From positions 1 through 64,000 of the forward strand of contig JANXLU010000098.1 of assembly GCA_025354985.1 (NCBI GenBank): 64,000 bases of DNA, read 5' to 3'. Below are positions 1 through 64,000 of this stretch, piece by piece. Made by a program: the position numbers and the translations under genes. Numbering within the stretch: position 1 is the first letter of the stretch; each line of letters starts with the position of its first letter. The notes below the pieces were generated by a model. That model was not told where the DNA came from, ran no database searches, and saw only the letters and a list, made by a program, of their open reading frames with translations. Origin of the DNA: Chloroflexota bacterium. GTDB taxonomy: Bacteria > Chloroflexota > Anaerolineae > J036 > Brachytrichaceae.

Positions 1-884
1 CCCGCGCGCTCCACGCGCTGGACCACGGGTGAGACGAGAAGCGCACCGACCAGCGCGCCGCCGCCGGACGCGGCATACATATTGCCCACAAGCTCCGGGC
101 CGCCGTGCAAAACAAGGTCGGCGATTGCGGCGGATAACTGCAGGCTGCCAAAAATAAAAATCATGACCATGATCCGACAAACTGTTAGGTCGATCAGGCG
201 CGGTGTTTTGGCAATAAATCGGGTGGACTCGGCAAAGGCCGCCAGTGCATTTGGTTTTGACTTGGGCCGGGTCTGTTGGGCGCGCACGATGATCAGGCTG
301 GCGATGACCGCGAGGAAGCTCAGACCGTTGAGAATAAACGCGCTTGAAATACCAATTCCAGCAATCAGGTAGCCGCCGATGGCCGGGCCAACTAGCCGCG
401 CCGTCTCGATAATCATTCCGAAGATTGAGAATGCCGAACGCACTTCAGCCATCCCGCTCAGGTCGCCGATAAACGCGGATTGTGCCGGAAATGTAAATGC
501 CGAGCTCATACCGAGCATCGTGATCAGCACCAGCACGGGCCACACCTCGCGGTTGCCCACCAGGATCAAGCCTGCCAGGATAAACGCCAGCGTCATATCC
601 ACGCACTGGGTAATAATTAGTAATTTTCGGCGATCCACCCGATCAGCGACTGAGCTGGCAAATGGGCCGAGGATGACAGTGGGTAAAAACATCAGAGCGC
701 TTGCCAACCCGGTGATTCGCGTGTCATGGGCGAGATCCCATATCAGTACCTGCTGGGCAACCTGTTGCATAAAGGTGCCGATAAGTGAAATGCATAGACC
801 GACAAAATAAACGCGGAAGTTCCGATTTTTGAGCGGGCCAAAGGAGCTGGTGATACTGAGACGGGTGGACATGGAGCGGCCCAT
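1..884 (-). CDS. MFS transporter (MFS_3/EntS-like), 3' end outside window
   Basis: The minus strand is open from an ATG at 884 (alternative ATG at 872) to the window edge, giving about 294 residues without a stop. The protein begins with a short cytoplasmic stretch (FGPLKNRNFRVYFVG) followed by alternating hydrophobic helices. The inter-helix loop SVADRVDRRKLLI matches the MFS loop 2-3 signature (GxxxDRxxRR). PALxxxIxD-like residues (FPAQSAFIGDL) follow, as in enterobactin/macrolide-type MFS exporters. It is an inner-membrane proton-driven exporter of unknown substrate. It is divergent from the hydrolase at 985, so the 100-bp gap should hold both promoters. The C-terminal third is missing only because the window ends. 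Confidence 0.8.
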   Translation of the reverse strand, partial: MGRSMSTRLSITSSFGPLKNRNFRVYFVGLCISLIGTFMQQVAQQVLIWDLAHDTRITGLASALMFLPTVILGPFASSVADRVDRRKLLIITQCVDMTLAFILAGLILVGNREVWPVLVLITMLGMSSAFTFPAQSAFIGDLSGMAEVRSAFSIFGMIIETARLVGPAIGGYLIAGIGISSAFILNGLSFLAVIASLIIVRAQQTRPKSKPNALAAFAESTRFIAKTPRLIDLTVCRIMVMIFIFGSLQLSAAIADLVLHGGPELVGNMYAASGGGALVGALLVSPVVQRVERA

Positions 885-984
885 GGTACTTGACCAGGAA
901 GTGGCACGTTGGTCAGCCCTCCCCTGAACTCCAAATCCGTTGAGGGTTGAGCAACACGTTTGAGTAGCTTGTACACTTTTAGGA

Positions 985-1794
985 ATGTTTTTCACGACCA
1001 CACAAGGCAACCGCATTTACTACCAGGCGGTTGGCGAGCCAAACGCCAGACCAGTGCTGCTGATCCACGGCAGCACCATGACCGGTGCGCAGGACTTTTG
1101 CGTGGAGAGTACGCTTGCGGCGCGGTTGGCCGAAACCTGTCGGGTGATTGTGCCCGACTGCCGGGGTCATGGTCAAAGCGATCCTGTGTGGCGAGATTCG
1201 GAGGAAAGTTATCCAGGTGGCCCGCTTGTATATTCCTTCAGCGCGATGGCGCGGGATTTGGCCGACTTGCTAATTCACCTTGATGTCGCGCCCGCAGTGG
1301 TAATGGGTCATAGCAATGGCGGCAATGTGGCGCTTTATATGCTAAAGGAACAACCCCGGGCAACCAGGGGTGGCGTGCTGCTAGCCGCATATGCCTATAT
1401 CGATGCGCATCTGCCGGCATCGGTTCCGCGTGGGATGAACCCCGACCGCGTGGCGGCTGAGAGCCCGGAGTGGATGCACGAGATGCAGCAACATCATGAT
1501 TTACACCATGGTCCGGGCTATTGGCGGTTGCTTCTTCGGGCCACCATATACGAAACGGTAACCCATCCAAATTGGACCGCGGCCGATTTGACGCACATCA
1601 CCGTTCCAGTTCTGTGTGTGCAAGGCGCACAGGATGGCGTAAACGTGCCGGGCCAACACGCGCAAACGCTCGTGCGTTGGTTGCCAAATGCCGAGCTTTG
1701 GGTGGCCGAAAATAGTGGCCACTCAGTGCACCATGAGCTGCCGGATGAATTTCTGGCGCAAATGCTCCTGCTCATTAAGCGCAGCCAACCATGA
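985..1794 (+). CDS. alpha/beta-fold hydrolase
   Basis: This 269-residue cytoplasmic protein has a complete alpha/beta-hydrolase layout. The oxyanion-hole HG lies near residue 28 (LLIHGSTMTG), the nucleophile elbow GHSNGG near residue 109, the acid in VQGAQDGVN near residue 213, and the catalytic His in NSGHSVHHE near residue 245. Such enzymes cleave esters, lactones, amides or C-C bonds, and the sequence does not show the substrate. An AGGA lies directly before the ATG. The gene is divergent from the MFS gene and about 50 bp upstream of iscX, with its own -10-like box between them, so it is probably not part of the complex I operon. Confidence 0.85.
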   Translation: MFFTTTQGNRIYYQAVGEPNARPVLLIHGSTMTGAQDFCVESTLAARLAETCRVIVPDCRGHGQSDPVWRDSEESYPGGPLVYSFSAMARDLADLLIHLDVAPAVVMGHSNGGNVALYMLKEQPRATRGGVLLAAYAYIDAHLPASVPRGMNPDRVAAESPEWMHEMQQHHDLHHGPGYWRLLLRATIYETVTHPNWTAADLTHITVPVLCVQGAQDGVNVPGQHAQTLVRWLPNAELWVAENSGHSVHHELPDEFLAQMLLLIKRSQP

Positions 1795-1827
1795 TTGAGC
1801 TCGCTTTATCGGCATATGACCCTCGGG

Positions 1828-1833
1828 TATAAT
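1828..1833 (+). promoter_or_regulatory. Candidate -10 box (TATAAT) for iscX-nuo
   Basis: A perfect TATAAT lies 10 bp before the iscX ATG at 1844. Transcription from it would start only a few bases before the ATG, so the mRNA would be almost leaderless, which fits the absence of a Shine-Dalgarno sequence. No good -35 hexamer is visible at 17 bp; TTTATC at 1805 is a poor match. Confidence 0.4.
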
Positions 1834-1843
1834 TTTTCGCTGG

Positions 1844-2047
1844 ATGCATGAACCTTTGTACTGGGATGATGCCTATCCAATTGCCCTGAAAATCAGGCGG
1901 TTTTTCCCGCGGATCGAGCTGACGAGCGCCTCGGCACACGAGCTGCGCACGCTGGTTCTGCAGCTGGAAGGGTTCGCCGATGACCCGACGATGGGTCACC
2001 CAGAGCGGTTGGAAGACATCCAGCGCGAGTGGTTGGATTTAACATAA
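1844..2047 (+). CDS. iscX: Fe-S assembly protein IscX
   Basis: This 67-residue acidic protein matches the IscX/YfhJ family in length and pattern. It starts with a WDD motif ([13 protein letters not shown]), continues with a helix and an [17 protein letters not shown] segment, and ends in [12 protein letters not shown]. In the family this corresponds to the conserved L-R-x-W-V-x-x-L-x-x-F-x-D-D-P core and the acidic C-terminal W-L-D tail. IscX binds IscS and modulates sulfur delivery for Fe-S cluster building; this role comes from work on the E. coli protein. The stop codon overlaps the nuoB ATG (TAATG), which couples it to an Fe-S subunit of complex I. No isc or suf genes are nearby in the window. 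Confidence 0.85.
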
Positions 2048-2661
2048 TGGCAGAAGAGCAATTTCAGAACGATATTCCTGTCCCGGATGATCTAAAGAAC
2101 AATATTTTTATAACGTCGCTTGACAAGCTCTATAACTGGGGTCGCAAGCGGTCCATGTGGCCCATGCTCTTTGGCCTGGCGTGCTGTGCGATCGAAATGA
2201 TCGCCACCGCGGCCAGCCGGCATGACCTGGCTCGGTTTGGCTGGGAATTGATGCGCGCCAGCCCGCGTCAGGCGGATTTGATGATTGTGTCTGGCACGGT
2301 CACCAAGAAGATGATCCCGCAAATTGTGCGGTTATATAACCAAATGCCGGAGCCGCGATATTGCGTGGCGATGGGAGCTTGCGCCACCAGCGGTGGACCG
2401 TTTAAGGAAGGCTACAACGTGGTCAGCGGCGTGGACAAATATATTCCTGTGGATGTGTATATCCCTGGTTGCCCACCGCGCCCGGAGGCGCTGATGCATA
2501 GTTTCATCAAGCTGCAAGAAAAGATTGAGAAGCAGAGCATTCGCACGGTGCGCTGGTATCAAAAGGGTGACGAGGTCAGCATTCCCGTGCCCATGCTCGG
2601 ACCGGACCTTGTGGATATGCGCAAGGCCAATGAGATCAAAGCTCAGGCCGCCACTGTCTAG
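2047..2661 (+). CDS. nuoB: NADH-quinone oxidoreductase subunit B
   Basis: The 204-residue product is the NuoB/PSST subunit that carries cluster N2 at the end of the electron chain next to the quinone site. The conserved vicinal cysteines are seen in [10 protein letters not shown], the third cysteine in [12 protein letters not shown] and the fourth in [12 protein letters not shown]. The ATG overlaps the iscX stop by one base. This start is preferred over an upstream in-frame GTG at 2029 because the added residues are not family-like. No nuoA precedes it, and nuoE-H and nuoJ-N are not in the window, so the complex is encoded in pieces or the other subunits lie elsewhere. Confidence 0.95.
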
Positions 2662-2692
2662 TTGTCGTGAAGCCGAAACCTACTAGTTAACA

Positions 2693-4690
2693 ATGTCAGA
2701 AACACCTGTTCGACCTACTGGCCCGAAGATTGTTGGCGGACCCAAAATGGCAGCCGGCGCACCCGCGCCGGCAGCGCCAAAACCGGCCGTCGCCGCGGCC
2801 TCCCCGGTGAGTGGGGCAAAGCCGCCTGCTGCGCCGGCAGCGGTTGCCGCGCCCGCCAAGCCCGCGGTGGCCGCCAACACCGATGCCGAAATGGCGGATA
2901 TTACCGCCAAATTTGAGGGATTGATCAGCAAAGCCCCGTATGAGGGCGTCTTTATCAACGACCCGGCACGCCTTGTTGAGGTCGCCACCTATGTGCGCGA
3001 TGGCCTGCATTTCAGCATGCTCAGCAGCATTACGGCGGTGGACTATCCAAAAGACGGCGTGATCGAGGTCGTATATCACGCGACCCGGGTGCCGTCGGGT
3101 GGCAAGCCGCTGTGCTTCAAGGTGCGTGTTCCACGCGAGGACGGCAAGTGTTCGATGCCATCGCTGTGCGGTGTTTACCCCGGAGCTGAGTTTCAGGAGC
3201 GCGAGGCGTACGACTTATATGGCGTCCGTTTTGAAGGTAACCCGGACCTTCGGCGCATTTTAATGTGGGAGGGCTTTGCGGGCTGGCCCATGCGCAAAGA
3301 TTGGAAGGAAGCCTATTTCGAGGGCGAGACCAAGCCTTTTGAAACGCGCTGGCCCGCGGGCAAGCATGAGCTGGCCGAGGAGCGCGTACCCTGGCAGGAT
3401 AACGTCACATTCCCGAAAGACTTCGATCCGTTTTCGTATACCAGCAAGCCGGATGGCAATATCTACGAGAGCATGACCGGCAACCGCAACAGTGTGCAGG
3501 GTTTCCCGGATGCGCCTGTTGTCGTCGATGCCAATGGGATGAATCAGCCACAAGCCGACGAGTTTATGGATGAGCTCAAGACCGACGAGATCATCGTAAA
3601 CATGGGGCCCCAGCATCCCAGCACCCACGGCGTGTTGCGCATGGTGGTCAAGCTGGATGGCGAAACCATCACCGATCTAAAACTGGCGCTGGGCTATTTA
3701 CATCGCAACCACGAGAAGATTGGCGAGCGCAACACCTGGTTGCACAACATCCCATATACCGACCGTTTGGACTATATCTGCGGTCTGGCAAACGAGTGGG
3801 GGTATGTTCTGGGTGTGGAGCGGATGATGGGGATCACCCCGACGCCGCGCGTGGAATATCTGCGCATCTTGATGGCGGAGTTAACCCGTATTGAAAGCCA
3901 CTTCTGGTCGATCGGATTTTTGCTAAACGACGTGGGCGCCTTCTTCACACCGGCGCTCTATTTCATCACCGAGCGCGACTTCATTATCGACTTGTTTGAG
4001 AGCGTGGCTGGAAGCCGCCTGATGTGTAACTACATGCGTTTTGGCGGGGTCAGCCGAGATTTCACCGAGCAACAACTGCAACGGGCGCACGAGTTGGCGT
4101 TTGAACGCTTGCCCCGCGCCATCGACGAGCTTGATCACTTCTTGACCGAAAACGACATTCTCAAGGCGCGCTGCATCGGGGTGGGCTACCTGCCAGCCGA
4201 TCGCAGCGTTGCCTATTCGCTCACCGGGCCGTGTCTGCGCGCTGCGGGTGTAGGCTATGACGTGCGCAAAGCTGATCCATACGGTTACTATGAACGGTTT
4301 GACTGGGACGTGCCGGTGCGCTACAACGCGGACGTGTATGACCGATACCTGGTGCGCGTTCAGGAAATGCGCGAGAGCCTGAAGATTGTGCAACAGGTGC
4401 TTCAACGGATGAGCAAGGACACCAAGGTTGGAGATATCCAGGCCGGCAAGAAAGCCTACAATCATCGCGTGCCCGCCGGGCAGACCTATGCACGCGTGGA
4501 AACGCCCAAGGGCGAGTTGGGCTTTTATCTGGTCAGCGATGGTGGCCAGAACCCATACCGATATCACATTCGTAGCAGCAGCTTCATAAACCTAAACTCG
4601 CTAAAAGAAATGACCGTGGGTTACAAGGTCGCCGACAGCGTGGTTATCCTCGGCAGTCTGGACATTGTGCTTGGAGAAGTCGATCGTTAA
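2693..4690 (+). CDS. nuoCD: NADH-quinone oxidoreductase subunits C and D, fused
   Basis: This 665-residue fusion joins the 30-kDa (NuoC) and 49-kDa (NuoD) subunits. Residues 1-62 are a low-complexity Ala/Pro tail containing [13 protein letters not shown]. NuoC follows (about 65-260) with its signature [19 protein letters not shown]. NuoD begins near residue 302 with [13 protein letters not shown] and ends with the canonical [11 protein letters not shown]. Conserved [12 protein letters not shown] and a Y residue expected at the quinone pocket are present. Fusion fixes a 1:1 ratio of the two peripheral-arm subunits. The N-terminal tail is unusual: the same GPKxxGGPKMA motif occurs at the C terminus of NuoI. 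The gene is 31 bp downstream of nuoB with no visible Shine-Dalgarno. Confidence 0.95.
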
Positions 4691-4704
4691 TTAATATACG
4701 TTTT

Positions 4705-4739
4705 CCGAGCCGGGTTACGCACCGCACAACCCGGTTCGG
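4705..4739 (+). other. Intercistronic hairpin between nuoCD and nuoI
   Basis: CCGAGCCGGGTT (4705-4716) and AACCCGGTTCGG (4728-4739) form a 12-bp stem with one G-U pair and an 11-nt loop. There is no T-run after it, and nuoI starts 14 bp later. It is more likely an mRNA-stabilising or partial-attenuation element than a full terminator. Confidence 0.55.
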
Positions 4740-4753
4740 CAAATAAACTTACT

Positions 4754-5635
4754 ATGGCAATCATTGGAGCAGGAATTCTCAAGGGTCTGGGCGTGACCAT
4801 GCGTCACTTTGTTGAGACGTATATTGAGGACTTTAAGTACATGGGTTTCAACGTCGACAGCTCGGCTGTGCGCCGCCAGAATCCCAAGAACCGGGGTCTG
4901 GCCACGATCGAGTATCCCAAGGAAAAGATGCCCCTCCCGGAGAATTTCCGGTATGTGCCGTTTCTGGTAGAAGACACCTCAAAGGAAGAGGAGAAGTGCA
5001 CCAGCTGTGGCATCTGCGCAAAGGTCTGCCCGCCGCAGTGCATCTGGATCGAGCGCACCGAAGACCCTGTGACAAAGCGTCCGGTGCCTCAGCCCAAGCA
5101 ATTCTTTATCGACAGCACTATCTGCATGAACTGCGGTTTTTGTGCCGAGTTCTGCCCGTTTGATGCAATCAAGATGGATGTCAACTACGAAATCAGCTAC
5201 TATCCGGCCGAGGATTACAAGACCGCCGCGGCGGACGCCGTGGCGGCCAGCATCCAGGACAACGTGTTGCCCGTTCACGGTGGTGGTGCCGTTGGGCGGT
5301 TGATATTTGACAAGACCGGGCTGATGAAAAGCGACGTGTATCACGCCACAATTCACCCAAGCGACTGGGCCCGAGAAGTGGCGGAGCGCAAGCCCGCACC
5401 TGCGGCGAAGGCTGCTCCGGTGGCGGTTGCCGCACCGGCCGCCGGCCTATCCGCGCCAAAGCCTGCCGGCCCCAAGATGGCGGGTGGGCCAAAGATGGCT
5501 GCCCCGGCCGCCGGTGTGGTTGTGCCCGCGGCTCCGATTGTGTCATCCGAAGCCCCTGCGCCCGCCGTTGTTTCGCCACCTGCCCAAGTTCCGGTCACGC
5601 GACCGAGCAAGCCAAAAATTGTCGGTCACGTGTAG
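4754..5635 (+). CDS. nuoI: NADH-quinone oxidoreductase subunit I with long C-terminal tail
   Basis: This is the NuoI/TYKY-type ferredoxin subunit, which carries clusters N6a and N6b. The first 4Fe-4S motif is CTSCGICAKVCPPQC (from about residue 82) and the second is CMNCGFCAEFCPF (from about residue 124). The family core ends near residue 190, but this protein has 293 residues. The extra 100 are an Ala/Pro-rich, probably disordered tail containing GPKMAGGPKMA and ending SKPKIVGHV. The same motif sits at the N terminus of NuoCD. No clear Shine-Dalgarno precedes the ATG. The gene ends the nuo group and is convergent with ubiB. Confidence 0.93.
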   Translation: MAIIGAGILKGLGVTMRHFVETYIEDFKYMGFNVDSSAVRRQNPKNRGLATIEYPKEKMPLPENFRYVPFLVEDTSKEEEKCTSCGICAKVCPPQCIWIERTEDPVTKRPVPQPKQFFIDSTICMNCGFCAEFCPFDAIKMDVNYEISYYPAEDYKTAAADAVAASIQDNVLPVHGGGAVGRLIFDKTGLMKSDVYHATIHPSDWAREVAERKPAPAAKAAPVAVAAPAAGLSAPKPAGPKMAGGPKMAAPAAGVVVPAAPIVSSEAPAPAVVSPPAQVPVTRPSKPKIVGHV

Positions 5636-5648
5636 GGTTTAGCGGATC

Positions 5649-5670
5649 GTGCGCAGGCGCCGCCGCGCAC
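5649..5670. terminator. Hairpin between convergent nuoI and ubiB-like gene
   Basis: GTGCGC (5649-5654) pairs with GCGCAC (5665-5670) around a GC-rich loop. The site lies between two convergent stop codons (5635 and 5720). There is no clear T-run on either side, so terminator function is inferred from position. Confidence 0.35.
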
Positions 5671-5719
5671 GTGTAGGACCGGTATTTGCCTCGGAACGGC
5701 GCCCATCTGCGACCAAGCT

Positions 5720-7381
5720 TTAGGTCAACATGAGCTTTACCAATACCAAGCCAGCCACACCCAATAATAGCGCCCCAAACAAAACCAACCCGTTGATCAA
5801 TAGCAGTGTGCCGCAGCCTGCAACCGTCATGAGCACAAGCGCCCAGCGCAGCTGGTTTACGCTGCGCTCGATTCGGCGCAGCTCATTCGTGCTATTTGCG
5901 CTTAATTGCGCGCGCAGTTCAAGCTGACCGCTAAGTGCCCGGCCAAGAAATTGATCAGCTTGGTTCGGCAACTGCACGGTCTTGCGCCCGAGCTGGAGCA
6001 CTTCAGCCAACAATCCCCGGCTGTTCTTGCGAGCAGCATCCCCCGCCAGACCTTGGGCAAATGGCTGCACTGCGCGCCACGGATTAAACCCGGCATCCAG
6101 TCCGGTGCTCATCCCGCTGAGTATGTTTGCCGCCCGGCCCAAATACAGCATATTCTGGGGCATCTGAAACGGCAGATCGCGCAGCAAATCTGAAAACTCA
6201 TCTGCAAAGCCGCGCATCTCCTTGAAGTCGACATTGGTCAGGTCGGTGGTGGTCAGCCCCCAGAAGCGATCAAACACCGCGGTCACCGCCTGCTCCACAC
6301 GGAACATATCCGCCGCGGGCAGGAACATCCGCATCCGCTGCATCGCCCCTGTCACCCGGCGTGCGTCTTTCAGGCTCATCGCAATAATTGCCTCGCGCAG
6401 TTCATGTTCGTAATCCTCGGGTACTGCGCCCACCATTCCAAAGTCGATAAACACCAGGCGGAAGGGTCGACCAGTCGCTGGAATGGGCACCTTGGTTGCC
6501 CGCGCCGTGTCCAGGTCAAGAGGCTGCACAAACAGGTTGCCTGGATGCGGGTCGGCGTGAAAAAACCCGTGGACAAAGAACTGCTGCAAATACGTGTCAA
6601 ACAGCTTGCGCGCGACGTCGACGCGGTTCACCCCGGCCGCGGCCAGCCCGTCATAGTCGGTAATCTTGATCTCTTCCACGTTCTCAAGAATGAGCACCCG
6701 CCGGGTGGATTGGAGAATTCGCGGAACACGAACCTGTGGATCACGGGCAAAGTTTTGCGCAAACCGCACCGCATTGTGCCCCTCGGCGACATAGTCCAGC
6801 TCGTTGCGCACGCCTTCGGCGAACTCGGCCACGAGTGCATCCAGATCGGCGCGCGCGCTTAGGGGTTTGTATGCCTTGAACCAGCCAATGATCCGCTTCA
6901 GCGAATTCAAGTCGGTCTCAACCAGCGCATCCAGGTCTGGTCGTTGTACCTTGATGATCACGCGCTCTCCCATCATCACTGCGCGGTAGGCCTGTCCAAA
7001 GCTGGCTGCCGCAATTGGCTCGGGCTCGATCTCTTCAAAAAGATGATTAACCGGCTTGCCCAGCTCCTCTGCGATCCGCGCCATCATCGTCGTGTTGGCC
7101 TCGGCCGGAACCGCGTCCTGCAGATCGGCCAACACGTCTACCACCGGCTTGGGCACAACGTCCACCCGGCTGCTTATGAATTGCCCAAGCTTGATCCACA
7201 CCCCACCCAGGTCAAGCGCGAGCCCGCGAAATCGCTGCGCAAGGGTCACCATCCTTCTCATCCGCCCGCGCGTGACCACCTCGTCGCCACGCACCCGCGC
7301 CACCACCAGCTCCCACCATAGCAACCCCACAAACATGCGGGCCCCAAACACCAATGCGCGCCTGGCGCGTGCGTGATCCAT
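5720..7381 (-). CDS. AarF/UbiB/ABC1 family atypical kinase
   Basis: The 553-residue protein carries the UbiB hallmarks. These are the KxGQ motif (IKLGQFISSR, residues 64-67), the Ala-rich loop in place of a P-loop (IAAASFGQAYRA, 123-134), the lysine in VIIKVQRP (144), the catalytic-loop-like HADPHPGNL (275-282) and the metal-binding FIDFGMVG (about 316). Two hydrophobic helices close the C terminus, as in membrane-tethered UbiB/COQ8 proteins. Family members support quinone biosynthesis or lipid distribution through ATPase activity rather than ordinary protein phosphorylation. Convergence with complex I genes may reflect the quinone link, which is inference. No ubi or men genes are nearby. Confidence 0.88.
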   Translation of the reverse strand: MDHARARRALVFGARMFVGLLWWELVVARVRGDEVVTRGRMRRMVTLAQRFRGLALDLGGVWIKLGQFISSRVDVVPKPVVDVLADLQDAVPAEANTTMMARIAEELGKPVNHLFEEIEPEPIAAASFGQAYRAVMMGERVIIKVQRPDLDALVETDLNSLKRIIGWFKAYKPLSARADLDALVAEFAEGVRNELDYVAEGHNAVRFAQNFARDPQVRVPRILQSTRRVLILENVEEIKITDYDGLAAAGVNRVDVARKLFDTYLQQFFVHGFFHADPHPGNLFVQPLDLDTARATKVPIPATGRPFRLVFIDFGMVGAVPEDYEHELREAIIAMSLKDARRVTGAMQRMRMFLPAADMFRVEQAVTAVFDRFWGLTTTDLTNVDFKEMRGFADEFSDLLRDLPFQMPQNMLYLGRAANILSGMSTGLDAGFNPWRAVQPFAQGLAGDAARKNSRGLLAEVLQLGRKTVQLPNQADQFLGRALSGQLELRAQLSANSTNELRRIERSVNQLRWALVLMTVAGCGTLLLINGLVLFGALLLGVAGLVLVKLMLT

Positions 7382-7511
7382 GGCGCAAGAGTGTACGGGG
7401 TGTGGCTAAGCGGAGCCGAAGCGACCCTGCTAGCCGGGTGACGGCGCCTTCGAACAACAGCCTGACTTTGTCTGCCATGGCAGACTGGCTACGGCTCACT
7501 GTATCTTAAGC

Positions 7512-7548
7512 CGACATGACCGGATCGAACTTCGATTCGGTCATGTCG
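7512..7548 (-). terminator. Long near-perfect hairpin after the secreted-protein gene
   Basis: CGACATGACCG (7512-7522) pairs with CGGTCATGTCG (7538-7548), and inside it ATCGAA (7524-7529) pairs with TTCGAT (7531-7536). Together they form a stem of about 18 bp with one G-T pair and almost no loop. It lies 27 bp past the stop codon at 7576 and before ubiB. No T-run follows, so it may be a processing or stability hairpin instead. Confidence 0.5.
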
Positions 7549-7575
7549 CCATCAACAAGCAATAAGACGCAACCT

Positions 7576-9552
7576 CTACGGTGTGATCTTGCTCAACCGG
7601 GTATCCCAGTTACCAAGTGTCACGCGTGTGCCTCCGCAGCTATTGCCGCCAAAGCCACCCGTGTAGTAGGTTGCAAAACTGCAGGTCTGGCCGATATATT
7701 CCGAGGCAATCCAGATTGAATTTCCATCGGTCACCGCCGCACCATAATCGCCCCAGCGCGTCCGTGGGGGATTGCCAACAAACGCCTTGTAGCTGGTGAA
7801 TCCATCTGACACGCCCTTGCCGAGCGCTGCTACGTGCACCGTACCAACCGTGCCGCTCTCGTCAATTGTTGCGTAGCCCGCGCTCGGGTAGTAGTCGTTG
7901 CCGGTTACGCTAAACGCGATCACGCCGCGCCCGTTCTTGCCCATGGCAATCGCTGGATAGGTCAGGTTGTTTCCAGCCAGTGCCAAATAGTTCTGATGGG
8001 ATACATGCGCCTGGAGGTCGCCGCTGTCGATCTGGGCCTCAACCTGGAACCACACGATCCCGGCCTTGACTACGCCGTTCACCTTGACCGCGGTGCCGGC
8101 CGCGCCATACAGCTTGCCATTGGTATACCAAGTCTGTTGCATCCGCGAATCACCTGAATCCAACGAAGAAATGACCTCGTCATGGGCGGGTTCGGTATTG
8201 AAGAATATTTGCCAGCAACCCGGTCCGTATGGTGTGATCGTGGTGGTGTCGTTGATGCACTCTCGCAATGGGGCATCGCCCGGCTTCTGATTGCTCTTGG
8301 GTGGGAACACATAGGCAGAGCTGTCGATTAGTTTGCTGCTTAGGGACAAGCTCGGGCTGGCAGTATTGAGCGATTTGGTGTTGCTCAGGGCCCAAACGCC
8401 AATTTTGTTGGCAGTGCCGGTCGGGTTGCCGGTCTCCGAGCCATCGCCAGAGATGGTGCTCATGAGATATTCGGTGCCATTGCGCTTGGTCTCATACTGA
8501 CCGGCCGGCGAGGTGGCCGGCCATACGGTCCATCCGGGCGTTCCGCCCACTTCAAGGTTTTCAACCGGAGTCATATGAATGTTGGCTGGGTGCGCGGCAA
8601 GCTCGGCCTTGGAAAAGGCGAAGATTTGCGCATGATTGTAGAGCGGGCCATACAGGTCATATTCATTGGTGGTCACGTAGATGCCGTTGGCATCCCCACC
8701 AATGTGCGGATAGTCCTGGAAGCACGGGCCGGGCGCGACGCCATCAAGGGTGCAGCCGTGGTTTGGCGTGCCCTCGGTGCCATCGTTTTGCGCGGGCACG
8801 TAATACACCGTCCAGGCACCCGTCGGATCACTGCTGTTGGATACGGCCACGTCAATTGTGTTGCGGCCTGAAAACGCGCTTGTGGTGCCCTGATGATGCA
8901 ACGTCGTGATCACCACGATAAACCGCTGATTGTCCGGGTCATAGGTGCAGATAGGGTCGATAACATCCGCACCGTAGGCGCCCGTGGAACGGTTGATCGC
9001 AGGTGCATAGCCAAAAAATGTGTTCAGGTCCTGCACGCCGCTCAAAGCCGCTCCGGTGGCTGCACTAAATACCCGAAGAACGCTATTGACTGACTCGACC
9101 ACAAAGCCATTACCTACGCACAACGCTTGATCGGGCGGTTCAACCGTAAATTGATTCCCGCCGTTGGCCAGACGCTGCTGGCGCAGATTCAGTCCCTCGG
9201 TTGACAGACCAAGCTCCGGATTAGTGGCGGCCACGCGCGCAGTGCCGACCACCGGAGGCGGAAGCGGCGACGGAGGGAATGGGTTGGAGCTGGCCGCGGC
9301 CAGGCTGTGGATGGCGCTTCGGCCGACGGCCGGTCGAGCAGCACTTGCGCCGGTGCCCCGCAAATCATCAGGATCCGGGCCAAATTCCGGTGCAGCGTAC
9401 TCACCCGATCCGTCGGCCACCGTTCGTAGGCTGGTGGTTCCACCAGATGGGATTAACCGGGTGCCACTCGCTGCGGCCGCCACGCCCGCTGGCACGCTGG
9501 CCAGTGCCAATGCCATTGCAGCAAACATTGATCCTAGATTTCGTATTTTCAT
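7576..9552 (-). CDS. Large secreted protein of unknown function
   Basis: The start is placed at the ATG at 9552, because an AGGAGG lies 9 bases before it and the first 30 residues (MKIRNLGSMFAAMALALASV..AAA) form a typical Sec signal peptide. An upstream in-frame start at 9666 would add 38 residues that do not look like a leader. The mature protein of about 630 residues has many paired Cys residues, Trp/Tyr/Asn-rich loops and phrases such as VSNSSDPTGAWTVY and FVGNPPRTRWGDYGAAVTDG. These suggest a beta-rich exported protein, possibly propeller-like. I do not recognise a named family. It is monocistronic with a strong hairpin after the stop. Confidence 0.75.
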   Translation of the reverse strand: MKIRNLGSMFAAMALALASVPAGVAAAASGTRLIPSGGTTSLRTVADGSGEYAAPEFGPDPDDLRGTGASAARPAVGRSAIHSLAAASSNPFPPSPLPPPVVGTARVAATNPELGLSTEGLNLRQQRLANGGNQFTVEPPDQALCVGNGFVVESVNSVLRVFSAATGAALSGVQDLNTFFGYAPAINRSTGAYGADVIDPICTYDPDNQRFIVVITTLHHQGTTSAFSGRNTIDVAVSNSSDPTGAWTVYYVPAQNDGTEGTPNHGCTLDGVAPGPCFQDYPHIGGDANGIYVTTNEYDLYGPLYNHAQIFAFSKAELAAHPANIHMTPVENLEVGGTPGWTVWPATSPAGQYETKRNGTEYLMSTISGDGSETGNPTGTANKIGVWALSNTKSLNTASPSLSLSSKLIDSSAYVFPPKSNQKPGDAPLRECINDTTTITPYGPGCWQIFFNTEPAHDEVISSLDSGDSRMQQTWYTNGKLYGAAGTAVKVNGVVKAGIVWFQVEAQIDSGDLQAHVSHQNYLALAGNNLTYPAIAMGKNGRGVIAFSVTGNDYYPSAGYATIDESGTVGTVHVAALGKGVSDGFTSYKAFVGNPPRTRWGDYGAAVTDGNSIWIASEYIGQTCSFATYYTGGFGGNSCGGTRVTLGNWDTRLSKITP

Positions 9553-9679
9553 ACTGATGGGCCTCCTACAACCCATGCGACAAATGGTTTTGATAGTCCG
9601 GGCACATTGCACGCGCCGGTCAATCGTACTTAAGAATATAGCACCGAACTGCGCAGTTGGACACACAACTTTCTAAACA

Positions 9680-10379
9680 ATGACATCAGAATGCTTACAG
9701 TGTCTGGCTGGCACAATAGGCACAATACAAGTCTGCCGCCCTGATAAGCATTGGCCAACAATCCGGCACCACCGCGTGTATTTCCTGGCGGGACCGACAC
9801 TCAACCGCGCAAGTGTGGAGCAGCTGTGCCGCACCATGCTGGCAGACCCGGTAACTGAAACCGCCTTGATCAACCCGCCACCTGCAAGTTTTCCCTACGC
9901 CGAAATTACGCTACTACCTGGCGAAACGGACAGCGTGGCCGAGAGCCTGCTCAGATCAGCACATGATTCTGGCGTGGACTCGCTGCGAGCAGCTGCATCC
10001 GGCGCACATGTGACATTCGCAGCCGGTACTGAAGCATCATCAGTCGCGTGCGAAGTGTCCGGCCATTTGGCAAACGTGGTCATCCCCGGGTTTTCTAAAC
10101 CGTTTCCCGAACAAGGTGGTCAATTTGCATCCTGCATTACCCGGAGTGCTCCCGGGTAAGGACAGCCTGGCGGGCACCTTCGAGGCCGCCGCCCGTGGCG
10201 AACCCATTGTGACCGGGTGCATGATCCACCATGTCGTCCCAGAAGTTGATGCGGGCACGGTTATTGACACTGAGCCATGCCCTTACCGACCGGGCGACAC
10301 CCTGGATACCTTCTCCGCCCGCATGCATGCCGCCGAGCGCACTGTACTGCTCCGCGCTCTCGTCACGTTGGTTGGTTGA
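9680..10379 (+). pseudogene. Frameshifted formyltransferase (PurN/Fmt-like)
   Basis: Two overlapping reading frames together make one formyltransferase-like protein. The first runs from ATG 9680 to about 10093 and ends with NVVIPGF. The second continues as FLNRFPNKVVNLHPALPGVL with the conserved NLHPALPG element and the DAGTVI segment of the GART/Fmt fold. The switch needs a +1 shift exactly at a CCCCGGGTTTT homopolymer run (10085-10094), which is the pattern of a single-base insertion. The N-terminal 130 residues match no standard PurN start. It is either a recent pseudogene or a sequencing indel in a diverged enzyme. Confidence 0.6.
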
Positions 10380-10697
10380 CTATTTGGTCAACCGCTGTTT
10401 TGTTGCATCACTGATGAAGGACAAGCGTGCCTCACGCAACCCGATTTAGTTTGTCTCTTCTTCATCTGGCAATGCCGCACATCGGACAACTCCGAGAAAG
10501 GCATCCCTGAGGCAGGCAGCCCAGCCTACGGTCTAAGGATATCGTCCATTCGGGAAGGCTTCAATGACGGCTGCGCATATGTTGGCAAACTCACAATGCA
10601 AGGTTGGCTGCAGAAATGGATGCCTTACCTACGTGCAAGTTTTCCCCGGCTATTCTGCCTGAGATAAAATAAATGAAACATTTGTTCGGAATCTGAT
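10380..10697. other. 318-bp gap upstream of gyrA
   Basis: No convincing gene or structured RNA is visible. A TAAAAT-like box near 10665 and a GGA seven bases before the gyrA ATG are the only candidate expression signals. Confidence 0.4.
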
Positions 10698-13313
10698 ATG
10701 ACCAAACCCAAGACCGGCAACGCACCCGAAGAGGCCTTCCAGCCAGAGCTCGACATCGATACCAATCAGTTTGGGCGCATCCGCCGCATCGACATCGATG
10801 TGGAGATGAAGCAGGCATACCTGAGCTACAGCATGAGCGTGATCGTAAGCCGTGCGCTGCCGGACGCGCGCGACGGGCTCAAACCCGTGCAACGCCGCAT
10901 CCTGTTTGTCATGCACGACACGGGCATTACCGCCACTTCGCCCTATCGAAAGAGCGCCCGTATTGTGGGCGATGTGCTGGGCAAATATCATCCGCATGGC
11001 GATCAAAGCGTCTATGACGCAATGGCACGCATGGCCCAAGACTTCAGCATGCGCTATTTGCTGGTCGACGGTCAGGGTAACTTTGGCTCGGTGGATGGCG
11101 ATCCACCCGCGGCTATGCGCTACACCGAGGCCCGCCAAAGCAAACCCAGCATGGATTTGCTTGCCGATCTGGACAAGGACACCGTGCTGTGGCAGGACAA
11201 CTACGATGGCACTCAGCGTGAGCCGACTGTGCTGCCCGCGGCGCTTCCAAACCTGCTGCTAAACGGCGCCACCGGTATTGCAGTCGGCATGGCCACCAAC
11301 ATTCCACCCCATAACATGGGGGAGATTGTGGATGGCACCTGCTTCCTGATTGATAAGTATCTGGAGGCGCCACGCACCATCAAGCTAAACGAATCGCTCC
11401 CCGAGTCCGATGTCGAGGTCGAGCAGCTTATGAAGTTCATAAAGGGGCCGGACTTCCCCACCGGTGGCATCGCGTTTCGCTATAACGACGCGGTCGAGGG
11501 CGGGGATGCGATCAAGACCTGCTACGCCACCGGACGCGGCAAAATCCTGGTCCAAGCCAAGGCTCATCTTGAAGATGGTCAGCGAGGCAAAAGTCACATC
11601 ATTGTCACCGAGTTGCCCTATGCGGTCAACAAGTCCACGTTGATCGAGCGCATTGCCGATCTGGCCCGCGAGGAAAAGATCACCGGAATCACCGACATTC
11701 GCGATGAGAGCGATCGCCGCGGTATGCGCATCGTCATCGACATCGGCAAGGGCGAGGATCAGCGCAAAATTCTGGCTGCGCTCTACAAATACACCGCCAT
11801 GAAGGGCACCTTTGGTGTGATCATGCTCGCGTTGGTGGATGGCGAGCCCAAGGTGCTCTCGCTAAAGCGTCTGCTTAATGTGTTTATCGAGCACCGTCGG
11901 GTGATCGTCCAAAAGCGCACCGAGTTTGACCTGGCCAAGTTTAGGGCGCGCGCCCACATATTGGAGGGTCTGGTGCGTGCGCTCGACATGATCGACCGCA
12001 TCATTAAGTTGATTAGAGCCAGTAAAGACACCGAGGCCGCCAAGTTTGGTTTGGTAAGCGATCTGTCGTTTAGCGAACTGCAGGCCCAGGCCATCCTGGA
12101 CATGCCACTGCGCCGGCTGGCTGCGCTTGAGCGCAAGAAGCTTGAAGATGAGCTGGCCGAGATTCGCAAGAACATAAAGTATCTTGAGGACCTTTTGGAC
12201 AAGCCCTACAAGATTCTTGGCGTCATCAAGGATGAATTGCTAAGCCACAAAGAGCGCTTTGGCGATGCCCGGCGTACGACGATCGTCGGTAAGCTCTCAC
12301 AACCGGTGGAAACAGCAGGCGAGAACGGGGTTGACGGCAAGAACGGTGGCGCCCGCCGCAAGACCAACGATGCTGCGTTTGCGCTCACCAGTCACGACTT
12401 GATCCCCGACGAGGAGTGCTACATCGTGGTCGGCGTCAATGGAAAGATTGGGCGCACCGCCACCGCTCCGCGTGTGACCTCTTCGTCCGAGGTCGTGCCC
12501 GCCGCAGTGATTAAGACAAACATCAAGGAACTTGTCTATGTCATTGGCGTAAGTGGCAGGGGCGTGGTGCTCCAGGCCGGCAATATCCCCCAAGAGGATG
12601 TCCTTACTGGTGCGGGTGGCAACCTTGGCGGGATGAGCGCCTTTGGTGCTGAGGACGCGGTTGTTGGCGGTTTCGCACTCTCGCGTGAAATGGCCAAAAA
12701 GGAAGGCTCGGGATTTCTTGTCACTTGCACCATGAATGGTATGGTCAAGCGCAGTGATGTGAGCACGCTTCCGACTGCCCCGGGTAACATATTTACCGCC
12801 TGTGGCGTCACGGTCGGTGATACCGTAATCTCGGCCAGGCTCACCGTCGGAACTGAGGATTTGATCCTGTTTAACCAGAGCGGTATGGCCATCCGCTTTA
12901 AGCAGGAGGACGTGCGCCCGATGGGTCTGCCTGCTACCGGAGTGGTTGGCATGAAGCTGGAAGAAGGCGACATACTGGTGTCGATGGCCATGGCCGATGA
13001 GTCTTCGGGCGAGTTGGAGGTGGTGCTGGGCACGACAGATGGCAAGGCCAAGCGCATGGCGTTTAAGGAGTTCCCGATCCAGGGTCGCGCGGGCAAGGGT
13101 GTGATTACGGCCAAGCTGACCAAGGATCACACTGTGGCCGACGCGGTGATTGCCACCGGCGAAGACTCGATTGTGTATGTCACGATCAAAGGCAACGCCA
13201 AGAGTCTAAAGGCCAAGAACCTCGCCCGCCGTGGTCGGCCGGCCCAGGGTGATGATGCCATCGCGCTCACCGGAAGCGACCGGCTGGCGCGTATGGTAGT
13301 TGTACACGACTAG
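10698..13313 (+). CDS. gyrA: DNA gyrase subunit A
   Basis: The 871-residue product has the full GyrA architecture. The winged-helix/tower region follows the conserved [15 protein letters not shown]. The active-site tyrosine is Tyr142 in AAMRYTEAR, and a C-terminal beta-pinwheel carries a GyrA-box-like QGRAGKG near residue 795. Together with GyrB it introduces negative supercoils. In the quinolone-determining region [12 protein letters not shown], Gln103 stands where E. coli has Ser83, while Asp107 (E. coli Asp87) is kept. A short Gly/Asn-rich insert (about 535-550) sits at the domain boundary. gyrB is not in the window. The following DUF3592 gene starts 6 bp after the stop. Confidence 0.96.
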
Positions 13314-13319
13314 ACATGC

Positions 13320-13640
13320 ATGAATACCAGAAATTGGCCGGCCGTCCCCGCCCGGGTGGTGTTTGATGACGTGGTTGAGGAAACCCGCGACGAATCCGAC
13401 GGTCGCGTGACCCGCCATACACCGCGCGTTGTCTACGAATACACGGTCGGCGGGCGTGTCTATCGCTCGGATGTCATTCAACAGGGTGGACTTGGCGCGG
13501 GCTGGTCTGAACGGCACGATGCGGACGATGAACTTGACAATCTCACCGGCGTCGTGCCGTTTGTGGCATATGTGAACCCCGTCGACCCGGCACAGGCAGT
13601 ACTTCGCCACAAATGCTACAGCTGGCCATTTGGTCGCTAG
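13320..13640 (+). CDS. DUF3592 domain protein
   Basis: The 106-residue protein fits DUF3592. WPAVPARVVFDDVVEE opens a beta strand, then come RVVYEYTVGGRVYRSDVI, PFVAYVNPVDPAQAVL and a terminal WPFG. DUF3592 members usually have flanking membrane helices, and this one has none, so it is a soluble stand-alone form. It starts 6 bp after gyrA and is likely co-transcribed. Function unknown. Confidence 0.75.
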   Translation: MNTRNWPAVPARVVFDDVVEETRDESDGRVTRHTPRVVYEYTVGGRVYRSDVIQQGGLGAGWSERHDADDELDNLTGVVPFVAYVNPVDPAQAVLRHKCYSWPFGR

Positions 13641-13699
13641 CTTGATCACCTGCCAATTGGAGCGTTCCGACGGCATAATTTGTGCCACAATATGGAGGC

Positions 13700-14695
13700 A
13701 TGAGCTCAAAACTTCGAACAACTTTGTCGCTTGGCTCTGGAATACCGTTTGCCGCACTGTATGGCATTTTGGCGCGGGTTCTGTTTGGCGCGGCATCGCG
13801 AAGCGAAAAAGATCAATTGTTTACGATGACCTTGAGTTTCCTGGTGGTCGCGCCTGCGATCATCGGAGTGATCACCGTGCTCCTTGCGTCGGCTGAACGA
13901 CGCGCAAAGGTTTCATTTGCCATCTGGGGACCGATGTTGAGCAGCACCGTGGTATTGCTGGCCATGATTGCGCTGGCGCTCGAAGCCGCAATTTGCGTTG
14001 TGATGCTCTCGCCAATTTATTATGGCCTGGCGGTCATAGGCGGCGTGGTCACCTGGGCGATTGCACGTGCGTTACACAGCCGTTCCAATCCACCAATGGC
14101 CGTTATTTCGCTCATCGCGATCCTGCCCTTCCTCTCGCTGCTTGTTGAGCAGACGCTCCCGGTAGAGACCCGAACGGAACGGGTCACAACTTCTATTGAC
14201 GTAGCCGCGCCCGCGGAGGTGATCTGGCCGTTGGTAATACGCGTAAGCACCATTGCGCCCGCCGAGCACGTTGACCGTGCCGCCTATCTGTTTGGCATAC
14301 CGCGCCCGGTTGAGGCCACGCTCACCGGTGACGGCCCGGGTGCTCTGCGCATGGGCCGCTTTGACAACGGCTTGATTTTCGAAGAGCGTGTGACCACCTG
14401 GCAACCCAATAGGCGTGTGGCCTTCAGCATCACTCCTCACGCCCCAAGCCTGTATGCACCGTGGGACATGATCGGCAAAACCTACCTAAACTTGGTTGAT
14501 GCCGAATATGAACTCCAGCCAATCGATACACAACACACGCGTCTGTTCTTGCATACCCGGGTAAACATCAGCACGCGGTTCAATGACTACAGCGCCTGGT
14601 GGGTACACTCGTTTACGGGCGACTTTTTGGGCGATCTGCTGCAGATCGTAAAGCACCGCAGCGAGAAGGCAGCTGGCACCCTGCGCACGTCTTGA
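13700..14695 (+). CDS. Membrane protein with C-terminal SRPBCC-like domain
   Basis: Residues 1 to about 160 contain four or five hydrophobic helices. The C-terminal half (from about residue 165, VTTSIDVAAPAEVIWPLV) resembles the START/polyketide-cyclase (SRPBCC) fold. It has the beta-strand opening with a PAEVIW element, a central LTGDGPGALRMGRFDNG and a closing amphipathic helix (WWVHSFTGDFLGDLLQIVK). These domains bind hydrophobic ligands. The start is uncertain: ATG 13700 has a GGAGG only one base away, and an in-frame GTG at 13682 would add six residues. The stop overlaps the TTG of the rtcB remnant. I do not recognise a specific function. Confidence 0.7.
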   Translation: MSSKLRTTLSLGSGIPFAALYGILARVLFGAASRSEKDQLFTMTLSFLVVAPAIIGVITVLLASAERRAKVSFAIWGPMLSSTVVLLAMIALALEAAICVVMLSPIYYGLAVIGGVVTWAIARALHSRSNPPMAVISLIAILPFLSLLVEQTLPVETRTERVTTSIDVAAPAEVIWPLVIRVSTIAPAEHVDRAAYLFGIPRPVEATLTGDGPGALRMGRFDNGLIFEERVTTWQPNRRVAFSITPHAPSLYAPWDMIGKTYLNLVDAEYELQPIDTQHTRLFLHTRVNISTRFNDYSAWWVHSFTGDFLGDLLQIVKHRSEKAAGTLRTS

Positions 14696-15637
14696 CCGCC
14701 ACTTCCGACCTCCGTGATCAGCCGCTGCCCTACCGCGTATGGTGTGCGGATCAAAGCGACCCTTGCGCACGCGCTCAGTTGGATGCTGCTATGCGCCTGC
14801 CCATCAGCGTGGCTGGGGCGTTAATGCCTGATGCCCACCTCGGCTATGGCCTGCCCATCGGTGGCGTGCTGGCATGCGATAGCACCGTGGTCATTTACGC
14901 CGTGGGTGTCGACATCGCCTGTCGCATGCGCCGGTCTTCAACCCGGCAGCTATCTAGCATTACTCTCGCACAGCGGCTCACGCGGCACAGGGGCGCAGGT
15001 GGCCGATCACTACACCAAGATTGCACGCGGCATGCACCCGCAGCTCACCGTAAAGGGCAGCGGTGACCTGGCGAATCTTGGGTGGCTGCCGCTTTTCAGC
15101 GGGCCGGGCGAGGAATATTAGCGTGCCATGGAGCTGATGGGTCGTAATGCCAGCACAAATCACCGCGTGATCCACAAGAACGTTGCCGATGCCGCTGGTC
15201 TCAAAATAGCCAGCGTGGTTGAGAACCATCACAATTTTTCCTGGAAGGAACAACTGGTCGACGGCACCGATGTTCTCGTCCATCGCAAGGGCGCCACGCC
15301 GGCCGGCGCGGGTATGCTGGGTGTGATCCCCGGCACGATGGGGGACCCGGGTTATGTTGTTCGCGGTTGCGGTGTGGCCGAGAGCATCAACTCCGCCTCA
15401 CATGGCGCCGGACGGCAAATGAGCCGAAACGCCGCACTCAAATCGATCACAAAGACCATGCGCGATGCATATTTGCGCGAGAAGGGTATTACCTTGCTTG
15501 GTGGCGGGCTCGACGAGGCGCCTCAAGCCTACAAGTCCATCGACACCGTTATCGGCGCGTAACAGGACCTTGTTGAAATCATCGGCCGTTTCAGCCCTAA
15601 GATCATCATGATGCTGGACGACCCGCGGGACGTATAA
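14692..15637 (+). pseudogene. rtcB: Decayed RtcB RNA ligase
   Basis: Pieces of RtcB, the tRNA-splicing/repair RNA ligase, can be read in order but not in one frame. Piece one has ALMPDAHLGYGLPIGGVL and AVGVDIACRM (metal-binding D and C). Piece two, in another frame, has LLSHSGSRGTGAQVADHYTK. An in-frame TAG at 15119 interrupts GPGEEY-RAMELMGRNASTNH, and a TAA at 15560 interrupts VIGA-QDLVEIIGRFSPK. Each stop is one substitution from the expected codon. The roughly 90 residues normally lying between GVDIGCGM and the HSGSR motif are gone. This is a real pseudogene rather than a single sequencing error. Confidence 0.85.
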
Positions 15638-15763
15638 AGCTGCCAAGGTTGAATGGCAGGATACGTCAGGTTGAAGCAATTTGGCATCGGCAATGAAAGT
15701 CTGATGCTCCCCCCAAATCTACGACTACAGTTGCGGACATACGGAATATAGGACAATTAACAT

Positions 15764-18052
15764 GTGAAATTTCGCCTTCCGGTCCGGTTTGCCCTGGCAT
15801 TTCTGGTGTTTTTCGTCACTACGGCTGGCCAAGTCCGCGCAACAAATCCACTCCAAGTGGTGCCTCCACCCGGCTATCTTGATGACTTTGGACCTGTCCG
15901 TGCCGGTGTGGGTTGGGCTATTGGCGAAGGTCGTCTTATGTGGCGATTACAGACCGGCGTTTGGCGGGACCTCGACATGCCAAACGAGCTCACGCCAGCC
16001 ACCGCGGTATTTTTTGATGACCAAAATGGCACGTTGATGGGTTTTATCGGCGCACCGACTTTGTCCGGTTTGCGAATAGCCGATACCTCGGACGGCGCAG
16101 CGAGTTGGAGTACGCGATCGTTATCGGTGACAGTTGATCCTGCATGGTTGTCCGCCCCGATCCGCAGCATCAGGCTCAGCTTTGTGAACAACCAGCTTGG
16201 CTGGCTGGTCATTACGAGGCCAAGCAGCCCGGTATTTAGCCTCGGTTTGCTGCTAATCACGCACGATGGCGGGCAATCGTGGCAAGCGCGAAATCTGCCC
16301 GCCTCCGGTGTTATTACGCTGGATGGAACCGGAACTGGTCACCTCGATGGTGGGCTCGACGGCGCGCAACACTTTGTCACCTCTGACTTTGGGCAGACTT
16401 GGTCGGAGACAGCGGAACTCGGCTTGAATGCCGACCCCCTTGTGCACACTGCGCCAGGCGCAGGTACACTATCTTGGCAGTTGGAGCCCGCCGGATGTGG
16501 TTTTAGTGGTTCATGCGCCCAGCGTCTTGTGGAGCGCGATTTGGGCGGAGAAGTTGTCGAAATATTGCGCCTAAGCAGACCTCCTGACATGGCACCGGCA
16601 CCTGCGAATGGCGGTCTTGCGCGCGAAGCAGGTGTCGTTACCGGGGGCGGGGCGATGTTAGATTCCTGTCATCCGCCCGCACTCGCTGCGCTTCAGGCTT
16701 GGTGGGATCACAGCCCATATACGGCATTAAATCTCTATGACGGGCCGTTGTGGGCCTGTCGCGAATCGATCAACTCCGGCTATACAGCCCGTGCGGCGAC
16801 GATCGGTTGGGCGTTTGTGCCCACCTGGGTCGGGCCGCAATCCAATTGCTGGATGCAAACAATTGCTCAAAAAATTAGCCCGGACCCCGCTATTGCATTT
16901 AGCCAGGGCCGCGACCAGGCAAACGCTGCGGGTGATTGGCTGCAGAGCCTGGGATTGGACGCCAACGGCGCAGTTGTTTATTACGATATCGAGTCCTATA
17001 CCCAAGGCGGTTCCTGTCGCAGCAGCACCAGTGCACTTATTGCGGGCTGGTCCCAGCGGTTGCACGAGCGTGGACTGAAAGCAGGAGTGTATGGAGCCCC
17101 ATGTAGTTCGTTCCTCACCGATTTTGTAAATGGCGCGAACACGCCAGACGCGATCTGGATCGCCGCTTGGTACTCTAGTTACTACTTTCGCAAGGGCGTC
17201 CCGCTGACCGGGATGCCATGCTTAAACGATACATTATGGACGGGTCATCAGCGCTTGCGCCAATATACAGGTGGCCATAACGAGACCTGGGGTGGCGTCA
17301 CCTTGAACATTGACAGTAGTATCGTGGATGCGCCAGTGGCCACGGTGGGTTGCCAGGCTCCGCGCCCAACCGCCGATCAGATTATGCTGTTTGGTCAGGC
17401 CGGCTTTTGCGGTGTACCCGCGGTCATGGGCGTTGGAAGTTTCGCAAGTGCGGCCGCAATGGGGTTTGCCAACGACAGTGCGGTGTCAATCCGGATTGGC
17501 GGCAACCTGAAGGCCATGTTGTGCCGCGATAACAACTGGCAGGGCGTGTGCGAATCGTTTCTAACCGACACATTCAATCTGGCTGGGAACGCGATTGGTG
17601 CCAACCAACTCTCATCCATACAAGTGGCGTTGCGGAGCCCACCGTCGGATCCGCCCCGCTGTAGCGATGGTTATGAACCCGACAACACCGCGGCCCAGGC
17701 AAATCCCTTGCCCGTTGGCAACCTCCAAACCCACACCATCTGTGACGCCGGGGACGTTGATTGGGTTTATCTGGATTTGATCGCAGGCAAGCCTATTCTT
17801 TTGCGTGCCACGGCCACGGATGCAAGCTCAGATCCTTTGCTTCGTATTTTCGCCCCGGATGGGTCAACTCAGGTTGCCCAGAATGATGACGCGGTGGGAG
17901 TGAATGCACAGATATTCTTCACGCCAGCGCAAACTGGACGGTATTATGCGCGAGTCGAGGACGCAACCGGCAAGAGCTCACCGACGCGCAGCTATACGCT
18001 GCAGCAGACTCCGAATGCCCACCGCTACGTCTTTCCGCTCGTGACGCGCTGA
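15764..18052 (+). CDS. Secreted multidomain protein: DUF1906 glycoside-hydrolase-like plus PPC domain
   Basis: A GTG start gives a 762-residue exported protein with a clear signal peptide ([20 protein letters not shown]). Residues 30-270 look like BNR/propeller repeats ([30 protein letters not shown]). Residues about 300-510 match DUF1906, the Rv2525c-like TIM-barrel glycoside hydrolase-like domain, with a characteristic acidic strand end VVYYDIESY and WIAAWYS. Residues 525-615 carry a Cys-rich crystallin-like pattern ([10 protein letters not shown]-like, [15 protein letters not shown]). The last 120 are a pre-peptidase C-terminal domain ([22 protein letters not shown]). It is likely an extracellular wall- or polysaccharide-acting protein; the substrate is unknown. 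Confidence 0.75.
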
Positions 18053-18188
18053 GGAGACGCTCCGGACTTATTGATCACCGCGCGGGTACGTGCCGCTTTA
18101 TGCTTTGGTGATCGCCTGCGGCGCGGTCACCAGGAAGATGTGGGCCCGCACGCCCGACATGAAGGCCGCGATGAGCTGCGCATGAGAC

Positions 18189-19568
18189 TTAGCCGACAGA
18201 AGCCTCGCCGATTTGAAATCCCGACGGTTGGACGGCGCGCGTATATTGGATTGCCTTACCGTCAAATTCCACATCCGTCTCGATTTTGATTTCGTTGGCC
18301 GTGCCAAACAGACCATACAAAGCATCACGAATCGGCTCAGTCGGATGCCTGCCGCGCACGCGAAAGCGCAACGCGCCGCTGGCGTCCTGGTGCAGCGTGT
18401 ATTGTGACAGAGCAAACGGTGCCAGTACGTGCGTCACATCGACGTTATTGATGGGATCACCGGAAGCCGTACGATAGACCGTGGGCGGGCGGCCGCTCAG
18501 ATTTCGGAGCGCAGGCGTGCCCCAATGAAAGACTAGCTCCGCTCGATCGCCTGTTCGATACCGCAAAAGTGGCATGTACGGATTGAAGCCCCCGGTCAAC
18601 GTCACCTCGCCGCGAACTCCCGGTAGGCACGGACGATCTTGATCGTCCAGGATTTCAACATACAGCCGATGCTGCACAATCTGGTGGTCATCGACTGTAC
18701 GGCTGGAGAACGCTACCGGACCGGTTTCATTCAGCGAATAGAAATCAAACACCGGGCACTCAAATGACCGCTCCAACGCCGCTCTGAGTGCTGGCATTAG
18801 CACCATGCTTGTGCTGATCAGCGCCTTTGGCCGACAGGATACATGTAAGTCAAGCAGTGCCTCAAATGATATTGGATCGCCCGAAATGACTTCGGGTGCA
18901 AGGTCATTTACATAGCGCGCGCGATCCGCGCGATCCCGCCAGTCCACCGGGTGCAAATTCATCTTGAGCAGACCGCTCTCATCCATTGACGGTGTCACGC
19001 TGACGTAGGTAAAGCATTTGTGCTGCCATCCGATCAGCATCAGACCAACGTCGCCGCGCCCGGCAGTCAATGTGATTCCCCGGGTGGCAAAGGCCTTTTT
19101 GATAAAGGCGACATAGCTGGCCGCGACCACGGGATGAGAAGCGATTGTGAGCGGGTGTCCGGTTGTGCCACTTGTGCTGTAGTGGATTAGACCGTCAATC
19201 GGCAGATCATCCGGCACAAAGCGGGCGATATCCGTCAAGTCAGCGCGGCGCATGGTGGGCACCTCTCCAAACCGCGTGGGTTGATGACCATACTGCCGAT
19301 AGTGCGGCACCTGGCAGTAAGCCCGGGTGACGAACGCGTCCAGCCAGTTCGGCAGCGTATTTGGAACCCAACCTACGTCACTGGTCAGCACCTCATCCTC
19401 AAAGTCCCGCACACGTGTTAGAAGCTCGGACGTGAGACGATGACCGCTGCGGTTGTTAAATCGCGGGGCAAATGGATGTTCGCTTAGTCTGCGCAGCATG
19501 GCCAGGCCATGATCGCTCAAACCAGGGTAGCGGAGCGTGTCATCAGGGTCGGTTACTCTCGGTTCCAT
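18189..19568 (-). CDS. Phenylacetate-CoA ligase-like adenylate-forming enzyme
   Basis: The 459-residue protein belongs to the ANL superfamily, PaaK-like branch. The ATP-binding P-loop YSTSGTTGHPL lies at 130-140, the A5-like SLNETGPVAFS near 285, and the hinge region RYRTGDRAEL near 355. A truncated C-terminal lid domain follows, with a typical PaaK-type RFRVRGRHPTEP segment. Such enzymes adenylate an aryl or acyl carboxylate and transfer it to CoA or another acceptor. Its ATG overlaps the end of the upstream gene by 16 bp, so the two are translationally coupled. No other phenylacetate-pathway gene is present, so the substrate should not be assumed. Confidence 0.75.
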   Translation of the reverse strand: MEPRVTDPDDTLRYPGLSDHGLAMLRRLSEHPFAPRFNNRSGHRLTSELLTRVRDFEDEVLTSDVGWVPNTLPNWLDAFVTRAYCQVPHYRQYGHQPTRFGEVPTMRRADLTDIARFVPDDLPIDGLIHYSTSGTTGHPLTIASHPVVAASYVAFIKKAFATRGITLTAGRGDVGLMLIGWQHKCFTYVSVTPSMDESGLLKMNLHPVDWRDRADRARYVNDLAPEVISGDPISFEALLDLHVSCRPKALISTSMVLMPALRAALERSFECPVFDFYSLNETGPVAFSSRTVDDHQIVQHRLYVEILDDQDRPCLPGVRGEVTLTGGFNPYMPLLRYRTGDRAELVFHWGTPALRNLSGRPPTVYRTASGDPINNVDVTHVLAPFALSQYTLHQDASGALRFRVRGRHPTEPIRDALYGLFGTANEIKIETDVEFDGKAIQYTRAVQPSGFQIGEASVG

Positions 19569-20143
19569 TTGTCGGCGGCCTCTTGGGCTGCTTTCTGGGC
19601 CAGTTGTTCCCGAATGGCCCGTGCGCGTTCCTCGGCCCCGCGTGCCGCGGCGATGACCCGCTGTCGTTCGGTGGAGCTGATCGTGGTGAGTCGATCCTGC
19701 GCTTGGGCTTCGCTTTCGCCCATCGGACGCAGACTAAGTTGCGCCAGGCTGAACCGCACCAGTTCTTCGCGGCGGTCCGGATCGCCAAGTAGCCTCGTGG
19801 CCGTTGCGGTCGTGGCGAGCTCGGCTGTCGCCGAACCCAGCAGTGACAGGATTTGTTCTACTGTGGGCACGCAGTCACGCACGAAGGCTGGATCGGCCAG
19901 CAGCCATGCCGCCAGCAACACGATGGCCAGGCGATTGCGATCCGCCATCGGGTTCGCGGAAACAAAGAGAGTTAACTGCCCCGCCGCCGGACGGCTGCCT
20001 GTGACGGCATAAATCAAATCACTGACCACGGCATCCACGTGGACCACACCAGTGGCGCCAAGATAAGGTGGCGCCAAAAAATCTGCGGGGCAGTCCGCCA
20101 CGCGCCTGGTGAGGTGTTCGAGTGAAACAGATTCAGCGGTCAC
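19553..20143 (-). CDS. Conserved-looking hypothetical protein coupled to the PaaK-like ligase
   Basis: The 196-residue protein is mostly helical. It has an N-terminal Leu/Val-rich part, a central helical repeat (RLAIVLLAAWLLADPAF) and a charged C-terminal coiled-coil-like helix rich in Ala, Glu and Arg (GAEERARAIREQLAQKAAQ). There is no signal peptide and no motif I recognise. Overlap of 16 bp with the ligase gene suggests the two act together, perhaps as a substrate-handling partner; this is inference. It is divergent from crtI across a 95-bp gap. Confidence 0.6.
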   Translation of the reverse strand: MTAESVSLEHLTRRVADCPADFLAPPYLGATGVVHVDAVVSDLIYAVTGSRPAAGQLTLFVSANPMADRNRLAIVLLAAWLLADPAFVRDCVPTVEQILSLLGSATAELATTATATRLLGDPDRREELVRFSLAQLSLRPMGESEAQAQDRLTTISSTERQRVIAAARGAEERARAIREQLAQKAAQEAADKWNRE

Positions 20144-20238
20144 TTGTTTGAGCGAATCATTTTAGCTGGCCTGGCGTCGCCACACATCTTTAGCACATGC
20201 ACGCCTGATACCATTGCGCCACATTTTTGTAAGGTTGT

Positions 20239-21840
20239 ATGACGAGAAAGAGTGCAGTTGTTATTGGATCGGGCTTCGGTGGTCTGGCGCTGGGGATACG
20301 ATTGCAAAGCTTGGGGTTTGACACCACGATTCTTGAGAAGCATGAGCAGCCCGGTGGGCGGGCGCGTGTGCTTCGGCGCGATGGCTTTACGTTTGACATG
20401 GGCCCCACGGTCATCACTGTCCCACACTTTATCGAAGAACTGTTTGCCGCACAGCGGGATGTGCCGCGGCTCGCCGAACCCGATTTTGCGTTATTGCCCG
20501 GCTCCAACACCATCGACCCGGCAAGCCGGTGCGCCGGCCCAGCTACTTCGCGCTACGTAACCTTGGTGCCCATTGTGCCGTTCTATCGCATCTATTTTGA
20601 CGATGGGTCTTACTTTGACTATGATGGCGACCGCGAACATACCCGGCAACAAATTGCCCTGTTGGCGCCAGGTGACCTTGATGGCTATGATCGCTTTCAT
20701 GCTGCGGCGCTGGCCATCTTTGAGCGCGGTTTTCTCAAGCTGGGGTATACCCACTTTGGCTCAATTGGGAGCATGTTTGGTGTGCTGCCTGATTTGCTCC
20801 GGTTGGGCGCGCTGCAGTCGCTGTTTGGCTTCACCTCGTCCTTTTTTGCAAGCGACAAGATGCGTCAGGTGTTTTCATTTGAACCCCTGTTGATCGGAGG
20901 CAATCCTCTCAACGTTCCTGCGATTTATGCGATGATCCATTTTGTTGAAAAGACTTGGGGCATCCACTTTGCGATGGGCGGTACCGGGGCCCTGGTCTCC
21001 GGGTTGCTGCACAAGTTTCAGGATCTTGGAGGCGTGTTTCGACCGAATGCCGAAGTAGCCGGTATCATGACCGAAAGTCGCAGGCGCTTGCGCAAACCAG
21101 TGGCGCGCGGCGTAACTCTGGCATCGGGTGAACAATTGCAGGCGGACTTGGTGGCCTCAAACGCGGATTACGCGCATACATATCGCGATATGCTTCCCGC
21201 ACGCGACCGGCTGGTCAATGGAAACCTGCGGGTGAAGTTGGCCCGCCAGTCGATGGGTTTGGTCGTAATCTATTTTGGGTTCCGGGCTGAACCCGACGAC
21301 ACGGTTCGCCTCCGCCACCATAACATTATTCTGGGGCCGCGCTACGAGGGCCTGCTGACCGATATCTTTCAGCGTAGGGTGCTCAGTGAAGACTTCTCGC
21401 AGTATCTGCACGTGCCCACGCTTACGGATCCAGCGCTGGCGCCACCTGGGTGCCACGCGGCGTATACGCTGATCCCTGTTCCAAACAACGCGTCGCACAT
21501 CGATTGGGCCACCGAGGGGGGCCGGCTTGTCGACCGGGTGCTTGGCATGCTGGAGAAACGCGGATATATTCCGCGTCTTGGTGATCGATTGATGACGAGA
21601 CACTTTATTACGCCAGACACGTTTCAATCCGAACTCAACAGCCGCTTGGGCAACGGTTTTGGCCTGGAGCCGTTGTTGTTGCAAAGCGCTTTTTTTCGAC
21701 CACATAACCGCAGCGAGGACATTACAAACCTGTATCTGGTGGGCGCCAATGTGCAGCCAGGTGGGGGCACGCCTAGCGTAATGATGAGCGCCAAAATGAC
21801 CGCCCGTTTGATTGCCGCCGATTTCAATCTGTCATGCTGA
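20239..21840 (+). CDS. crtI: Phytoene desaturase
   Basis: The 533-residue flavoprotein introduces double bonds into phytoene on the way to lycopene-type carotenoids. The N-terminal dinucleotide fold is [16 protein letters not shown] followed by [27 protein letters not shown], the central [15 protein letters not shown] and the C-terminal bacterial phytoene-dehydrogenase signature ([23 protein letters not shown]) are all CrtI-type. A segment of about 20 residues ([19 protein letters not shown]) precedes [18 protein letters not shown]; similar inserts occur in relatives. It leads a three-gene overlapping carotenoid operon and overlaps crtB by 7 bp. Confidence 0.93.
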
Positions 21841-22760
21841 ATGTATCCACGCGCGCACCATGGTTGCTTGCCGGCAGCGACGCTGGTCAGCACGAGGCGC
21901 TTCGTGCGGCATTTGCTCAGTGTGATGGCCTGACGCGTGCCCACTCAAAGTCTTTCTATTTGGCGACCGTCTTCCTGCCCGGGCAAACGCGCTCGGCCAT
22001 CCGCTCGTTTTATGCCTTTTGCCGCGCCACCGATGACATTGTAGACGCTCCCCATCGCAGTTGTTTCAGAGGAAACCTTGCACAATGGCGCATCCAAAGC
22101 CGGCGCGCCTGGCACGAGCAGATGGACCCCGTATTGATGGCCTGGTCATATAGCCGCGACCAGTTTTCGGTTCCCACGAATATCGTCGAAGAATTGGTGG
22201 ATGGCTGCGAAATGGACTTGCGGGTGACACGCTATGAGACGTGGGCCATGCTGCGTACGTATTGCTATCACGTTGCCAGCACGGTGGGGCTCGTCTCGAT
22301 GCACATCATCGGGCTGGAAAGCCAGGATGAAGCCACCCAGCACCTTGCCCGCGAGCGGGCCATTGATCTGGGTGTGGCACTACAGCTGACCAACATTTTG
22401 CGGGATGTGGGCGAAGATCTGGCGCGCGGGCGGATCTACATACCCCTTGAGGATCTCGCCCGGTTTGGCCTGGACGAACGCGACCTGGCAGATCACTTGC
22501 TGGATCAGCGGTTTTGTCGACTCATGCAGTTTGAAATTGAGCGTGCCCACGGGTTGTATGAGGCCGGTCTGCGCGGGATTGCCTTATTGAAACCATCGGG
22601 TCGGTTGGCCGTGACGGCAGCCGCACAGCTCTATCGCGGGATTCTGGATCGCATTCAGCGCAACAACTATCAGGTGTTTACAAAGCGTGCCAGCTTGAGC
22701 GCAGGCGAAAAACTGGTGCGGCTGCCAGCGATCTATCGCCAGGTTCGCCAGATGCAATGA
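21834..22760 (+). CDS. crtB: Phytoene synthase
   Basis: The 308-residue enzyme condenses two geranylgeranyl diphosphates to phytoene. Both aspartate-rich Mg-diphosphate motifs are visible: ATDDIVDAP near residue 65 and [20 protein letters not shown] near residue 185. The SKSFYLAT and [12 protein letters not shown] segments are family signatures. Its start lies inside the end of crtI and its stop overlaps the next ATG (ATGA), so the three genes are translationally coupled. Confidence 0.95.
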
Positions 22761-23632
22761 GGTGGTTTGGGCTGTATCTGCTGGCCCTGCCGGCATATTG
22801 CCTGGTGCGGGCAGCCGGCGTTACCAGCGTCCAAGACATCCTCACGTTTGCCATCCCGATCCTGTTGTGTCTGAGCTGTGTTGTCCACGCGGTGGATACC
22901 CGGGGTTGGCGCACCGCTGTGCTGCTGTTTGCAAGCGCGTGTGTTATTGCGTTTTGCGCCGAATTGGTGGGATCGACCACGGGGTTCATCTTTGGCGCGT
23001 ATAGTTATACGGATTTGCTGGGCGCCCGGTTGCCGGGCGGCGTGCCGTGGGTGATTCCATTGGCCTGGTTCATGGTCTCCTATCCGGCCTGGTGCGCCTC
23101 GGATTTTTTAATGGCAGGCATTACGGATGTGGAGCGCGGAAGGGCGGCTCGCACATATCTGAAGCCGCTGTCCGCCGCTCGGAAACGCAGCGTGTTCTCC
23201 GTCATGCACATTGCAGTTGCGGCCTTTGCGGTCACGGCCTATGACCTGTCGCTGGATCCACGCATGGTGGCGGACGGGGCCTGGGTGTGGCGTGATCGTG
23301 GGGCGTATTTCGGGGTTCCAGTTTCAAACTACCTGGGTTGGTTTGCGACCGCGCTGGTAATCTTCGGGGTGTGGTCGGTCATCCTCGGTTGGGTGCCCGC
23401 ATCCGAAGGGCAGGGTGCTGTAAGTGAACACGCGGGTTTCTCATTCCTAAACGCGTATTTGCCGGTCATTGCCTATATCGTTCTGTGGTTGGGCGAGTCA
23501 ATCGCGCAGCTGGCATTTTGGGGTGGCACAACTCTGGGCGTGGTGGTGTTTGTGGGTATGGGTGTGGTTGGCGCCCCCGCGTTGTGGCGGTTGCACGGCG
23601 CCTATCGCACCGCCGCGGGCCATGTTCCATAG
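22757..23632 (+). CDS. cruF: Carotenoid 1,2-hydratase, CruF type
   Basis: The 291-residue integral membrane protein has about seven hydrophobic helices. It carries the CruF/DUF422 core: AELVGSTTGFIFGAYSYTD, then LGARLPGGVPWVIPLAWFMV and YDLSLDPRMVADGAWVW. CruF hydrates the psi end of lycopene-type carotenoids, giving acyclic 1'-hydroxy carotenoids that may then be glycosylated. This fits the crtI-crtB context. The 3' end overlaps the convergent CLC gene by 31 bp. Confidence 0.85.
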   Translation: MRWFGLYLLALPAYCLVRAAGVTSVQDILTFAIPILLCLSCVVHAVDTRGWRTAVLLFASACVIAFCAELVGSTTGFIFGAYSYTDLLGARLPGGVPWVIPLAWFMVSYPAWCASDFLMAGITDVERGRAARTYLKPLSAARKRSVFSVMHIAVAAFAVTAYDLSLDPRMVADGAWVWRDRGAYFGVPVSNYLGWFATALVIFGVWSVILGWVPASEGQGAVSEHAGFSFLNAYLPVIAYIVLWLGESIAQLAFWGGTTLGVVVFVGMGVVGAPALWRLHGAYRTAAGHVP

Positions 23633-24807
23633 ATGCTGGATCTTCCGCTGATCAGGGCGGACAAAGCGCAGACCAGCAGCATATATGGGAGCCCCGCCGG
23701 GCCAAACAGTTCCAGACCCATGAGAACGCAGGTGATGGGGGCATTGCTGGCGCCGGCAAACACGCCGATAAAACCCAGGCGCGCACCCAGTCCGATGTCC
23801 ATGCCAAGTATGGCTGCTGTCCTGGAACCAAGGGTGCTGCCAATTGCGAAAAGCGGGGTGACCTCGCCTCCAATGAAGCCACTGCCAACGGTTAGCGCAG
23901 TGGCCAACAGTTTGAACAAGAACGCAAACTCTGGGACGTCTTCGCCGCGCAACGAACTTACAATCAGCGGCAGCCCTAGACCCAAATAGGCTCGCGAGCC
24001 GACCGCCAGCGTGAGCGCAATGACGGCCAACGCGCCCAGCACCAGGCGTGCGGGCATCGATGGGATGCGCAAGGCCAGGCGCTTCACCTGCCCGACCACG
24101 TATATAAACAGCGCCGCGCACAGCCCAAATGCGACAGCTGCAAGCGCCGCCCGGATCAGGGTGACCAGATCAAACGGCACCGACGGCTGGCGTTCGTAGG
24201 TGGCGTGAGTGATGCCCAATGACCGGGTGGTCAGATCCCCGATGAACGCTGAGACCAGGCACGCGAGCACTCCGCGCAGGCGCAAGGCACCGCCTGACGC
24301 CACCTCAAGCCCAAACATGGCCCCGGCTAGGGGTGTGCCAAATACTCCTCCAAACCCGCCACTCACCCCGGCCATGAGCAGACCGCGCATGTCGTCGGCC
24401 GGTAGCCTCAGCGTGCGGTGGAGCGCGGTGGCCAGGCCACCCGCCATTTGCACCGCGGTGCCCTCGCGCCCGGCGCTTCCGCCAAACAGATGGGTGATGA
24501 GCGTTCCGAATAGTACCAGCGGGGTGATGCGCGCCGGCACGGTCACCCGGGGGTCATTCAATGCCTGCATGATGAGATGGCTGCCGAGGACGGCCGGGCC
24601 GGCGAAGTGGCTATATACCCAGCCGATCAACGCGCCAGCCAGAGGGAGCACATATATAAGGTTGGGCTCTGCATCAAACGTGCGGGTCACAATGCCCAAA
24701 CCAGCAAGAAATATAGCTGAAGCCATGCCCGCCAGCACACCCGTCGCGGCTCCCAGCCCCAGCCATCTTGCGGACCAGCGGGCGGCCGACGTCAGCCGCT
24801 GGTGCAC
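23602..24807 (-). CDS. CLC-family antiporter, fluoride-exporter-like (CLC-F)
   Basis: The 401-residue membrane protein has the CLC fold with about ten hydrophobic helices. The gating segment is GGSAGREGTAVQ, with Glu115 as the gating glutamate and Thr where chloride-type CLCs have Pro. The second selectivity region reads GSGFIGGEVTPLFAIG. GREGT and GGEVTP are features I associate with the fluoride-selective CLC-F subgroup rather than chloride/proton exchangers. Fluoride export is therefore the favoured role, by family comparison only. Its start overlaps the end of the PfkB gene by 16 bp, and its end overlaps cruF on the opposite strand. No fluoride riboswitch was recognised. Confidence 0.75.
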   Translation of the reverse strand: MHQRLTSAARWSARWLGLGAATGVLAGMASAIFLAGLGIVTRTFDAEPNLIYVLPLAGALIGWVYSHFAGPAVLGSHLIMQALNDPRVTVPARITPLVLFGTLITHLFGGSAGREGTAVQMAGGLATALHRTLRLPADDMRGLLMAGVSGGFGGVFGTPLAGAMFGLEVASGGALRLRGVLACLVSAFIGDLTTRSLGITHATYERQPSVPFDLVTLIRAALAAVAFGLCAALFIYVVGQVKRLALRIPSMPARLVLGALAVIALTLAVGSRAYLGLGLPLIVSSLRGEDVPEFAFLFKLLATALTVGSGFIGGEVTPLFAIGSTLGSRTAAILGMDIGLGARLGFIGVFAGASNAPITCVLMGLELFGPAGLPYMLLVCALSALISGRSSIYGTWPAAVR

Positions 24808-25655
24808 CGCGCGATATCGGCCCGGGTTGGCAGGCCTTCGAGACGTGGTCGGGTGACCGAATGGGCGGCGATGCAGTTGGCCACCCCGCTGGCGCGCAAC
24901 GCATCCCCATGGGCGGCCATCTGCAGAAAGAAGGTGGCCGCGAATATATCTCCGGCCCCCGTGGCCTCAACCTCGTGTACGCTGGGTGCGGGCACGGTCT
25001 CGGGCGCGCCGTTGAGATAGGTGACGCAGCCGCGCGGGCCAATCGTGACGACCATAAGCCGCGCATGTTTGGCCCATTCATTGGCCACGTCCCAATCGCC
25101 ATCGATGTCATCGATACTGAGAACCACTGCTTGCGCGGCCTGCAGAAAGGCGCGGGCCTTGGTCCAGTGCCCGGCGCTTTGAGTGACGCGTCCCGCGCCA
25201 TCCCAGCGGCGCAACCAGCCTTGCGGGGTCAGACAGATGAGCGTATTGGGTTGGAAGGCGGTCAGAATATCCACGTCAATCTCGTTGCAGATCGGGCCAA
25301 GATGGGCGATCCGTGCCTGTGAAAGTTCCGGCGTTACAAGGTGCTTGCCAAGGATCACCGGGCATGGGCGGACCACCTGGGTGCGCACTTTGCGAACCGT
25401 GCCGTCAGTCTGCTTCAGGTCAGTGTAGACGTTTTCAAACTGTGTGGTGACGGGCGCGTCGACCCGGTGCACATCCAAGCCTGGAAAGGCTTCATCAAGG
25501 TCAAAAGTCCGGGCAGCAGCCGTGAGCACGCTGACGTTTGGGACAAAGCTCTTTGCGGCGCGGCTGGAATACATGACTGTGCCGCCCGGTGTGACACCGT
25601 CATTCCAAACATCCTCAGCGACGTGGCCTACAGCCAGGTAATCAATCTGCTGCAA
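24792..25655 (-). CDS. PfkB-family carbohydrate/nucleoside kinase
   Basis: The reading frame has the PfkB pattern. The N-terminal domain starts QQIDYLAVGHVAEDVW followed by PGGTVMYSS (substrate Gly-Gly), and the C-terminal signature EATGAGDIFAATFF supplies the catalytic Asp and anion hole. VTIGPRGCVTYLNG precedes it, as in the family. The start is uncertain because no ATG lies at the conserved N terminus. A TTG at 25655 gives about 287 residues and overlaps jag by 14 bp; the open frame extends to 25760. Substrate unknown. Confidence 0.75.
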   Translation of the reverse strand: MQQIDYLAVGHVAEDVWNDGVTPGGTVMYSSRAAKSFVPNVSVLTAAARTFDLDEAFPGLDVHRVDAPVTTQFENVYTDLKQTDGTVRKVRTQVVRPCPVILGKHLVTPELSQARIAHLGPICNEIDVDILTAFQPNTLICLTPQGWLRRWDGAGRVTQSAGHWTKARAFLQAAQAVVLSIDDIDGDWDVANEWAKHARLMVVTIGPRGCVTYLNGAPETVPAPSVHEVEATGAGDIFAATFFLQMAAHGDALRASGVANCIAAHSVTRPRLEGLPTRADIARCTSG

Positions 25656-26178
25656 GGTTGGCGGATGGTGCTCGAGGTTTGATGATGACGCGGCGGCTTC
25701 CGCCTTCGCCCTGGCTTTCGCTAAAAACGTGCTCGTGCATCCGTAGGGCCATGTGAACAAGGCGTCGCTCGCTAGCCAGCATGGGTTCGAGCATTATCGG
25801 GCGTCCGGTTTCTTGTACGCGCTCGGCCATGCGCAGCGCCATCTTCATCATGTTACTTTGATGCTCGGCCCGGTGGCCGTTCAAGTCCACTGTTAGCCGC
25901 ATGCGGTTCTTGGTCTGGTGCCCCCACATGGTCTGAGTGAGCATCTGCAGTGCATCCAGTCCTTCGGCGCGATACTCCAACAGGCGCTCGGCGTCCGCAC
26001 AGCTGACGTCAATCCACAGTGTGGCGTCAGAGTCTTCATCCATGGCCGGTACGACCCGGCTGCTCACGGTGGCGTCATAGCCCATCCGGCTCATAATGCC
26101 CTGAACCAGCTCCACGGCGCGTGCTTCGCCCGCCACCTGGGTTTCTGGGATGGGGTCTTCGATGTTATCTGTGGACAT
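25642..26178 (-). CDS. khpB: RNA-binding protein KhpB/Jag (KH and R3H domains)
   Basis: This protein of about 178 residues (start at ATG 26178, MSTDNIEDPIPE) sits in the standard place downstream of yidC. The KH-like domain spans roughly 20-100. The R3H domain holds ASERRLVHMALRMH (R-x3-H) and ends in the typical SQGEGGSRRVIIKP tail. KhpB proteins bind many RNAs and affect cell size in Gram-positive bacteria. An upstream start at 26229 would add 17 non-conserved residues. Confidence 0.88.
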   Translation of the reverse strand: MSTDNIEDPIPETQVAGEARAVELVQGIMSRMGYDATVSSRVVPAMDEDSDATLWIDVSCADAERLLEYRAEGLDALQMLTQTMWGHQTKNRMRLTVDLNGHRAEHQSNMMKMALRMAERVQETGRPIMLEPMLASERRLVHMALRMHEHVFSESQGEGGSRRVIIKPRAPSANLAAD

Positions 26179-26265
26179 ACCTGAAATTCTAATGCCAACG
26201 AGCCGGTCTCGCAACCGCCAATTGGACATTGGCCGCCAGACTGGCTCGTGAGTGGACGGCAGTGC

Positions 26266-27162
26266 CTAGGACTTGCCCTTTTTGTCTTTGCGCTCACCAA
26301 CCGGACGGACTAGGTTTGGCTTGGCCTTTATCTTGCTCTTGGGCGGGGGAGAAAGCTGCGCCGGGGTAATGGGTGCGCGTGTTGCACCCGTCTTGCCACC
26401 GCCTGCCATGGCCGGTGTACCGGTGGCGCCCACCAGGCTGTATTGCGCGCGTGCTTTGTCCATGGTAGGTTTGGTAATGTAATACTGACCGATACCCAGG
26501 AGGTTGCTGACCAGCCAATACATACCCAGACCCACGGGCGAGCTGAGCATGAAGAACCCAAACATAAATGGCATCATCCACTGCATCATCTGGTTTGTCT
26601 GGGCCATTTGCGGATCCTGGCTCTGTGGGGTCATCAATTTGTTGCTCAGGAACGTGGTCAACACCACCAGCACCGGGATCACATATAGCTTGTCTGGCTG
26701 ACCAAGATCCCACAATAAGAATTGGCTGTTGATGGGGACCAGGCTGGACAGATTGGGCAGGAAGCTGTAGATGTGCTTGCCCAAATCCAACAGGCTAAGC
26801 GGGTTTACCGAGAGCGTTCGGTTGATCGCGTTAAACAGACCGATAAGCACCGGGAATTGGAGCAACATGGGCAGACACCCGCCCAATTGCGCACCCGGGC
26901 CGGCGCCAATCTTGTTTAGCTCGGCCATCATCTTCTGCTGGTCGCCCTTATATTTCTCCTGAATTTCCTTGACCTTGGGCTGCATCGAGCTCATCCGGGC
27001 CATGCTGATCTGTTGGCGCAGCGTTAGCGGCAGCGTGATGGCGCGAATGACCACCGTGAGCGCGAGAATCGCGAGCACGAAGTTTCGACCAAGCAGCTCG
27101 TATAACAAGAGCAGTGCATTGGTCATCGGGTTGACGATTAGGATGTCGAAAATTTGTCCCAT
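26266..27162 (-). CDS. yidC: Membrane protein insertase YidC
   Basis: The 298-residue protein is the short Oxa1-type YidC without the large periplasmic domain. It shows ITLPLTLRQQISMARMSSMQPK with the conserved groove arginine, the coiled cytoplasmic loop EIQEKYKGDQQKMMAELNKIG, GGCLPMLLQFPVLIGLF, and WMMPFMFGFFMLSSPVGLGMYW. The basic C-terminal tail is rich in Lys and Pro and probably contacts ribosomes. It inserts membrane proteins with or without SecYEG. It starts 6 bp after the PQQ lipoprotein gene and is followed by jag. Confidence 0.94.
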   Translation of the reverse strand: MGQIFDILIVNPMTNALLLLYELLGRNFVLAILALTVVIRAITLPLTLRQQISMARMSSMQPKVKEIQEKYKGDQQKMMAELNKIGAGPGAQLGGCLPMLLQFPVLIGLFNAINRTLSVNPLSLLDLGKHIYSFLPNLSSLVPINSQFLLWDLGQPDKLYVIPVLVVLTTFLSNKLMTPQSQDPQMAQTNQMMQWMMPFMFGFFMLSSPVGLGMYWLVSNLLGIGQYYITKPTMDKARAQYSLVGATGTPAMAGGGKTGATRAPITPAQLSPPPKSKIKAKPNLVRPVGERKDKKGKS

Positions 27163-27168
27163 AGTTGG

Positions 27169-28266
27169 TTATTTCTTGACCGCGGCGGGTGCAAACTGTG
27201 TGCCCTTTGTGCCATTTGCGGTGTCAACCGCCCACATAAGCGTTTCGCTGTCAAACAGCGGCACGATAAGCTTGTCGCCAGCAAGCAGCGGCTTGGCCGG
27301 CAGGCGGTATTTGAGATCGGTAGGGTCCTTCCACACGCGCGCGCCATCAGCTATGTTGAGCGCATAGACCTTGGTGTCAAAGGAGGTGACGTAGACCGTG
27401 TTTCCCTTTGCCACAGGTTGACCCCTGATTGCGTCGTTGGCATCCACGCTCCATGCCTGAGCGCCAGTTTTGGCGTCAAGCGCGTAAATGCGCCCCTTGA
27501 CGTCACCAAAGATCACCTTGTCGTTTGCGACCAGGGCCTCGCTCCAGATCCACCCGTTGGTGGCAAACGTCCAGATTACCGCACCTGTGGCCGCATTAAC
27601 TGCGTAGAACTTGCTGTCGAGCGCGCCGAAATACAACACGCCATCAACCAGAGTGGGCTGCACGGCAATGGGCGCGCCGGCAATTTCAAGTTTTTGTAGC
27701 TGTTTGCCAGTTGTCGCATCTATCACATACAGCGAGTGATCCATGCCGCCCTGATATAGCTTGCCATTGGCCAGCAATGGGCGGCTCCATAGTTTGTTCT
27801 GGGTTTGGAAGCTCCAGACTTCCTTTGGTGCATTGTCCGATGGATCAATGGCATACAGGTTGCCGTCGCCATTGGGGGCAAACACAAGCTTGCCATCCGT
27901 CACCGCTCCATCAACCCATTCCTTTGGCTTGGTAAAGCGCCAGAGCTCACGACCGCTGGCCCCATCAACGCCATACAGGTTGCGTCCCTCGGCGCCCACG
28001 CCCTCGCCGAAAACGATAGCGGAGCCGACCTTGATTGGTTGACCGGCCATTGGAGCACGGGCGGCGTCGGCGGTGGTCGGGAAGATCCAAGTTTCATTGC
28101 CCGAGGTTAGCTCATAGCGATACAGGTGTGGCCCACGGGCTATAAACACGGCATCGCCGTCGATCATGGCTCCGGGGAAAGAATTTGGCGCGACTTCTCG
28201 GGAGCCGCACGCGGAAAGCAGCAACGCGGCAATGGCGGTGCCCAAAAGCAATTTAGTCTTGTTCAT
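27169..28266 (-). CDS. PQQ-like beta-propeller lipoprotein (BamB-like fold)
   Basis: A lipoprotein signal (LLLGTAIAALLLSACGS; lipobox Cys at residue 20) precedes about seven propeller blades. Typical blade ends are LYGVDGASGRELWRF, LYAIDPSDNAPKEVWSF, FYAVNAATGAVIWTF and VYALNIADGARVWKD. The protein is anchored outside the cytoplasmic membrane. Wedged 6 bp before yidC and after yidD, it may help membrane-protein or envelope assembly; the link is positional inference. It is not a proven BamB. Confidence 0.85.
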   Translation of the reverse strand: MNKTKLLLGTAIAALLLSACGSREVAPNSFPGAMIDGDAVFIARGPHLYRYELTSGNETWIFPTTADAARAPMAGQPIKVGSAIVFGEGVGAEGRNLYGVDGASGRELWRFTKPKEWVDGAVTDGKLVFAPNGDGNLYAIDPSDNAPKEVWSFQTQNKLWSRPLLANGKLYQGGMDHSLYVIDATTGKQLQKLEIAGAPIAVQPTLVDGVLYFGALDSKFYAVNAATGAVIWTFATNGWIWSEALVANDKVIFGDVKGRIYALDAKTGAQAWSVDANDAIRGQPVAKGNTVYVTSFDTKVYALNIADGARVWKDPTDLKYRLPAKPLLAGDKLIVPLFDSETLMWAVDTANGTKGTQFAPAAVKK

Positions 28267-28364
28267 ACATCGGGTTCAAAGACGCGACCGAATCGCGCGC
28301 GTGTTTGATTTGAATTATCTGTTACTCTGATTTGTGGCTTGACATTCTGCGGAACATGGTCATG

Positions 28365-28589
28365 CTACGGAACTGGATCGTAGCCACCCGGGTTAAAGGG
28401 ATGGCATCGGGCGATGCGTTTTATTCCCATCCAACCGCCCTTGAATGCACCATATTTTAAGATCGATTGGGCCGTGTATTCACTGCAACTTGGGATAAAG
28501 CGGCAGGATGGGGGCAAGGCTTTTGAAAGCGTGCGCTGATATAACCGTACCAGCGCCAAGGCGAAACGGGCCGCGCTCCTTGGCGGCAA
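28365..28589 (-). CDS. yidD: Membrane protein insertion efficiency factor YidD
   Basis: The conserved YidD core is complete: [53 protein letters not shown] and terminal YDPVP, with the family Cys residues. No ATG lies near the expected N terminus. TTG at 28589 gives 74 residues, close to the family length. The longer open frame upstream is antisense to nothing known but overlaps rnpA and is not YidD-like. YidD aids insertion of YidC/Sec clients at the membrane. Confidence 0.88.
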
Positions 28590-28609
28590 TTCCCATCGTT
28601 CCAGCGGAT

Positions 28610-29047
28610 TTACGATGATGCTCCATTCGGCGGGACTGGCATTTTTAGCAGCCGGGCATGCAGCGCGAGAGCTTGTAGCTCGGCAAGCACCGCCTGCATC
28701 CGCACAAGCGGGGCGACCATTGCAGCCGATGCGACCAGCACAACATCCCAACCATCCACGACTGGTAACACACGGACTGCTTCGCGCATTAGTCGCCGGG
28801 CTCGGTTGCGCTTCACCGCGTTCCCCACACGCTTGCTCGTAATGAAGCCCCAACGGGTGGGCTGAGTGACCCAACCGTTTGCAGAATCTGTTACCGGCGT
28901 CTGGCGCGCAGCATTTAAGGCCATCAACCTGCCACCCATTCGCGTGCCTTCACGACGTACCCGTTCAAATTCGCCGGCGCTGCGCAGCGTTTCCAATATA
29001 CAAAGCAAGAAGTGCACAACCGTCGACACAAGGCCGCAGTGGTGCAC
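28610..29047 (-). CDS. rnpA: Ribonuclease P protein component
   Basis: The RnpA pattern is present: [21 protein letters not shown], the basic signature [19 protein letters not shown] and [10 protein letters not shown], then a [13 protein letters not shown] strand. It binds RNase P RNA and assists 5' processing of pre-tRNAs. GTG at 29047 is the longest start, but the conserved part begins only near residue 18, so an internal GTG at 29017 or TTG at 29008 or 28996 may be the true start. It lies between rpmH and yidD in the standard order. The terminal Gly/Ala-Ser-Ser residues overlap the long yidD frame. Confidence 0.9.
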
Positions 29048-29072
29048 TTCAATGCTTGTGAAGAGCGGCTGC

Positions 29073-29297
29073 TTACTTGGAACCCTTGGTGCCCTGTGGG
29101 CTGCGGGCTGGTGAATACTTTGCGTTCCAGTTCACCTTTTTAGCCGAGTTGTTCATTGAAACCGACAATACGTGCCGTCCGCGGGCTCGGCGGGCCGAAA
29201 TTACTTTGCGTCCATTGGCGGTGGCCATGCGCTCGCGGAAACCGTGTGTGCGCAGACGGCGGCGAATGCGTGGTTGATATGTTCGAATCTTTCCCAT
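29073..29297 (-). CDS. rpmH: Ribosomal protein L34 with C-terminal extension
   Basis: The first 45 residues are classic L34 ([20 protein letters not shown], then [20 protein letters not shown]). The family normally stops there at 44-46 residues. This protein runs on for about 28 more ([20 protein letters not shown] and onward), basic and probably disordered. The extension ends 25 bp before the annotated rnpA start. L34 is an essential late-assembly 50S protein. A perfect TATAAT lies about 50 bp upstream. Confidence 0.93.
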
Positions 29298-29347
29298 GTC
29301 TGTTTCGTACCTTTTGATCCTGTATGATCTAAATTTGAGAGCAAATG

Positions 29348-29353
29348 ATTATA
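29348..29353 (-). promoter_or_regulatory. -10 box (TATAAT) upstream of rpmH
   Basis: On the minus strand GGTATAATCATTTG lies about 50 bp before the rpmH ATG, which is a usual position for the rpmH operon promoter. A convincing -35 is not visible. dnaA, the common neighbour of rpmH, is absent, and no DnaA-box cluster was seen in the 147-bp gap. Confidence 0.5.
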
Positions 29354-29444
29354 CCGCAGGCATGCCAGCCAGGGTGCATTAGTCCCTTCTCAACGACCTT
29401 CCCCGTGCATCAAGGCAACCTGAGCGGCGCAGTGCGATTCCAAT

Positions 29445-31160
29445 CTAAAAAAGTCCAACTACCCGGCCATCTATTAGATCAACCTTCTCAAACGCCGGGT
29501 GCTTACTAAGCCCGGGCATGGTGCGCATGTCGCCGCAGAGCGGATATAGGAAGCCCGCGCCAACCGAGGCGCGCACGTCGCGGATGGGCAACCGAAAGCC
29601 TGAAGGTGCACCCAGAAGGGAAGCATCGTGAGACAGGCTCAAATGAGTCTTGGCCATGCAAATGGGCAGGTTTCCAAACCCCAGCCGCGTGTATTGGGCT
29701 ATCCGCTCCTCTGCCGCATCACTATAGTCCACACCTGCCGCGCCATATATTTCGCGGGCAATGGTCTCGATCTTGGTCTTAATCGATTGATCCAGTTCAT
29801 AGAGAAACCGGAATTGGCTCGGCTTGGCGCAGGCGGTCATTACGGCTTGCGCCAACTCCACGCCACCCTCGCCGCCCTCCGCCCAAATTGTGCTGACAAA
29901 TGCGCCTTCGGCGCCGGCTTCGAGCGACACGCGACGGATAACATTCATCTCGGCCGGGGTATCGGTGGTGAATTTGTTGACCGCCACTACTACGGGCACG
30001 CCATATTTGCGCGCGTTTTGAATCTGACGGGTTAGGTTGGCGCAGCCACGCTCAAGCGCGGGCAGGTTTTCCTCGATCAGCTCACGGGGCAGCGCCTTTC
30101 CCGCGACGACTTTGCCCAAGCCGCCGTGCATCTTGAGCGCCCGTACGGTGGCGACCATAACCACGCAATCGGGCGTCAGCCCGCTGGCGCGGCACTTGAT
30201 GTCCATAAACTTCTCCATCCCCATATCCGCGCCAAAGCCACTCTCGGTGATTACATAGTCGGCCAGCTTTAGGGCCAGCTGGTCGGACACCACACTACTG
30301 TTACCGTGGGCGATGTTTGCAAATGGCCCGGCGTGCACGAACACTGGAGATCCCTCCAACGTCTGCATAAGCGTAGGCATGATGGCGTCTCTCAACAAAA
30401 CGGTCATGGCCCCAGCCACCTTTAGTTGCTCGGCGGTGACCATTTCACCGTATACATCCAGCCCAACAACGATTTTGCCCAGTCGCGCGCGCAGGTCGGG
30501 CAGGCTGGTGGCCAGGGCAAGGATTGCCATCACCTCGCTGGCCACGGCGATGTCGTAACCGGTGTCGCGGGGCACACCATCTTGAGGGCCACCTTGACCG
30601 ATTTTGATCGAACGGAGCGCGCGGTCGTTGATATCTACCACGCGGCGCAAGGTGATGGCGGCCGGGTCGATTTGCAGTGCGTTCCCGTGAAATAGGTGAT
30701 TGTCGACTGCAGCGCAAAGCAGATTATGCGCCGCGCTGACCGCGTGGATGTCACCGGTCAGGTGCAAATTGAAGTCCTCCATCGGCACCACCTGCGAATA
30801 ACCGCCGCCGGCTGCTCCGCCCTTTATGCCAAATGTCGGGCCCATGCTGGGCTGGCGGATGCAGGTAAACACACGCTGTTTAAGGTGGTGGAGCGCCTGG
30901 CTCAGGCCGATGGTCGTGGTCGTTTTGCCCTCACCCAACGGTGTGGGCGTGATTGCGGTCACGTCGATGTATTTGCCGTTTGGTCGCGCCGCGAGCTTGT
31001 CGCGAATGTCCAGATGCACTTTGGCTTTCGTGCGTCCGTAGTAATCGAAATCGTCCTCAGTCAGCCCAATTGCGGCGGCGATCTGTTTGATCGGCAGAAT
31101 GGTGGCGGCCTGGGCGATGTCCAGATCGGATGGGACGGGGGTGACACGTGTGGGTAGCAT
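29445..31160 (-). CDS. fhs: Formate-tetrahydrofolate ligase
   Basis: The 571-residue protein is full length for FTHFS. The ATP-binding element [18 protein letters not shown], the [20 protein letters not shown] segment and [14 protein letters not shown] are all diagnostic. [19 protein letters not shown] also matches. It makes 10-formyl-THF from formate, ATP and THF in the cytoplasm, feeding purine and fMet synthesis or one-carbon assimilation. It follows the aminotransferase gene by 9 bp, so both are likely co-transcribed. Confidence 0.96.
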
Positions 31161-31169
31161 TTGAATGGT

Positions 31170-32504
31170 TTATCTGGCACCTGATTCGCTTAGCTGGGCT
31201 GCAAGCGGCTTCACGTCTTGTAGCGCTTCACTAAACAGCATGACAGCGCGATCGATATCGGTACTCTCCATAACTGTACTGATGCAAAACTCGCCGCGGG
31301 CTGCGGAGAAGAGACCGCGGTTCATCAAGGCCAGGTGATGCATATAGGGCAGTTGGCCGACTGCGGCAAACCCGGCACCAATCTCCTCCATGTTATTCAC
31401 CGGACCGGCGTGCCAGTGTACCTGGATGAGCGAACCAACGTGGCTGGTTTTACCCGGTATGCCAGCCTCCACAAAGGCCTCGTCAAAGCCCTGGGCCAAT
31501 CGGTCGCCCAGTGCGTTGATGCGATCTATGGCAGGCTGATCGAGTAGGCGCAGCGAGGCCATGCCCGCGGCTGTGGTGATCGCATGTCCATTGAAGGTGC
31601 CTGATTGCATAATGGCGCCTGGCGTCCGCGGGTCATATTGCTGCATAATCTCGCGACGTCCGCCAAAGGCGCCCACTGCGTAGCCACCGCCAATGATCTT
31701 GCCCATTGCCGTCAGGTCAGGGGTGACGCCACTTAGCTTTTGATATCCGCCCTCGTGAAGACGCAGGGTCACCACTTCATCAAAGACCAGCAGCACATTA
31801 AAGCGGTCGGCCAATGCACGCAAGCCGGACAGGTAGCCGGGCAACGGCACTGGTATTCCGCCGGAGTTTGGCACGGGTTCAAGCACGATGGCGGCGGTAG
31901 TAGCGGAATGTGCTTCTAACGCGCGCTCAGCCTCGACCAAGTCGTTATAAGGCACCCAATGAATGTGTTGGTGGATGCCTGCCGCGATTCCGCGATCCCG
32001 ATCCGGGTCGCAACTGGCCCCGGCCCAGTCGTGCGAGCCATGGTATGAGCCGGACATGCGAATGATGTCATCCCGACCAGTGTAAGCGCGAGCGGCGCGC
32101 ATGGCCATGCCCGTGGCCTCACTGCCCGAATGAGTGAAGCGCAGGAGTTGCACCCCTGGCACCCTTGTACAAATAAGTTCGGCCAGCTCAATCTGACCCG
32201 TTAGCGGCGAGGCATAAACCGAGCCATGCGGGAGCTGTTCGCGCGCTGCCGCCAATAGCGTCGGGTGGGCATGCCCGTGAACCAAAGAGGTGTAGTTATT
32301 TAGGAAATCAAGGTAGACGTTCCCATCCACATCCGTCACCTGCGTGCCTGCGCCATGGGTCATGTATACCGGATAGGGTGAGAAGAACACACCGCTGCGC
32401 GTGTCACCGCCAGGGAGCACGGCTTGGGCACGTTGGTTGAGTATCGCTGACTTTTTTGTGCGCGAGCGGAATGCGTCCAGGATGTGTCTACTGGGGTCGA
32501 TCAT
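31170..32504 (-). CDS. Class III aminotransferase, glutamate-1-semialdehyde aminomutase-like
   Basis: With the start at ATG 32504 the protein has 444 residues and a PLP fold-type I layout. VTDVDGNVYLDFLNNYTSL, SGSEATGMAMRAARAYTGRD, the FDEVVTLRLHEGGYQ aspartate, and the Schiff-base lysine in MGKIIGGGYAVGAFGGR are visible. The start QRAQAVLPGGDTRSG resembles HemL. No other haem genes are nearby, and related subfamilies act on other amino compounds, so HemL itself is not claimed. Upstream residues to 32567 look non-coding. Confidence 0.82.
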   Translation of the reverse strand: MIDPSRHILDAFRSRTKKSAILNQRAQAVLPGGDTRSGVFFSPYPVYMTHGAGTQVTDVDGNVYLDFLNNYTSLVHGHAHPTLLAAAREQLPHGSVYASPLTGQIELAELICTRVPGVQLLRFTHSGSEATGMAMRAARAYTGRDDIIRMSGSYHGSHDWAGASCDPDRDRGIAAGIHQHIHWVPYNDLVEAERALEAHSATTAAIVLEPVPNSGGIPVPLPGYLSGLRALADRFNVLLVFDEVVTLRLHEGGYQKLSGVTPDLTAMGKIIGGGYAVGAFGGRREIMQQYDPRTPGAIMQSGTFNGHAITTAAGMASLRLLDQPAIDRINALGDRLAQGFDEAFVEAGIPGKTSHVGSLIQVHWHAGPVNNMEEIGAGFAAVGQLPYMHHLALMNRGLFSAARGEFCISTVMESTDIDRAVMLFSEALQDVKPLAAQLSESGAR

Positions 32505-32972
32505 GGTGTCTAGTATGCACTGATTCTTCGAAATCGGTTCAAACCAAATTGCTCGACTATAGGCCACGCAAAGTCGCTACTAGGCAAGCGCAACACAATT
32601 TATTGCTTCAATTAGTTGGCCAGCATCGGTGCACCGTGTTGGCCTTCAAACGTGCGCCACTCCAAAGCCTACCTAATTATGTCAGTGGCACCTGGTTGGA
32701 ACAGCCAGTGAGTTTGGTAGTACTTTTGAGACTATCGCAACGGAGGTGGCGCGTTCGCCGACTCAGTGTGTGCGCCGCGTGGACCTGCTATTCACGATCA
32801 ACTCACCGTTGGAGTAGGAACTGGGCGCATATCAGCACGCGTTGTATGTCCAGAAGGATTTTTGTCTGTCGCCTATAAAACGTTAACGCATCCTGTGTAT
32901 CATGGCTCAATATGCTCAACGTAGTGTGGCGGTTACGCGGCTATGCGGTTGCGCGGTTCGAAAACATACATC
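32505..32972. other. 468-bp intergenic region between divergent genes
   Basis: The stretch separates the aminotransferase (minus) from the first solute-binding protein (plus). An open frame crosses it, but its product is basic, Cys/Arg/Trp-rich and without a family look, so I do not call it a gene. TATAAA near 32874 is a possible -10 for the downstream pair. No RNA gene or repeat was seen. Confidence 0.4.
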
Positions 32973-34136
32973 ATGAAGAGCCAGAGACTACTGTTTGTGG
33001 GGATTATTGCGGTGGCGGCACTGTTCGTGGGCGGACTACTGCTGGTTCGCAATTTCGTGCCCGGCGCCAACCCGACTGTTACCGTGACGCTGCTCTACTC
33101 AACGGAAAAGGAAGACTGGTTGAAAAGCATGGTTCCGCAGTTTGAGGCAAGCTCTTTTGGCCGGGTAAACGGTCACCCGATCAAGGTTGAGATGAAAAAA
33201 CTGGGGTCTCGCGAGGTCTACCTCAGTGTCTTAAACGGCGAAGAAAAGCCCGACATTATCAGCCCGGCCAGCATGTTGCAAATCGCCATTCTGGAGGATG
33301 AGTCTCGTAAAAAATTTGGCACACCACTGGTTACCGTGGCCGATCGCAATTTGTGCAAGCCTGTGGTGTCTACGCCGCTGGTGTTTGTCGGTTGGCGCGA
33401 ACGCGTGGATACCCTTTGGCCATCAGGCCCTGGCCCGGACGCCTGGAAGAAACTCCAAACCGCGATGATGGATCAGCGCGGCTGGTCGGCCTTTGGGAAG
33501 CCTGAGTGGGGCTATCTAAAGTTCAGCCACACCAACCCGCTCCTGTCAAACAGCGGTTTCCAGGCAATTGTGCTTATGGCATATGATCAAACCCGGAAGA
33601 CCAGTGGGCTGTCCTCGGCGGATATTTTGGCCAACAAGGATTTTCAAACTTGGTTCCAGGGCATGGAAGGCAACATCACCCAGTTCGGAAGCAGCACAGG
33701 CGACATGATGAAAGAGATGGTCACCTATGGTCCAAGCCGATTCGACATGCTCGCGTTATATGAATCGGTGGCCATCGAACAAGCCACGAATGCAAAGAAT
33801 CGGTACGGCGACCTTCGGGTGTATTACCCGCCCGCCACACTGGTCAGCGATCATCCATTTTGCGTGTTAAACGCCAGTTGGGTAAACACAGAACATCGTG
33901 ACGCTGCGATCAGTTTTACCAACTACCTGCTTGGCAGGCCTGCACAGGAAGCGGCGCTGCTGAATCATGGCTTTAGACCGACCAGCCGCGAGGTGCCGCT
34001 GGATCAAGCCGGAAGTCCGTTTATCAAATTCGCCGACCTGGGCCTCAAGATTGGCTTGCCGCCCGAGGTGCAGTTGCCGCCCGGTGACGTTTTGAGCACA
34101 CTGCTCGACTTTTGGACGCGCACTACAAAAAATTAG
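32973..34136 (+). CDS. Extracellular solute-binding protein, membrane anchored
   Basis: Starting at ATG 32973 (MKSQRLLFVG), one N-terminal hydrophobic helix is followed by a bacterial solute-binding fold of about 360 residues. It contains TVTLLYSTEKEDWLKSMVPQFE at the start, an SPASMLQIAILE segment and KPEWGYLKFSHTNPLLSNSGFQA. The next gene encodes the same fold (LIYGSEKKDWLEPQ-like start, YPEWGAFKFGHTHPFFSNSG), so the two are tandem paralogues separated by 3 bp. No ABC permease or ATPase follows, so it may work without a transporter as part of a sensing or envelope complex. Confidence 0.82.
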   Translation: MKSQRLLFVGIIAVAALFVGGLLLVRNFVPGANPTVTVTLLYSTEKEDWLKSMVPQFEASSFGRVNGHPIKVEMKKLGSREVYLSVLNGEEKPDIISPASMLQIAILEDESRKKFGTPLVTVADRNLCKPVVSTPLVFVGWRERVDTLWPSGPGPDAWKKLQTAMMDQRGWSAFGKPEWGYLKFSHTNPLLSNSGFQAIVLMAYDQTRKTSGLSSADILANKDFQTWFQGMEGNITQFGSSTGDMMKEMVTYGPSRFDMLALYESVAIEQATNAKNRYGDLRVYYPPATLVSDHPFCVLNASWVNTEHRDAAISFTNYLLGRPAQEAALLNHGFRPTSREVPLDQAGSPFIKFADLGLKIGLPPEVQLPPGDVLSTLLDFWTRTTKN

Positions 34137-34139
34137 GCT

Positions 34140-35825
34140 ATGAAAAAGTTTCAATTTGCCACAATCGCTCTTGCGTTGCTCACCGCGTGCTCAAATAGCG
34201 GCGGTGCGACCGGTACACGCACGGCTCCGACATCCGCCAACACGGTAAAGGTAACCGTGATTTATGGCTCCGAAAAGAAAGACTGGTTGGAGCCACAGGT
34301 CGTCAAGTTCAACGCTGCGCGCCTGAAGACCGTTGCGGGCACGACCGTGGTGGTTGAGGCTACCGCCATGGGTTCGGTTGAATCTGCGGACGGTATCTTG
34401 AAGGGTGACCTGCAGCCAACAGTTTGGAGCCCGGCCTCATCCATATATATTCCGGTGGCGAACCTGGAGTGGCGCAAGAAGAATACAAGTGACTTGGTGG
34501 ATGGCAAAGTGAATGATCTGGTACTTAGCCCGGTCGTCATCGCCATGTGGAAGCCAATGGCCGAGGCGCTCGGCTGGCCGGCCAAGCAGCTTGGCTGGGC
34601 GGATATTGCCAGGCTGAGTACCGCAGGAAAGGGTTGGGACACATATGGGTATCCCGAGTGGGGTGCCTTTAAGTTTGGCCATACGCATCCATTCTTTAGT
34701 AACAGCGGCGTGACGGCCATGCTCGCTATGGCATATGCGGGATCGGGAAAACAACGCGGGCTTACGCTGGACGACGTTGCCAACCCGGCCACGCGCAAAT
34801 TTGTCGAAAGTGTACAAAGCAGCGTCATTCACTACGGTAGCAGCACCGGTTTTTTTGGTGATCGCATGTTTGATCGCGGCCCGTCTTATTTGAGTGCGGC
34901 GGTTCTATACGAAAACCTGATCGTTGCTCAGGAAGACAAGCGCATCAAGGGCCAAAGCGCACAGCTCCCGGTGGTGGCCATCTATCCGCAGGAAGGCACA
35001 TTCTGGGCCAACAACCCGTACGCCGTGCTAAATGCGCCGTGGGTAACAAAGGATCAACGAGACGGTGCTGCGGTGTTTGAAAAATTCCTGCTTGACAGAC
35101 CCCAGCAGCTTGCCGCACTCGAGTTTGGTTGGCGCCCTGCTGACCCGGCGATTGGGCTGTCCGCGCCGCTGGATGCCGACCACGGGGTGGATACTACACA
35201 ACCCAAGACCGTGCTTGAGGTGCCGACGGCGGATGTCATCCAAGCCACGCAAAGCCTTTGGAAGACCGCGAAGAAGCCCGTCGATGTAACCGTGGTTTTG
35301 GATATTTCAGGGAGCATGCAGGGTGCGCGCATTGCCTCGGCAAGACAGAGCCTGCAGCAGTTTATTGGTTTGTTGGATGACCGTGATCGACTGCGGGTGG
35401 TTTTGTTTAGCACGACCGCGAAAGAACTCTCGCCATTGACCGCGCTTGGGCCCAAGCGGGATGAACTGCTGCGCAGGGTGGGGGGCATTATTGAAGGCGG
35501 TGACACCCGCTTGTTTGACACCGTACTGGAGACTTACAAGGCCCTTGCAAAGGACGGAGACCCCAGGAACATACGCGCCCTGGTTGTGCTGACCGACGGT
35601 GAAGATAACCAGTCAAACCCGGCTTCAAAAGCCGAGCTGACCCGAATAAGCGACGCGCGCGGTGGTGAAGGTGGCAGCAGCATCAAAATCTTTACAATCG
35701 CATATGGCACTGAGGCGCCAACAAAGGCGTTGCAGGAAATTGCCGAGCCTTCCGGTGGCAAACAATATTCCAGCAATCCAGCGAATATCCGCAGCATTTA
35801 CTCCGAGATTGCGACCTTCTTCTAG
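34140..35825 (+). CDS. Substrate-binding lipoprotein fused to VWA domain
   Basis: The 561-residue protein starts with a lipoprotein signal (IALALLTACSNSG, Cys at about residue 17). A solute-binding domain paralogous to the upstream gene spans about 40-370. A von Willebrand factor A domain follows from about 378, with MIDAS residues in VVLDISGSMQG, a threonine in GGDTRLFDT and LVVLTDGEDNQ. VWA domains bind protein partners through a metal ion. The pairing of a plain binding protein with a binding-VWA fusion suggests a membrane-surface complex. The ligand is unknown. Confidence 0.87.
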   Translation: MKKFQFATIALALLTACSNSGGATGTRTAPTSANTVKVTVIYGSEKKDWLEPQVVKFNAARLKTVAGTTVVVEATAMGSVESADGILKGDLQPTVWSPASSIYIPVANLEWRKKNTSDLVDGKVNDLVLSPVVIAMWKPMAEALGWPAKQLGWADIARLSTAGKGWDTYGYPEWGAFKFGHTHPFFSNSGVTAMLAMAYAGSGKQRGLTLDDVANPATRKFVESVQSSVIHYGSSTGFFGDRMFDRGPSYLSAAVLYENLIVAQEDKRIKGQSAQLPVVAIYPQEGTFWANNPYAVLNAPWVTKDQRDGAAVFEKFLLDRPQQLAALEFGWRPADPAIGLSAPLDADHGVDTTQPKTVLEVPTADVIQATQSLWKTAKKPVDVTVVLDISGSMQGARIASARQSLQQFIGLLDDRDRLRVVLFSTTAKELSPLTALGPKRDELLRRVGGIIEGGDTRLFDTVLETYKALAKDGDPRNIRALVVLTDGEDNQSNPASKAELTRISDARGGEGGSSIKIFTIAYGTEAPTKALQEIAEPSGGKQYSSNPANIRSIYSEIATFF

Positions 35826-35859
35826 GGGTTGCGGGATCGATGGACACAGCGCAACAATA

Positions 35860-36420
35860 ATGGACATGCAACTTGTTTGGCCTTCTAAAGAATATCTGGT
35901 TGGTTATCGCGTTGCGCTGGAACGAGGTTGGTCGGCCAATACTACCCAAAATACCGCGTCCGAGGAGTTGGCTCATAGTGCCCGCGATCCGGAAGGTTTT
36001 TTAAACAATCTCGTTGACCGCGAAGCTTCGGGGCCACCCATTGTCCAGCCCGATGGGAGCGCACGACCGCGCATTCCGGGCTACCGCAAATGGATGTGGG
36101 ACGGTGAGTTATGTGGCAGTATCGGTCTTCGCTGGGTGTTTGGAATGAATACCCTTCCGTTGCATGTTCTGGGACACATTGGTTATTCCGTGGTTCCTTG
36201 GAAACGCCGGCTGGGCTATGCCACGCGTGCGCTTGGACTGTTGCTGCCCGAGGCCCGCGCCGAGGGATTGGTGTACGTGGATATCACCACCGACGTTGAC
36301 AACCTGCCTTCGCAGCGTGTGATTTTGGCCAATGGGGGCAGGTTGATTGAGCAGTTTGTTCCGGTGGCGGAGCCCGATCGACGTCCGATCCTGCGCTTTC
36401 GCATCACCCTGCCACCGTAA
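35860..36420 (+). CDS. GNAT family N-acetyltransferase
   Basis: The start is ATG 35860, 34 bp after the VWA gene stop; an earlier in-frame start would run antisense-like through that gene. The 186-residue product shows the GNAT core HIGYSVVPWKRRLGYATRALGLLL (Q/RxxGxG/A acetyl-CoA loop as RRLGYA) and late VDITTDVDNLPSQRVILANGG. It probably acetylates a small amine; the substrate is unknown. A second, unrelated-subfamily GNAT follows 25 bp downstream. Confidence 0.83.
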   Translation: MDMQLVWPSKEYLVGYRVALERGWSANTTQNTASEELAHSARDPEGFLNNLVDREASGPPIVQPDGSARPRIPGYRKWMWDGELCGSIGLRWVFGMNTLPLHVLGHIGYSVVPWKRRLGYATRALGLLLPEARAEGLVYVDITTDVDNLPSQRVILANGGRLIEQFVPVAEPDRRPILRFRITLPP

Positions 36421-36445
36421 TACCGCATCCATCATAATTGATGCC

Positions 36446-37048
36446 ATGATTACCCTGCAACCAAAAACAATTGAGGGTCGTGGCCTGCGTCTTGAACCAC
36501 TGTCGTATGATCATGTTGATGGTCTGCAGGCGGCATGTGCGGATGGAAACATATGGGAGCTGTGGTACACATCCGCTCCAAAACCTGAAAATACGAAAGC
36601 GTATATTGACGCGGCACTGGCTGGCCAAGCTTCCGGGCATATGCTTCCCTGGGCGGTTCGTGAGCTAAGCACCGGGGCAATCATAGGCTCCACCCGATAT
36701 CATGACGTGATGGCCGCGATTGATCGGGTCGAAATTGGCTACACCTGGTATGCCAAAAGGTGGCAGCGCAGCCATGCCAACACCAGTTGCAAGCTCCTGC
36801 TCTTTACACACGGTTTTGAAACACTTGGCTGCGAGGTCATCGGGCTGCGCACCGACAATTTCAACTTTGCATCCCAGAACGCAATTGCCGCTCTCGGCGC
36901 CAAAAAGGACGGCGTGATACGACATCACGCAGCCAGACCGAACGGCACGGTCCGGGATACGGTCATGTTTAGCGTTTTAAAACATGAATGGCCGGATGTA
37001 AAACGGCACCTCGAATTCCGGCTCGCGCGCCACGCAGGTAAGGATTAG
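36446..37048 (+). CDS. GNAT family N-acetyltransferase, RimJ/RimL-like
   Basis: ATG 36446 gives 200 residues starting MITLQPKTIEGRGLRLEPL, the usual RimJ/RimL opening. VEIGYTWYAKRWQRSHANTS carries the acetyl-CoA-binding loop and LRTDNFNFASQNAIAALGA is the conserved late helix. The longer frame from 36347 overlaps the previous gene and lacks similarity. The targets may be protein N termini or small molecules. Confidence 0.85.
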   Translation: MITLQPKTIEGRGLRLEPLSYDHVDGLQAACADGNIWELWYTSAPKPENTKAYIDAALAGQASGHMLPWAVRELSTGAIIGSTRYHDVMAAIDRVEIGYTWYAKRWQRSHANTSCKLLLFTHGFETLGCEVIGLRTDNFNFASQNAIAALGAKKDGVIRHHAARPNGTVRDTVMFSVLKHEWPDVKRHLEFRLARHAGKD

Positions 37049-37329
37049 CTGACATGTAGCGCTTGCCCCACTGCAAAGGAATCGGAGACTGCGCATTTCT
37101 CAGGAGACCGGGGGGTGCCGCAAAAAAGGTCGGCCTACGCGCCTTGATATGCACCAATGCGCCAATCACCGATAGAACCTGCATTCCGAAACGAACGATA
37201 CGATGTAATTATTCTTGTCGTGTTGCACTACAAGATAGTTGTACCAATTTGCTGGGCACACCGCCCATCGTGGCGCAACAAGCGAGCCTGTTGTGGTCAA
37301 CCCTTGGCAACCACATGGTCCGCCTGATG

Positions 37330-38247
37330 TTAGGAAGCGTAAATGTCCATCATGCCCTGCAGAAGGTGCATGGCTTCGGGTTTGGCTCGTTGAAAGGCAT
37401 TGCGCCCGATAATGCTGCCAAATCCGCCGCCATCGCGGATGGCACGTGCTTCATCCAGGACGGCATTGTCGTCGTCCTTTTTTGCGCCACCGCTAAAAAT
37501 AACGATACGTCGTCCGTTGAATGTACTTTGCACCACGTGCCGCACACGGTCTGCCAGGCTGCCGCGTGGAATTTGATACTTTTCATACACGGCCTTCGCC
37601 GCCGGCACCTCGAGCTTGTCGGTTGGGAGCTTGACTTTTACAATATTGGCGCCCAATTCTGCGGCGATGTGCGCGGAGTAGGCGATGACATCCAGAGCAG
37701 TTTCACCTTCCGTGCTAATGGCTGCACCCCGGGCATAAGACCAGATCACAACCGCCAGCCCGCACGACTTGGCCTCGTGTGCCAGCTCACGCACCTGTTC
37801 ATACTGCAGACGTCGGTCGGCGGTGCCTGGATAGATGGTGTACCCGATTGCGGAACAACCCAGTTGCAGCGCGTCGCGAACTGTTCCTGTTTGACCGCCG
37901 AGTGGATCTTTCTCGTCCTGCAGTACGTCATGATTGTTCAACTTCAATATTAGTGGAATCTGTCCGGCGAAATCGCCCACTGCTGCTTCAAGGAACCCAA
38001 GTGGTGCGGCATATGCGTTGCAGCCCGAGTCCAGTGCAAGCTGGAAGTGATAGCGTGGATCATACGCATCAGGGTTTGGCGCAAAGCTACGTGCAGGGCC
38101 ATGTTCAAATCCTTGATCAACGGGCAGAATGACCATCCGTCCCGTGCCGGCAAGCCGGCCGTTGTTTAGCATGCGGTAGAGGTTGGCCAGCACTCCAATA
38201 TTTTCGGTGCGATACCAGCTCAAAATTTCTTGAACGCGATTTGACAT
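37330..38247 (-). CDS. Class I fructose-bisphosphate aldolase, DhnA type
   Basis: The 305-residue protein fits the archaeal/DhnA class I aldolase family. It has MVILPVDQGFEHGPARSF, a TIM-barrel strand YTIYPGTADRRLQYEQ, the Schiff-base lysine strand ANIVKVKLPT, and a phosphate-binding end FSGGAKKDDDNAV with GFGSIIGRNAFQR. It cleaves fructose-1,6-bisphosphate into two triose phosphates without metal. It is monocistronic, with 281 bp of apparently non-coding DNA after its stop. Confidence 0.88.
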   Translation of the reverse strand: MSNRVQEILSWYRTENIGVLANLYRMLNNGRLAGTGRMVILPVDQGFEHGPARSFAPNPDAYDPRYHFQLALDSGCNAYAAPLGFLEAAVGDFAGQIPLILKLNNHDVLQDEKDPLGGQTGTVRDALQLGCSAIGYTIYPGTADRRLQYEQVRELAHEAKSCGLAVVIWSYARGAAISTEGETALDVIAYSAHIAAELGANIVKVKLPTDKLEVPAAKAVYEKYQIPRGSLADRVRHVVQSTFNGRRIVIFSGGAKKDDDNAVLDEARAIRDGGGFGSIIGRNAFQRAKPEAMHLLQGMMDIYAS

Positions 38248-38321
38248 TGTGTTGCTCCGATTGTTTCTTCAACCGTTTCTTCAAAAGTTGTTTCTATATG
38301 AACATATGCACTATACGGCAG

Positions 38322-38873
38322 TTACACGGGTAGATCGCCTGCTAGCAATAGCTGGGGTGTCTGCCTCCAACGGTAGGCACTGATCGCAATGTCATAATCG
38401 AACCGCCACACCAGATCAAACCGATTGTCTGGATAGGCCGGCACGGGTGGTTCTGTTGGATTAAGCGGAAAGTGGCTGGCGATAACCGGCAAATTGTGAT
38501 GCTCCCACGCCACCAATACCGTGCCCGAGCAACCCAGGATGGCTTCGGCGACGTCACGCTCTTGCCCAACGCCCAGGTCAAATCGCGTGCTAATGGAATT
38601 CCCCAGCTTAGCTACGAGCGGCATGACCGTTTCGCGTGAGCGCAACCCATGCGTGCCAAGCGACCCGGACGCTGCGAACACCGTATTCGGCACGAGCCCG
38701 GTTCCAGGCTGTGAGAAAAATGCGACCAGGGCCCCGGCGCGTTGCCAACCGCGCACGGTCAACGAATGGTCGCTAACTGAGCCGTCCGCAGTGATGCCAT
38801 TTGGCAATGCGCCGGAGATCGGTTTTTCGCCGTGGCGAATCATGAGTATTGTCAAAGGCGGTGTTTGTGTCAT
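38322..38873 (-). CDS. Histidine phosphatase superfamily protein
   Basis: The 183-residue protein opens with LTILMIRHGEKP, the RHG nucleophile motif of the superfamily. It has a paired arginine in GLRSRETVMPL and a second histidine in VAWEHHNLPVIA. LTVRGWQRAGAL is the usual helix after the first loop. Members dephosphorylate metabolites or proteins; the substrate cannot be read from sequence. Gaps of about 75 bp on each side suggest a separate transcript. Confidence 0.75.
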   Translation of the reverse strand: MTQTPPLTILMIRHGEKPISGALPNGITADGSVSDHSLTVRGWQRAGALVAFFSQPGTGLVPNTVFAASGSLGTHGLRSRETVMPLVAKLGNSISTRFDLGVGQERDVAEAILGCSGTVLVAWEHHNLPVIASHFPLNPTEPPVPAYPDNRFDLVWRFDYDIAISAYRWRQTPQLLLAGDLPV

Positions 38874-38950
38874 GTTGAGGCTGGGTAATCCTATGTTTGC
38901 CGGTGATCGGAAGTGTATACGCTGATCGGGTCACAAACGTCAAAATCTGC

Positions 38951-40045
38951 CTAAAAACTCTTCCAGTCGTTCAGCGTAGCATCGGCAAGCAACTTCCCTG
39001 ACGAATACAACCAATCCGTTGGCAGCTTCTTTAGCGCGGACAAAATGGATTGTCTATCTTGTGTGGACGTGAGGCTTCCGAGATGCGCATTTGCGGTTTC
39101 ATGGCCCATCATAAACAGCAATCCGCGCGTGTCGCGGTTTGCGCTCGCGGCGCTCAATTCCACTCGGGTGCAGTCCGGGCTTAGCCGTCGGTACGACCAG
39201 TGATCCTTCACGCAAAGAAATGGATCGTGTGCGCGTATCGCGCGCCTTAATAGTTTGGAATAGGCTAAATTGGTGGGCGGTCGTAGGCCGGTAGCCCAGT
39301 ACCATGCCGACGTCGTGAGTTCCTTGGCTTCACGCGCAACTTGAGTGCCATGAACTTCGCCAACAATTGCGATTCTCCTTCTACCCAGACTACCAAGCCC
39401 GGCAGACCGATGCACAAACTTTGCATGACGGGTTATGGATGGCATCATGCCTTCAAGCGTTTTGCGGACGCTACTTGGTATGTCAAAATTCACCTTTGGT
39501 GCAGATTCAATCTTGTTCCAGAAATCGGTCGCCGCGTCGATCTGCATAGTTGCAACTTCTCGCAGCCACGCATACTGACCTGCCAATACGATTGGCTTAC
39601 CGCCAGATTTAATCCCATCCACATAGCCATGGAGGATGGCTTCACACGTTTGTTTCGAGTCGAGCACGAGCTTGTTTTCTCCGGCTGCAAGCCGGGTGCT
39701 AGTGGCCAACCGGACGAGATCAAGCGTGAACGGAAGCGCGCAGGCTTCGTCAAAATCGTTAATTCCCCAAATTAGCCGGCCCTCTTTATCACGCCATGTT
39801 CCAAAGTTTTCCACGTGCAAGTCGCCCACCGAGCGCACAGATGGCAATTTCATCATCTCGGGCAGGAGCTCAGGAACAAGCTGACACCAGCGATAAAACG
39901 TCGCACGGAAAAACGAAAACGCATCTTTTCGCATTGCCGTATGTTTCGTCTTGAGATCGGAATGTATTAGCTTAATTTCCCCGGCCAACCAGGATTCATA
40001 CGCTGCAGTGGATTCGCGAAAGCTTTCGAAGTTTGGTTTTGGCAT
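38951..40045 (-). CDS. DUF2252 family protein
   Basis: The 364-residue protein matches DUF2252, a kinase-like family of unknown role. RKDAFSFFRATFYRW, SVRSVGDLHVENFGTW and WGINDFDEACALPFTLDLVR are characteristic; the GDLHxxNF and DFD patterns resemble the catalytic and metal loops of aminoglycoside-kinase-like folds. The C-terminal half holds HRSAGLGSLGRRRIAIVGE. It is cytoplasmic, with no partner gene in the immediate context. Confidence 0.82.
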   Translation of the reverse strand: MPKPNFESFRESTAAYESWLAGEIKLIHSDLKTKHTAMRKDAFSFFRATFYRWCQLVPELLPEMMKLPSVRSVGDLHVENFGTWRDKEGRLIWGINDFDEACALPFTLDLVRLATSTRLAAGENKLVLDSKQTCEAILHGYVDGIKSGGKPIVLAGQYAWLREVATMQIDAATDFWNKIESAPKVNFDIPSSVRKTLEGMMPSITRHAKFVHRSAGLGSLGRRRIAIVGEVHGTQVAREAKELTTSAWYWATGLRPPTNLAYSKLLRRAIRAHDPFLCVKDHWSYRRLSPDCTRVELSAASANRDTRGLLFMMGHETANAHLGSLTSTQDRQSILSALKKLPTDWLYSSGKLLADATLNDWKSF

Positions 40046-40182
40046 TACGGTTAACCAATCAACATTCCTGATCGGAACGTCTACACCAGCATGATATGAA
40101 CAAACTGCGATATTGTATGGTGACTTGAGTCATACAGTCGTGTAACAGAAGTAACGCCAAAAACTGCTACCATTCAACCGAA

Positions 40183-40404
40183 ATGACAAACTCACATGTT
40201 GACGACAATCATGCCACGGCGCGTGGCACAGCTATCTCGGCGAGCGTGGCCGGAGCCGATACCTTGTCCGCCGCGGACCTCTGGTTCATTTTGGACGGGC
40301 TCTATGCGCATTGGAATGAGCATAAGCGAACTGCACTTGCTGATTTGATGGAAAAATGGCAGGATACGCTTGTGCAGGCCTATCCCAATATGGAAACTGA
40401 TTGA
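40183..40404 (+). CDS. Small hypothetical protein
   Basis: This 73-residue frame stands alone between two minus-strand genes. The product is acidic. Its first 25 residues are Ala/Thr/Ser-rich, followed by a helix-forming part (SAADLWFILDGLYAHWNEHK and ADLMEKWQDTL). The amphipathic second half argues for a real product, but there is no Shine-Dalgarno and no known family. Confidence 0.4.
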   Translation: MTNSHVDDNHATARGTAISASVAGADTLSAADLWFILDGLYAHWNEHKRTALADLMEKWQDTLVQAYPNMETD

Positions 40405-40433
40405 TTGCCCGGCGCGTGCGGCTCTGATGCCGC

Positions 40434-41720
40434 CTACCAACGGACGTGCCCGTTACCTTCACAAATCCACTTGTAACTTGTGAGTTCGCGCAGTCCCAGA
40501 GGTCCCCGGGCATGTATCCGTTGCGTGCTTACGGCCACCTCGGCTCCAAGTCCAAATTGACCGCCATCGTTGAACCGGGTGCTGGCATTTACAAATACGC
40601 CGCATGAGTCAACCTCGTTTACAAAGCGGGCAATGTTGTCCGGATTTGTAGACACGATGCCGTCGCTGTGCTCCAGCGAATGTTGGTGGACAAATCCGAT
40701 TGCCTCTTCAACGTCCGATACGACTTTTACCCCGGCCGTCAAGGATAGCCACTCGGTATCCCAATCAACCAAATCATTTGCTGGGACCAGTACACAGCAG
40801 TTGTCCGCCTTTGCGCTCAAGATGGCATAGCTCTGGAGATCACAGTGAAGAATAACGTCTTTTACCCCAAACCGGCTGCTCAGCAGCGGCAGAAACTCAT
40901 GTGCGATCGCCTCGTGCACCAATATTGTTCCCAGTGAATTGCAAACGGATGGTTTGCTTACCTTGGCGTTAAAGCAAATTTCAACTGCTTGGTTCAATTC
41001 AGCGCTGTCGTCCACAAAGATATGATTGATTCCCATGCCGCCGGTGATGACCGGGATGGTACTATGTTTGCGGCAAAGACTGTGAAGTGCGGCACCGCCA
41101 CGTGGAATGACCAAGTCAACAAAGTCATTTAAGTGGAGCAGATCAATTATGCGCGCGCGATCCGTATCGTTAACCAGGACTACCGCATCAGTGTCCAAAC
41201 CAGCGTTCATTAGTGCATGTGAGATCACGCGCAGAAGCGCCAGGTTGCTTGCCAAATTGTCGCTCCCACCGCGCAGTATCGCGGCATTACCACTCTTTAG
41301 GGCCAGTGCGGCGATATCGATGGTCACGTTTGGCCGGCTCTCGTATATACATGCGATCACGCCCAAGGGCACGCGCCGTTTATGTAATCGGAGACCATTT
41401 GGCAATATTTGTTGCTCGAATTGTTCACCAATCGGATCGGGCAGGGAAGCCACCGTTCGCACATCAGCGGCGATTGCCTGCAATCGTTCGGCTGTCAGTG
41501 TCAATCGGTCAACGAAATATGGTTCAACGTTTCTTTCAACTGCGGCCCGAACATCCGCGGCGTTGGCGGCCAACAGTTCGGCTTGATTTGCAATCAAACC
41601 GTCTGCGATCCGCTCCAACGCACTGTTCTTGACAGCAGTTGGCACGCGGGCCAAGCGCCGACTTGCCTGCTTGGCGCGTGCACCCAACTCGGAAAGCTGG
41701 TTTGAAGATTCTGTTGACAC
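40434..41720 (-). CDS. proA: Glutamate-5-semialdehyde dehydrogenase
   Basis: The 428-residue protein is full length for gamma-glutamyl phosphate reductase. It shows LGVIACIYESRPNVTIDIAA, ALKSGNAAILRGGSDN, PRGGAALHSLCRKHSTIPVI and the catalytic cysteine in KPSVCNSLGTILVHE. The end QFGLGAEVAVSTQRIHARGP is diagnostic. It reduces gamma-glutamyl phosphate with NADPH in proline synthesis. proB is not adjacent in the window. Confidence 0.96.
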   Translation of the reverse strand: MSTESSNQLSELGARAKQASRRLARVPTAVKNSALERIADGLIANQAELLAANAADVRAAVERNVEPYFVDRLTLTAERLQAIAADVRTVASLPDPIGEQFEQQILPNGLRLHKRRVPLGVIACIYESRPNVTIDIAALALKSGNAAILRGGSDNLASNLALLRVISHALMNAGLDTDAVVLVNDTDRARIIDLLHLNDFVDLVIPRGGAALHSLCRKHSTIPVITGGMGINHIFVDDSAELNQAVEICFNAKVSKPSVCNSLGTILVHEAIAHEFLPLLSSRFGVKDVILHCDLQSYAILSAKADNCCVLVPANDLVDWDTEWLSLTAGVKVVSDVEEAIGFVHQHSLEHSDGIVSTNPDNIARFVNEVDSCGVFVNASTRFNDGGQFGLGAEVAVSTQRIHARGPLGLRELTSYKWICEGNGHVRW

Positions 41721-41770
41721 CGGGCTGTTGATTGATATAACGCGCGCGCTTTGGCGTGCGCAGTTTGAGA

Positions 41771-42979
41771 CTAGCCGGAAATGAGCCCGGCTTTTATGCC
41801 CACTTCGTGGAAGGCGCTCAAGATTTCTTCAACCTGCTGGTCGGTATGCGTGGCCATGTAACTGGTGCGCAACAAACCCTTGTTTGGAGGTACGGCCGGT
41901 GGCAGCACTGGGTTTACATACACGCCGTAATCGTAGAACGCCTTCCAGGCAAACACCGTATTCATTTCGCTTCCTATCATGACCGGAACAATTGGCGTAA
42001 CGCTATGGCCAATATCAAACCCCATGTCTTTTAGTCCGGTTCTAATGGCGTCGGCAACCACATGAACACGTTTTGTGTAGTCGGGGTCGGCTTCAATAAT
42101 GTCCATGCACGCGAGAACCGCGGCCACCGCCGAAGGTGGCATGGATGCGCTGAAAATTAGTGATCGCGCCTTGTGCTGCACATATTCAATAACGTCGGCA
42201 CTACCGGCGATCACGCCGCCGAGCGATGCGAATGCCTTGCTAAACGTGCCCATGATTAAGTCCGGGGCGTTGGGACTATTAAAGTGAAAATGAGTTCCCC
42301 GACCACCCGGCCCCATCACGCCCAGGCCGTGCGCATCATCAACAAAAAATCGTGTGTTGTACTTCTTGCAAAGCGCTGACATCTCGGGGATCGGGCACAA
42401 ATCTCCACCCATGCTATACACCCCGTCGACCAACACCATTCGCCCGGCATTTGGGCTTTCTACATCCAGCTCCTGCAGAATTCGCTCCAGGTCGGCAAGG
42501 TCATTGTGTTTGAACCGCTTCAGCTTGCAACCGGCCATTTGAACCGCATCAATGATGCAGGCGTGCACTTCCTTGTCACATATCGCTATGTCATCCCGGC
42601 CCATAAGCGCCGTAATCGCACCCAGGTTGGCGGTATAGCCGGTGCCAAAAACAACGGCGGCTTCGGTGCCAAGGAAAATAGCAAGTCGGCGTTCGAGTTC
42701 CTTATGAAGCTCCAATGTGCCGTTTAAGAATCTGCTCCCCGTACAGCTGGTACCAAACCGGTCAATTGCATCCTTGGCGGCCTGTCGAACTTTAGGGTGG
42801 GTAGTGAGCCCAAGATAATTGTTTGAACCTATCATGATGAGCTTTCGCCCATCCACAATAACGCTGGTTCCCTCGGTCTCTGAAAGCGGCTTAAAGTACG
42901 GATAAATGCCCTGCTGCTTGCCCATTTTGACGAGGCGCATGGTGGCATCTTTGGAAATCTTGTCGAATAGATCGGACAT
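41771..42979 (-). CDS. Alpha-oxoamine synthase (KBL/BioF/serine palmitoyltransferase-like)
   Basis: The 402-residue PLP enzyme condenses an amino acid with an acyl-CoA. SNNYLGLTTHPKVRQAAKDA, GTSCTGSRFLNGTLELHKEL, FVDDAHGLGVMGPGGRGT and the PLP lysine in GTFSKAFASLGGV define the family. The YPYF and GRKLIMIGSNNYLG start resembles 2-amino-3-ketobutyrate ligase and bacterial serine palmitoyltransferase more than BioF. No tdh or bio gene is next to it, so the precise substrate pair stays open. Confidence 0.85.
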   Translation of the reverse strand: MSDLFDKISKDATMRLVKMGKQQGIYPYFKPLSETEGTSVIVDGRKLIMIGSNNYLGLTTHPKVRQAAKDAIDRFGTSCTGSRFLNGTLELHKELERRLAIFLGTEAAVVFGTGYTANLGAITALMGRDDIAICDKEVHACIIDAVQMAGCKLKRFKHNDLADLERILQELDVESPNAGRMVLVDGVYSMGGDLCPIPEMSALCKKYNTRFFVDDAHGLGVMGPGGRGTHFHFNSPNAPDLIMGTFSKAFASLGGVIAGSADVIEYVQHKARSLIFSASMPPSAVAAVLACMDIIEADPDYTKRVHVVADAIRTGLKDMGFDIGHSVTPIVPVMIGSEMNTVFAWKAFYDYGVYVNPVLPPAVPPNKGLLRTSYMATHTDQQVEEILSAFHEVGIKAGLISG

Positions 42980-43050
42980 TGCGCGTGATTATACGGGTGG
43001 GTCTGGTAGTAGCCTTGACCCAGTGGCACCAATTGCCACACATTTAGCGG

Positions 43051-44034
43051 TTACGACTGTCGTCCCAATAGTGTAAAGACATCCTCGAGTGTGGGCACAA
43101 CCTTATCGATGCTGGCGACGGCAAGTCCGGCACCGGTCAGTTTGTCTTGCAGCGTTGCCGGGGTCCATGGCTGGGCGGCCACACGTTCGACCATGTCCGG
43201 ACCGGAATCGGTGCCGGACTCCGGGCTCTCCGCCGATAAGATAATTTGTGCCCTGTCACCTTGTAGACGTGCCTGTGCGACACCGGGAAGTTTGGCAAGC
43301 AACTCCACTGCCTCCAGGAGCGGGGTAACGCGTAACGACCACGCCGCGCCAGCCAGGTATTTTTCCTTGAGACCCCGCGGCGTATCAAATGCTAAAAGCT
43401 TGCCGGCGCGCATAAATCCCACGCGGTTACAGTGTTCGGCCTCATCCATGTAGTGGGTGGTTATAAGGAGAGTTATTCCATCTTCTTTTAGTCGGAATAA
43501 TCGATCCCAGAGGATGTGACGCGCTTGTGGATCCAGGCCCGTCGTTGGTTCGTCAAGAATAAGAATGTCTGGTTCGCTGACAAGAGAGCGTGCGATGGTC
43601 AGACGGCGCTTCATGCCACCACTAAGTGCCTCGACTTTTGTATCGCGTTTCTCTTCAAGTTGAGCAAATTCAAGTAGCTCGCCTATTTTTGAATGTACCA
43701 ATTTTTTGGATAAGCCAAAGTACCGCCCATAAATGTAGAGATTCTCTGTCACAGTTAATTGCGTATCCAGATTATCCTGCTGTGGCACAACGCCCAGGTG
43801 AGCACGAATTTGTGGACCTGCTACTTCCGGGTCCTTTCCAAGGACCAGTACGTCACCGGAAGTCCGTTGAGATGTTGCCGCGATAATGCGCATTGTGGTT
43901 GATTTGCCTGCACCATTTGGTCCAAGTAGACCGAAGGACTCACTCTTTCGGACAGTAAAATCAATGCCATCAACGGCTACGAAATCACCGTATTTCTTCG
44001 TGAGCCCTCGGACTTCGATTAAGTTCTCAGACAT
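43051..44034 (-). CDS. ABC transporter ATP-binding protein (DrrA/NodI-like) spanning a composition break
   Basis: The 327-residue ATPase has Walker A GPNGAGKST (about 38-46), Q-loop region GVVPQQDNLD, signature LSGGMKRRL, Walker B ILILDEPTTGLDP and the H-switch in TTHYMDEAEH. A C-terminal extension of about 100 residues ends ASIDKVVPTLEDVFTLLG, typical of drug/polysaccharide exporters of the DrrA/NodI group. No permease gene lies on either side. The 5' part (44034 to about 43460) is AT-richer with actinobacterial-looking codon use, and the 3' part is GC-rich like the left half. The frame is intact across the change. Confidence 0.85.
   Translation of the reverse strand: MSENLIEVRGLTKKYGDFVAVDGIDFTVRKSESFGLLGPNGAGKSTTMRIIAATSQRTSGDVLVLGKDPEVAGPQIRAHLGVVPQQDNLDTQLTVTENLYIYGRYFGLSKKLVHSKIGELLEFAQLEEKRDTKVEALSGGMKRRLTIARSLVSEPDILILDEPTTGLDPQARHILWDRLFRLKEDGITLLITTHYMDEAEHCNRVGFMRAGKLLAFDTPRGLKEKYLAGAAWSLRVTPLLEAVELLAKLPGVAQARLQGDRAQIILSAESPESGTDSGPDMVERVAAQPWTPATLQDKLTGAGLAVASIDKVVPTLEDVFTLLGRQS
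43380..43460. other. Probable junction between two genomic backgrounds
   Basis: By eye, 60-base blocks left of here are near 60 percent GC (43321-43380), and blocks to the right fall to about 40-55 percent. Gene content changes from Chloroflexota-like to actinobacteria-like at the same place. The change lies in the conserved ABC segment just after the H-switch, where two related genes could share enough identity to be joined by recombination or by an assembler. Confidence 0.55.
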
Positions 44035-44159
44035 AGTCAGGGAGTCTAACTTCTGAGGCAGACATGAGGGGAGACCCTCTTGGATCCTTTAGTTTGAGAA
44101 GAATCTCCCAATTTGAAGGCTCTGGCGATATGGTTGGAGTGGCCCCTTAGGAGGAACGA

Positions 44160-44711
44160 ATGTTCAATTCTGGCGATAGTTTCAAGGTAGCAAAAGGTAC
44201 GAAAATTGGATTGAGATCTCTCGCAATAGTTTCTCTTGCAAGCGCTGCTCTACTCGGTAGCGTATTGCCGCAGGCATCAGCGGCCGGCGGTTTCAATCAG
44301 TATGGCTACAACTACAGCGCCAGAATATTCTCTGGTCCAGCCGACGGCGTGGACAAAGTTCTTAATGGAAAGGTATGGGGCGACCCAACGTATGCGAATG
44401 ACCACTTAGTAATGAAGTGGAATTCTGCGTGGGATGTCTGCAATGCGAACGGTTATAACGACCCTGCGTTCTGTGCAGGTGCTTGGGATACAAATGAATG
44501 GAACGGCAATCTGCCTGGCGGAAGCGGTTGGAGTGAGCACATCAAAATTATTTGGGTGGGCTCAGCGGGCGAAACGAGTTCTTACTGGGTTGCCGGCGGT
44601 TATTCCGTCTGGGGCAACTACGAAGTTATTTCCGATAAGGCTATGGACCCGGCCCACATCAAGTATGTGTGGGCGGCCGGTTCGCCAAGCGGATTGGGAT
44701 CGTCGAAGTAG
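44160..44711 (+). CDS. Small secreted protein of unknown function
   Basis: The 183-residue protein has an AGGAGG seven bases before its ATG and a signal peptide (LRSLAIVSLASAALLGSVLP, cleavage after QASA). The mature 140 residues are rich in Gly, Trp, Tyr and Asn. They contain FNQYGYNYSARIFSGPADGV, NDHLVMKWNSAWDVC and GGYSVWGNYEVISD, with two Cys. The pattern reminds me of a family of exported proteins in environmental Actinobacteria and Chloroflexota with no known role. It lies just before the tRNA and so forms the left border of the cassette region. Confidence 0.75.
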   Translation: MFNSGDSFKVAKGTKIGLRSLAIVSLASAALLGSVLPQASAAGGFNQYGYNYSARIFSGPADGVDKVLNGKVWGDPTYANDHLVMKWNSAWDVCNANGYNDPAFCAGAWDTNEWNGNLPGGSGWSEHIKIIWVGSAGETSSYWVAGGYSVWGNYEVISDKAMDPAHIKYVWAAGSPSGLGSSK

Positions 44712-44742
44712 TTCTTCCAACCACGCTATCCTTAGGCTCAAG

Positions 44743-44815
44743 CGTTCGTAGCTCAACGGATAGAGCTTCTGACTTCGGATCAGTAGGTTGGGGGTTCGAG
44801 TCCCTCCGGGCGCAC
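44743..44815 (+). tRNA. tRNA-Arg(UCG)
   Basis: A 73-nt cloverleaf can be drawn by hand: acceptor GCGTTCG/CGGGCGC, D-arm GCTC/GAGC, anticodon stem TCTGA/TCAGT with loop CTTCGGA (anticodon TCG, codon CGA), T-arm GGGGG/CCCTC with loop TTCGAGT, and discriminator A. CCA is not encoded. Two oddities stand out: positions 4-69 and 5-68 are G-U pairs, and 27-43 is a U-U mismatch. The 3' half looks canonical for an actinobacterial arginine tRNA, and the 5' acceptor strand is the deviating part. That would fit replacement of the original 3' end by an integrating element. Confidence 0.92.
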
Positions 44816-44868
44816 TTTCGAGAATTCCTATTGAATTCAGCTTGTTTCTGTTTTAGTTTTTGGCCAAA

Positions 44869-45402
44869 ATGATGTCGTTGCCATGGATGCTCCCTGAGGG
44901 CACAATACGAAGAGTGAAATCCGAGCCTACAATTCGCCATACCGCACGAGTCCTATTAGTAGATGAATTAGGTCGGGTACTGCTTTTCCAAGGACACGAT
45001 CTAGCCAACCCATCAGATATTTATTGGTGCCCGGTGGGTGGAAGCATAGGGCCAGGCGAATCGCCAGAAGATGCCGCGAGGCGGGAGGTGAGGGAAGAGA
45101 CTGGATTGATCGATTTTGATCTTGGGCCACATGTTTGGAATCGCCAAGACAAATATTCATTTAACGGGGAAAATTATCTCGTGAGCGAGACGTGGTTCCT
45201 TTCTCGCGTTTCTGCGTTTGAGATAGATACAACCTCGCTCTTCGGCCTGGAACGTGCCGCTTTTCTGGGGTATCGGTGGTGGACGCAGAGCGAACTTGAT
45301 GCCACAACAGAAATCATGACCCCTCGCCAACTTGCGTCGCTACTTAAGGATTTGATTCTTAATGGTGCTTCCGAAATCCCCATAGCACTCGAGCCTGCGT
45401 GA
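44869..45402 (+). CDS. Nudix hydrolase (module 1, first gene)
   Basis: The protein has about 177 residues and a complete Nudix box: GSIGPGESPEDAARREVREE followed by TGLI. It has GX5E spacing, REVREE and the TGL end, so it should bind Mg and hydrolyse a nucleoside-diphosphate-linked substrate. The start is uncertain: a TTG at 44860 and ATGs at 44869 and 44872 are possible, none with a good Shine-Dalgarno. Its stop overlaps the GTG of the next Nudix gene (GTGA), so the two are coupled. The gene begins about 50 bp after the tRNA end. Confidence 0.82.
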   Translation: MMSLPWMLPEGTIRRVKSEPTIRHTARVLLVDELGRVLLFQGHDLANPSDIYWCPVGGSIGPGESPEDAARREVREETGLIDFDLGPHVWNRQDKYSFNGENYLVSETWFLSRVSAFEIDTTSLFGLERAAFLGYRWWTQSELDATTEIMTPRQLASLLKDLILNGASEIPIALEPA

Positions 45403-45881
45403 GTACTCTCCAGTGGTTTGAGGCTGTGATGCCCGTCAATCTTGAAGTGAGACAGGTGTATGGATTCATTTTTTCTACTGATGGTCGAATCTTGGTGTTA
45501 GAAGACGAAGGCGTTTTCAATTTGCCAGGCGGTAAGCCTGAAAATAGTGAAAGTATGGTCGAGACGCTCACGCGAGAAGCACTGGAAGAAGTTCAAGCAA
45601 CCATCGGTGCCTGGGAATATTTGGGATACCAGCTGGTTGAGGGCATCGAGACATTTGCACAAGTGCGTCTCGTGGCTGTAATTGACCGTTTCCTTCGGAC
45701 AAATGCCGACCCGAGTACTGGAAGGAAGTATCTAAGGGTGTGGGTACCTCCTGCCGACTTGAATGAACTTCTGAGGTGGGGCGAGTCGGGTGAAAGGCAG
45801 ATAGCAAGTGCGATTGCCCGCGCTTCAAGGTTCGGCATCCTTTGGGACGGAACACCCCGCGCATATGTCGAAGCCAAATAG
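45399..45881 (+). CDS. Nudix-like protein (module 1, second gene)
   Basis: The 160-residue protein has a Nudix box in GGKPENSESMVETLTREALE followed by EVQATI. The catalytic REALEE glutamates are kept, but the usual Gly after them is Gln, so catalysis may be altered. It starts at GTG 45399 inside the stop of the first Nudix gene. The pair is followed by the first hairpin element 31 bp after the stop. Confidence 0.75.
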   Translation: MSTLQWFEAVMPVNLEVRQVYGFIFSTDGRILVLEDEGVFNLPGGKPENSESMVETLTREALEEVQATIGAWEYLGYQLVEGIETFAQVRLVAVIDRFLRTNADPSTGRKYLRVWVPPADLNELLRWGESGERQIASAIARASRFGILWDGTPRAYVEAK

Positions 45882-45912
45882 TTCAAATTTCGATTGGAAT
45901 GATCGACTCCCG

Positions 45913-45939
45913 GTGCCCAGTTTCGTTCCTCCGGGCGCA
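45913..45939 (+). repeat. tRNA-tail hairpin element, copy 1
   Basis: Arm GTGCCCA (45913-45919), loop GTTTCGTTCCTC, arm CGGGCGC (45932-45938), then A. The arms pair as a tRNA acceptor stem would (six pairs with one U-G, plus an A-C mismatch at the base of the loop). The last 16 bases differ from the tRNA 3' end at one position. Confidence 0.8.
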
Positions 45940-45997
45940 CTTATCTAATCTTTCGAGACACCTTGGAGATTCATACAAGAATTAGTTTACGAAATGA

Positions 45998-47371
45998 TTA
46001 ACCAGTCAGCGAATCGGGAGCACGAAAACGGGTACTGGAGTTGCCCAAATGCTTTGCAATTGCTCGGAGATTAAAAGCTAATGGCAGGGCAACTGATTTT
46101 GATAATTCTTCCCCTAAGGATTCGAATTGAAGGTTGGATATCTCATCCCATTGCAAATCCTTCGCTCTAACACCTTCTAAATTCTTACTGTATGCCTTTT
46201 CAAGCCCCTTGACCTTACGACGCAAGACTTCTTCATAATCGAGATTCAGAACTGTAAATCCATAAAACTCCGGTTTGCCTCCACGATCTAGCCACCTCGA
46301 GTATCCGACGATCTGCGTATCAGTGCAGTTCGCTTTTGAAATTCCCGACTCTTCCTCCATCTCATGCAGCATCCCTGCGGATATAAGGTCATTAAGATCC
46401 ATCTTCAAGTCTTGCCCACGTTCAATCGAATTTTTGGAACGACATACCTCCACATCACGGAGGTCAAGACTTCCCGAGCCAGTGGAAAGTAAAAGATCAG
46501 CGTTTACCGAATTGTACGAAGTTTGTCTAGTTAGAATGAGATATCCATCTTTTGTAAGTGCAACAATGGATACTCCGACAACGTTAGCTAGCCGGCTCCC
46601 AGATAGATCAAAGAACCTGTTGTCGTAGTCAACTAGACCTAATTCACCTAAAGTCTTCAGTTCCGGGGCACTTTTTCTCTCAGAGACCTTATATCGAAAT
46701 AGTTCGTTACTGCAGATGAAATCGAAATAACTGGTGGGGCTCATCGTGATTTCGTTTGATTCGCCCCCACTTTGAGGACGCAAATCTGTGTTCATTCTCA
46801 CGCACCTGCCGTTGAATACTCTACGATTTTCATTAATTTGTCGGAGTATCGCCGGAATGTAGCCTCGTAAAGATGTATCCACTTTGAATTTGCGGTCTAT
46901 CCAACGCACATACATTTTTCGAGTTAAGAGTTGAGCGTCAAGTTCGTCGCTTGTGATTACCGTGCCCATTCCTCCGTCGCCTACCGAACCGCTAAATTCC
47001 TTCGGAGAATAGTTAGTAATGCGAAACCCCGCATACGTATTGGAGATGTAGGAGTCTGAGAAATGAGACAACTCCGTTCTCCTTTTAAGAATTACACCCC
47101 TTTCCAATTGCCATATCTCAAGGAAATTTCGCGAAAGCAGTGCCAGTCCGATAGTAAGCAAGACCGTGGGGACAACATTGAAGTACCTGAATCCAAACTC
47201 GGGAAGGATTCCCAGAACACCAATTGTTATAGTGAGTCCGCTTATGGCAACGTAGCGAAAGATAAAGGCGATCATGTCTACTCGACACCTAATGAGTAAG
47301 AGTGGCAGGGAAAGAGAATCTTTGAACTCAACAAATCTAGTCTTTTTGTGATTTCTTACCCGTAATCGCAT
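45998..47371 (-). CDS. Membrane-anchored Nudix-domain protein (module 2)
   Basis: The 457-residue protein has two hydrophobic helices near residues 30-85 (MIAFIFRYVAISGLTITIGV and VVPTVLLTIGLALL). A cytoplasmic region of about 370 residues follows. Its C-terminal half is Nudix-like, with a relaxed box AGMLHEMEEESGI (E-x-x-E-E-x-G) preceded by a strand VVGVSIVALTKDGYLILTR. The central part is unrecognised. Membrane-plus-Nudix proteins occur among nucleotide-signal defence effectors, so a defence role is possible but unproven. Base composition is among the lowest GC of the window. It is on the opposite strand to module 1. Confidence 0.7.
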   Translation of the reverse strand: MRLRVRNHKKTRFVEFKDSLSLPLLLIRCRVDMIAFIFRYVAISGLTITIGVLGILPEFGFRYFNVVPTVLLTIGLALLSRNFLEIWQLERGVILKRRTELSHFSDSYISNTYAGFRITNYSPKEFSGSVGDGGMGTVITSDELDAQLLTRKMYVRWIDRKFKVDTSLRGYIPAILRQINENRRVFNGRCVRMNTDLRPQSGGESNEITMSPTSYFDFICSNELFRYKVSERKSAPELKTLGELGLVDYDNRFFDLSGSRLANVVGVSIVALTKDGYLILTRQTSYNSVNADLLLSTGSGSLDLRDVEVCRSKNSIERGQDLKMDLNDLISAGMLHEMEEESGISKANCTDTQIVGYSRWLDRGGKPEFYGFTVLNLDYEEVLRRKVKGLEKAYSKNLEGVRAKDLQWDEISNLQFESLGEELSKSVALPLAFNLRAIAKHLGNSSTRFRAPDSLTG

Positions 47372-47490
47372 ATCGAGAACCTACCTCTTATTCGAGTTTG
47401 GATCACCTCACTTGGTAGCCAGGACGTATGAAGTGCCCTTTCGAGATCTTGCCTATTGAGCGACAAACCAATCTGAAGAGTAGCCACCCA

Positions 47491-47517
47491 GTGCCTAGTT
47501 TCGTCCCTCCGGGCGCA
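47491..47517 (+). repeat. tRNA-tail hairpin element, copy 2
   Basis: Arm GTGCCTA (47491-47497), loop GTTTCGTCCCTC, arm CGGGCGC (47510-47516), then A. The final 16 bases (GTCCCTCCGGGCGCAC, ending at 47518) are identical to the tRNA end. Confidence 0.82.
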
Positions 47518-47546
47518 CACCTAGTTATCTAAATTGACTCTAAGTA

Positions 47547-47939
47547 GTGTTCTCGTCCGTGCCTATTAGAGATGTGCGGGAAAGTGACCTGCAGGCACTT
47601 TTCGAGATACAGAAAGATCCCGAATCAAGTTGGATGGCTGCGTTTGGATCTAAGGACCTTGATAACAAAGAGGCCTTCTTACTTCATATGTCCAAAATCG
47701 CTAAAGATAAGAATGTTCTGTATAAAGTGATCGAACACGAGGACCGGGTTGTCGGGAACGTGGGCAAATCGATAAGTGAACATGGGCCCGAATTGACCTA
47801 CTGGACTGATAAGAAATTCGCGTGGGCAAATTGGGTTTTTCCAAATATGAGGAATTCATGTCACTCTCGGATATCAGAGGTGCGGAGATATTGGAAGTTG
47901 GTTTTGTATTGGAATGAAAGGGAAAGACATCAGCCCTAG
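47547..47939 (+). pseudogene. GNAT acetyltransferase with decayed C terminus (module 3)
   Basis: From a GTG start the first 90 residues look like a GNAT (VPIRDVRESDLQALFEIQKD, YKVIEHEDRVVGNVGK, GPELTYWTDKKF). The acetyl-CoA loop and the final helix then disappear into a Cys/Trp/Arg-rich tail. In a neighbouring frame a GNAT-like end (RGAEILEVGFVLE) can still be read at about 47878-47918, so one or more frameshifts have broken the gene. It is the shortest module of the array. Confidence 0.6.
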
Positions 47940-47962
47940 CTAGTATCGAAAGTCAATTTCTA

Positions 47963-47989
47963 GTGCCCGGTTACGTCCCTCCGGGCGCG
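47963..47989 (+). repeat. tRNA-tail hairpin element, copy 3
   Basis: Arm GTGCCCG (47963-47969), loop GTTACGTCCCTC, arm CGGGCGC (47982-47988), then G. This copy has a perfect seven-pair stem (one U-G). It alone has G at the discriminator-like position. Confidence 0.8.
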
Positions 47990-48026
47990 CAATACTCATT
48001 CGATCTATTTCCAAACACATTCTCAC

Positions 48027-49214
48027 TCAACTTATAGAATCCAAGTAATAACGAATTTGAATTGCAGTCGCCGCGCCTTCGCCAACTGCAGACGCCAATT
48101 GTTTTGTTGAACCTGCCCTAACATCCCCCGCGGCAAAGATTCCTGGAATATTCGTTCTAAACATAAGGTCTGTTTTGATAAATCCTCGCTTATCCATATC
48201 TATTCCCAAAGGGAGCCATTTGGTATTTGGATCAAGCCCAATGAAGACAAATGCTCCTTCAGCCAGATGTTCGACCGAATTTCCAGATTCGGTATCTTCA
48301 AGAATCACGGAGTGAAGCTTTCCGCCGTCCGTTGCAACGAACTCCTTCACGGCCGTATTCAATTTAACACTCATTTTCTCATGATTGAAAACTTTCTCTT
48401 GTAATAATTTCGATCCCTTGAGTGAGCCTCCCCGCTCGATTACGGTTACGTGATTAGCAAATTGGGTTAAAAATAAGCCCTCCTCCAACCCGGAATTTCC
48501 CCCACCAAGGACGACCAATTCCTTCGCTCCTTTATAGAAGGGGCCATCACAAGTAGCACAAAAATGAATGCCTGCACCAATTAAGTCTTCCTCACCTTTG
48601 GCATCAGTTCGACGATAGGTAGATCCGGTTGCAATAACAAGTGCGCGTGTTTGAATTATTTGATCTGTAGAGGTGATTACATCAATTCCCATTTTGGACG
48701 GCGTAAATGACTCAACTCGAACCGCCTGAAGAATTTCTACGCCATATCTTTCGGCTTGCAAAGCGAAGCGCTCCGCAAGCTCAGCCCCACCGATGCCATC
48801 AGGAAATCCGGGGTAGTTATCAAATCTTTCGGTAACTCCGGCCTGTCCTCCCACTGAGGACTTTTCTACAATCAACACTTTCAGATTTTCTCGGGCCGCA
48901 TAAATTGCGGTTGTGAGTGAGGCCGGACCGCCGCCGGCGATTACGAGATCGTAACAATCGTCGTTTGCCGACCGCCTAATCTGCAACTTATCGGCAAGTT
49001 CATCGTTGGAAGGTTCAACGAGAATACTTCCATCAGGAAAAATAATGGTGGGAATCGAGCGTTTGCCGCTGTTGAGTCTCTCAACCTCGGCAATGGCTTC
49101 GTCATTGTCCTCCATGTCCACCCAGTCATATGCGACTCGATGTTGACCTAAGAAAGTCTTTGCTCGCTTGCAGTCTGGACACCAGGAGGCACCTATAACC
49201 CTTAGATTCTGCAT
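48027..49214 (-). CDS. Glutaredoxin/mycoredoxin-thioredoxin reductase fusion (module 4)
   Basis: Residues 1-80 form a glutaredoxin-like domain with redox motif CPDC (12-15) and SGKRSIPTIIFPDGS with the cis-proline. From about residue 88 a thioredoxin-reductase-type flavoprotein follows: FAD motif LVIAGGGPASLTTAIYAARE, redox pair CATC in HFCATCDGPFYKGA (about 218), NAD(P)H-binding LVVLGGGNSGLEEG and C-terminal GIFAAGDVRAGSTKQLASAV. It is a self-contained NADPH-to-disulfide relay, as seen in Actinobacteria. AAAGGA lies before the ATG at 49214. It shares module 4 with the cupin. Confidence 0.9.
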   Translation of the reverse strand: MQNLRVIGASWCPDCKRAKTFLGQHRVAYDWVDMEDNDEAIAEVERLNSGKRSIPTIIFPDGSILVEPSNDELADKLQIRRSANDDCYDLVIAGGGPASLTTAIYAARENLKVLIVEKSSVGGQAGVTERFDNYPGFPDGIGGAELAERFALQAERYGVEILQAVRVESFTPSKMGIDVITSTDQIIQTRALVIATGSTYRRTDAKGEEDLIGAGIHFCATCDGPFYKGAKELVVLGGGNSGLEEGLFLTQFANHVTVIERGGSLKGSKLLQEKVFNHEKMSVKLNTAVKEFVATDGGKLHSVILEDTESGNSVEHLAEGAFVFIGLDPNTKWLPLGIDMDKRGFIKTDLMFRTNIPGIFAAGDVRAGSTKQLASAVGEGAATAIQIRYYLDSIS

Positions 49215-49278
49215 TTAGTCGATCCTTTCAAAGTTGGCATTTCCTTTTTGAATTCGTAAAGTATCTCTAATCTTCCAT

Positions 49279-49611
49279 CTAAATTTGCGGTCCGATGTGC
49301 GCAGTCAATGCTGACTCCCTCTTTAGTTCCACGAAAATAACGTGTGTATCTGTCTGTCCGATATTCTCTCCAGCGTGAATTTGCGCAGGCAACCAGCCGG
49401 TAGTCCCCGCGGTAATCTCGACGTCACGAGTGCCGCCGTCTGCATGAAGTCGCCTCGAAAAGGTACTCAAGGTATACATCACGCTGTCAGGGTGCTCGTG
49501 AGGTTTTGTAAGGTGTCCGGGGTGGTCTAAATATTCCAATACTCTAACTTGATCATTTTCGAAGATCACTTTGTAACTTTCGGGATTGGTTTCAATAGGA
49601 TCCATGCTCAC
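49279..49611 (-). CDS. Small cupin-domain protein (module 4)
   Basis: The 110-residue protein has a cupin core: EYLDHPGHLTKPHEHPDSVMY with the metal-type HxH, and a late AGENIGQTDTHVIFVELKRE strand pair. Cupins of this size may be isomerases, dioxygenases or sensors. The start is GTG 49611 or ATG 49605, both shortly after an AAAGGA. It is about 65 bp upstream of the reductase gene on the same strand, so they are probably co-transcribed. Confidence 0.72.
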   Translation of the reverse strand: MSMDPIETNPESYKVIFENDQVRVLEYLDHPGHLTKPHEHPDSVMYTLSTFSRRLHADGGTRDVEITAGTTGWLPAQIHAGENIGQTDTHVIFVELKRESALTAHIGPQI

Positions 49612-49701
49612 TGGCCAGCGTCCTTTCCTCTAGTGTGAGGCTGGAATTTACCTTCAAATGTCGCGCGACACTAGTCTTGATAATCTAAGAATTGTCTCCC
49701 A

Positions 49702-49728
49702 GTGCCCAGTTTCATCCCTCCGGGCGCA
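49702..49728 (+). repeat. tRNA-tail hairpin element, copy 4
   Basis: Arm GTGCCCA (49702-49708), loop GTTTCATCCCTC, arm CGGGCGC (49721-49727), then A and a run of T at 49734-49739. It is the last clear copy. It falls inside the open frame upstream of the next hydrolase, which shows that the hydrolase must start later. Confidence 0.8.
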
Positions 49729-49805
49729 CAAAGTTTTTTAGATTGCGCTATGCCAAATACCATTTAATATTAATTCAATTAAAGACAAAGGGTTGGGGGG
49801 TTCCC

Positions 49806-50693
49806 GTGTTTGAATCTGCGATGAAATGGCAACACGGACAAACTTGGTACCGCGTTCTCGGAGACCTTCAAAACGGTAAAACTCCCGTCGTTCTGCTTCA
49901 CGGTGGTCCAGGGGTTGGACATAATTACCTGGAAGCTGCCGCAGATTTAATTCTTCAAAGTGGACGTGCATGTGTGCTTTATGACCAACTCGGATGCGGA
50001 AATTCCACACTTATTCCCGATGCTCCTAAAGAGTTCTGGACGCCAGAATTGTTTATCGAAGAACTCTCTCTCCTCGTCAAGGAACTTGGAATAGCCGAGA
50101 GCTACGCCATCCTTGGCCAATCCTGGGGTGGAATGTTGGGAATGCAATATGCAATTGGCCGACCTGCTGGCCTAGCTGCCCTTGTCGTCGCCGATTCACC
50201 CTCCAGCATGGCCGTGTGGGTCAGTGAAGCTAACAAATTGCGAGCCCAATTGCCTCCAGAGAATCAAGCAATTCTTCTTAAGCACGAAACCGATGGCACA
50301 ACCGATGACCCAGCGTACGAAGAGGGAATGCAACTTTTCTATTCACGCCACGTCTGTCGCGTGCCAATGCCACCCAGTGTTCAAGCATCGTTCGCTCTCC
50401 TAAAAGTGGATCCAACGGTGTATTACACGATGAATGGTCCCAGCGAATTTCACACCATCGGATCTCTCAAAACATGGGACATCACCGATCGACTTTCAAA
50501 TATCAACGTGCCTACCCTCCTAGTATCTGGTCAATATGATGAGGCAACACCGTTCATGGTTGCTGAGATTCATAAGCGCATTCCAGGATCGGTGTGGCAT
50601 CTCTTCCCTGAGTCATCTCATATGCCCCATATCGAAGAACCTGCGCTTTTTAAGCGCATAGTCTGTGATTTCCTCGATTCAGTAACGGCATGA
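49806..50693 (+). CDS. Proline-iminopeptidase-family alpha/beta hydrolase
   Basis: The start is set at GTG 49806 (alternatively ATG 49821), because a G-rich stretch precedes it and the earlier frame contains hairpin copy 4. The protein of about 295 residues has VVLLHGGPGVGHNYLE (oxyanion loop), YDQLGCGNST, nucleophile ILGQSWGGMLGMQYA, the acid in SGQYDEATP and the histidine in SSHMPHIEEP. This is the S33 proline iminopeptidase type, which cleaves N-terminal residues from small peptides or related amides. It may be a fifth module or the start of the chromosomal backbone. Confidence 0.85.
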   Translation: MFESAMKWQHGQTWYRVLGDLQNGKTPVVLLHGGPGVGHNYLEAAADLILQSGRACVLYDQLGCGNSTLIPDAPKEFWTPELFIEELSLLVKELGIAESYAILGQSWGGMLGMQYAIGRPAGLAALVVADSPSSMAVWVSEANKLRAQLPPENQAILLKHETDGTTDDPAYEEGMQLFYSRHVCRVPMPPSVQASFALLKVDPTVYYTMNGPSEFHTIGSLKTWDITDRLSNINVPTLLVSGQYDEATPFMVAEIHKRIPGSVWHLFPESSHMPHIEEPALFKRIVCDFLDSVTA

Positions 50694-50778
50694 ATTTTAA
50701 AGTTACTGAAATCACTTCGTGAGGATTATCAAATACTGTTAAAGTAGCGGTCATGAGACTAGTTCCCTTCGGGCAAAG

Positions 50779-51633
50779 ATGAAGATAAAGAATCGCGCTG
50801 TATCACGATTCGTACTGGCGACCATGACTTTCGGAATAGTTCTCTTCCCGGTTACAAGTTCGGTAGCCGCACAGTCCTCCAAATCAGTGACAAGAATGAC
50901 TACTTTTGTTGGTGGGGATATTCACACATTAACTCTTACCAAAAATGGATTATTTGTAACAGGTCATGAAGGTGGGAGTTACTCCACTGATGAGGGGATG
51001 AAGTGGAAGGGCGTGCCTACTCTTACAAATACCGACATTATGGGATGGGCAACGACTAGTTCGGGATTTTTAGCGGGTGGGCATAATGGCTTATATCGAT
51101 CCACAAATGGCGGGAAATCTTTCACCAAGTTTAACTTCTACGGTAAAACCTCTGACGTGCACGCCTTGGGAGCAGAGAAAAAAACTGTGTACATGGGCTC
51201 TCCTCAAGTTGGTTTTCTACGATCAGTTGATGGCGGAAAATCATGGAAGGTTGTAAATAAGAAAATTGGTCAGGGGTTCATGGGATCCATGTTGGTTGAT
51301 GTGAAGAATCCCCTACGCGTCATCGCCCCCGATATGCAGAACGGACTCGTCGAAACGACAGATGGGGGTAAGACGTGGACGCGTTTCGGTGGACCAAGCA
51401 GCCCCATGTCTGTCGATTGGAGTAAGAAGGATCCCCGGAAAATTATTGTGCTCGGCATGGGTGGCGGTGCTATAACTAAAGATGACGGCAATACTTGGAG
51501 TACTTTTTCGGTCCCCTTGGGTTCAGCCGCATTGGCCGTTTCAGCGACGGGAACGAGCATTTTAGTAGCCACATTAGTGGGCAAAAGAGCTTTGATTCTT
51601 AAGAGCAACGATGATGGAAAACACTGGAGTTAA
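50779..51633 (+). CDS. Secreted BNR-repeat propeller protein
   Basis: The 284-residue protein has a signal peptide (FVLATMTFGIVLFPVTSSVA, cut after AAQS) and repeated BNR/sialidase-like units: GLYRSTNGGKSFTKF, GFLRSVDGGKSWKVV, GLVETTDGGKTWTRF, GAITKDDGNTWSTF and ILKSNDDGKHWS. It folds as an extracellular propeller of the F510_1955 or Ycf48-like type. No catalytic residues can be assigned. It is convergent with the NlpC/P60 pair, with only 2 bp between stops. Confidence 0.8.
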   Translation: MKIKNRAVSRFVLATMTFGIVLFPVTSSVAAQSSKSVTRMTTFVGGDIHTLTLTKNGLFVTGHEGGSYSTDEGMKWKGVPTLTNTDIMGWATTSSGFLAGGHNGLYRSTNGGKSFTKFNFYGKTSDVHALGAEKKTVYMGSPQVGFLRSVDGGKSWKVVNKKIGQGFMGSMLVDVKNPLRVIAPDMQNGLVETTDGGKTWTRFGGPSSPMSVDWSKKDPRKIIVLGMGGGAITKDDGNTWSTFSVPLGSAALAVSATGTSILVATLVGKRALILKSNDDGKHWS

Positions 51634-51635
51634 AT

Positions 51636-52862
51636 CTAAACCCGACCTCCAAAGGGCATCATTCCTTCGACGCTATACATATTTGAATATCGGAGCCCTG
51701 TCTTCGTGGACCGTGCTTCCCACACCATGCCATTTCCTGCGTATATCGACATGTGATGAATTGAGTTAACTAACCCGTCATAGGAGTAAAAGAGAAGATC
51801 TCCCGGTTGTAGTTCGGAAATCGGTACGTGCTTCGTGTAGCTGTAGTAGAGGGAAGCGTTGAGTCTGTCCCAAATCGGCCAACCCAGTCCCGCATATTTG
51901 TAGGCGGCGTAGACGAGTCCTGAACAGTCATACGAATTTGGTCCCTGTGCGCCCCATACATATGGCTTGCCGGCAAGGACCTGCTTTTTGGCGAATTCGA
52001 CCGCCAAAAGCCGTTGTGATTCCGTGCTTCGAATTCTGTCTCGCCCTGCCACGCCCCCACTTCTCCAAATTTTCGATTGTCCAGTCGTCGTGGATGCTTT
52101 TTTGGCTCTTGACTCTTCAAGCAGTGCAAGTTGACGGCGCTGCTCCAAAGTTACCCGTACCCTTTTGGCCGACTCAAGTTCCTTTAACAATTCATCTTGC
52201 ACAGCTTGAAGTCTGTTTACCTCATCTTGCTGGCGGGCCGAAGCGGTTTCGGCTGATTTCTTAGATGAGGCCACTCTGATGGTGGCGATTATCTGAGATT
52301 GCATAGCAACATCGGCTACGCGCCGTGCAGACTGGGCCGCTTTTTCTGCCGTTTGATACCTAGCCAATGCCATCAAATTATTCGATCCAAAATGCTCAAG
52401 TACCGAGAGCCGATCAACGAGATCTTGTGGTCCGTTCGCGCTGAGAACAGCCTCGAAGTCTGTGAACCCAGAGCCACTGATAAATGCGTTGACCGCCAAC
52501 TTCCCAATTTTTCGGTGAGTAGCTATTACCGTTGTGGAGGCAGCGTCGGCATATTTGGCAACGAGTATTGCATGGCTTGTTGCTACGACCAAGGCTACTT
52601 TTGCCTTTGCATATTCCTTCCTAGACTGCTTCGCTAATCGTTCTAGTTGATCCAAAGTCGCTGTAGCTTTTGCCAACTCTCCCTTGGCTCTCCTTGCATT
52701 ATGGTTCTTTAAAGCCTCTACCTTTTTCGCGATCTCAATTTGAGCAAGAGTTGGCTTTGGTGTTTTTGCATAGACTTTTTCCGCGCTTCCGAGAAGGATA
52801 AGCGAGACGACGAGCAGAGAGACTTTAGAGCGATTAGTAAAGTACTTAGATTCCCCTTTCAT
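51636..52862 (-). CDS. Secreted NlpC/P60 peptidoglycan hydrolase (RipA-like), second of pair
   Basis: The 408-residue protein has a signal peptide (VSLLVVSLILLGSAEKVYA), a long coiled-coil region (35-260, Lys/Ala/Glu-rich), a linker, and a C-terminal NlpC/P60 domain. The catalytic Cys is in YDCSGLVYAAY (about 312) and the His in HHMSIYAGNG (about 370). It should cut peptide stems of peptidoglycan, as RipA does at actinobacterial division septa. Its ATG overlaps the stop of the upstream paralogue (ATGA). Confidence 0.88.
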   Translation of the reverse strand: MKGESKYFTNRSKVSLLVVSLILLGSAEKVYAKTPKPTLAQIEIAKKVEALKNHNARRAKGELAKATATLDQLERLAKQSRKEYAKAKVALVVATSHAILVAKYADAASTTVIATHRKIGKLAVNAFISGSGFTDFEAVLSANGPQDLVDRLSVLEHFGSNNLMALARYQTAEKAAQSARRVADVAMQSQIIATIRVASSKKSAETASARQQDEVNRLQAVQDELLKELESAKRVRVTLEQRRQLALLEESRAKKASTTTGQSKIWRSGGVAGRDRIRSTESQRLLAVEFAKKQVLAGKPYVWGAQGPNSYDCSGLVYAAYKYAGLGWPIWDRLNASLYYSYTKHVPISELQPGDLLFYSYDGLVNSIHHMSIYAGNGMVWEARSTKTGLRYSNMYSVEGMMPFGGRV

Positions 52863-53857
52863 ATTCTCTTAGCCCCAATGAAGGGCTTATATCCGAACAT
52901 CAACGTAAAGGGCACTACTTCGACTTTCTTTCCAGCGCGCGGGGCCTGCACCATTTTGCCTCCACCCATATAAATGGAGACATGGCTTATTGGTCTACCG
53001 AAGAATAGGAGATCTCCAGGCTTGAGTGACTTGTATGAAACCGATTTTCCATATCCAAATTGAACAGCTGCAGAGTGAGGTAGCGAGACTCCTGAGATTT
53101 GAAACGATCGCAGTGTTAGTCCGGAACAATCCCACCTAGTTGGCCCTGCACCACCCCACACATAAATGTCTCCAATTTGACGAAGGGCAAACCTAAGAGC
53201 ACTCGACCCGCGGGAATTGTCCCCTACATAACTTTGGGCGTACTTTTTTGAAATCTTCAATATCTTTTTCTGAGAAGCATTTTCCCGTTTAACTAGAAGA
53301 ATTCGATCCGATTTCTTGAGGGACTGTAGGATCTTTTCGGCCCTTTGGAGTGAATTCTGTGCACTTGCCACTTCTGCATTGAGACGAGCTTGCTCAGCCT
53401 TGAGCTGGGTTGTCTTATCAGCAATTACAAGTTGGCTACTCGCAAGCTTCTGCTCTGAGTAAGTGAATATCCGTACTTCCTCCCCGTATCGCCGATTCAG
53501 AATGTCTAGGGCTGAGGCGTCAGATAAATAACGGCTCGGATTCTTTGAAAAAAGCAGAGCCATTCCCTCACCAATACCGCCCTGTTTATACTTCTCGATC
53601 GCCATCTTCGCCAGGTACTTTCTCGAAGAATCCACCTTTTTTTGCACTGCCTTCTGGCCCGACTTCAGATTCCTACTTTCTCGAAATAGGTTGGCAATCT
53701 TGATTTTTGTCTCATTGGCCGATTCAAATTTTGTAGTTGCAACAGTACGAAGTTGATCTATTTCCCGTTGAACACTAACCACGGTGGGCGCGGCCTGAGC
53801 GGGTATCATAAAAGAGGAGAGCAATAGAACAGTGATCACAAAGGTAAGCCGCTTCAT
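52859..53857 (-). CDS. Secreted NlpC/P60 peptidoglycan hydrolase, first of pair
   Basis: The 332-residue protein has a signal peptide (LTFVITVLLLSSFMIPAQA), coiled coil (25-210) and an NlpC/P60 domain with Cys in WDCSGLTLRSF (about 242) and His in ISHVSIYMGGG (about 290). PHSAAVQFGYG and LKPGDLLFFG are family motifs. Together with the overlapping downstream gene it forms a two-hydrolase operon. Coiled coils of this type usually act as autoinhibitory or FtsX-binding regions in Actinobacteria; that is family knowledge. Confidence 0.88.
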   Translation of the reverse strand: MKRLTFVITVLLLSSFMIPAQAAPTVVSVQREIDQLRTVATTKFESANETKIKIANLFRESRNLKSGQKAVQKKVDSSRKYLAKMAIEKYKQGGIGEGMALLFSKNPSRYLSDASALDILNRRYGEEVRIFTYSEQKLASSQLVIADKTTQLKAEQARLNAEVASAQNSLQRAEKILQSLKKSDRILLVKRENASQKKILKISKKYAQSYVGDNSRGSSALRFALRQIGDIYVWGGAGPTRWDCSGLTLRSFQISGVSLPHSAAVQFGYGKSVSYKSLKPGDLLFFGRPISHVSIYMGGGKMVQAPRAGKKVEVVPFTLMFGYKPFIGAKRI

Positions 53858-53955
53858 GGCGAATCCAGGGAGGGTGCGGATTTATAGGAAAATTCTTTAG
53901 GCATTGGGATTCCATTTCTCGTATCTAGGATTGGACAATTAATACGAGAGGGCAA

Positions 53956-54336
53956 TTAAGTTCTTGAGACCCCTAATTGAGGGAGAGTCAAAGAGAAGGA
54001 ATGTCTTTGAACTACTAGTAACAAGCGTGCTCGCAAATAAATAATATTTACAACCAGTGATCTAGATTTCGCTCTTTTAGGCGTTAGGTATTTGCGACCC
54101 ACCAGAAGGATAAGGGAGGCAACCCCAACGCAGACCCCTGGAATATTTCGGCTTTCGCTCGAGCTTCCAGAGGGAATCGCACTATTGCCGAGATGGGTCG
54201 CACTGGAAGAATTTATTGCGACCCTGTCAGTAATGGCATGACAGGTCTGAACGATCGAAACTGTTATGGAGAGCACCGCCAGAATTGAGAGGGCTAGCCC
54301 CGATATTTTGGGTAACGCATTTCCGGGGAGACGCAC
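53956..54336 (-). CDS. Hypothetical membrane protein
   Basis: The 126-residue frame has an N-terminal hydrophobic helix (ISGLALSILAVLSITVSIV), a Ser/Thr-rich loop, and a second helix (PGVCVGVASLILLVG) followed by a basic tail. The topology would place the loop outside the cell. The tail after the second helix is Arg/Leu-rich, and I cannot link the protein to a family. It could be a marginal gene. Confidence 0.45.
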   Translation of the reverse strand: MRLPGNALPKISGLALSILAVLSITVSIVQTCHAITDRVAINSSSATHLGNSAIPSGSSSESRNIPGVCVGVASLILLVGRKYLTPKRAKSRSLVVNIIYLRARLLLVVQRHSFSLTLPQLGVSRT

Positions 54337-54479
54337 CGTGAGAGCCTACCAAGGAATTAACGATATTTCCTATACACATTTCCCTCCATCGCGGGAAACT
54401 TGACGGATCTCACTTCACGTACGCATAAATTATTTCTCTTTTGAATCCTGAGAATACTTTGAGATTATAGGATGAAGGT

Positions 54480-56936
54480 GTGAATTCCCTTGGACTCACA
54501 ACAAATGAAGCGCAACGCCGATTGCTGGCCGATGGCCCTAACGTGCTTCCCACTGCTAAGTCAAGACGCTTCATTCAACAGCTTGTTGCGGTTCTACGCG
54601 AGCCCATGCTTCTCCTTCTCTTGAGCGCCGGAGTCATTAATTTTGTAATTTCGAAAATCCTTGATGCCGCAATATTGATGCTTACGGTCTGCATTGTTAT
54701 TGGCATATCGCTCTACCAGGAGCGCCGAACCGAAAGAGCTTTGATTGCGCTTCGAGATCTTTCGTCGCCCAGGGCGCTTGTGATACGAGATAGCGTTGAG
54801 CGGAGAATTCCCGGAAAGGATGTAGTCGCTGGTGATTTAGTAATACTAAACGAAGGAGACCGAGTTCCTGCTGATGGAAAGATGGTGAGCTCATCGAATT
54901 TGCACGCGGACGAATCTATGTTGACCGGTGAATCTCTCTCAGTAATGAAGAGGCCAAACGACTTGGTTTACTCAGGGACATTGATCGTGAAGGGTTTTGG
55001 TCGTGCGGTTATCGAAATTACTGGCGCTAAGACCGAGTTGGGGAAGATCGGTACCGCTCTTCAAACCATTGAGATCGAGCGAACACGATTGCAGAAGGAA
55101 GTAGATCAAATTGTTCGGGTCGTAAATGTTGCGGCGATTTCAACGGCTCTTGCCGTACTTGTAATTTACGGTCTAACTCGGGGGGATTGGACTGAAGGTG
55201 CTCTTGCGGGGATCGCTGCATCCATGGCTCTGATACCCGAGGAGTTTCCGGTCATCATGCTTGTTTTCCTTACCATCGGTGCCTGGCGGCTTTCAAAGCG
55301 GAGGGTAATCACGAGGCGAGCGCCTGCCATTGAAACATTGGGATCCGTGACAGTCATCTGTGTTGATAAAACTGGCACGCTGACTATGAATCAGATGTCG
55401 ATTCAAGAAATCAACGTCAAGGGAGAGTTGCACTTATTTACTAACGATGAAATTCCAAATAGATTTCGAGATGTCCTTCAGAAAGGTTTAATGGCTTCGC
55501 CAATAAATCCATTTGATCCAATGGATAAGGCATTTCACGTCCTCACTTCGCGAGAAGATAATTGGGAACTGGTGCGTGAGTATCCAATCTCGGATGAACT
55601 CCTTGCAATTTCTCAAGTATGGAAATCTCCGACCACTGATGGTTTGCTGGTGGCTGCGAAAGGAGCACCGGAGGCGATAGCGAGTTTATGTCGCTTAGAT
55701 GAACAGACTCGTCAGGAGGTGATCAAAGACGTCGATGATGCAACAGGGCGTGGCTTTCGAGTCCTCGGGGTAGCAGAGGCAAAATTCAATGTGCAAGGAG
55801 ATCTTCCAGAATCGCCCACCGATTTTGCCTTTGAGTTCCTGGGTTTAGTTCACCTTCATGACCCCGTGAGACCAGGTGTGCCCGAGGCGGTCGCTGAGTG
55901 CGCCCGAGCTGGAGTAAGAACCGTCATGATTACGGGTGACTATCCAGGCACTGCCCTGTCGATTTCAAAGGAAGTGGGTCTCAAATATCAGGCGGGAGTA
56001 ATCACGGGCGCCGAAATTGAGAAACTTAGTGACACCGAACTTGTTGACCGGGTCCAAAACGTGAGTGTTTTCGCCAGAATGGTTCCGGAGCAGAAATTGC
56101 GACTAGTGCGAGCATTTAAATTCAATGGCGAAGTGGTTGGAATGACCGGCGACGGGGTCAATGATGCACCCGCATTGCGCGCTGCGGATATAGGAATTGC
56201 GATGGGTGGGCGTGGCACCGATGTCGCGCGCGAGTCCGCTTCGATGGTTATCACCGATGACAACTTCACATCTATTGCCGGTGGAATACGATTAGGGCGC
56301 GGGATATACGCCAATCTCCAGAAAGCTGTCTCCTACGCAGTAGCAGTCCATGTTCCGATATTTGGAATGGCACTCATTCCAGTTTTCCAGACAAATTGGC
56401 CATTGGTGATGCTCCCTGCTCAGATTGCATTTTTGGAGTTAATCATTGATCCAGCATGTTCGATTGTCTTTGAAGCAGAGGAAGCAGATCCAGGAATCAT
56501 GGATCGAAAGCCACGGGGTACTAAAGAGAGGATACTGACAAGACAGATCCTTGGCACTTCGGTCGCACAAGGGCTTGGAGTCCTCGCGAGTGTTCTCTTT
56601 GTTTACTTCTGGGCGTTATCGTCAGATAAGAGCGATGATCAAATTCGAACATTGAGTTTTGCGACTCTTATGCTGGGAAATATAGCTCTAATCCTTGTTA
56701 ATCGTTCGCGACACCTTTCGATTTATCAAACTTTTAAGCAACGGCGTAATAGGACAATTAAATGGGTCGTAAGTGGGGCGATTGGCATGCTGGCCCTGCT
56801 AATTAATCTCCCAATACTGCGGGAAGCTTTTCACCTAAGCTATTTAGATGGATCTGACTGGCTTCTCGTCTTTATCGCGGGCCTTGGCAGTATTCTCTGG
56901 TTTGAAATCTACAAAGTGAGGAAACGCCATGACTAA
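54480..56936 (+). CDS. Cation-transporting P-type ATPase
   Basis: From GTG 54480 the 818-residue pump has an N-terminal cation-ATPase segment (GLTTNEAQRRLLADGPNVLP), actuator TGES in SMLTGESLSVM, membrane motif PEEFP (about 253), phosphorylation site DKTGTLTMN (about 297) and hinge TGDGVNDAPALRAADIGIAMG (about 556). Ten membrane helices fit. It resembles type II (Ca-like) pumps, with PEEFP instead of the PEGLP of SERCA, so the ion cannot be fixed. It overlaps the next gene by 8 bp. Confidence 0.92.
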   Translation: MNSLGLTTNEAQRRLLADGPNVLPTAKSRRFIQQLVAVLREPMLLLLLSAGVINFVISKILDAAILMLTVCIVIGISLYQERRTERALIALRDLSSPRALVIRDSVERRIPGKDVVAGDLVILNEGDRVPADGKMVSSSNLHADESMLTGESLSVMKRPNDLVYSGTLIVKGFGRAVIEITGAKTELGKIGTALQTIEIERTRLQKEVDQIVRVVNVAAISTALAVLVIYGLTRGDWTEGALAGIAASMALIPEEFPVIMLVFLTIGAWRLSKRRVITRRAPAIETLGSVTVICVDKTGTLTMNQMSIQEINVKGELHLFTNDEIPNRFRDVLQKGLMASPINPFDPMDKAFHVLTSREDNWELVREYPISDELLAISQVWKSPTTDGLLVAAKGAPEAIASLCRLDEQTRQEVIKDVDDATGRGFRVLGVAEAKFNVQGDLPESPTDFAFEFLGLVHLHDPVRPGVPEAVAECARAGVRTVMITGDYPGTALSISKEVGLKYQAGVITGAEIEKLSDTELVDRVQNVSVFARMVPEQKLRLVRAFKFNGEVVGMTGDGVNDAPALRAADIGIAMGGRGTDVARESASMVITDDNFTSIAGGIRLGRGIYANLQKAVSYAVAVHVPIFGMALIPVFQTNWPLVMLPAQIAFLELIIDPACSIVFEAEEADPGIMDRKPRGTKERILTRQILGTSVAQGLGVLASVLFVYFWALSSDKSDDQIRTLSFATLMLGNIALILVNRSRHLSIYQTFKQRRNRTIKWVVSGAIGMLALLINLPILREAFHLSYLDGSDWLLVFIAGLGSILWFEIYKVRKRHD

Positions 56937-57573
56937 ATTTCTAGCTCTTAACATTTCCGTTTCAGAGGATGGATTCATGGCCGGTCCCAATCAGTCGGAG
57001 GAATCCCCGTTGGGTGAGAGGGGTGAGCTCCTCCATTCTTGGGCGTTTGCAACGCATTCATTTAAGGAATGGCACGGCGAAAGTGGTGGATCTAAGGGTA
57101 TTGATGATGAATATATCCGTCGAGGATTTACCAACATTGGCGCCACCATTATGGGGCGAAATATGTTTGGCCCTGTCCGAGGTGATTGGTTAAACGAGGA
57201 TTGGACCGGATGGTGGGGTCCAAAACCTGGATATAAACATCAAGTATTTATACTGACCCATTATCCAAGAAAGCGAATTGACATGGGTAATGGCACGGTC
57301 TTTCTTTTTGTTACCGAAGGAATCGATCGAGCAGTAGAACTTTCTCGAGAGGCAGCGAACGGTCAAGATGTCCGAATTGGAGGTGGCGCGCAATCCATCC
57401 AACAATTTATGGAACGTGGCATACTAGATGAAATTCACGTGGCACAAGTTCCCGTCACATTGGGCTCAGGCGAGAAACTTTTCAAAAATAAGTCGGTCGA
57501 GTTGAAGAATTACACGGCGATGCCTCCAATAATTTCTGATTCGGTCTTGCACCAGACCTACCTGAGAACTTAG
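56929..57573 (+). CDS. Dihydrofolate-reductase/RibD C-terminal-like protein
   Basis: The 214-residue protein shows the RibD_C/DHFR-like fold: LALNISVSEDGFMAGPNQS, ATIMGRNMFGPVRGDW, VFILTHYPRKRI, DVRIGGGAQSIQQFMERGIL and DEIHVAQVPVTLGSGEKLF. It probably is an NADPH-binding reductase of a small pterin-, flavin- or other carbonyl substrate. It overlaps the P-type ATPase gene by 8 bp and is 2 bp from the next, within a compact operon. Confidence 0.85.
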   Translation: MTKFLALNISVSEDGFMAGPNQSEESPLGERGELLHSWAFATHSFKEWHGESGGSKGIDDEYIRRGFTNIGATIMGRNMFGPVRGDWLNEDWTGWWGPKPGYKHQVFILTHYPRKRIDMGNGTVFLFVTEGIDRAVELSREAANGQDVRIGGGAQSIQQFMERGILDEIHVAQVPVTLGSGEKLFKNKSVELKNYTAMPPIISDSVLHQTYLRT

Positions 57574-57575
57574 CG

Positions 57576-59390
57576 ATGCAAGAGTTCACAGATTTTCTTG
57601 CCAAGCAGCCGCCCTTTGATGCTCTAGCGACAGAGGACATTGAGCGTCTCGCGAGCAAAGTTGAGGTGGAATATTTCGGAGTCGGGACAGTTATTGTTGC
57701 CGCTGGATCGCCAGCGTTGGATCACATGTATATGGTCCGAACGGGCTCTGTTGAAGTGCTTGATCGAGGAAATGTTGTCGACCTCCTCCTGCCCGGGGAT
57801 GCATTCGGCCACATATCTGTTCTAACTGGATTGCCGCCTGAATTCTCCCTCCGTGCCGCAGAAGACACCCTCTGCTATCGATTGCCGGATCCACGAACGG
57901 TAGTGCAAGATGCTTCGGCTCTTCAGTTCAATCATTTCGGAACTGTCGTAACTCGCCATCGCTTGACTGCAAGTGCATTGATGTCTGATACACAATCGAA
58001 AGTAACCAGGTACATGCGCGATATTGTGTGGTGTGATGCATCGCAGACTCTGCGAAAAGTTGCTCAAGCCATGACTGATTCCGAACAATCTTGCGCTCTT
58101 ATTCGCTCTTCAGATGGGCTTGGATTAGTGACAGACCGCGATTTCCGCAGCCGCGTGGGGGTCGGCGAGGTGAGTATTGACGCTCCCGTTGGATTGATAA
58201 TGAGTTCTCCTATTATCTCAGTACGGACCAACACAACTTTGGCAGAGGCATTTCTACTGATGGTGGAGGCCGGCGTCCACCATCTTGTCGTGGTCGACGA
58301 ATTGACGAATCCCGTTGGAATAGTTCGCGCAATGGACCTGGCATCTGTAGAACTTCGTAATCCCCTCTTAATACGTGCGGCTATCGAGTCCGCCAGAGAC
58401 ATCGACGAATTGGCAATGGCATCTCGGTTGCTCTTGCCCTCTCTAGTGGAATTGCATGATTCCGGAATTCCCGCGTTACATGTAGGCGCCCTCATGTCAG
58501 CGATCGTGGGTGCAATACTCGTTCGCTTACTCAAAATTTCAGATTCGATCGAGAGCCCTGTCACGCACTCCTGGTTGATTCTTGGATCCATGGCTCGTGG
58601 CGAACCTCTACCAATTTCTGATGTCGATACCGCGATTGTGTGGGCTGACCTGGCTGATTCGGCAGATCCATCGAACGAAATACAGAAGAGCGCTACGGCG
58701 ATGCTCACTCGGATGGAACAGTGCGGATTGCATCGATGCCCTCAAGGAGCGAACGCAGATAACTTACTCTTTACTCGATCGCGCTCCTCATGGATAGAGG
58801 TTTCTCGCGGATGGATTCATGATCCAAATCGTGCGGGTGCTCTTCTTCTCTCCTCCATGGTCGCCGATAGCCAGCCACTCACCCAATTGGCACTGGGCCG
58901 AACAATTACCGACACGATCCGAGCCACCACAAGAAGTCGCGAATTTTTAGGCGCTCTCCTTAATTTCACGCTGGCAAAGAAGCCACCTCTAGGTTTTGTA
59001 CGTGATTTTGTGGTGGAACACTCTGGTGAGAATCGCGGTGGTTTAGATCTCAAGCAGGGCGGCTTGACTCCCATCTCTTCACTTGCCAGATGGTTGGCGA
59101 TAGCTCAAGGGGATGTCCATGGTGGGACGATAGATAGGCTCAATCGCGCCGTTTCGGCCAACCTTTTGGAGGGCGAAGAGGGCGAGATTCTCATCAACGC
59201 ATTTAAGGATATTTACCAGCTCGCTTTTGAGAATGAGATAGATGCGATCCGGCATGGCCGAGAAGGGTCAAGTTGGGTATCTCCGCGCAATCTCGATTCA
59301 TTGACCAGGCGCCACCTGCGCGAATCATTCCGCGCTGTTGCAACAATACAGACCCGATTTCAACTTGAATGGCAAACGAGACTGGGTTGA
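57576..59390 (+). CDS. cNMP-binding, CBS and DUF294 nucleotidyltransferase protein
   Basis: The 604-residue protein is built of a cyclic-nucleotide-binding domain (about 5-120, LLLPGDAFGHISVLTG), two CBS motifs (about 150-260, including VGLIMSSPIISVRTN), then a DUF294 nucleotidyltransferase (WLILGSMARGEPLPISDVDTAIVW with GS and DxD) and a helical C-terminal DUF294_C part. This is the architecture of GlnD-like signal proteins. What it modifies is unknown. It overlaps the exonuclease gene by 22 bp, a pairing common in Actinobacteria. Confidence 0.9.
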   Translation: MQEFTDFLAKQPPFDALATEDIERLASKVEVEYFGVGTVIVAAGSPALDHMYMVRTGSVEVLDRGNVVDLLLPGDAFGHISVLTGLPPEFSLRAAEDTLCYRLPDPRTVVQDASALQFNHFGTVVTRHRLTASALMSDTQSKVTRYMRDIVWCDASQTLRKVAQAMTDSEQSCALIRSSDGLGLVTDRDFRSRVGVGEVSIDAPVGLIMSSPIISVRTNTTLAEAFLLMVEAGVHHLVVVDELTNPVGIVRAMDLASVELRNPLLIRAAIESARDIDELAMASRLLLPSLVELHDSGIPALHVGALMSAIVGAILVRLLKISDSIESPVTHSWLILGSMARGEPLPISDVDTAIVWADLADSADPSNEIQKSATAMLTRMEQCGLHRCPQGANADNLLFTRSRSSWIEVSRGWIHDPNRAGALLLSSMVADSQPLTQLALGRTITDTIRATTRSREFLGALLNFTLAKKPPLGFVRDFVVEHSGENRGGLDLKQGGLTPISSLARWLAIAQGDVHGGTIDRLNRAVSANLLEGEEGEILINAFKDIYQLAFENEIDAIRHGREGSSWVSPRNLDSLTRRHLRESFRAVATIQTRFQLEWQTRLG

Positions 59391-60046
59391 TTCAACGAGC
59401 CAAATATCTTCCTTTCGCGAGGTCGAGTCTCAACGAGAACTGGCGAAATTCCAATTACTGCGCCATTGATCTGGAGACCACTGGACTTGATCTAGGAGCT
59501 GACGAGATTGTGGCCATTGGTGCGGCTCATATTCGACAGGGAAGAATATCGGCTGGAGAGAATTTCTATTGCGAAGTTCGACCCCTTGGGTCGCCATCGG
59601 TTCAATCAGTTCGGATACATGGTTTGCGGGCAAGCGATCTGGAAGATGCTCGTACTATCCAGGAAGTTGGTCCAGAACTTATTGCTGACATAGGAGGTGA
59701 AGTTCTGATTGCGCATGCAGCGTGGATGGAGCGCTCATTCCTGAAGCGTCAGGTATCGCCCTCCATATTTCCAAAGTCACCATCCATAATAGATACCGCT
59801 GGCCTGGCTCGCGCCCTTGGCTATGCCAGAGAAGATGGCGAACACGAACCTTCTCTTGAATTCCTCGCCCGCCGATTAAATCTTCCGGTCTATGCTCCAC
59901 ATAATGCTCTTGGTGACGCGCTCACAACGGGTGTGGTATTTCTGGCATTGGCTACCGAACTTGAGCGCTCGCAAAAGGCAAAAGGCGCACGGATGCTTAC
60001 GTTGAAGATACTCCTGGAGACTTCAAAAAAATATGCACGGAATTAG
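59369..60046 (+). CDS. DEDDh 3'-5' exonuclease (DnaQ/RNase T-like)
   Basis: The 225-residue protein has the three exonuclease motifs: Exo I AIDLETTGLDL (Asp, Glu), Exo II LIAHAAWMERSFL, and Exo III HNALGDALTTGVVF with the His of DEDDh. It degrades DNA or RNA 3' ends. A stand-alone exonuclease following a cNMP/CBS/DUF294 gene suggests a joint role, perhaps in nucleotide-signal or repair control (inference). The stop overlaps the convergent small secreted gene by 4 bp. Confidence 0.88.
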   Translation: MANETGLIQRAKYLPFARSSLNENWRNSNYCAIDLETTGLDLGADEIVAIGAAHIRQGRISAGENFYCEVRPLGSPSVQSVRIHGLRASDLEDARTIQEVGPELIADIGGEVLIAHAAWMERSFLKRQVSPSIFPKSPSIIDTAGLARALGYAREDGEHEPSLEFLARRLNLPVYAPHNALGDALTTGVVFLALATELERSQKAKGARMLTLKILLETSKKYARN

Positions 60047-60327
60047 AGTCCAGACTTTCCGTAAGCAGTGCCGTTTTTGAAGTTATTCTTTGCGACTAAT
60101 TCTAAAATTGAAATGAGATCACCCGTGCCTGCGATGCTCCCACGACCGTATGTGTAACCGGAAGGACAGGTCGTTCCCTGAGGGATCGCGAAGGTTTCAA
60201 CGGATCTACTGTCGTGGTAGCTGAAGCAGATTGGTATTGAGGGTGCACCCTCTCTTGGGAAGGCCGAATACCCGATAGCTCCACCAATGAGTGCGGCAAG
60301 TGCAATAGTGACCGTAGATCGATTCAC
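60043..60327 (-). CDS. Small secreted or membrane-anchored hypothetical protein
   Basis: The 94-residue protein has an N-terminal hydrophobic segment (STVTIALAALIGGAIGYSAF) that may be a signal anchor. A short Cys-containing exported domain follows (ICFSYHDSRSVETF, TTCPSGYTYGRG). Two cysteines could form a disulfide. It is divergent from galU across 72 bp. No family was recognised. Confidence 0.55.
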   Translation of the reverse strand: MNRSTVTIALAALIGGAIGYSAFPREGAPSIPICFSYHDSRSVETFAIPQGTTCPSGYTYGRGSIAGTGDLISILELVAKNNFKNGTAYGKSGL

Positions 60328-60399
60328 AGTTCTACCTTCCGAAGAGTTAGTCGGGTTAGAAGTTTAGGTCAATCTTTGTTACAGGACTAACATTCCAAT

Positions 60400-61317
60400 A
60401 TGCCAAAAAGAGGGAAGATCGGTTCACTTCGAAAAGTCGTGATACCCGCCGCGGGAATGGGGACTCGTTTCCTACCTGCTACAAAGGCAATGCCAAAAGA
60501 GATGCTGCCTGTAGTAGATAAGCCAGCCATACAGTACGTAGTCGAAGAGGCAACGGCTGCTGGGCTTCATGAAATTTTGATGGTCACTGGTCGGAACAAG
60601 CGTGCACTTGAGGATCACTTTGATCGCGCTAGCGAGCTAGAGACTTTGTTGGAGGAAAAGGGCAATTTTGCCCTATTAAAGACGGTCCGAGAATCAACGG
60701 AATTAGCCCATATGCATTACGTGCGCCAAGCACACCCGCGTGGACTCGGTGATGCTGTGTTGACTGCAGAGACTTTTGTAGGAGACGAATCATTTGTTGT
60801 TCTGCTCGGGGATGATTTAGTTGACGAACGTGATCCGATTTTGCCTACCATGATTAAAGTACATGAACAGTTTGGTGGATGCGTGCTTGCCCTCATGAAA
60901 GTAACTCCTGAAAATATTTCTCATTATGGCGCAGCGGCTATTCTTCCGCTGGACAAATCCTTTGGGTTAGAGAATGTAGTTCGGATTACGGGGTTGGTGG
61001 AGAAACCAGCCCCTGAAGATGCCCCGAGTAATTACGCGGTTTTGGGTAGATATCTGCTCACTCCCGAGATATTTGACGTACTGCGCGAAACGAAGCCTGG
61101 TCGTGGCAATGAAGTCCAACTCACTGATGCAATACAAGAGCTTACGCAACGGAGTGAGAATGGCGGTCCAGTTCATGGCGTCATTTTCGAAGGTCGCCGT
61201 TATGACACGGGAGATAAGTTGGGGTATTTGCAAGCGACTGTGCAATTGGCGGTAGAGCGCGAGGATCTTGGTCCCAAATTTAGTGAGTGGTTACGAGACT
61301 TTGTTAAGGGACTTTAA
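60400..61317 (+). CDS. galU: UTP-glucose-1-phosphate uridylyltransferase
   Basis: The 305-residue enzyme makes UDP-glucose. The nucleotide signature PAAGMGTRFLPATKAMPKEM is at the N terminus, then VDKPAIQYVVEEA, VLLGDDLVDERDP, ITGLVEKPAPEDAPSNYAV and YDTGDKLGYLQATV. UDP-glucose feeds cell-wall glycans and trehalose. It is transcribed alone, and its 3' end overlaps the convergent oxidoreductase gene by 4 bp. Confidence 0.96.
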   Translation: MPKRGKIGSLRKVVIPAAGMGTRFLPATKAMPKEMLPVVDKPAIQYVVEEATAAGLHEILMVTGRNKRALEDHFDRASELETLLEEKGNFALLKTVRESTELAHMHYVRQAHPRGLGDAVLTAETFVGDESFVVLLGDDLVDERDPILPTMIKVHEQFGGCVLALMKVTPENISHYGAAAILPLDKSFGLENVVRITGLVEKPAPEDAPSNYAVLGRYLLTPEIFDVLRETKPGRGNEVQLTDAIQELTQRSENGGPVHGVIFEGRRYDTGDKLGYLQATVQLAVEREDLGPKFSEWLRDFVKGL

Positions 61318-62834
61318 TTTACCGTCACTTTAATTATGTGCCATCCGTCGGCTCCATTTGGGGCGGGAGGCGCAATATTATTTGACTGAGTTACGCCAGT
61401 TCCGTCCGTTGCACGAACAGCAATTGTTGATGGGCCAGAAGTTGCGGCCCAGTCAATCCACCATTGACGCCACGTGGTTTTAGCGAGCTCTGGACCCAGT
61501 GTCGCATCGCGCCACGGATTGTTATTGACTTTAACTTCTACCCGAGTAATTCCGCGGGTCGGTGCCCAAGCAACTCCGGCGATGGCAATTTTACCTGCTT
61601 TCAAAGTTCCGCCATCCTGGGGGGTGTCGATCCGCGATTGCGTTTTAATGGGCGCTCGCGCAGACCAACCTCGAGGAACCCAATATCCCTGCTTCTTATC
61701 AAAGCGCGTTAATTCAATGTAAGTAAGCCATTTTGTAGCAGAAACGTAGCCGTATAAACCGGGAACAATAATCCGTGCCGGAAAACCGTGTTCGAGTGGG
61801 AGGGGCTCGCCATTCATCCCGATTGCGATCATCGCGTCGCGCCCATCGAGTGCCGCCAGTGGAAAACCTGCGGAGAATCCGTCAGATGAATAGCCCATAA
61901 TCTGATCAGCCGTCGAACTTGGTTTTGCCTCCTTTATTAGGTCATCGAGGCGAACCCCCAACCAGCGCGCATTTCCAACGAGGGTCCCTCCTACCTCATT
62001 GGAGACGCACGCAATGGTGTCATCGAGTTCAAAAACTGGTCTAGCGGAAAGTTCTTTATAAGTGAATTCCAATGGATTGGCGACAAAACCACCGATCTTC
62101 AGTCGCCAAGAATTGACATCGATATTTGGCACAGAGATTGCAGTATCAATTCTGTAAAACTCTTTATTAGATGTGATGAGGGTAGAGAGTCCAGGAATGG
62201 TTAGAGCCGGATCCGTCGGCGGGGCCGGCAAGAATTTCAATGGCTTGGGAAGAATGACATTAAGTCTCTGTAATTGCGCGCTAGCATGCGACTGAAAAAA
62301 CTTTCCCACGCTAGTCGCTAAGAAGATCCCTCCACCAATAATTCCGACGCTCTTGAAGAGATCGCGCCTGTCCCACTCCTTCATACCACTTTCGGAAGGA
62401 CTCGATTTCTTATCTAGCAATCGGAGAACGAGAACGGTGGTTACGCCCGCCACGATTGATGGAAGGAGTGAGAAGGGGTTGGCTCCAGCATCGAATAGTG
62501 AGGCAAGACCCGCAAGTGCAGCGAGCGAATAAATAAGAGTGGATGCCTTTCGCTTTCTATCTGAGAAGTACAACTTTCCAATTAACAGTGAAAGGGCTAG
62601 AAGTGTGGCTGAAATACTGATGACAAGTGCGCTCTTGTCACTGGTACCGAAAGTTTTGATTGCGAATTCTTTTATCGAGGCCGGGACGTGATCAATGACG
62701 CGATTTCCAAGTGAAACGATTGGATTATGTAGTCCATGTCCGAAGGAGCTAATTAGCTGGGCGCTCGCGAGTCCTGCCCCTACTCCAACAACTCCCAGGA
62801 TCGGACCAGTTCGCTTGCTCGCGTGGATAGCCAT
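61314..62834 (-). CDS. Membrane-anchored molybdopterin oxidoreductase (sulfite-oxidase fold)
   Basis: The 506-residue protein has about five N-terminal membrane helices (1-150), then a mid-chain twin-arginine-like segment WDRRDLFKSVGIIGGG, followed by a sulfite-oxidase-type molybdopterin domain. This has WRLKIGGFVANPLEFTYKEL, the Mo-ligand cysteine in DDTIACVSNEVGGTLVG, ARWLGVRLDDLI and HGFPARIIVPGLYGYVSATK. A beta-rich dimerisation-type domain closes it. It acts outside the membrane; the substrate could be sulfite or a sulfoxide. Confidence 0.88.
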   Translation of the reverse strand: MAIHASKRTGPILGVVGVGAGLASAQLISSFGHGLHNPIVSLGNRVIDHVPASIKEFAIKTFGTSDKSALVISISATLLALSLLIGKLYFSDRKRKASTLIYSLAALAGLASLFDAGANPFSLLPSIVAGVTTVLVLRLLDKKSSPSESGMKEWDRRDLFKSVGIIGGGIFLATSVGKFFQSHASAQLQRLNVILPKPLKFLPAPPTDPALTIPGLSTLITSNKEFYRIDTAISVPNIDVNSWRLKIGGFVANPLEFTYKELSARPVFELDDTIACVSNEVGGTLVGNARWLGVRLDDLIKEAKPSSTADQIMGYSSDGFSAGFPLAALDGRDAMIAIGMNGEPLPLEHGFPARIIVPGLYGYVSATKWLTYIELTRFDKKQGYWVPRGWSARAPIKTQSRIDTPQDGGTLKAGKIAIAGVAWAPTRGITRVEVKVNNNPWRDATLGPELAKTTWRQWWIDWAATSGPSTIAVRATDGTGVTQSNNIAPPAPNGADGWHIIKVTVN

Positions 62835-63027
62835 GTGGGAATGCTACTGGCAGAGCCCATTCTTCGGCATAGCCGAACATATGGACCTGTTAAAAAATTT
62901 GATGCTAGGAGCACTCTTGTGAGGGTGAAAATCCTTGACAACCGTGGACGATAGAGGGGAATCTTGTCCAACTGGAAACCAATCCACGTGCGGGCTTTTC
63001 TCATAGCCTTGAGGCTGCTAAGAAGGA

Positions 63028-63071
63028 TTGGCGAAGGAATAGCGAAGGTATAGCGAAGGTATAGCGAAGTA
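63028..63071 (+). repeat. Four 11-bp tandem repeats in a leader region
   Basis: Units TTGGCGAAGGA, ATAGCGAAGGT, ATAGCGAAGGT and ATAGCGAAGTA follow each other without gap, ending 14 bp before the ATG of the sugar-binding protein. The 11-bp period is close to one DNA helical turn. A TTGACA-like element lies near 62935. Confidence 0.75.
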
Positions 63072-63085
63072 GAAATGGAGCTTTT

Positions 63086-64000
63086 ATGAAGCGTCGTGGG
63101 ATTGCCGGTGCGATGATCTGCGCCAGCGTGATATTGATTTCTTCACTTGGATCAACTGGAGCAACGGCTGTTACTCCCTCGAGGGCCGCCTTTCCAACGG
63201 GCCCAGTGAAACTTGTCATGTGGTGGTGGGGTGAGCAAGAAGCACCTGGAGCAAAACTCTGGCTGGCCGACACCATTAAGGCTTATAAGGTGAAGCATCC
63301 AAATGTCACTATTCAAACAGTCCTGCAGACTACTGACGGATTGGTGCCCGCATTTGCGGCAGCGGCGGCTGCCAAGAAGGGTCCAGATCTACAATATTTC
63401 TGGGGTGGAATTTACGCTCAACAGCCAGGATGGGATGGTCAAATTGCGGCCGTCTCGGATTACATTCCTGCAAAGGAATTAGCGCACTACATAAACGCAT
63501 CTACCGAAGAAGCATTTCAAGGAAAAATTTGGACTGCTCCTTGGTATGTAAATCCATCCTTCCCTGTCATCGCACGTAAGGATGTCTTCAGCAAGTACAA
63601 ACTCACAGTTCCTACAACGTGGACGGACCTGCTCAAAGCTTGTGACGTTCTCAGTGCAAAAGGAGTAACCACTATTGCTGGTGGAATCAAGGATGGATGG
63701 TTTGGCGGCTGGCTTTACTCAATAATTGGAGCTCAGTCCGTCACTTCGAGTAATGACGTGATTTCAGCAGTGGTGGGAAAGCAGAAATTTACTGATCCCA
63801 TTCATGCGGCCTGGTGGACACGCTTGCAAGAGACGCAGAGTCATCATTGTTGGAATACCGATATTAACTCTCTCCAGTTGTATCAAGCACAACAACTATG
63901 GGTCAGCGGAAAAGCGGCTATGACCGTTGTCGCCGGACCTGATACGCCCAACTTTGTTGCAAAGGTTGGCGCTTCAAAAGTTGTTGTAATGCCTATGCCA
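63086..64000 (+). CDS. ABC transporter sugar-binding protein, 3' end outside window
   Basis: From ATG 63086 (GGAG nine bases before) 305 codons stay open to the window edge. A signal peptide (GAMICASVILISSLGSTGAT) is followed by a type 1 solute-binding fold: VKLVMWWWGEQEAPGAKLWL, HPNVTIQTVLQTTDGLVPAF, GPDLQYFWGGIY, APWYVNPSFPVIARKDVFSK and TVPTTWTDLLKACD. Many Trp and Tyr residues suit sugar stacking. There is no lipobox. Permease genes are expected to the right. Confidence 0.88.
   Translation, partial: MKRRGIAGAMICASVILISSLGSTGATAVTPSRAAFPTGPVKLVMWWWGEQEAPGAKLWLADTIKAYKVKHPNVTIQTVLQTTDGLVPAFAAAAAAKKGPDLQYFWGGIYAQQPGWDGQIAAVSDYIPAKELAHYINASTEEAFQGKIWTAPWYVNPSFPVIARKDVFSKYKLTVPTTWTDLLKACDVLSAKGVTTIAGGIKDGWFGGWLYSIIGAQSVTSSNDVISAVVGKQKFTDPIHAAWWTRLQETQSHHCWNTDINSLQLYQAQQLWVSGKAAMTVVAGPDTPNFVAKVGASKVVVMPMP

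Follow-up and report, generated by a model that had tools for sequence, protein, structure and literature searches.

Lineage-specific peptides in low-complexity tails of complex I and Rieske subunits in a Chloroflexota family suggest a possible link between respiratory complexes

The nuoB-nuoCD-nuoI locus and its complex I

The window (i.e., the whole stretch of 64,000 nucleotides that was analyzed) corresponds to contig C34 in a draft assembly of 4.19 Mb and 98 contigs, here called the source genome or G000, and carries a detached nuoB-nuoCD-nuoI cluster. The first gene, nuoB (2047..2661, + strand), matched PF01058 and the NCBIfam model PRK14819 (320 vs a cut-off of 312 bits), and is followed by nuoCD (2693..4690, +), which encodes the fused 30-kDa and 49-kDa subunits (PF00329 at residues 90-206 and PF00346 at residues 413-665 of a single frame). 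The third gene, nuoI (4754..5635, +), was identified by Fer4 matches over cut-off and by its homologues in relatives, together with a TIGR01971 match (E 7e-25) that lies below that model's cut-off. Upstream of nuoB, the window also holds a gene (985-1794) that we take to be alpha/beta-hydrolase-like; in same-genus genomes (L132, L133), a similar gene adjoins a presumably Rex-like gene near what we assume to be an M3-type peptidase.

The source genome has two complex I sets, and nuoH was found in these two only. From the reading of frames and profile matches, contig C85 carries nuoD, E, F, G, H, I, J, and L of the canonical enzyme, and contig C28 carries nuoA, H, J, K, L, M, M, and N, in which two proteins over the TIGR01972 cut-off lie between NuoL and NuoN. 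The Chloroflexi 2M complex I, as far as the consulted part of its description goes, combines two NuoM, a detached nuoB-CD-I, and a fused nuoCD (PMC7117926, citing Chadwick et al. 2018), and the consulted part of an account of Chloroflexus gives a second, loosely arranged complex I set with two nuoM (PMC3150298). All three features were recovered here, with nuoB-CD-I on C34 apart from the C28 genes, and by gene content and arrangement we assign nuoCD and nuoI to the Chloroflexi-type 2M complex I, a putative single enzyme made from the products of C28 and C34. Two further subunits drew attention by their C-termini: NuoJ of the 2M set (L240:8273-8992) has a charged Ala/Glu/Arg-rich extension, and NuoH (L240:9022-10320) continues past the family domain.

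Two proteins of the cluster carry long tails of low-complexity Ala/Pro/Lys composition without family match. The N-terminal tail of NuoCD covers residues 1-61 (2693..2875, +), the best family matches all starting at residue 85 or later, and the C-terminal tail of NuoI covers residues 203-293 (5360..5632, +), beginning after a conserved IHP; the resulting lengths of 61 and 91 residues reflect our own choice of boundary. An AlphaFold model of NuoI was poor throughout (mean pLDDT 41) and thus uninformative on tail disorder. An 11-residue tandem GPK..GGPK motif occupies residues 10-20 of NuoCD (2720..2752, +) and recurs in NuoI as GPKMAGGPKMA at residues 239-249 (5468..5500, +), within a C-terminal part that reads ...KPAGPKMAGGPKMAAPAA...SKPKIVGHV in translation. 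The terminal KPKIVGHV (residues 286-293; 5609..5632, +) resembles a GPKLVGHA of a protein on contig C7 discussed below.

A motif beyond chance and its carriers in the source genome

The pattern [GK]PK[ILMFV][AV] occurs twice in the NuoCD tail against a mean of 0.013 in 50,000 residue shuffles, and three times in the NuoI tail against a mean of 0.015. The tandem GPK..GGPK form appeared in 1 of 200,000 such shuffles of either tail. The motif is therefore well above the level expected by chance from tail composition. This confirms the starting observation of a preliminary description of this DNA, i.e., that the same motif stands in the tails of both NuoCD and NuoI, since the translations agree and shuffling almost never produces it. 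Scans of whole genomes gave the same picture. In a collection of 84,980 genomes, which may omit the source genome, the tandem form had one match, located in a frame of 92 aa without Ala/Pro-tail character. In the source genome, GPK[ILMFV][AV] was found at 53 places, fewer than in the reversed control (71); all were inspected, and most were non-coding frames or folded proteins. Only four proteins bear the pattern within an Ala/Pro tail, namely NuoCD, NuoI, a protein at the edge of contig C47, and the C7 protein, and the concern that the motif might be common in unrelated low-complexity proteins was thereby mostly laid to rest. The stricter GPK[IM][AV]G occurs at four places in this genome, three of them in the tails of NuoCD, NuoI, and the C47 protein. 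No such motif was present in frames over 100 aa on C85 (canonical complex I) or C28 (2M membrane subunits), and a contig-edge PKIVG on C11 was rejected as a further carrier, as it belongs to a peptidase-like frame and not to an Ala/Pro tail. Together, the shuffles and the whole-genome scans rule out chance or general low complexity as the source of the motif.

The C47 edge protein has an N-terminal tail (MADEVTPPRSGPKFAAG...) with a third copy of the 11-residue motif, identical to that of NuoCD at 11/11 residues while 7/10 synonymous codons differ. A candidate continuation was found on contig C66, which has at its start a frame rich in Ala/Pro/Lys (these make up 0.55 of its first 60 residues; the next best contig end reaches 0.38). 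This frame (L266) is the only Ala/Pro/Lys-rich open one among the 117 contig ends compared (94 first ends and 23 far ends, a minority of the latter; 11 masked). It continues through TRREFLNYVWG to a Rieske domain, and genes for cytochrome b and cytochrome c come next (PF00355, PF00033, and PF00034 over cut-off in adjacent genes, as in cytochrome bc/b6f-type complexes). The C47 edge carries 68 codons and one base of the frame (C47:1-205), and C66 has two bases ahead of its first codon, which would leave the gene in frame if the contigs abut. Ala/Pro/Lys-type tails are present throughout the Rieske proteins of the family. In five relatives, the gene beside the C47 frame, which we take to encode an M3-type peptidase, had no matching neighbor. 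We judge it likely that the two contigs join, which would make the C47 protein, most probably, the Rieske component of a bc complex.

The fourth carrier, the C7 protein (L128; C7:1182-2456, outside the window), has a long N-terminal tail, one membrane span, and a Pro/Thr-rich C-terminal tail, with four GPK[LF][AV] copies (GPKLVGHA, GPKFAVK, GPKLAAK, and GPKLAQK) ahead of the single span. It adjoins a multi-span protein that we presume, from its histidine-bearing helices, to be ferric-reductase-like; neither of the two had a Pfam match at 0.01.

Tails and peptides in related genomes

NuoI was matched in 60/60 and NuoCD in 57/60 of the genomes searched, the weaker matches including paralogues, and 22 of 27 family relatives gave NuoCD, NuoI, and Rieske proteins together (cut, broken, or missing in G001, G012, G015, G017, and G018). 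Tails stood at the same places in all 22, with lengths of 28-103 residues in NuoCD (G006 being cut at a contig end), 41-114 in NuoI, and 37-243 in Rieske proteins. The worry that the tails might be absent from close relatives can thus be set aside; their presence is kept across the family, and the GPK motif is not. GPK[ILMFV][AV] was found in 2 of 87 extracted sequences, both from the source genome and none from relatives, and same-genus relatives have the tails without the motif. Among the 60 genomes, GPK[IM][AV]G occurred at 29 places in 19 genomes, and none of the 25 places outside G000 lies in an Ala/Pro tail, which rules out a motif general to the relatives.

Other genera showed shared peptides of their own. 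In G005, from another genus of the same family, AAKPGAPV repeats occur in the NuoCD and NuoI tails and KPGAPV in the Rieske tail; across its whole genome, the KPGAPV pattern was found at 11 places, i.e., four in NuoCD, five in NuoI, two in Rieske, and none elsewhere (reversed control, 0). None of these G005 genes is split between contigs: nuoCD and nuoI lie complete on C34 and Rieske on C20 of that assembly. In G006, from a third genus, PPGA[A/R/K] occurs six times in the NuoI tail and four times in the Rieske tail, the NuoCD tail lying outside this check because of the contig end. The pattern is also in the Rieske protein of G012, of the same genus as G006, and the Rieske tail of G015 (L320) has a single PPGAK. 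Scanned for PPGAK, the genomes G006 and G012 yielded 26 places, seven of them in NuoI or Rieske tails, against six in the reversed control; the remainder were isolated matches, for the most part in frames that were short or implausible, with a few in long frames (e.g., a tRNA-synthetase-like protein). In both G005 and G006, Rieske lies on a different contig from nuoCD and nuoI, and the sharing is therefore not a local repeat of one operon. The search of relatives proposed in the preliminary description thus found no GPK motif in their tails and turned up other shared peptides in G005 and G006.

Several tails have features of another kind. The NuoI tail of G046 (L034) has repeated charged helix-like segments of the ISQEELERRRAEALAR type instead, and similarly repeated charged helix-like segments (MSVAERARAAAKAAQ type) occur in same-genus Rieske tails (L301, L303). 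Across the family, genomes in which NuoCD starts with M-[A/S]-E-[E/T]-T tend to show this start in the Rieske protein too, which would fit related N-terminal cassettes. A contig-edge reading frame on contig C34 of G005 (L242) starts with a long MSMSN repeat (1-150).

Same-genome similarity across lineages

Tail similarity was compared using one genome for each of nine lineages, with local-alignment z-scores against shuffles and permuted partners. As the lineages and the test were picked after the tails had been viewed, the p values are descriptive. With single representatives, same-genome pairs exceeded permuted pairs for NuoI-Rieske (p=0.0001), NuoCD-NuoI (p=0.003), and NuoCD-Rieske (p=0.011), and random representatives gave median p values of 0.0007, 0.0015, and 0.0095, respectively. 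In the same order, the medians rose to 0.004, 0.011, and 0.075 without G000, and to 0.037, 0.07, and 0.53 without G000 and G005. No significant sharing was seen in the six lineages left without G000, G005, and G006 (median p 0.18, 0.27, and 0.56), NuoI-Rieske still reaching 0.008 in the single-representative run; this loss of signal indicates that three lineages carry it. The remaining lineages have in common only the general AKPA vocabulary of the family. A version based on exact 5-mers agrees over nine lineages (NuoCD-NuoI 0.006, NuoCD-Rieske 0.0001, NuoI-Rieske 0.0014), with significance lost for NuoCD-NuoI without G000 and G005.

These results bear on the possibility that the tails form an entropic or electrostatic brush that needs only to be basic, Pro/Ala-rich, and flexible (e.g., as a spacer or for a lipid or crowding effect), with similar peptides as a by-product of composition. 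Such a brush would fit the similar tail composition in all 22 relatives, most of them without a private motif, and the six lineages without significant same-genome similarity. However, shuffles that keep composition fall short of both the observed counts and the same-genome similarity, and we consider this explanation improbable.

Codon differences and selection on the peptides

Between proteins, synonymous difference among the peptide copies was 0.54-0.75 in G005, 0.69 in G006, and 0.70-0.88 in G000, where 0.56-0.65 is expected for independent codon draws. With synonymous codons at the level of independence, the occurrences in different proteins do not stem from recent DNA copying, which rules out recent gene conversion between proteins and leaves the "duplicated linker" of the preliminary description, in the sense of a recent DNA duplication, unsupported. 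The codons point instead to peptides kept by selection on the protein, or separately arisen under such selection. Like short linear motifs, the peptides recur in different proteins with conservation at the protein level.

An older event might still be considered, in which Ala/Pro/Lys-coding repeats spread between tails by recombination or slippage and then drifted, so that the peptide was loosely kept and no function is shared. The tails are indeed repetitive and fast-changing, the G005 NuoI repeats are almost identical in DNA (recent slippage inside one gene), and the codons GGT GCG are identical in all NuoCD and NuoI copies of G005, so an old shared origin of these repeats is possible. As a full account this seems unlikely, however, because the NuoCD and C47 proteins keep an identical peptide over synonymous sites at the independence level, copies inside one G006 tail differ at 0.73-0.75 of synonymous codons, and KPGAPV is absent from other G005 proteins.

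A possible association of complex I and the bc complex

The tails would all face the cytoplasm. The complex I arm is cytoplasmic, and a tail ahead of a twin-arginine segment and a membrane span is expected to be N-in; the Rieske tail, with a twin-arginine TRREFL segment and a span after it, is thus placed on the cytoplasmic side, as is the C7 tail, which is followed by a positively charged stretch and a span. Being on the same side, the tails could meet. We hypothesize that they are flexible cytoplasmic arms with repeated copies of one lineage-specific peptide, through which the tails of NuoCD, NuoI, and Rieske may attach to one and the same partner or to one another and thereby keep the complexes close; the peptide could change freely over time provided that partner and tails change together. 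To this reading, in which the tails draw the 2M complex I and the bc complex towards a shared partner or towards one another, we give a probability of roughly 45%. Against tethering stand the four copies in the C7 protein, which is not a known respiratory subunit, the motif-free tails of same-genus relatives, and the six lineages in which significant sharing was not seen. A more doubtful extension is that of a self-updating tag, in which each lineage replaces the peptide of NuoCD, NuoI, and Rieske jointly, a scaffold or tail-to-tail contact leads to a bacterial I-III assembly, and the C7 protein is a further client or an anchor.

The peptide might alternatively serve as the target of an enzyme for modification or assembly (e.g., lysine modification at GPK) that acts on several membrane redox proteins without tethering them. 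The G000 copies retain the lysine after proline, and the presence of the peptide in the C7 protein, with its one membrane span, would suit such an enzyme, but the lysine context differs fully in other genera (KPGAPV, PPGAK), so that enzyme specificity would have to shift each time, and we regard this as decidedly unlikely. That both tails merely dock at the same place on complex I, the Rieske link being a false contig join plus coincidence, draws on the fact that the C47-C66 join spans two contigs and is hardly credible given that all three sharing genes of G005 are whole within single contigs. The "common binding site" of the preliminary description therefore survives in part: a peptide under protein-level selection is best read as a candidate shared binding element, and docking within complex I alone does not agree with a C47 protein that is most likely Rieske or with the NuoCD, NuoI, and Rieske sharing in G005.

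Whether complexes I and III are kept together in bacteria, and by what means, is, to our knowledge, a largely open question. A peptide common only to NuoCD, NuoI, and Rieske in G005, and another apparently in the same three proteins in G000, would offer a direct handle on I-III association, with each peptide a ready bait and each genus a natural replicate. Within the portion of the open-access literature that the searches reached, there was no report of such shared tails and nothing on complex I-III assembly in Chloroflexota.

Comparison with known systems

Long extensions of NuoC have precedent in the PRK07735 type of NCBIfam (430 positions), in which a long region likewise precedes the NuoC domain (the domain here aligns to positions 313-425); we know of no peptide in that type that is common to other complexes. 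The locus resembles the Chloroflexi-type 2M complex I in its fused nuoCD, its nuoB-CD-I apart from the membrane-arm operon, and its two nuoM between nuoL and nuoN; tails and shared peptides are unmentioned in the consulted part of PMC7117926. Respiratory supercomplexes (III-IV in actinobacteria and yeast; I-III-IV in mitochondria) reach the outcome that is proposed here, i.e., complexes kept together, but in the accounts consulted, in part, their contacts run via folded or supernumerary subunits and not via matching disordered tails. A further likeness is to short linear motifs in disordered regions, which are short, repeated, placed on flexible tails of several proteins, and quick to turn over, as the peptides on these presumably flexible tails would be. 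The difference is that several subunits of two enzymes here seem to switch motif together within a lineage, which, if true, would show with unusual clarity how a group of presumably disordered tails can alter a motif in concert.
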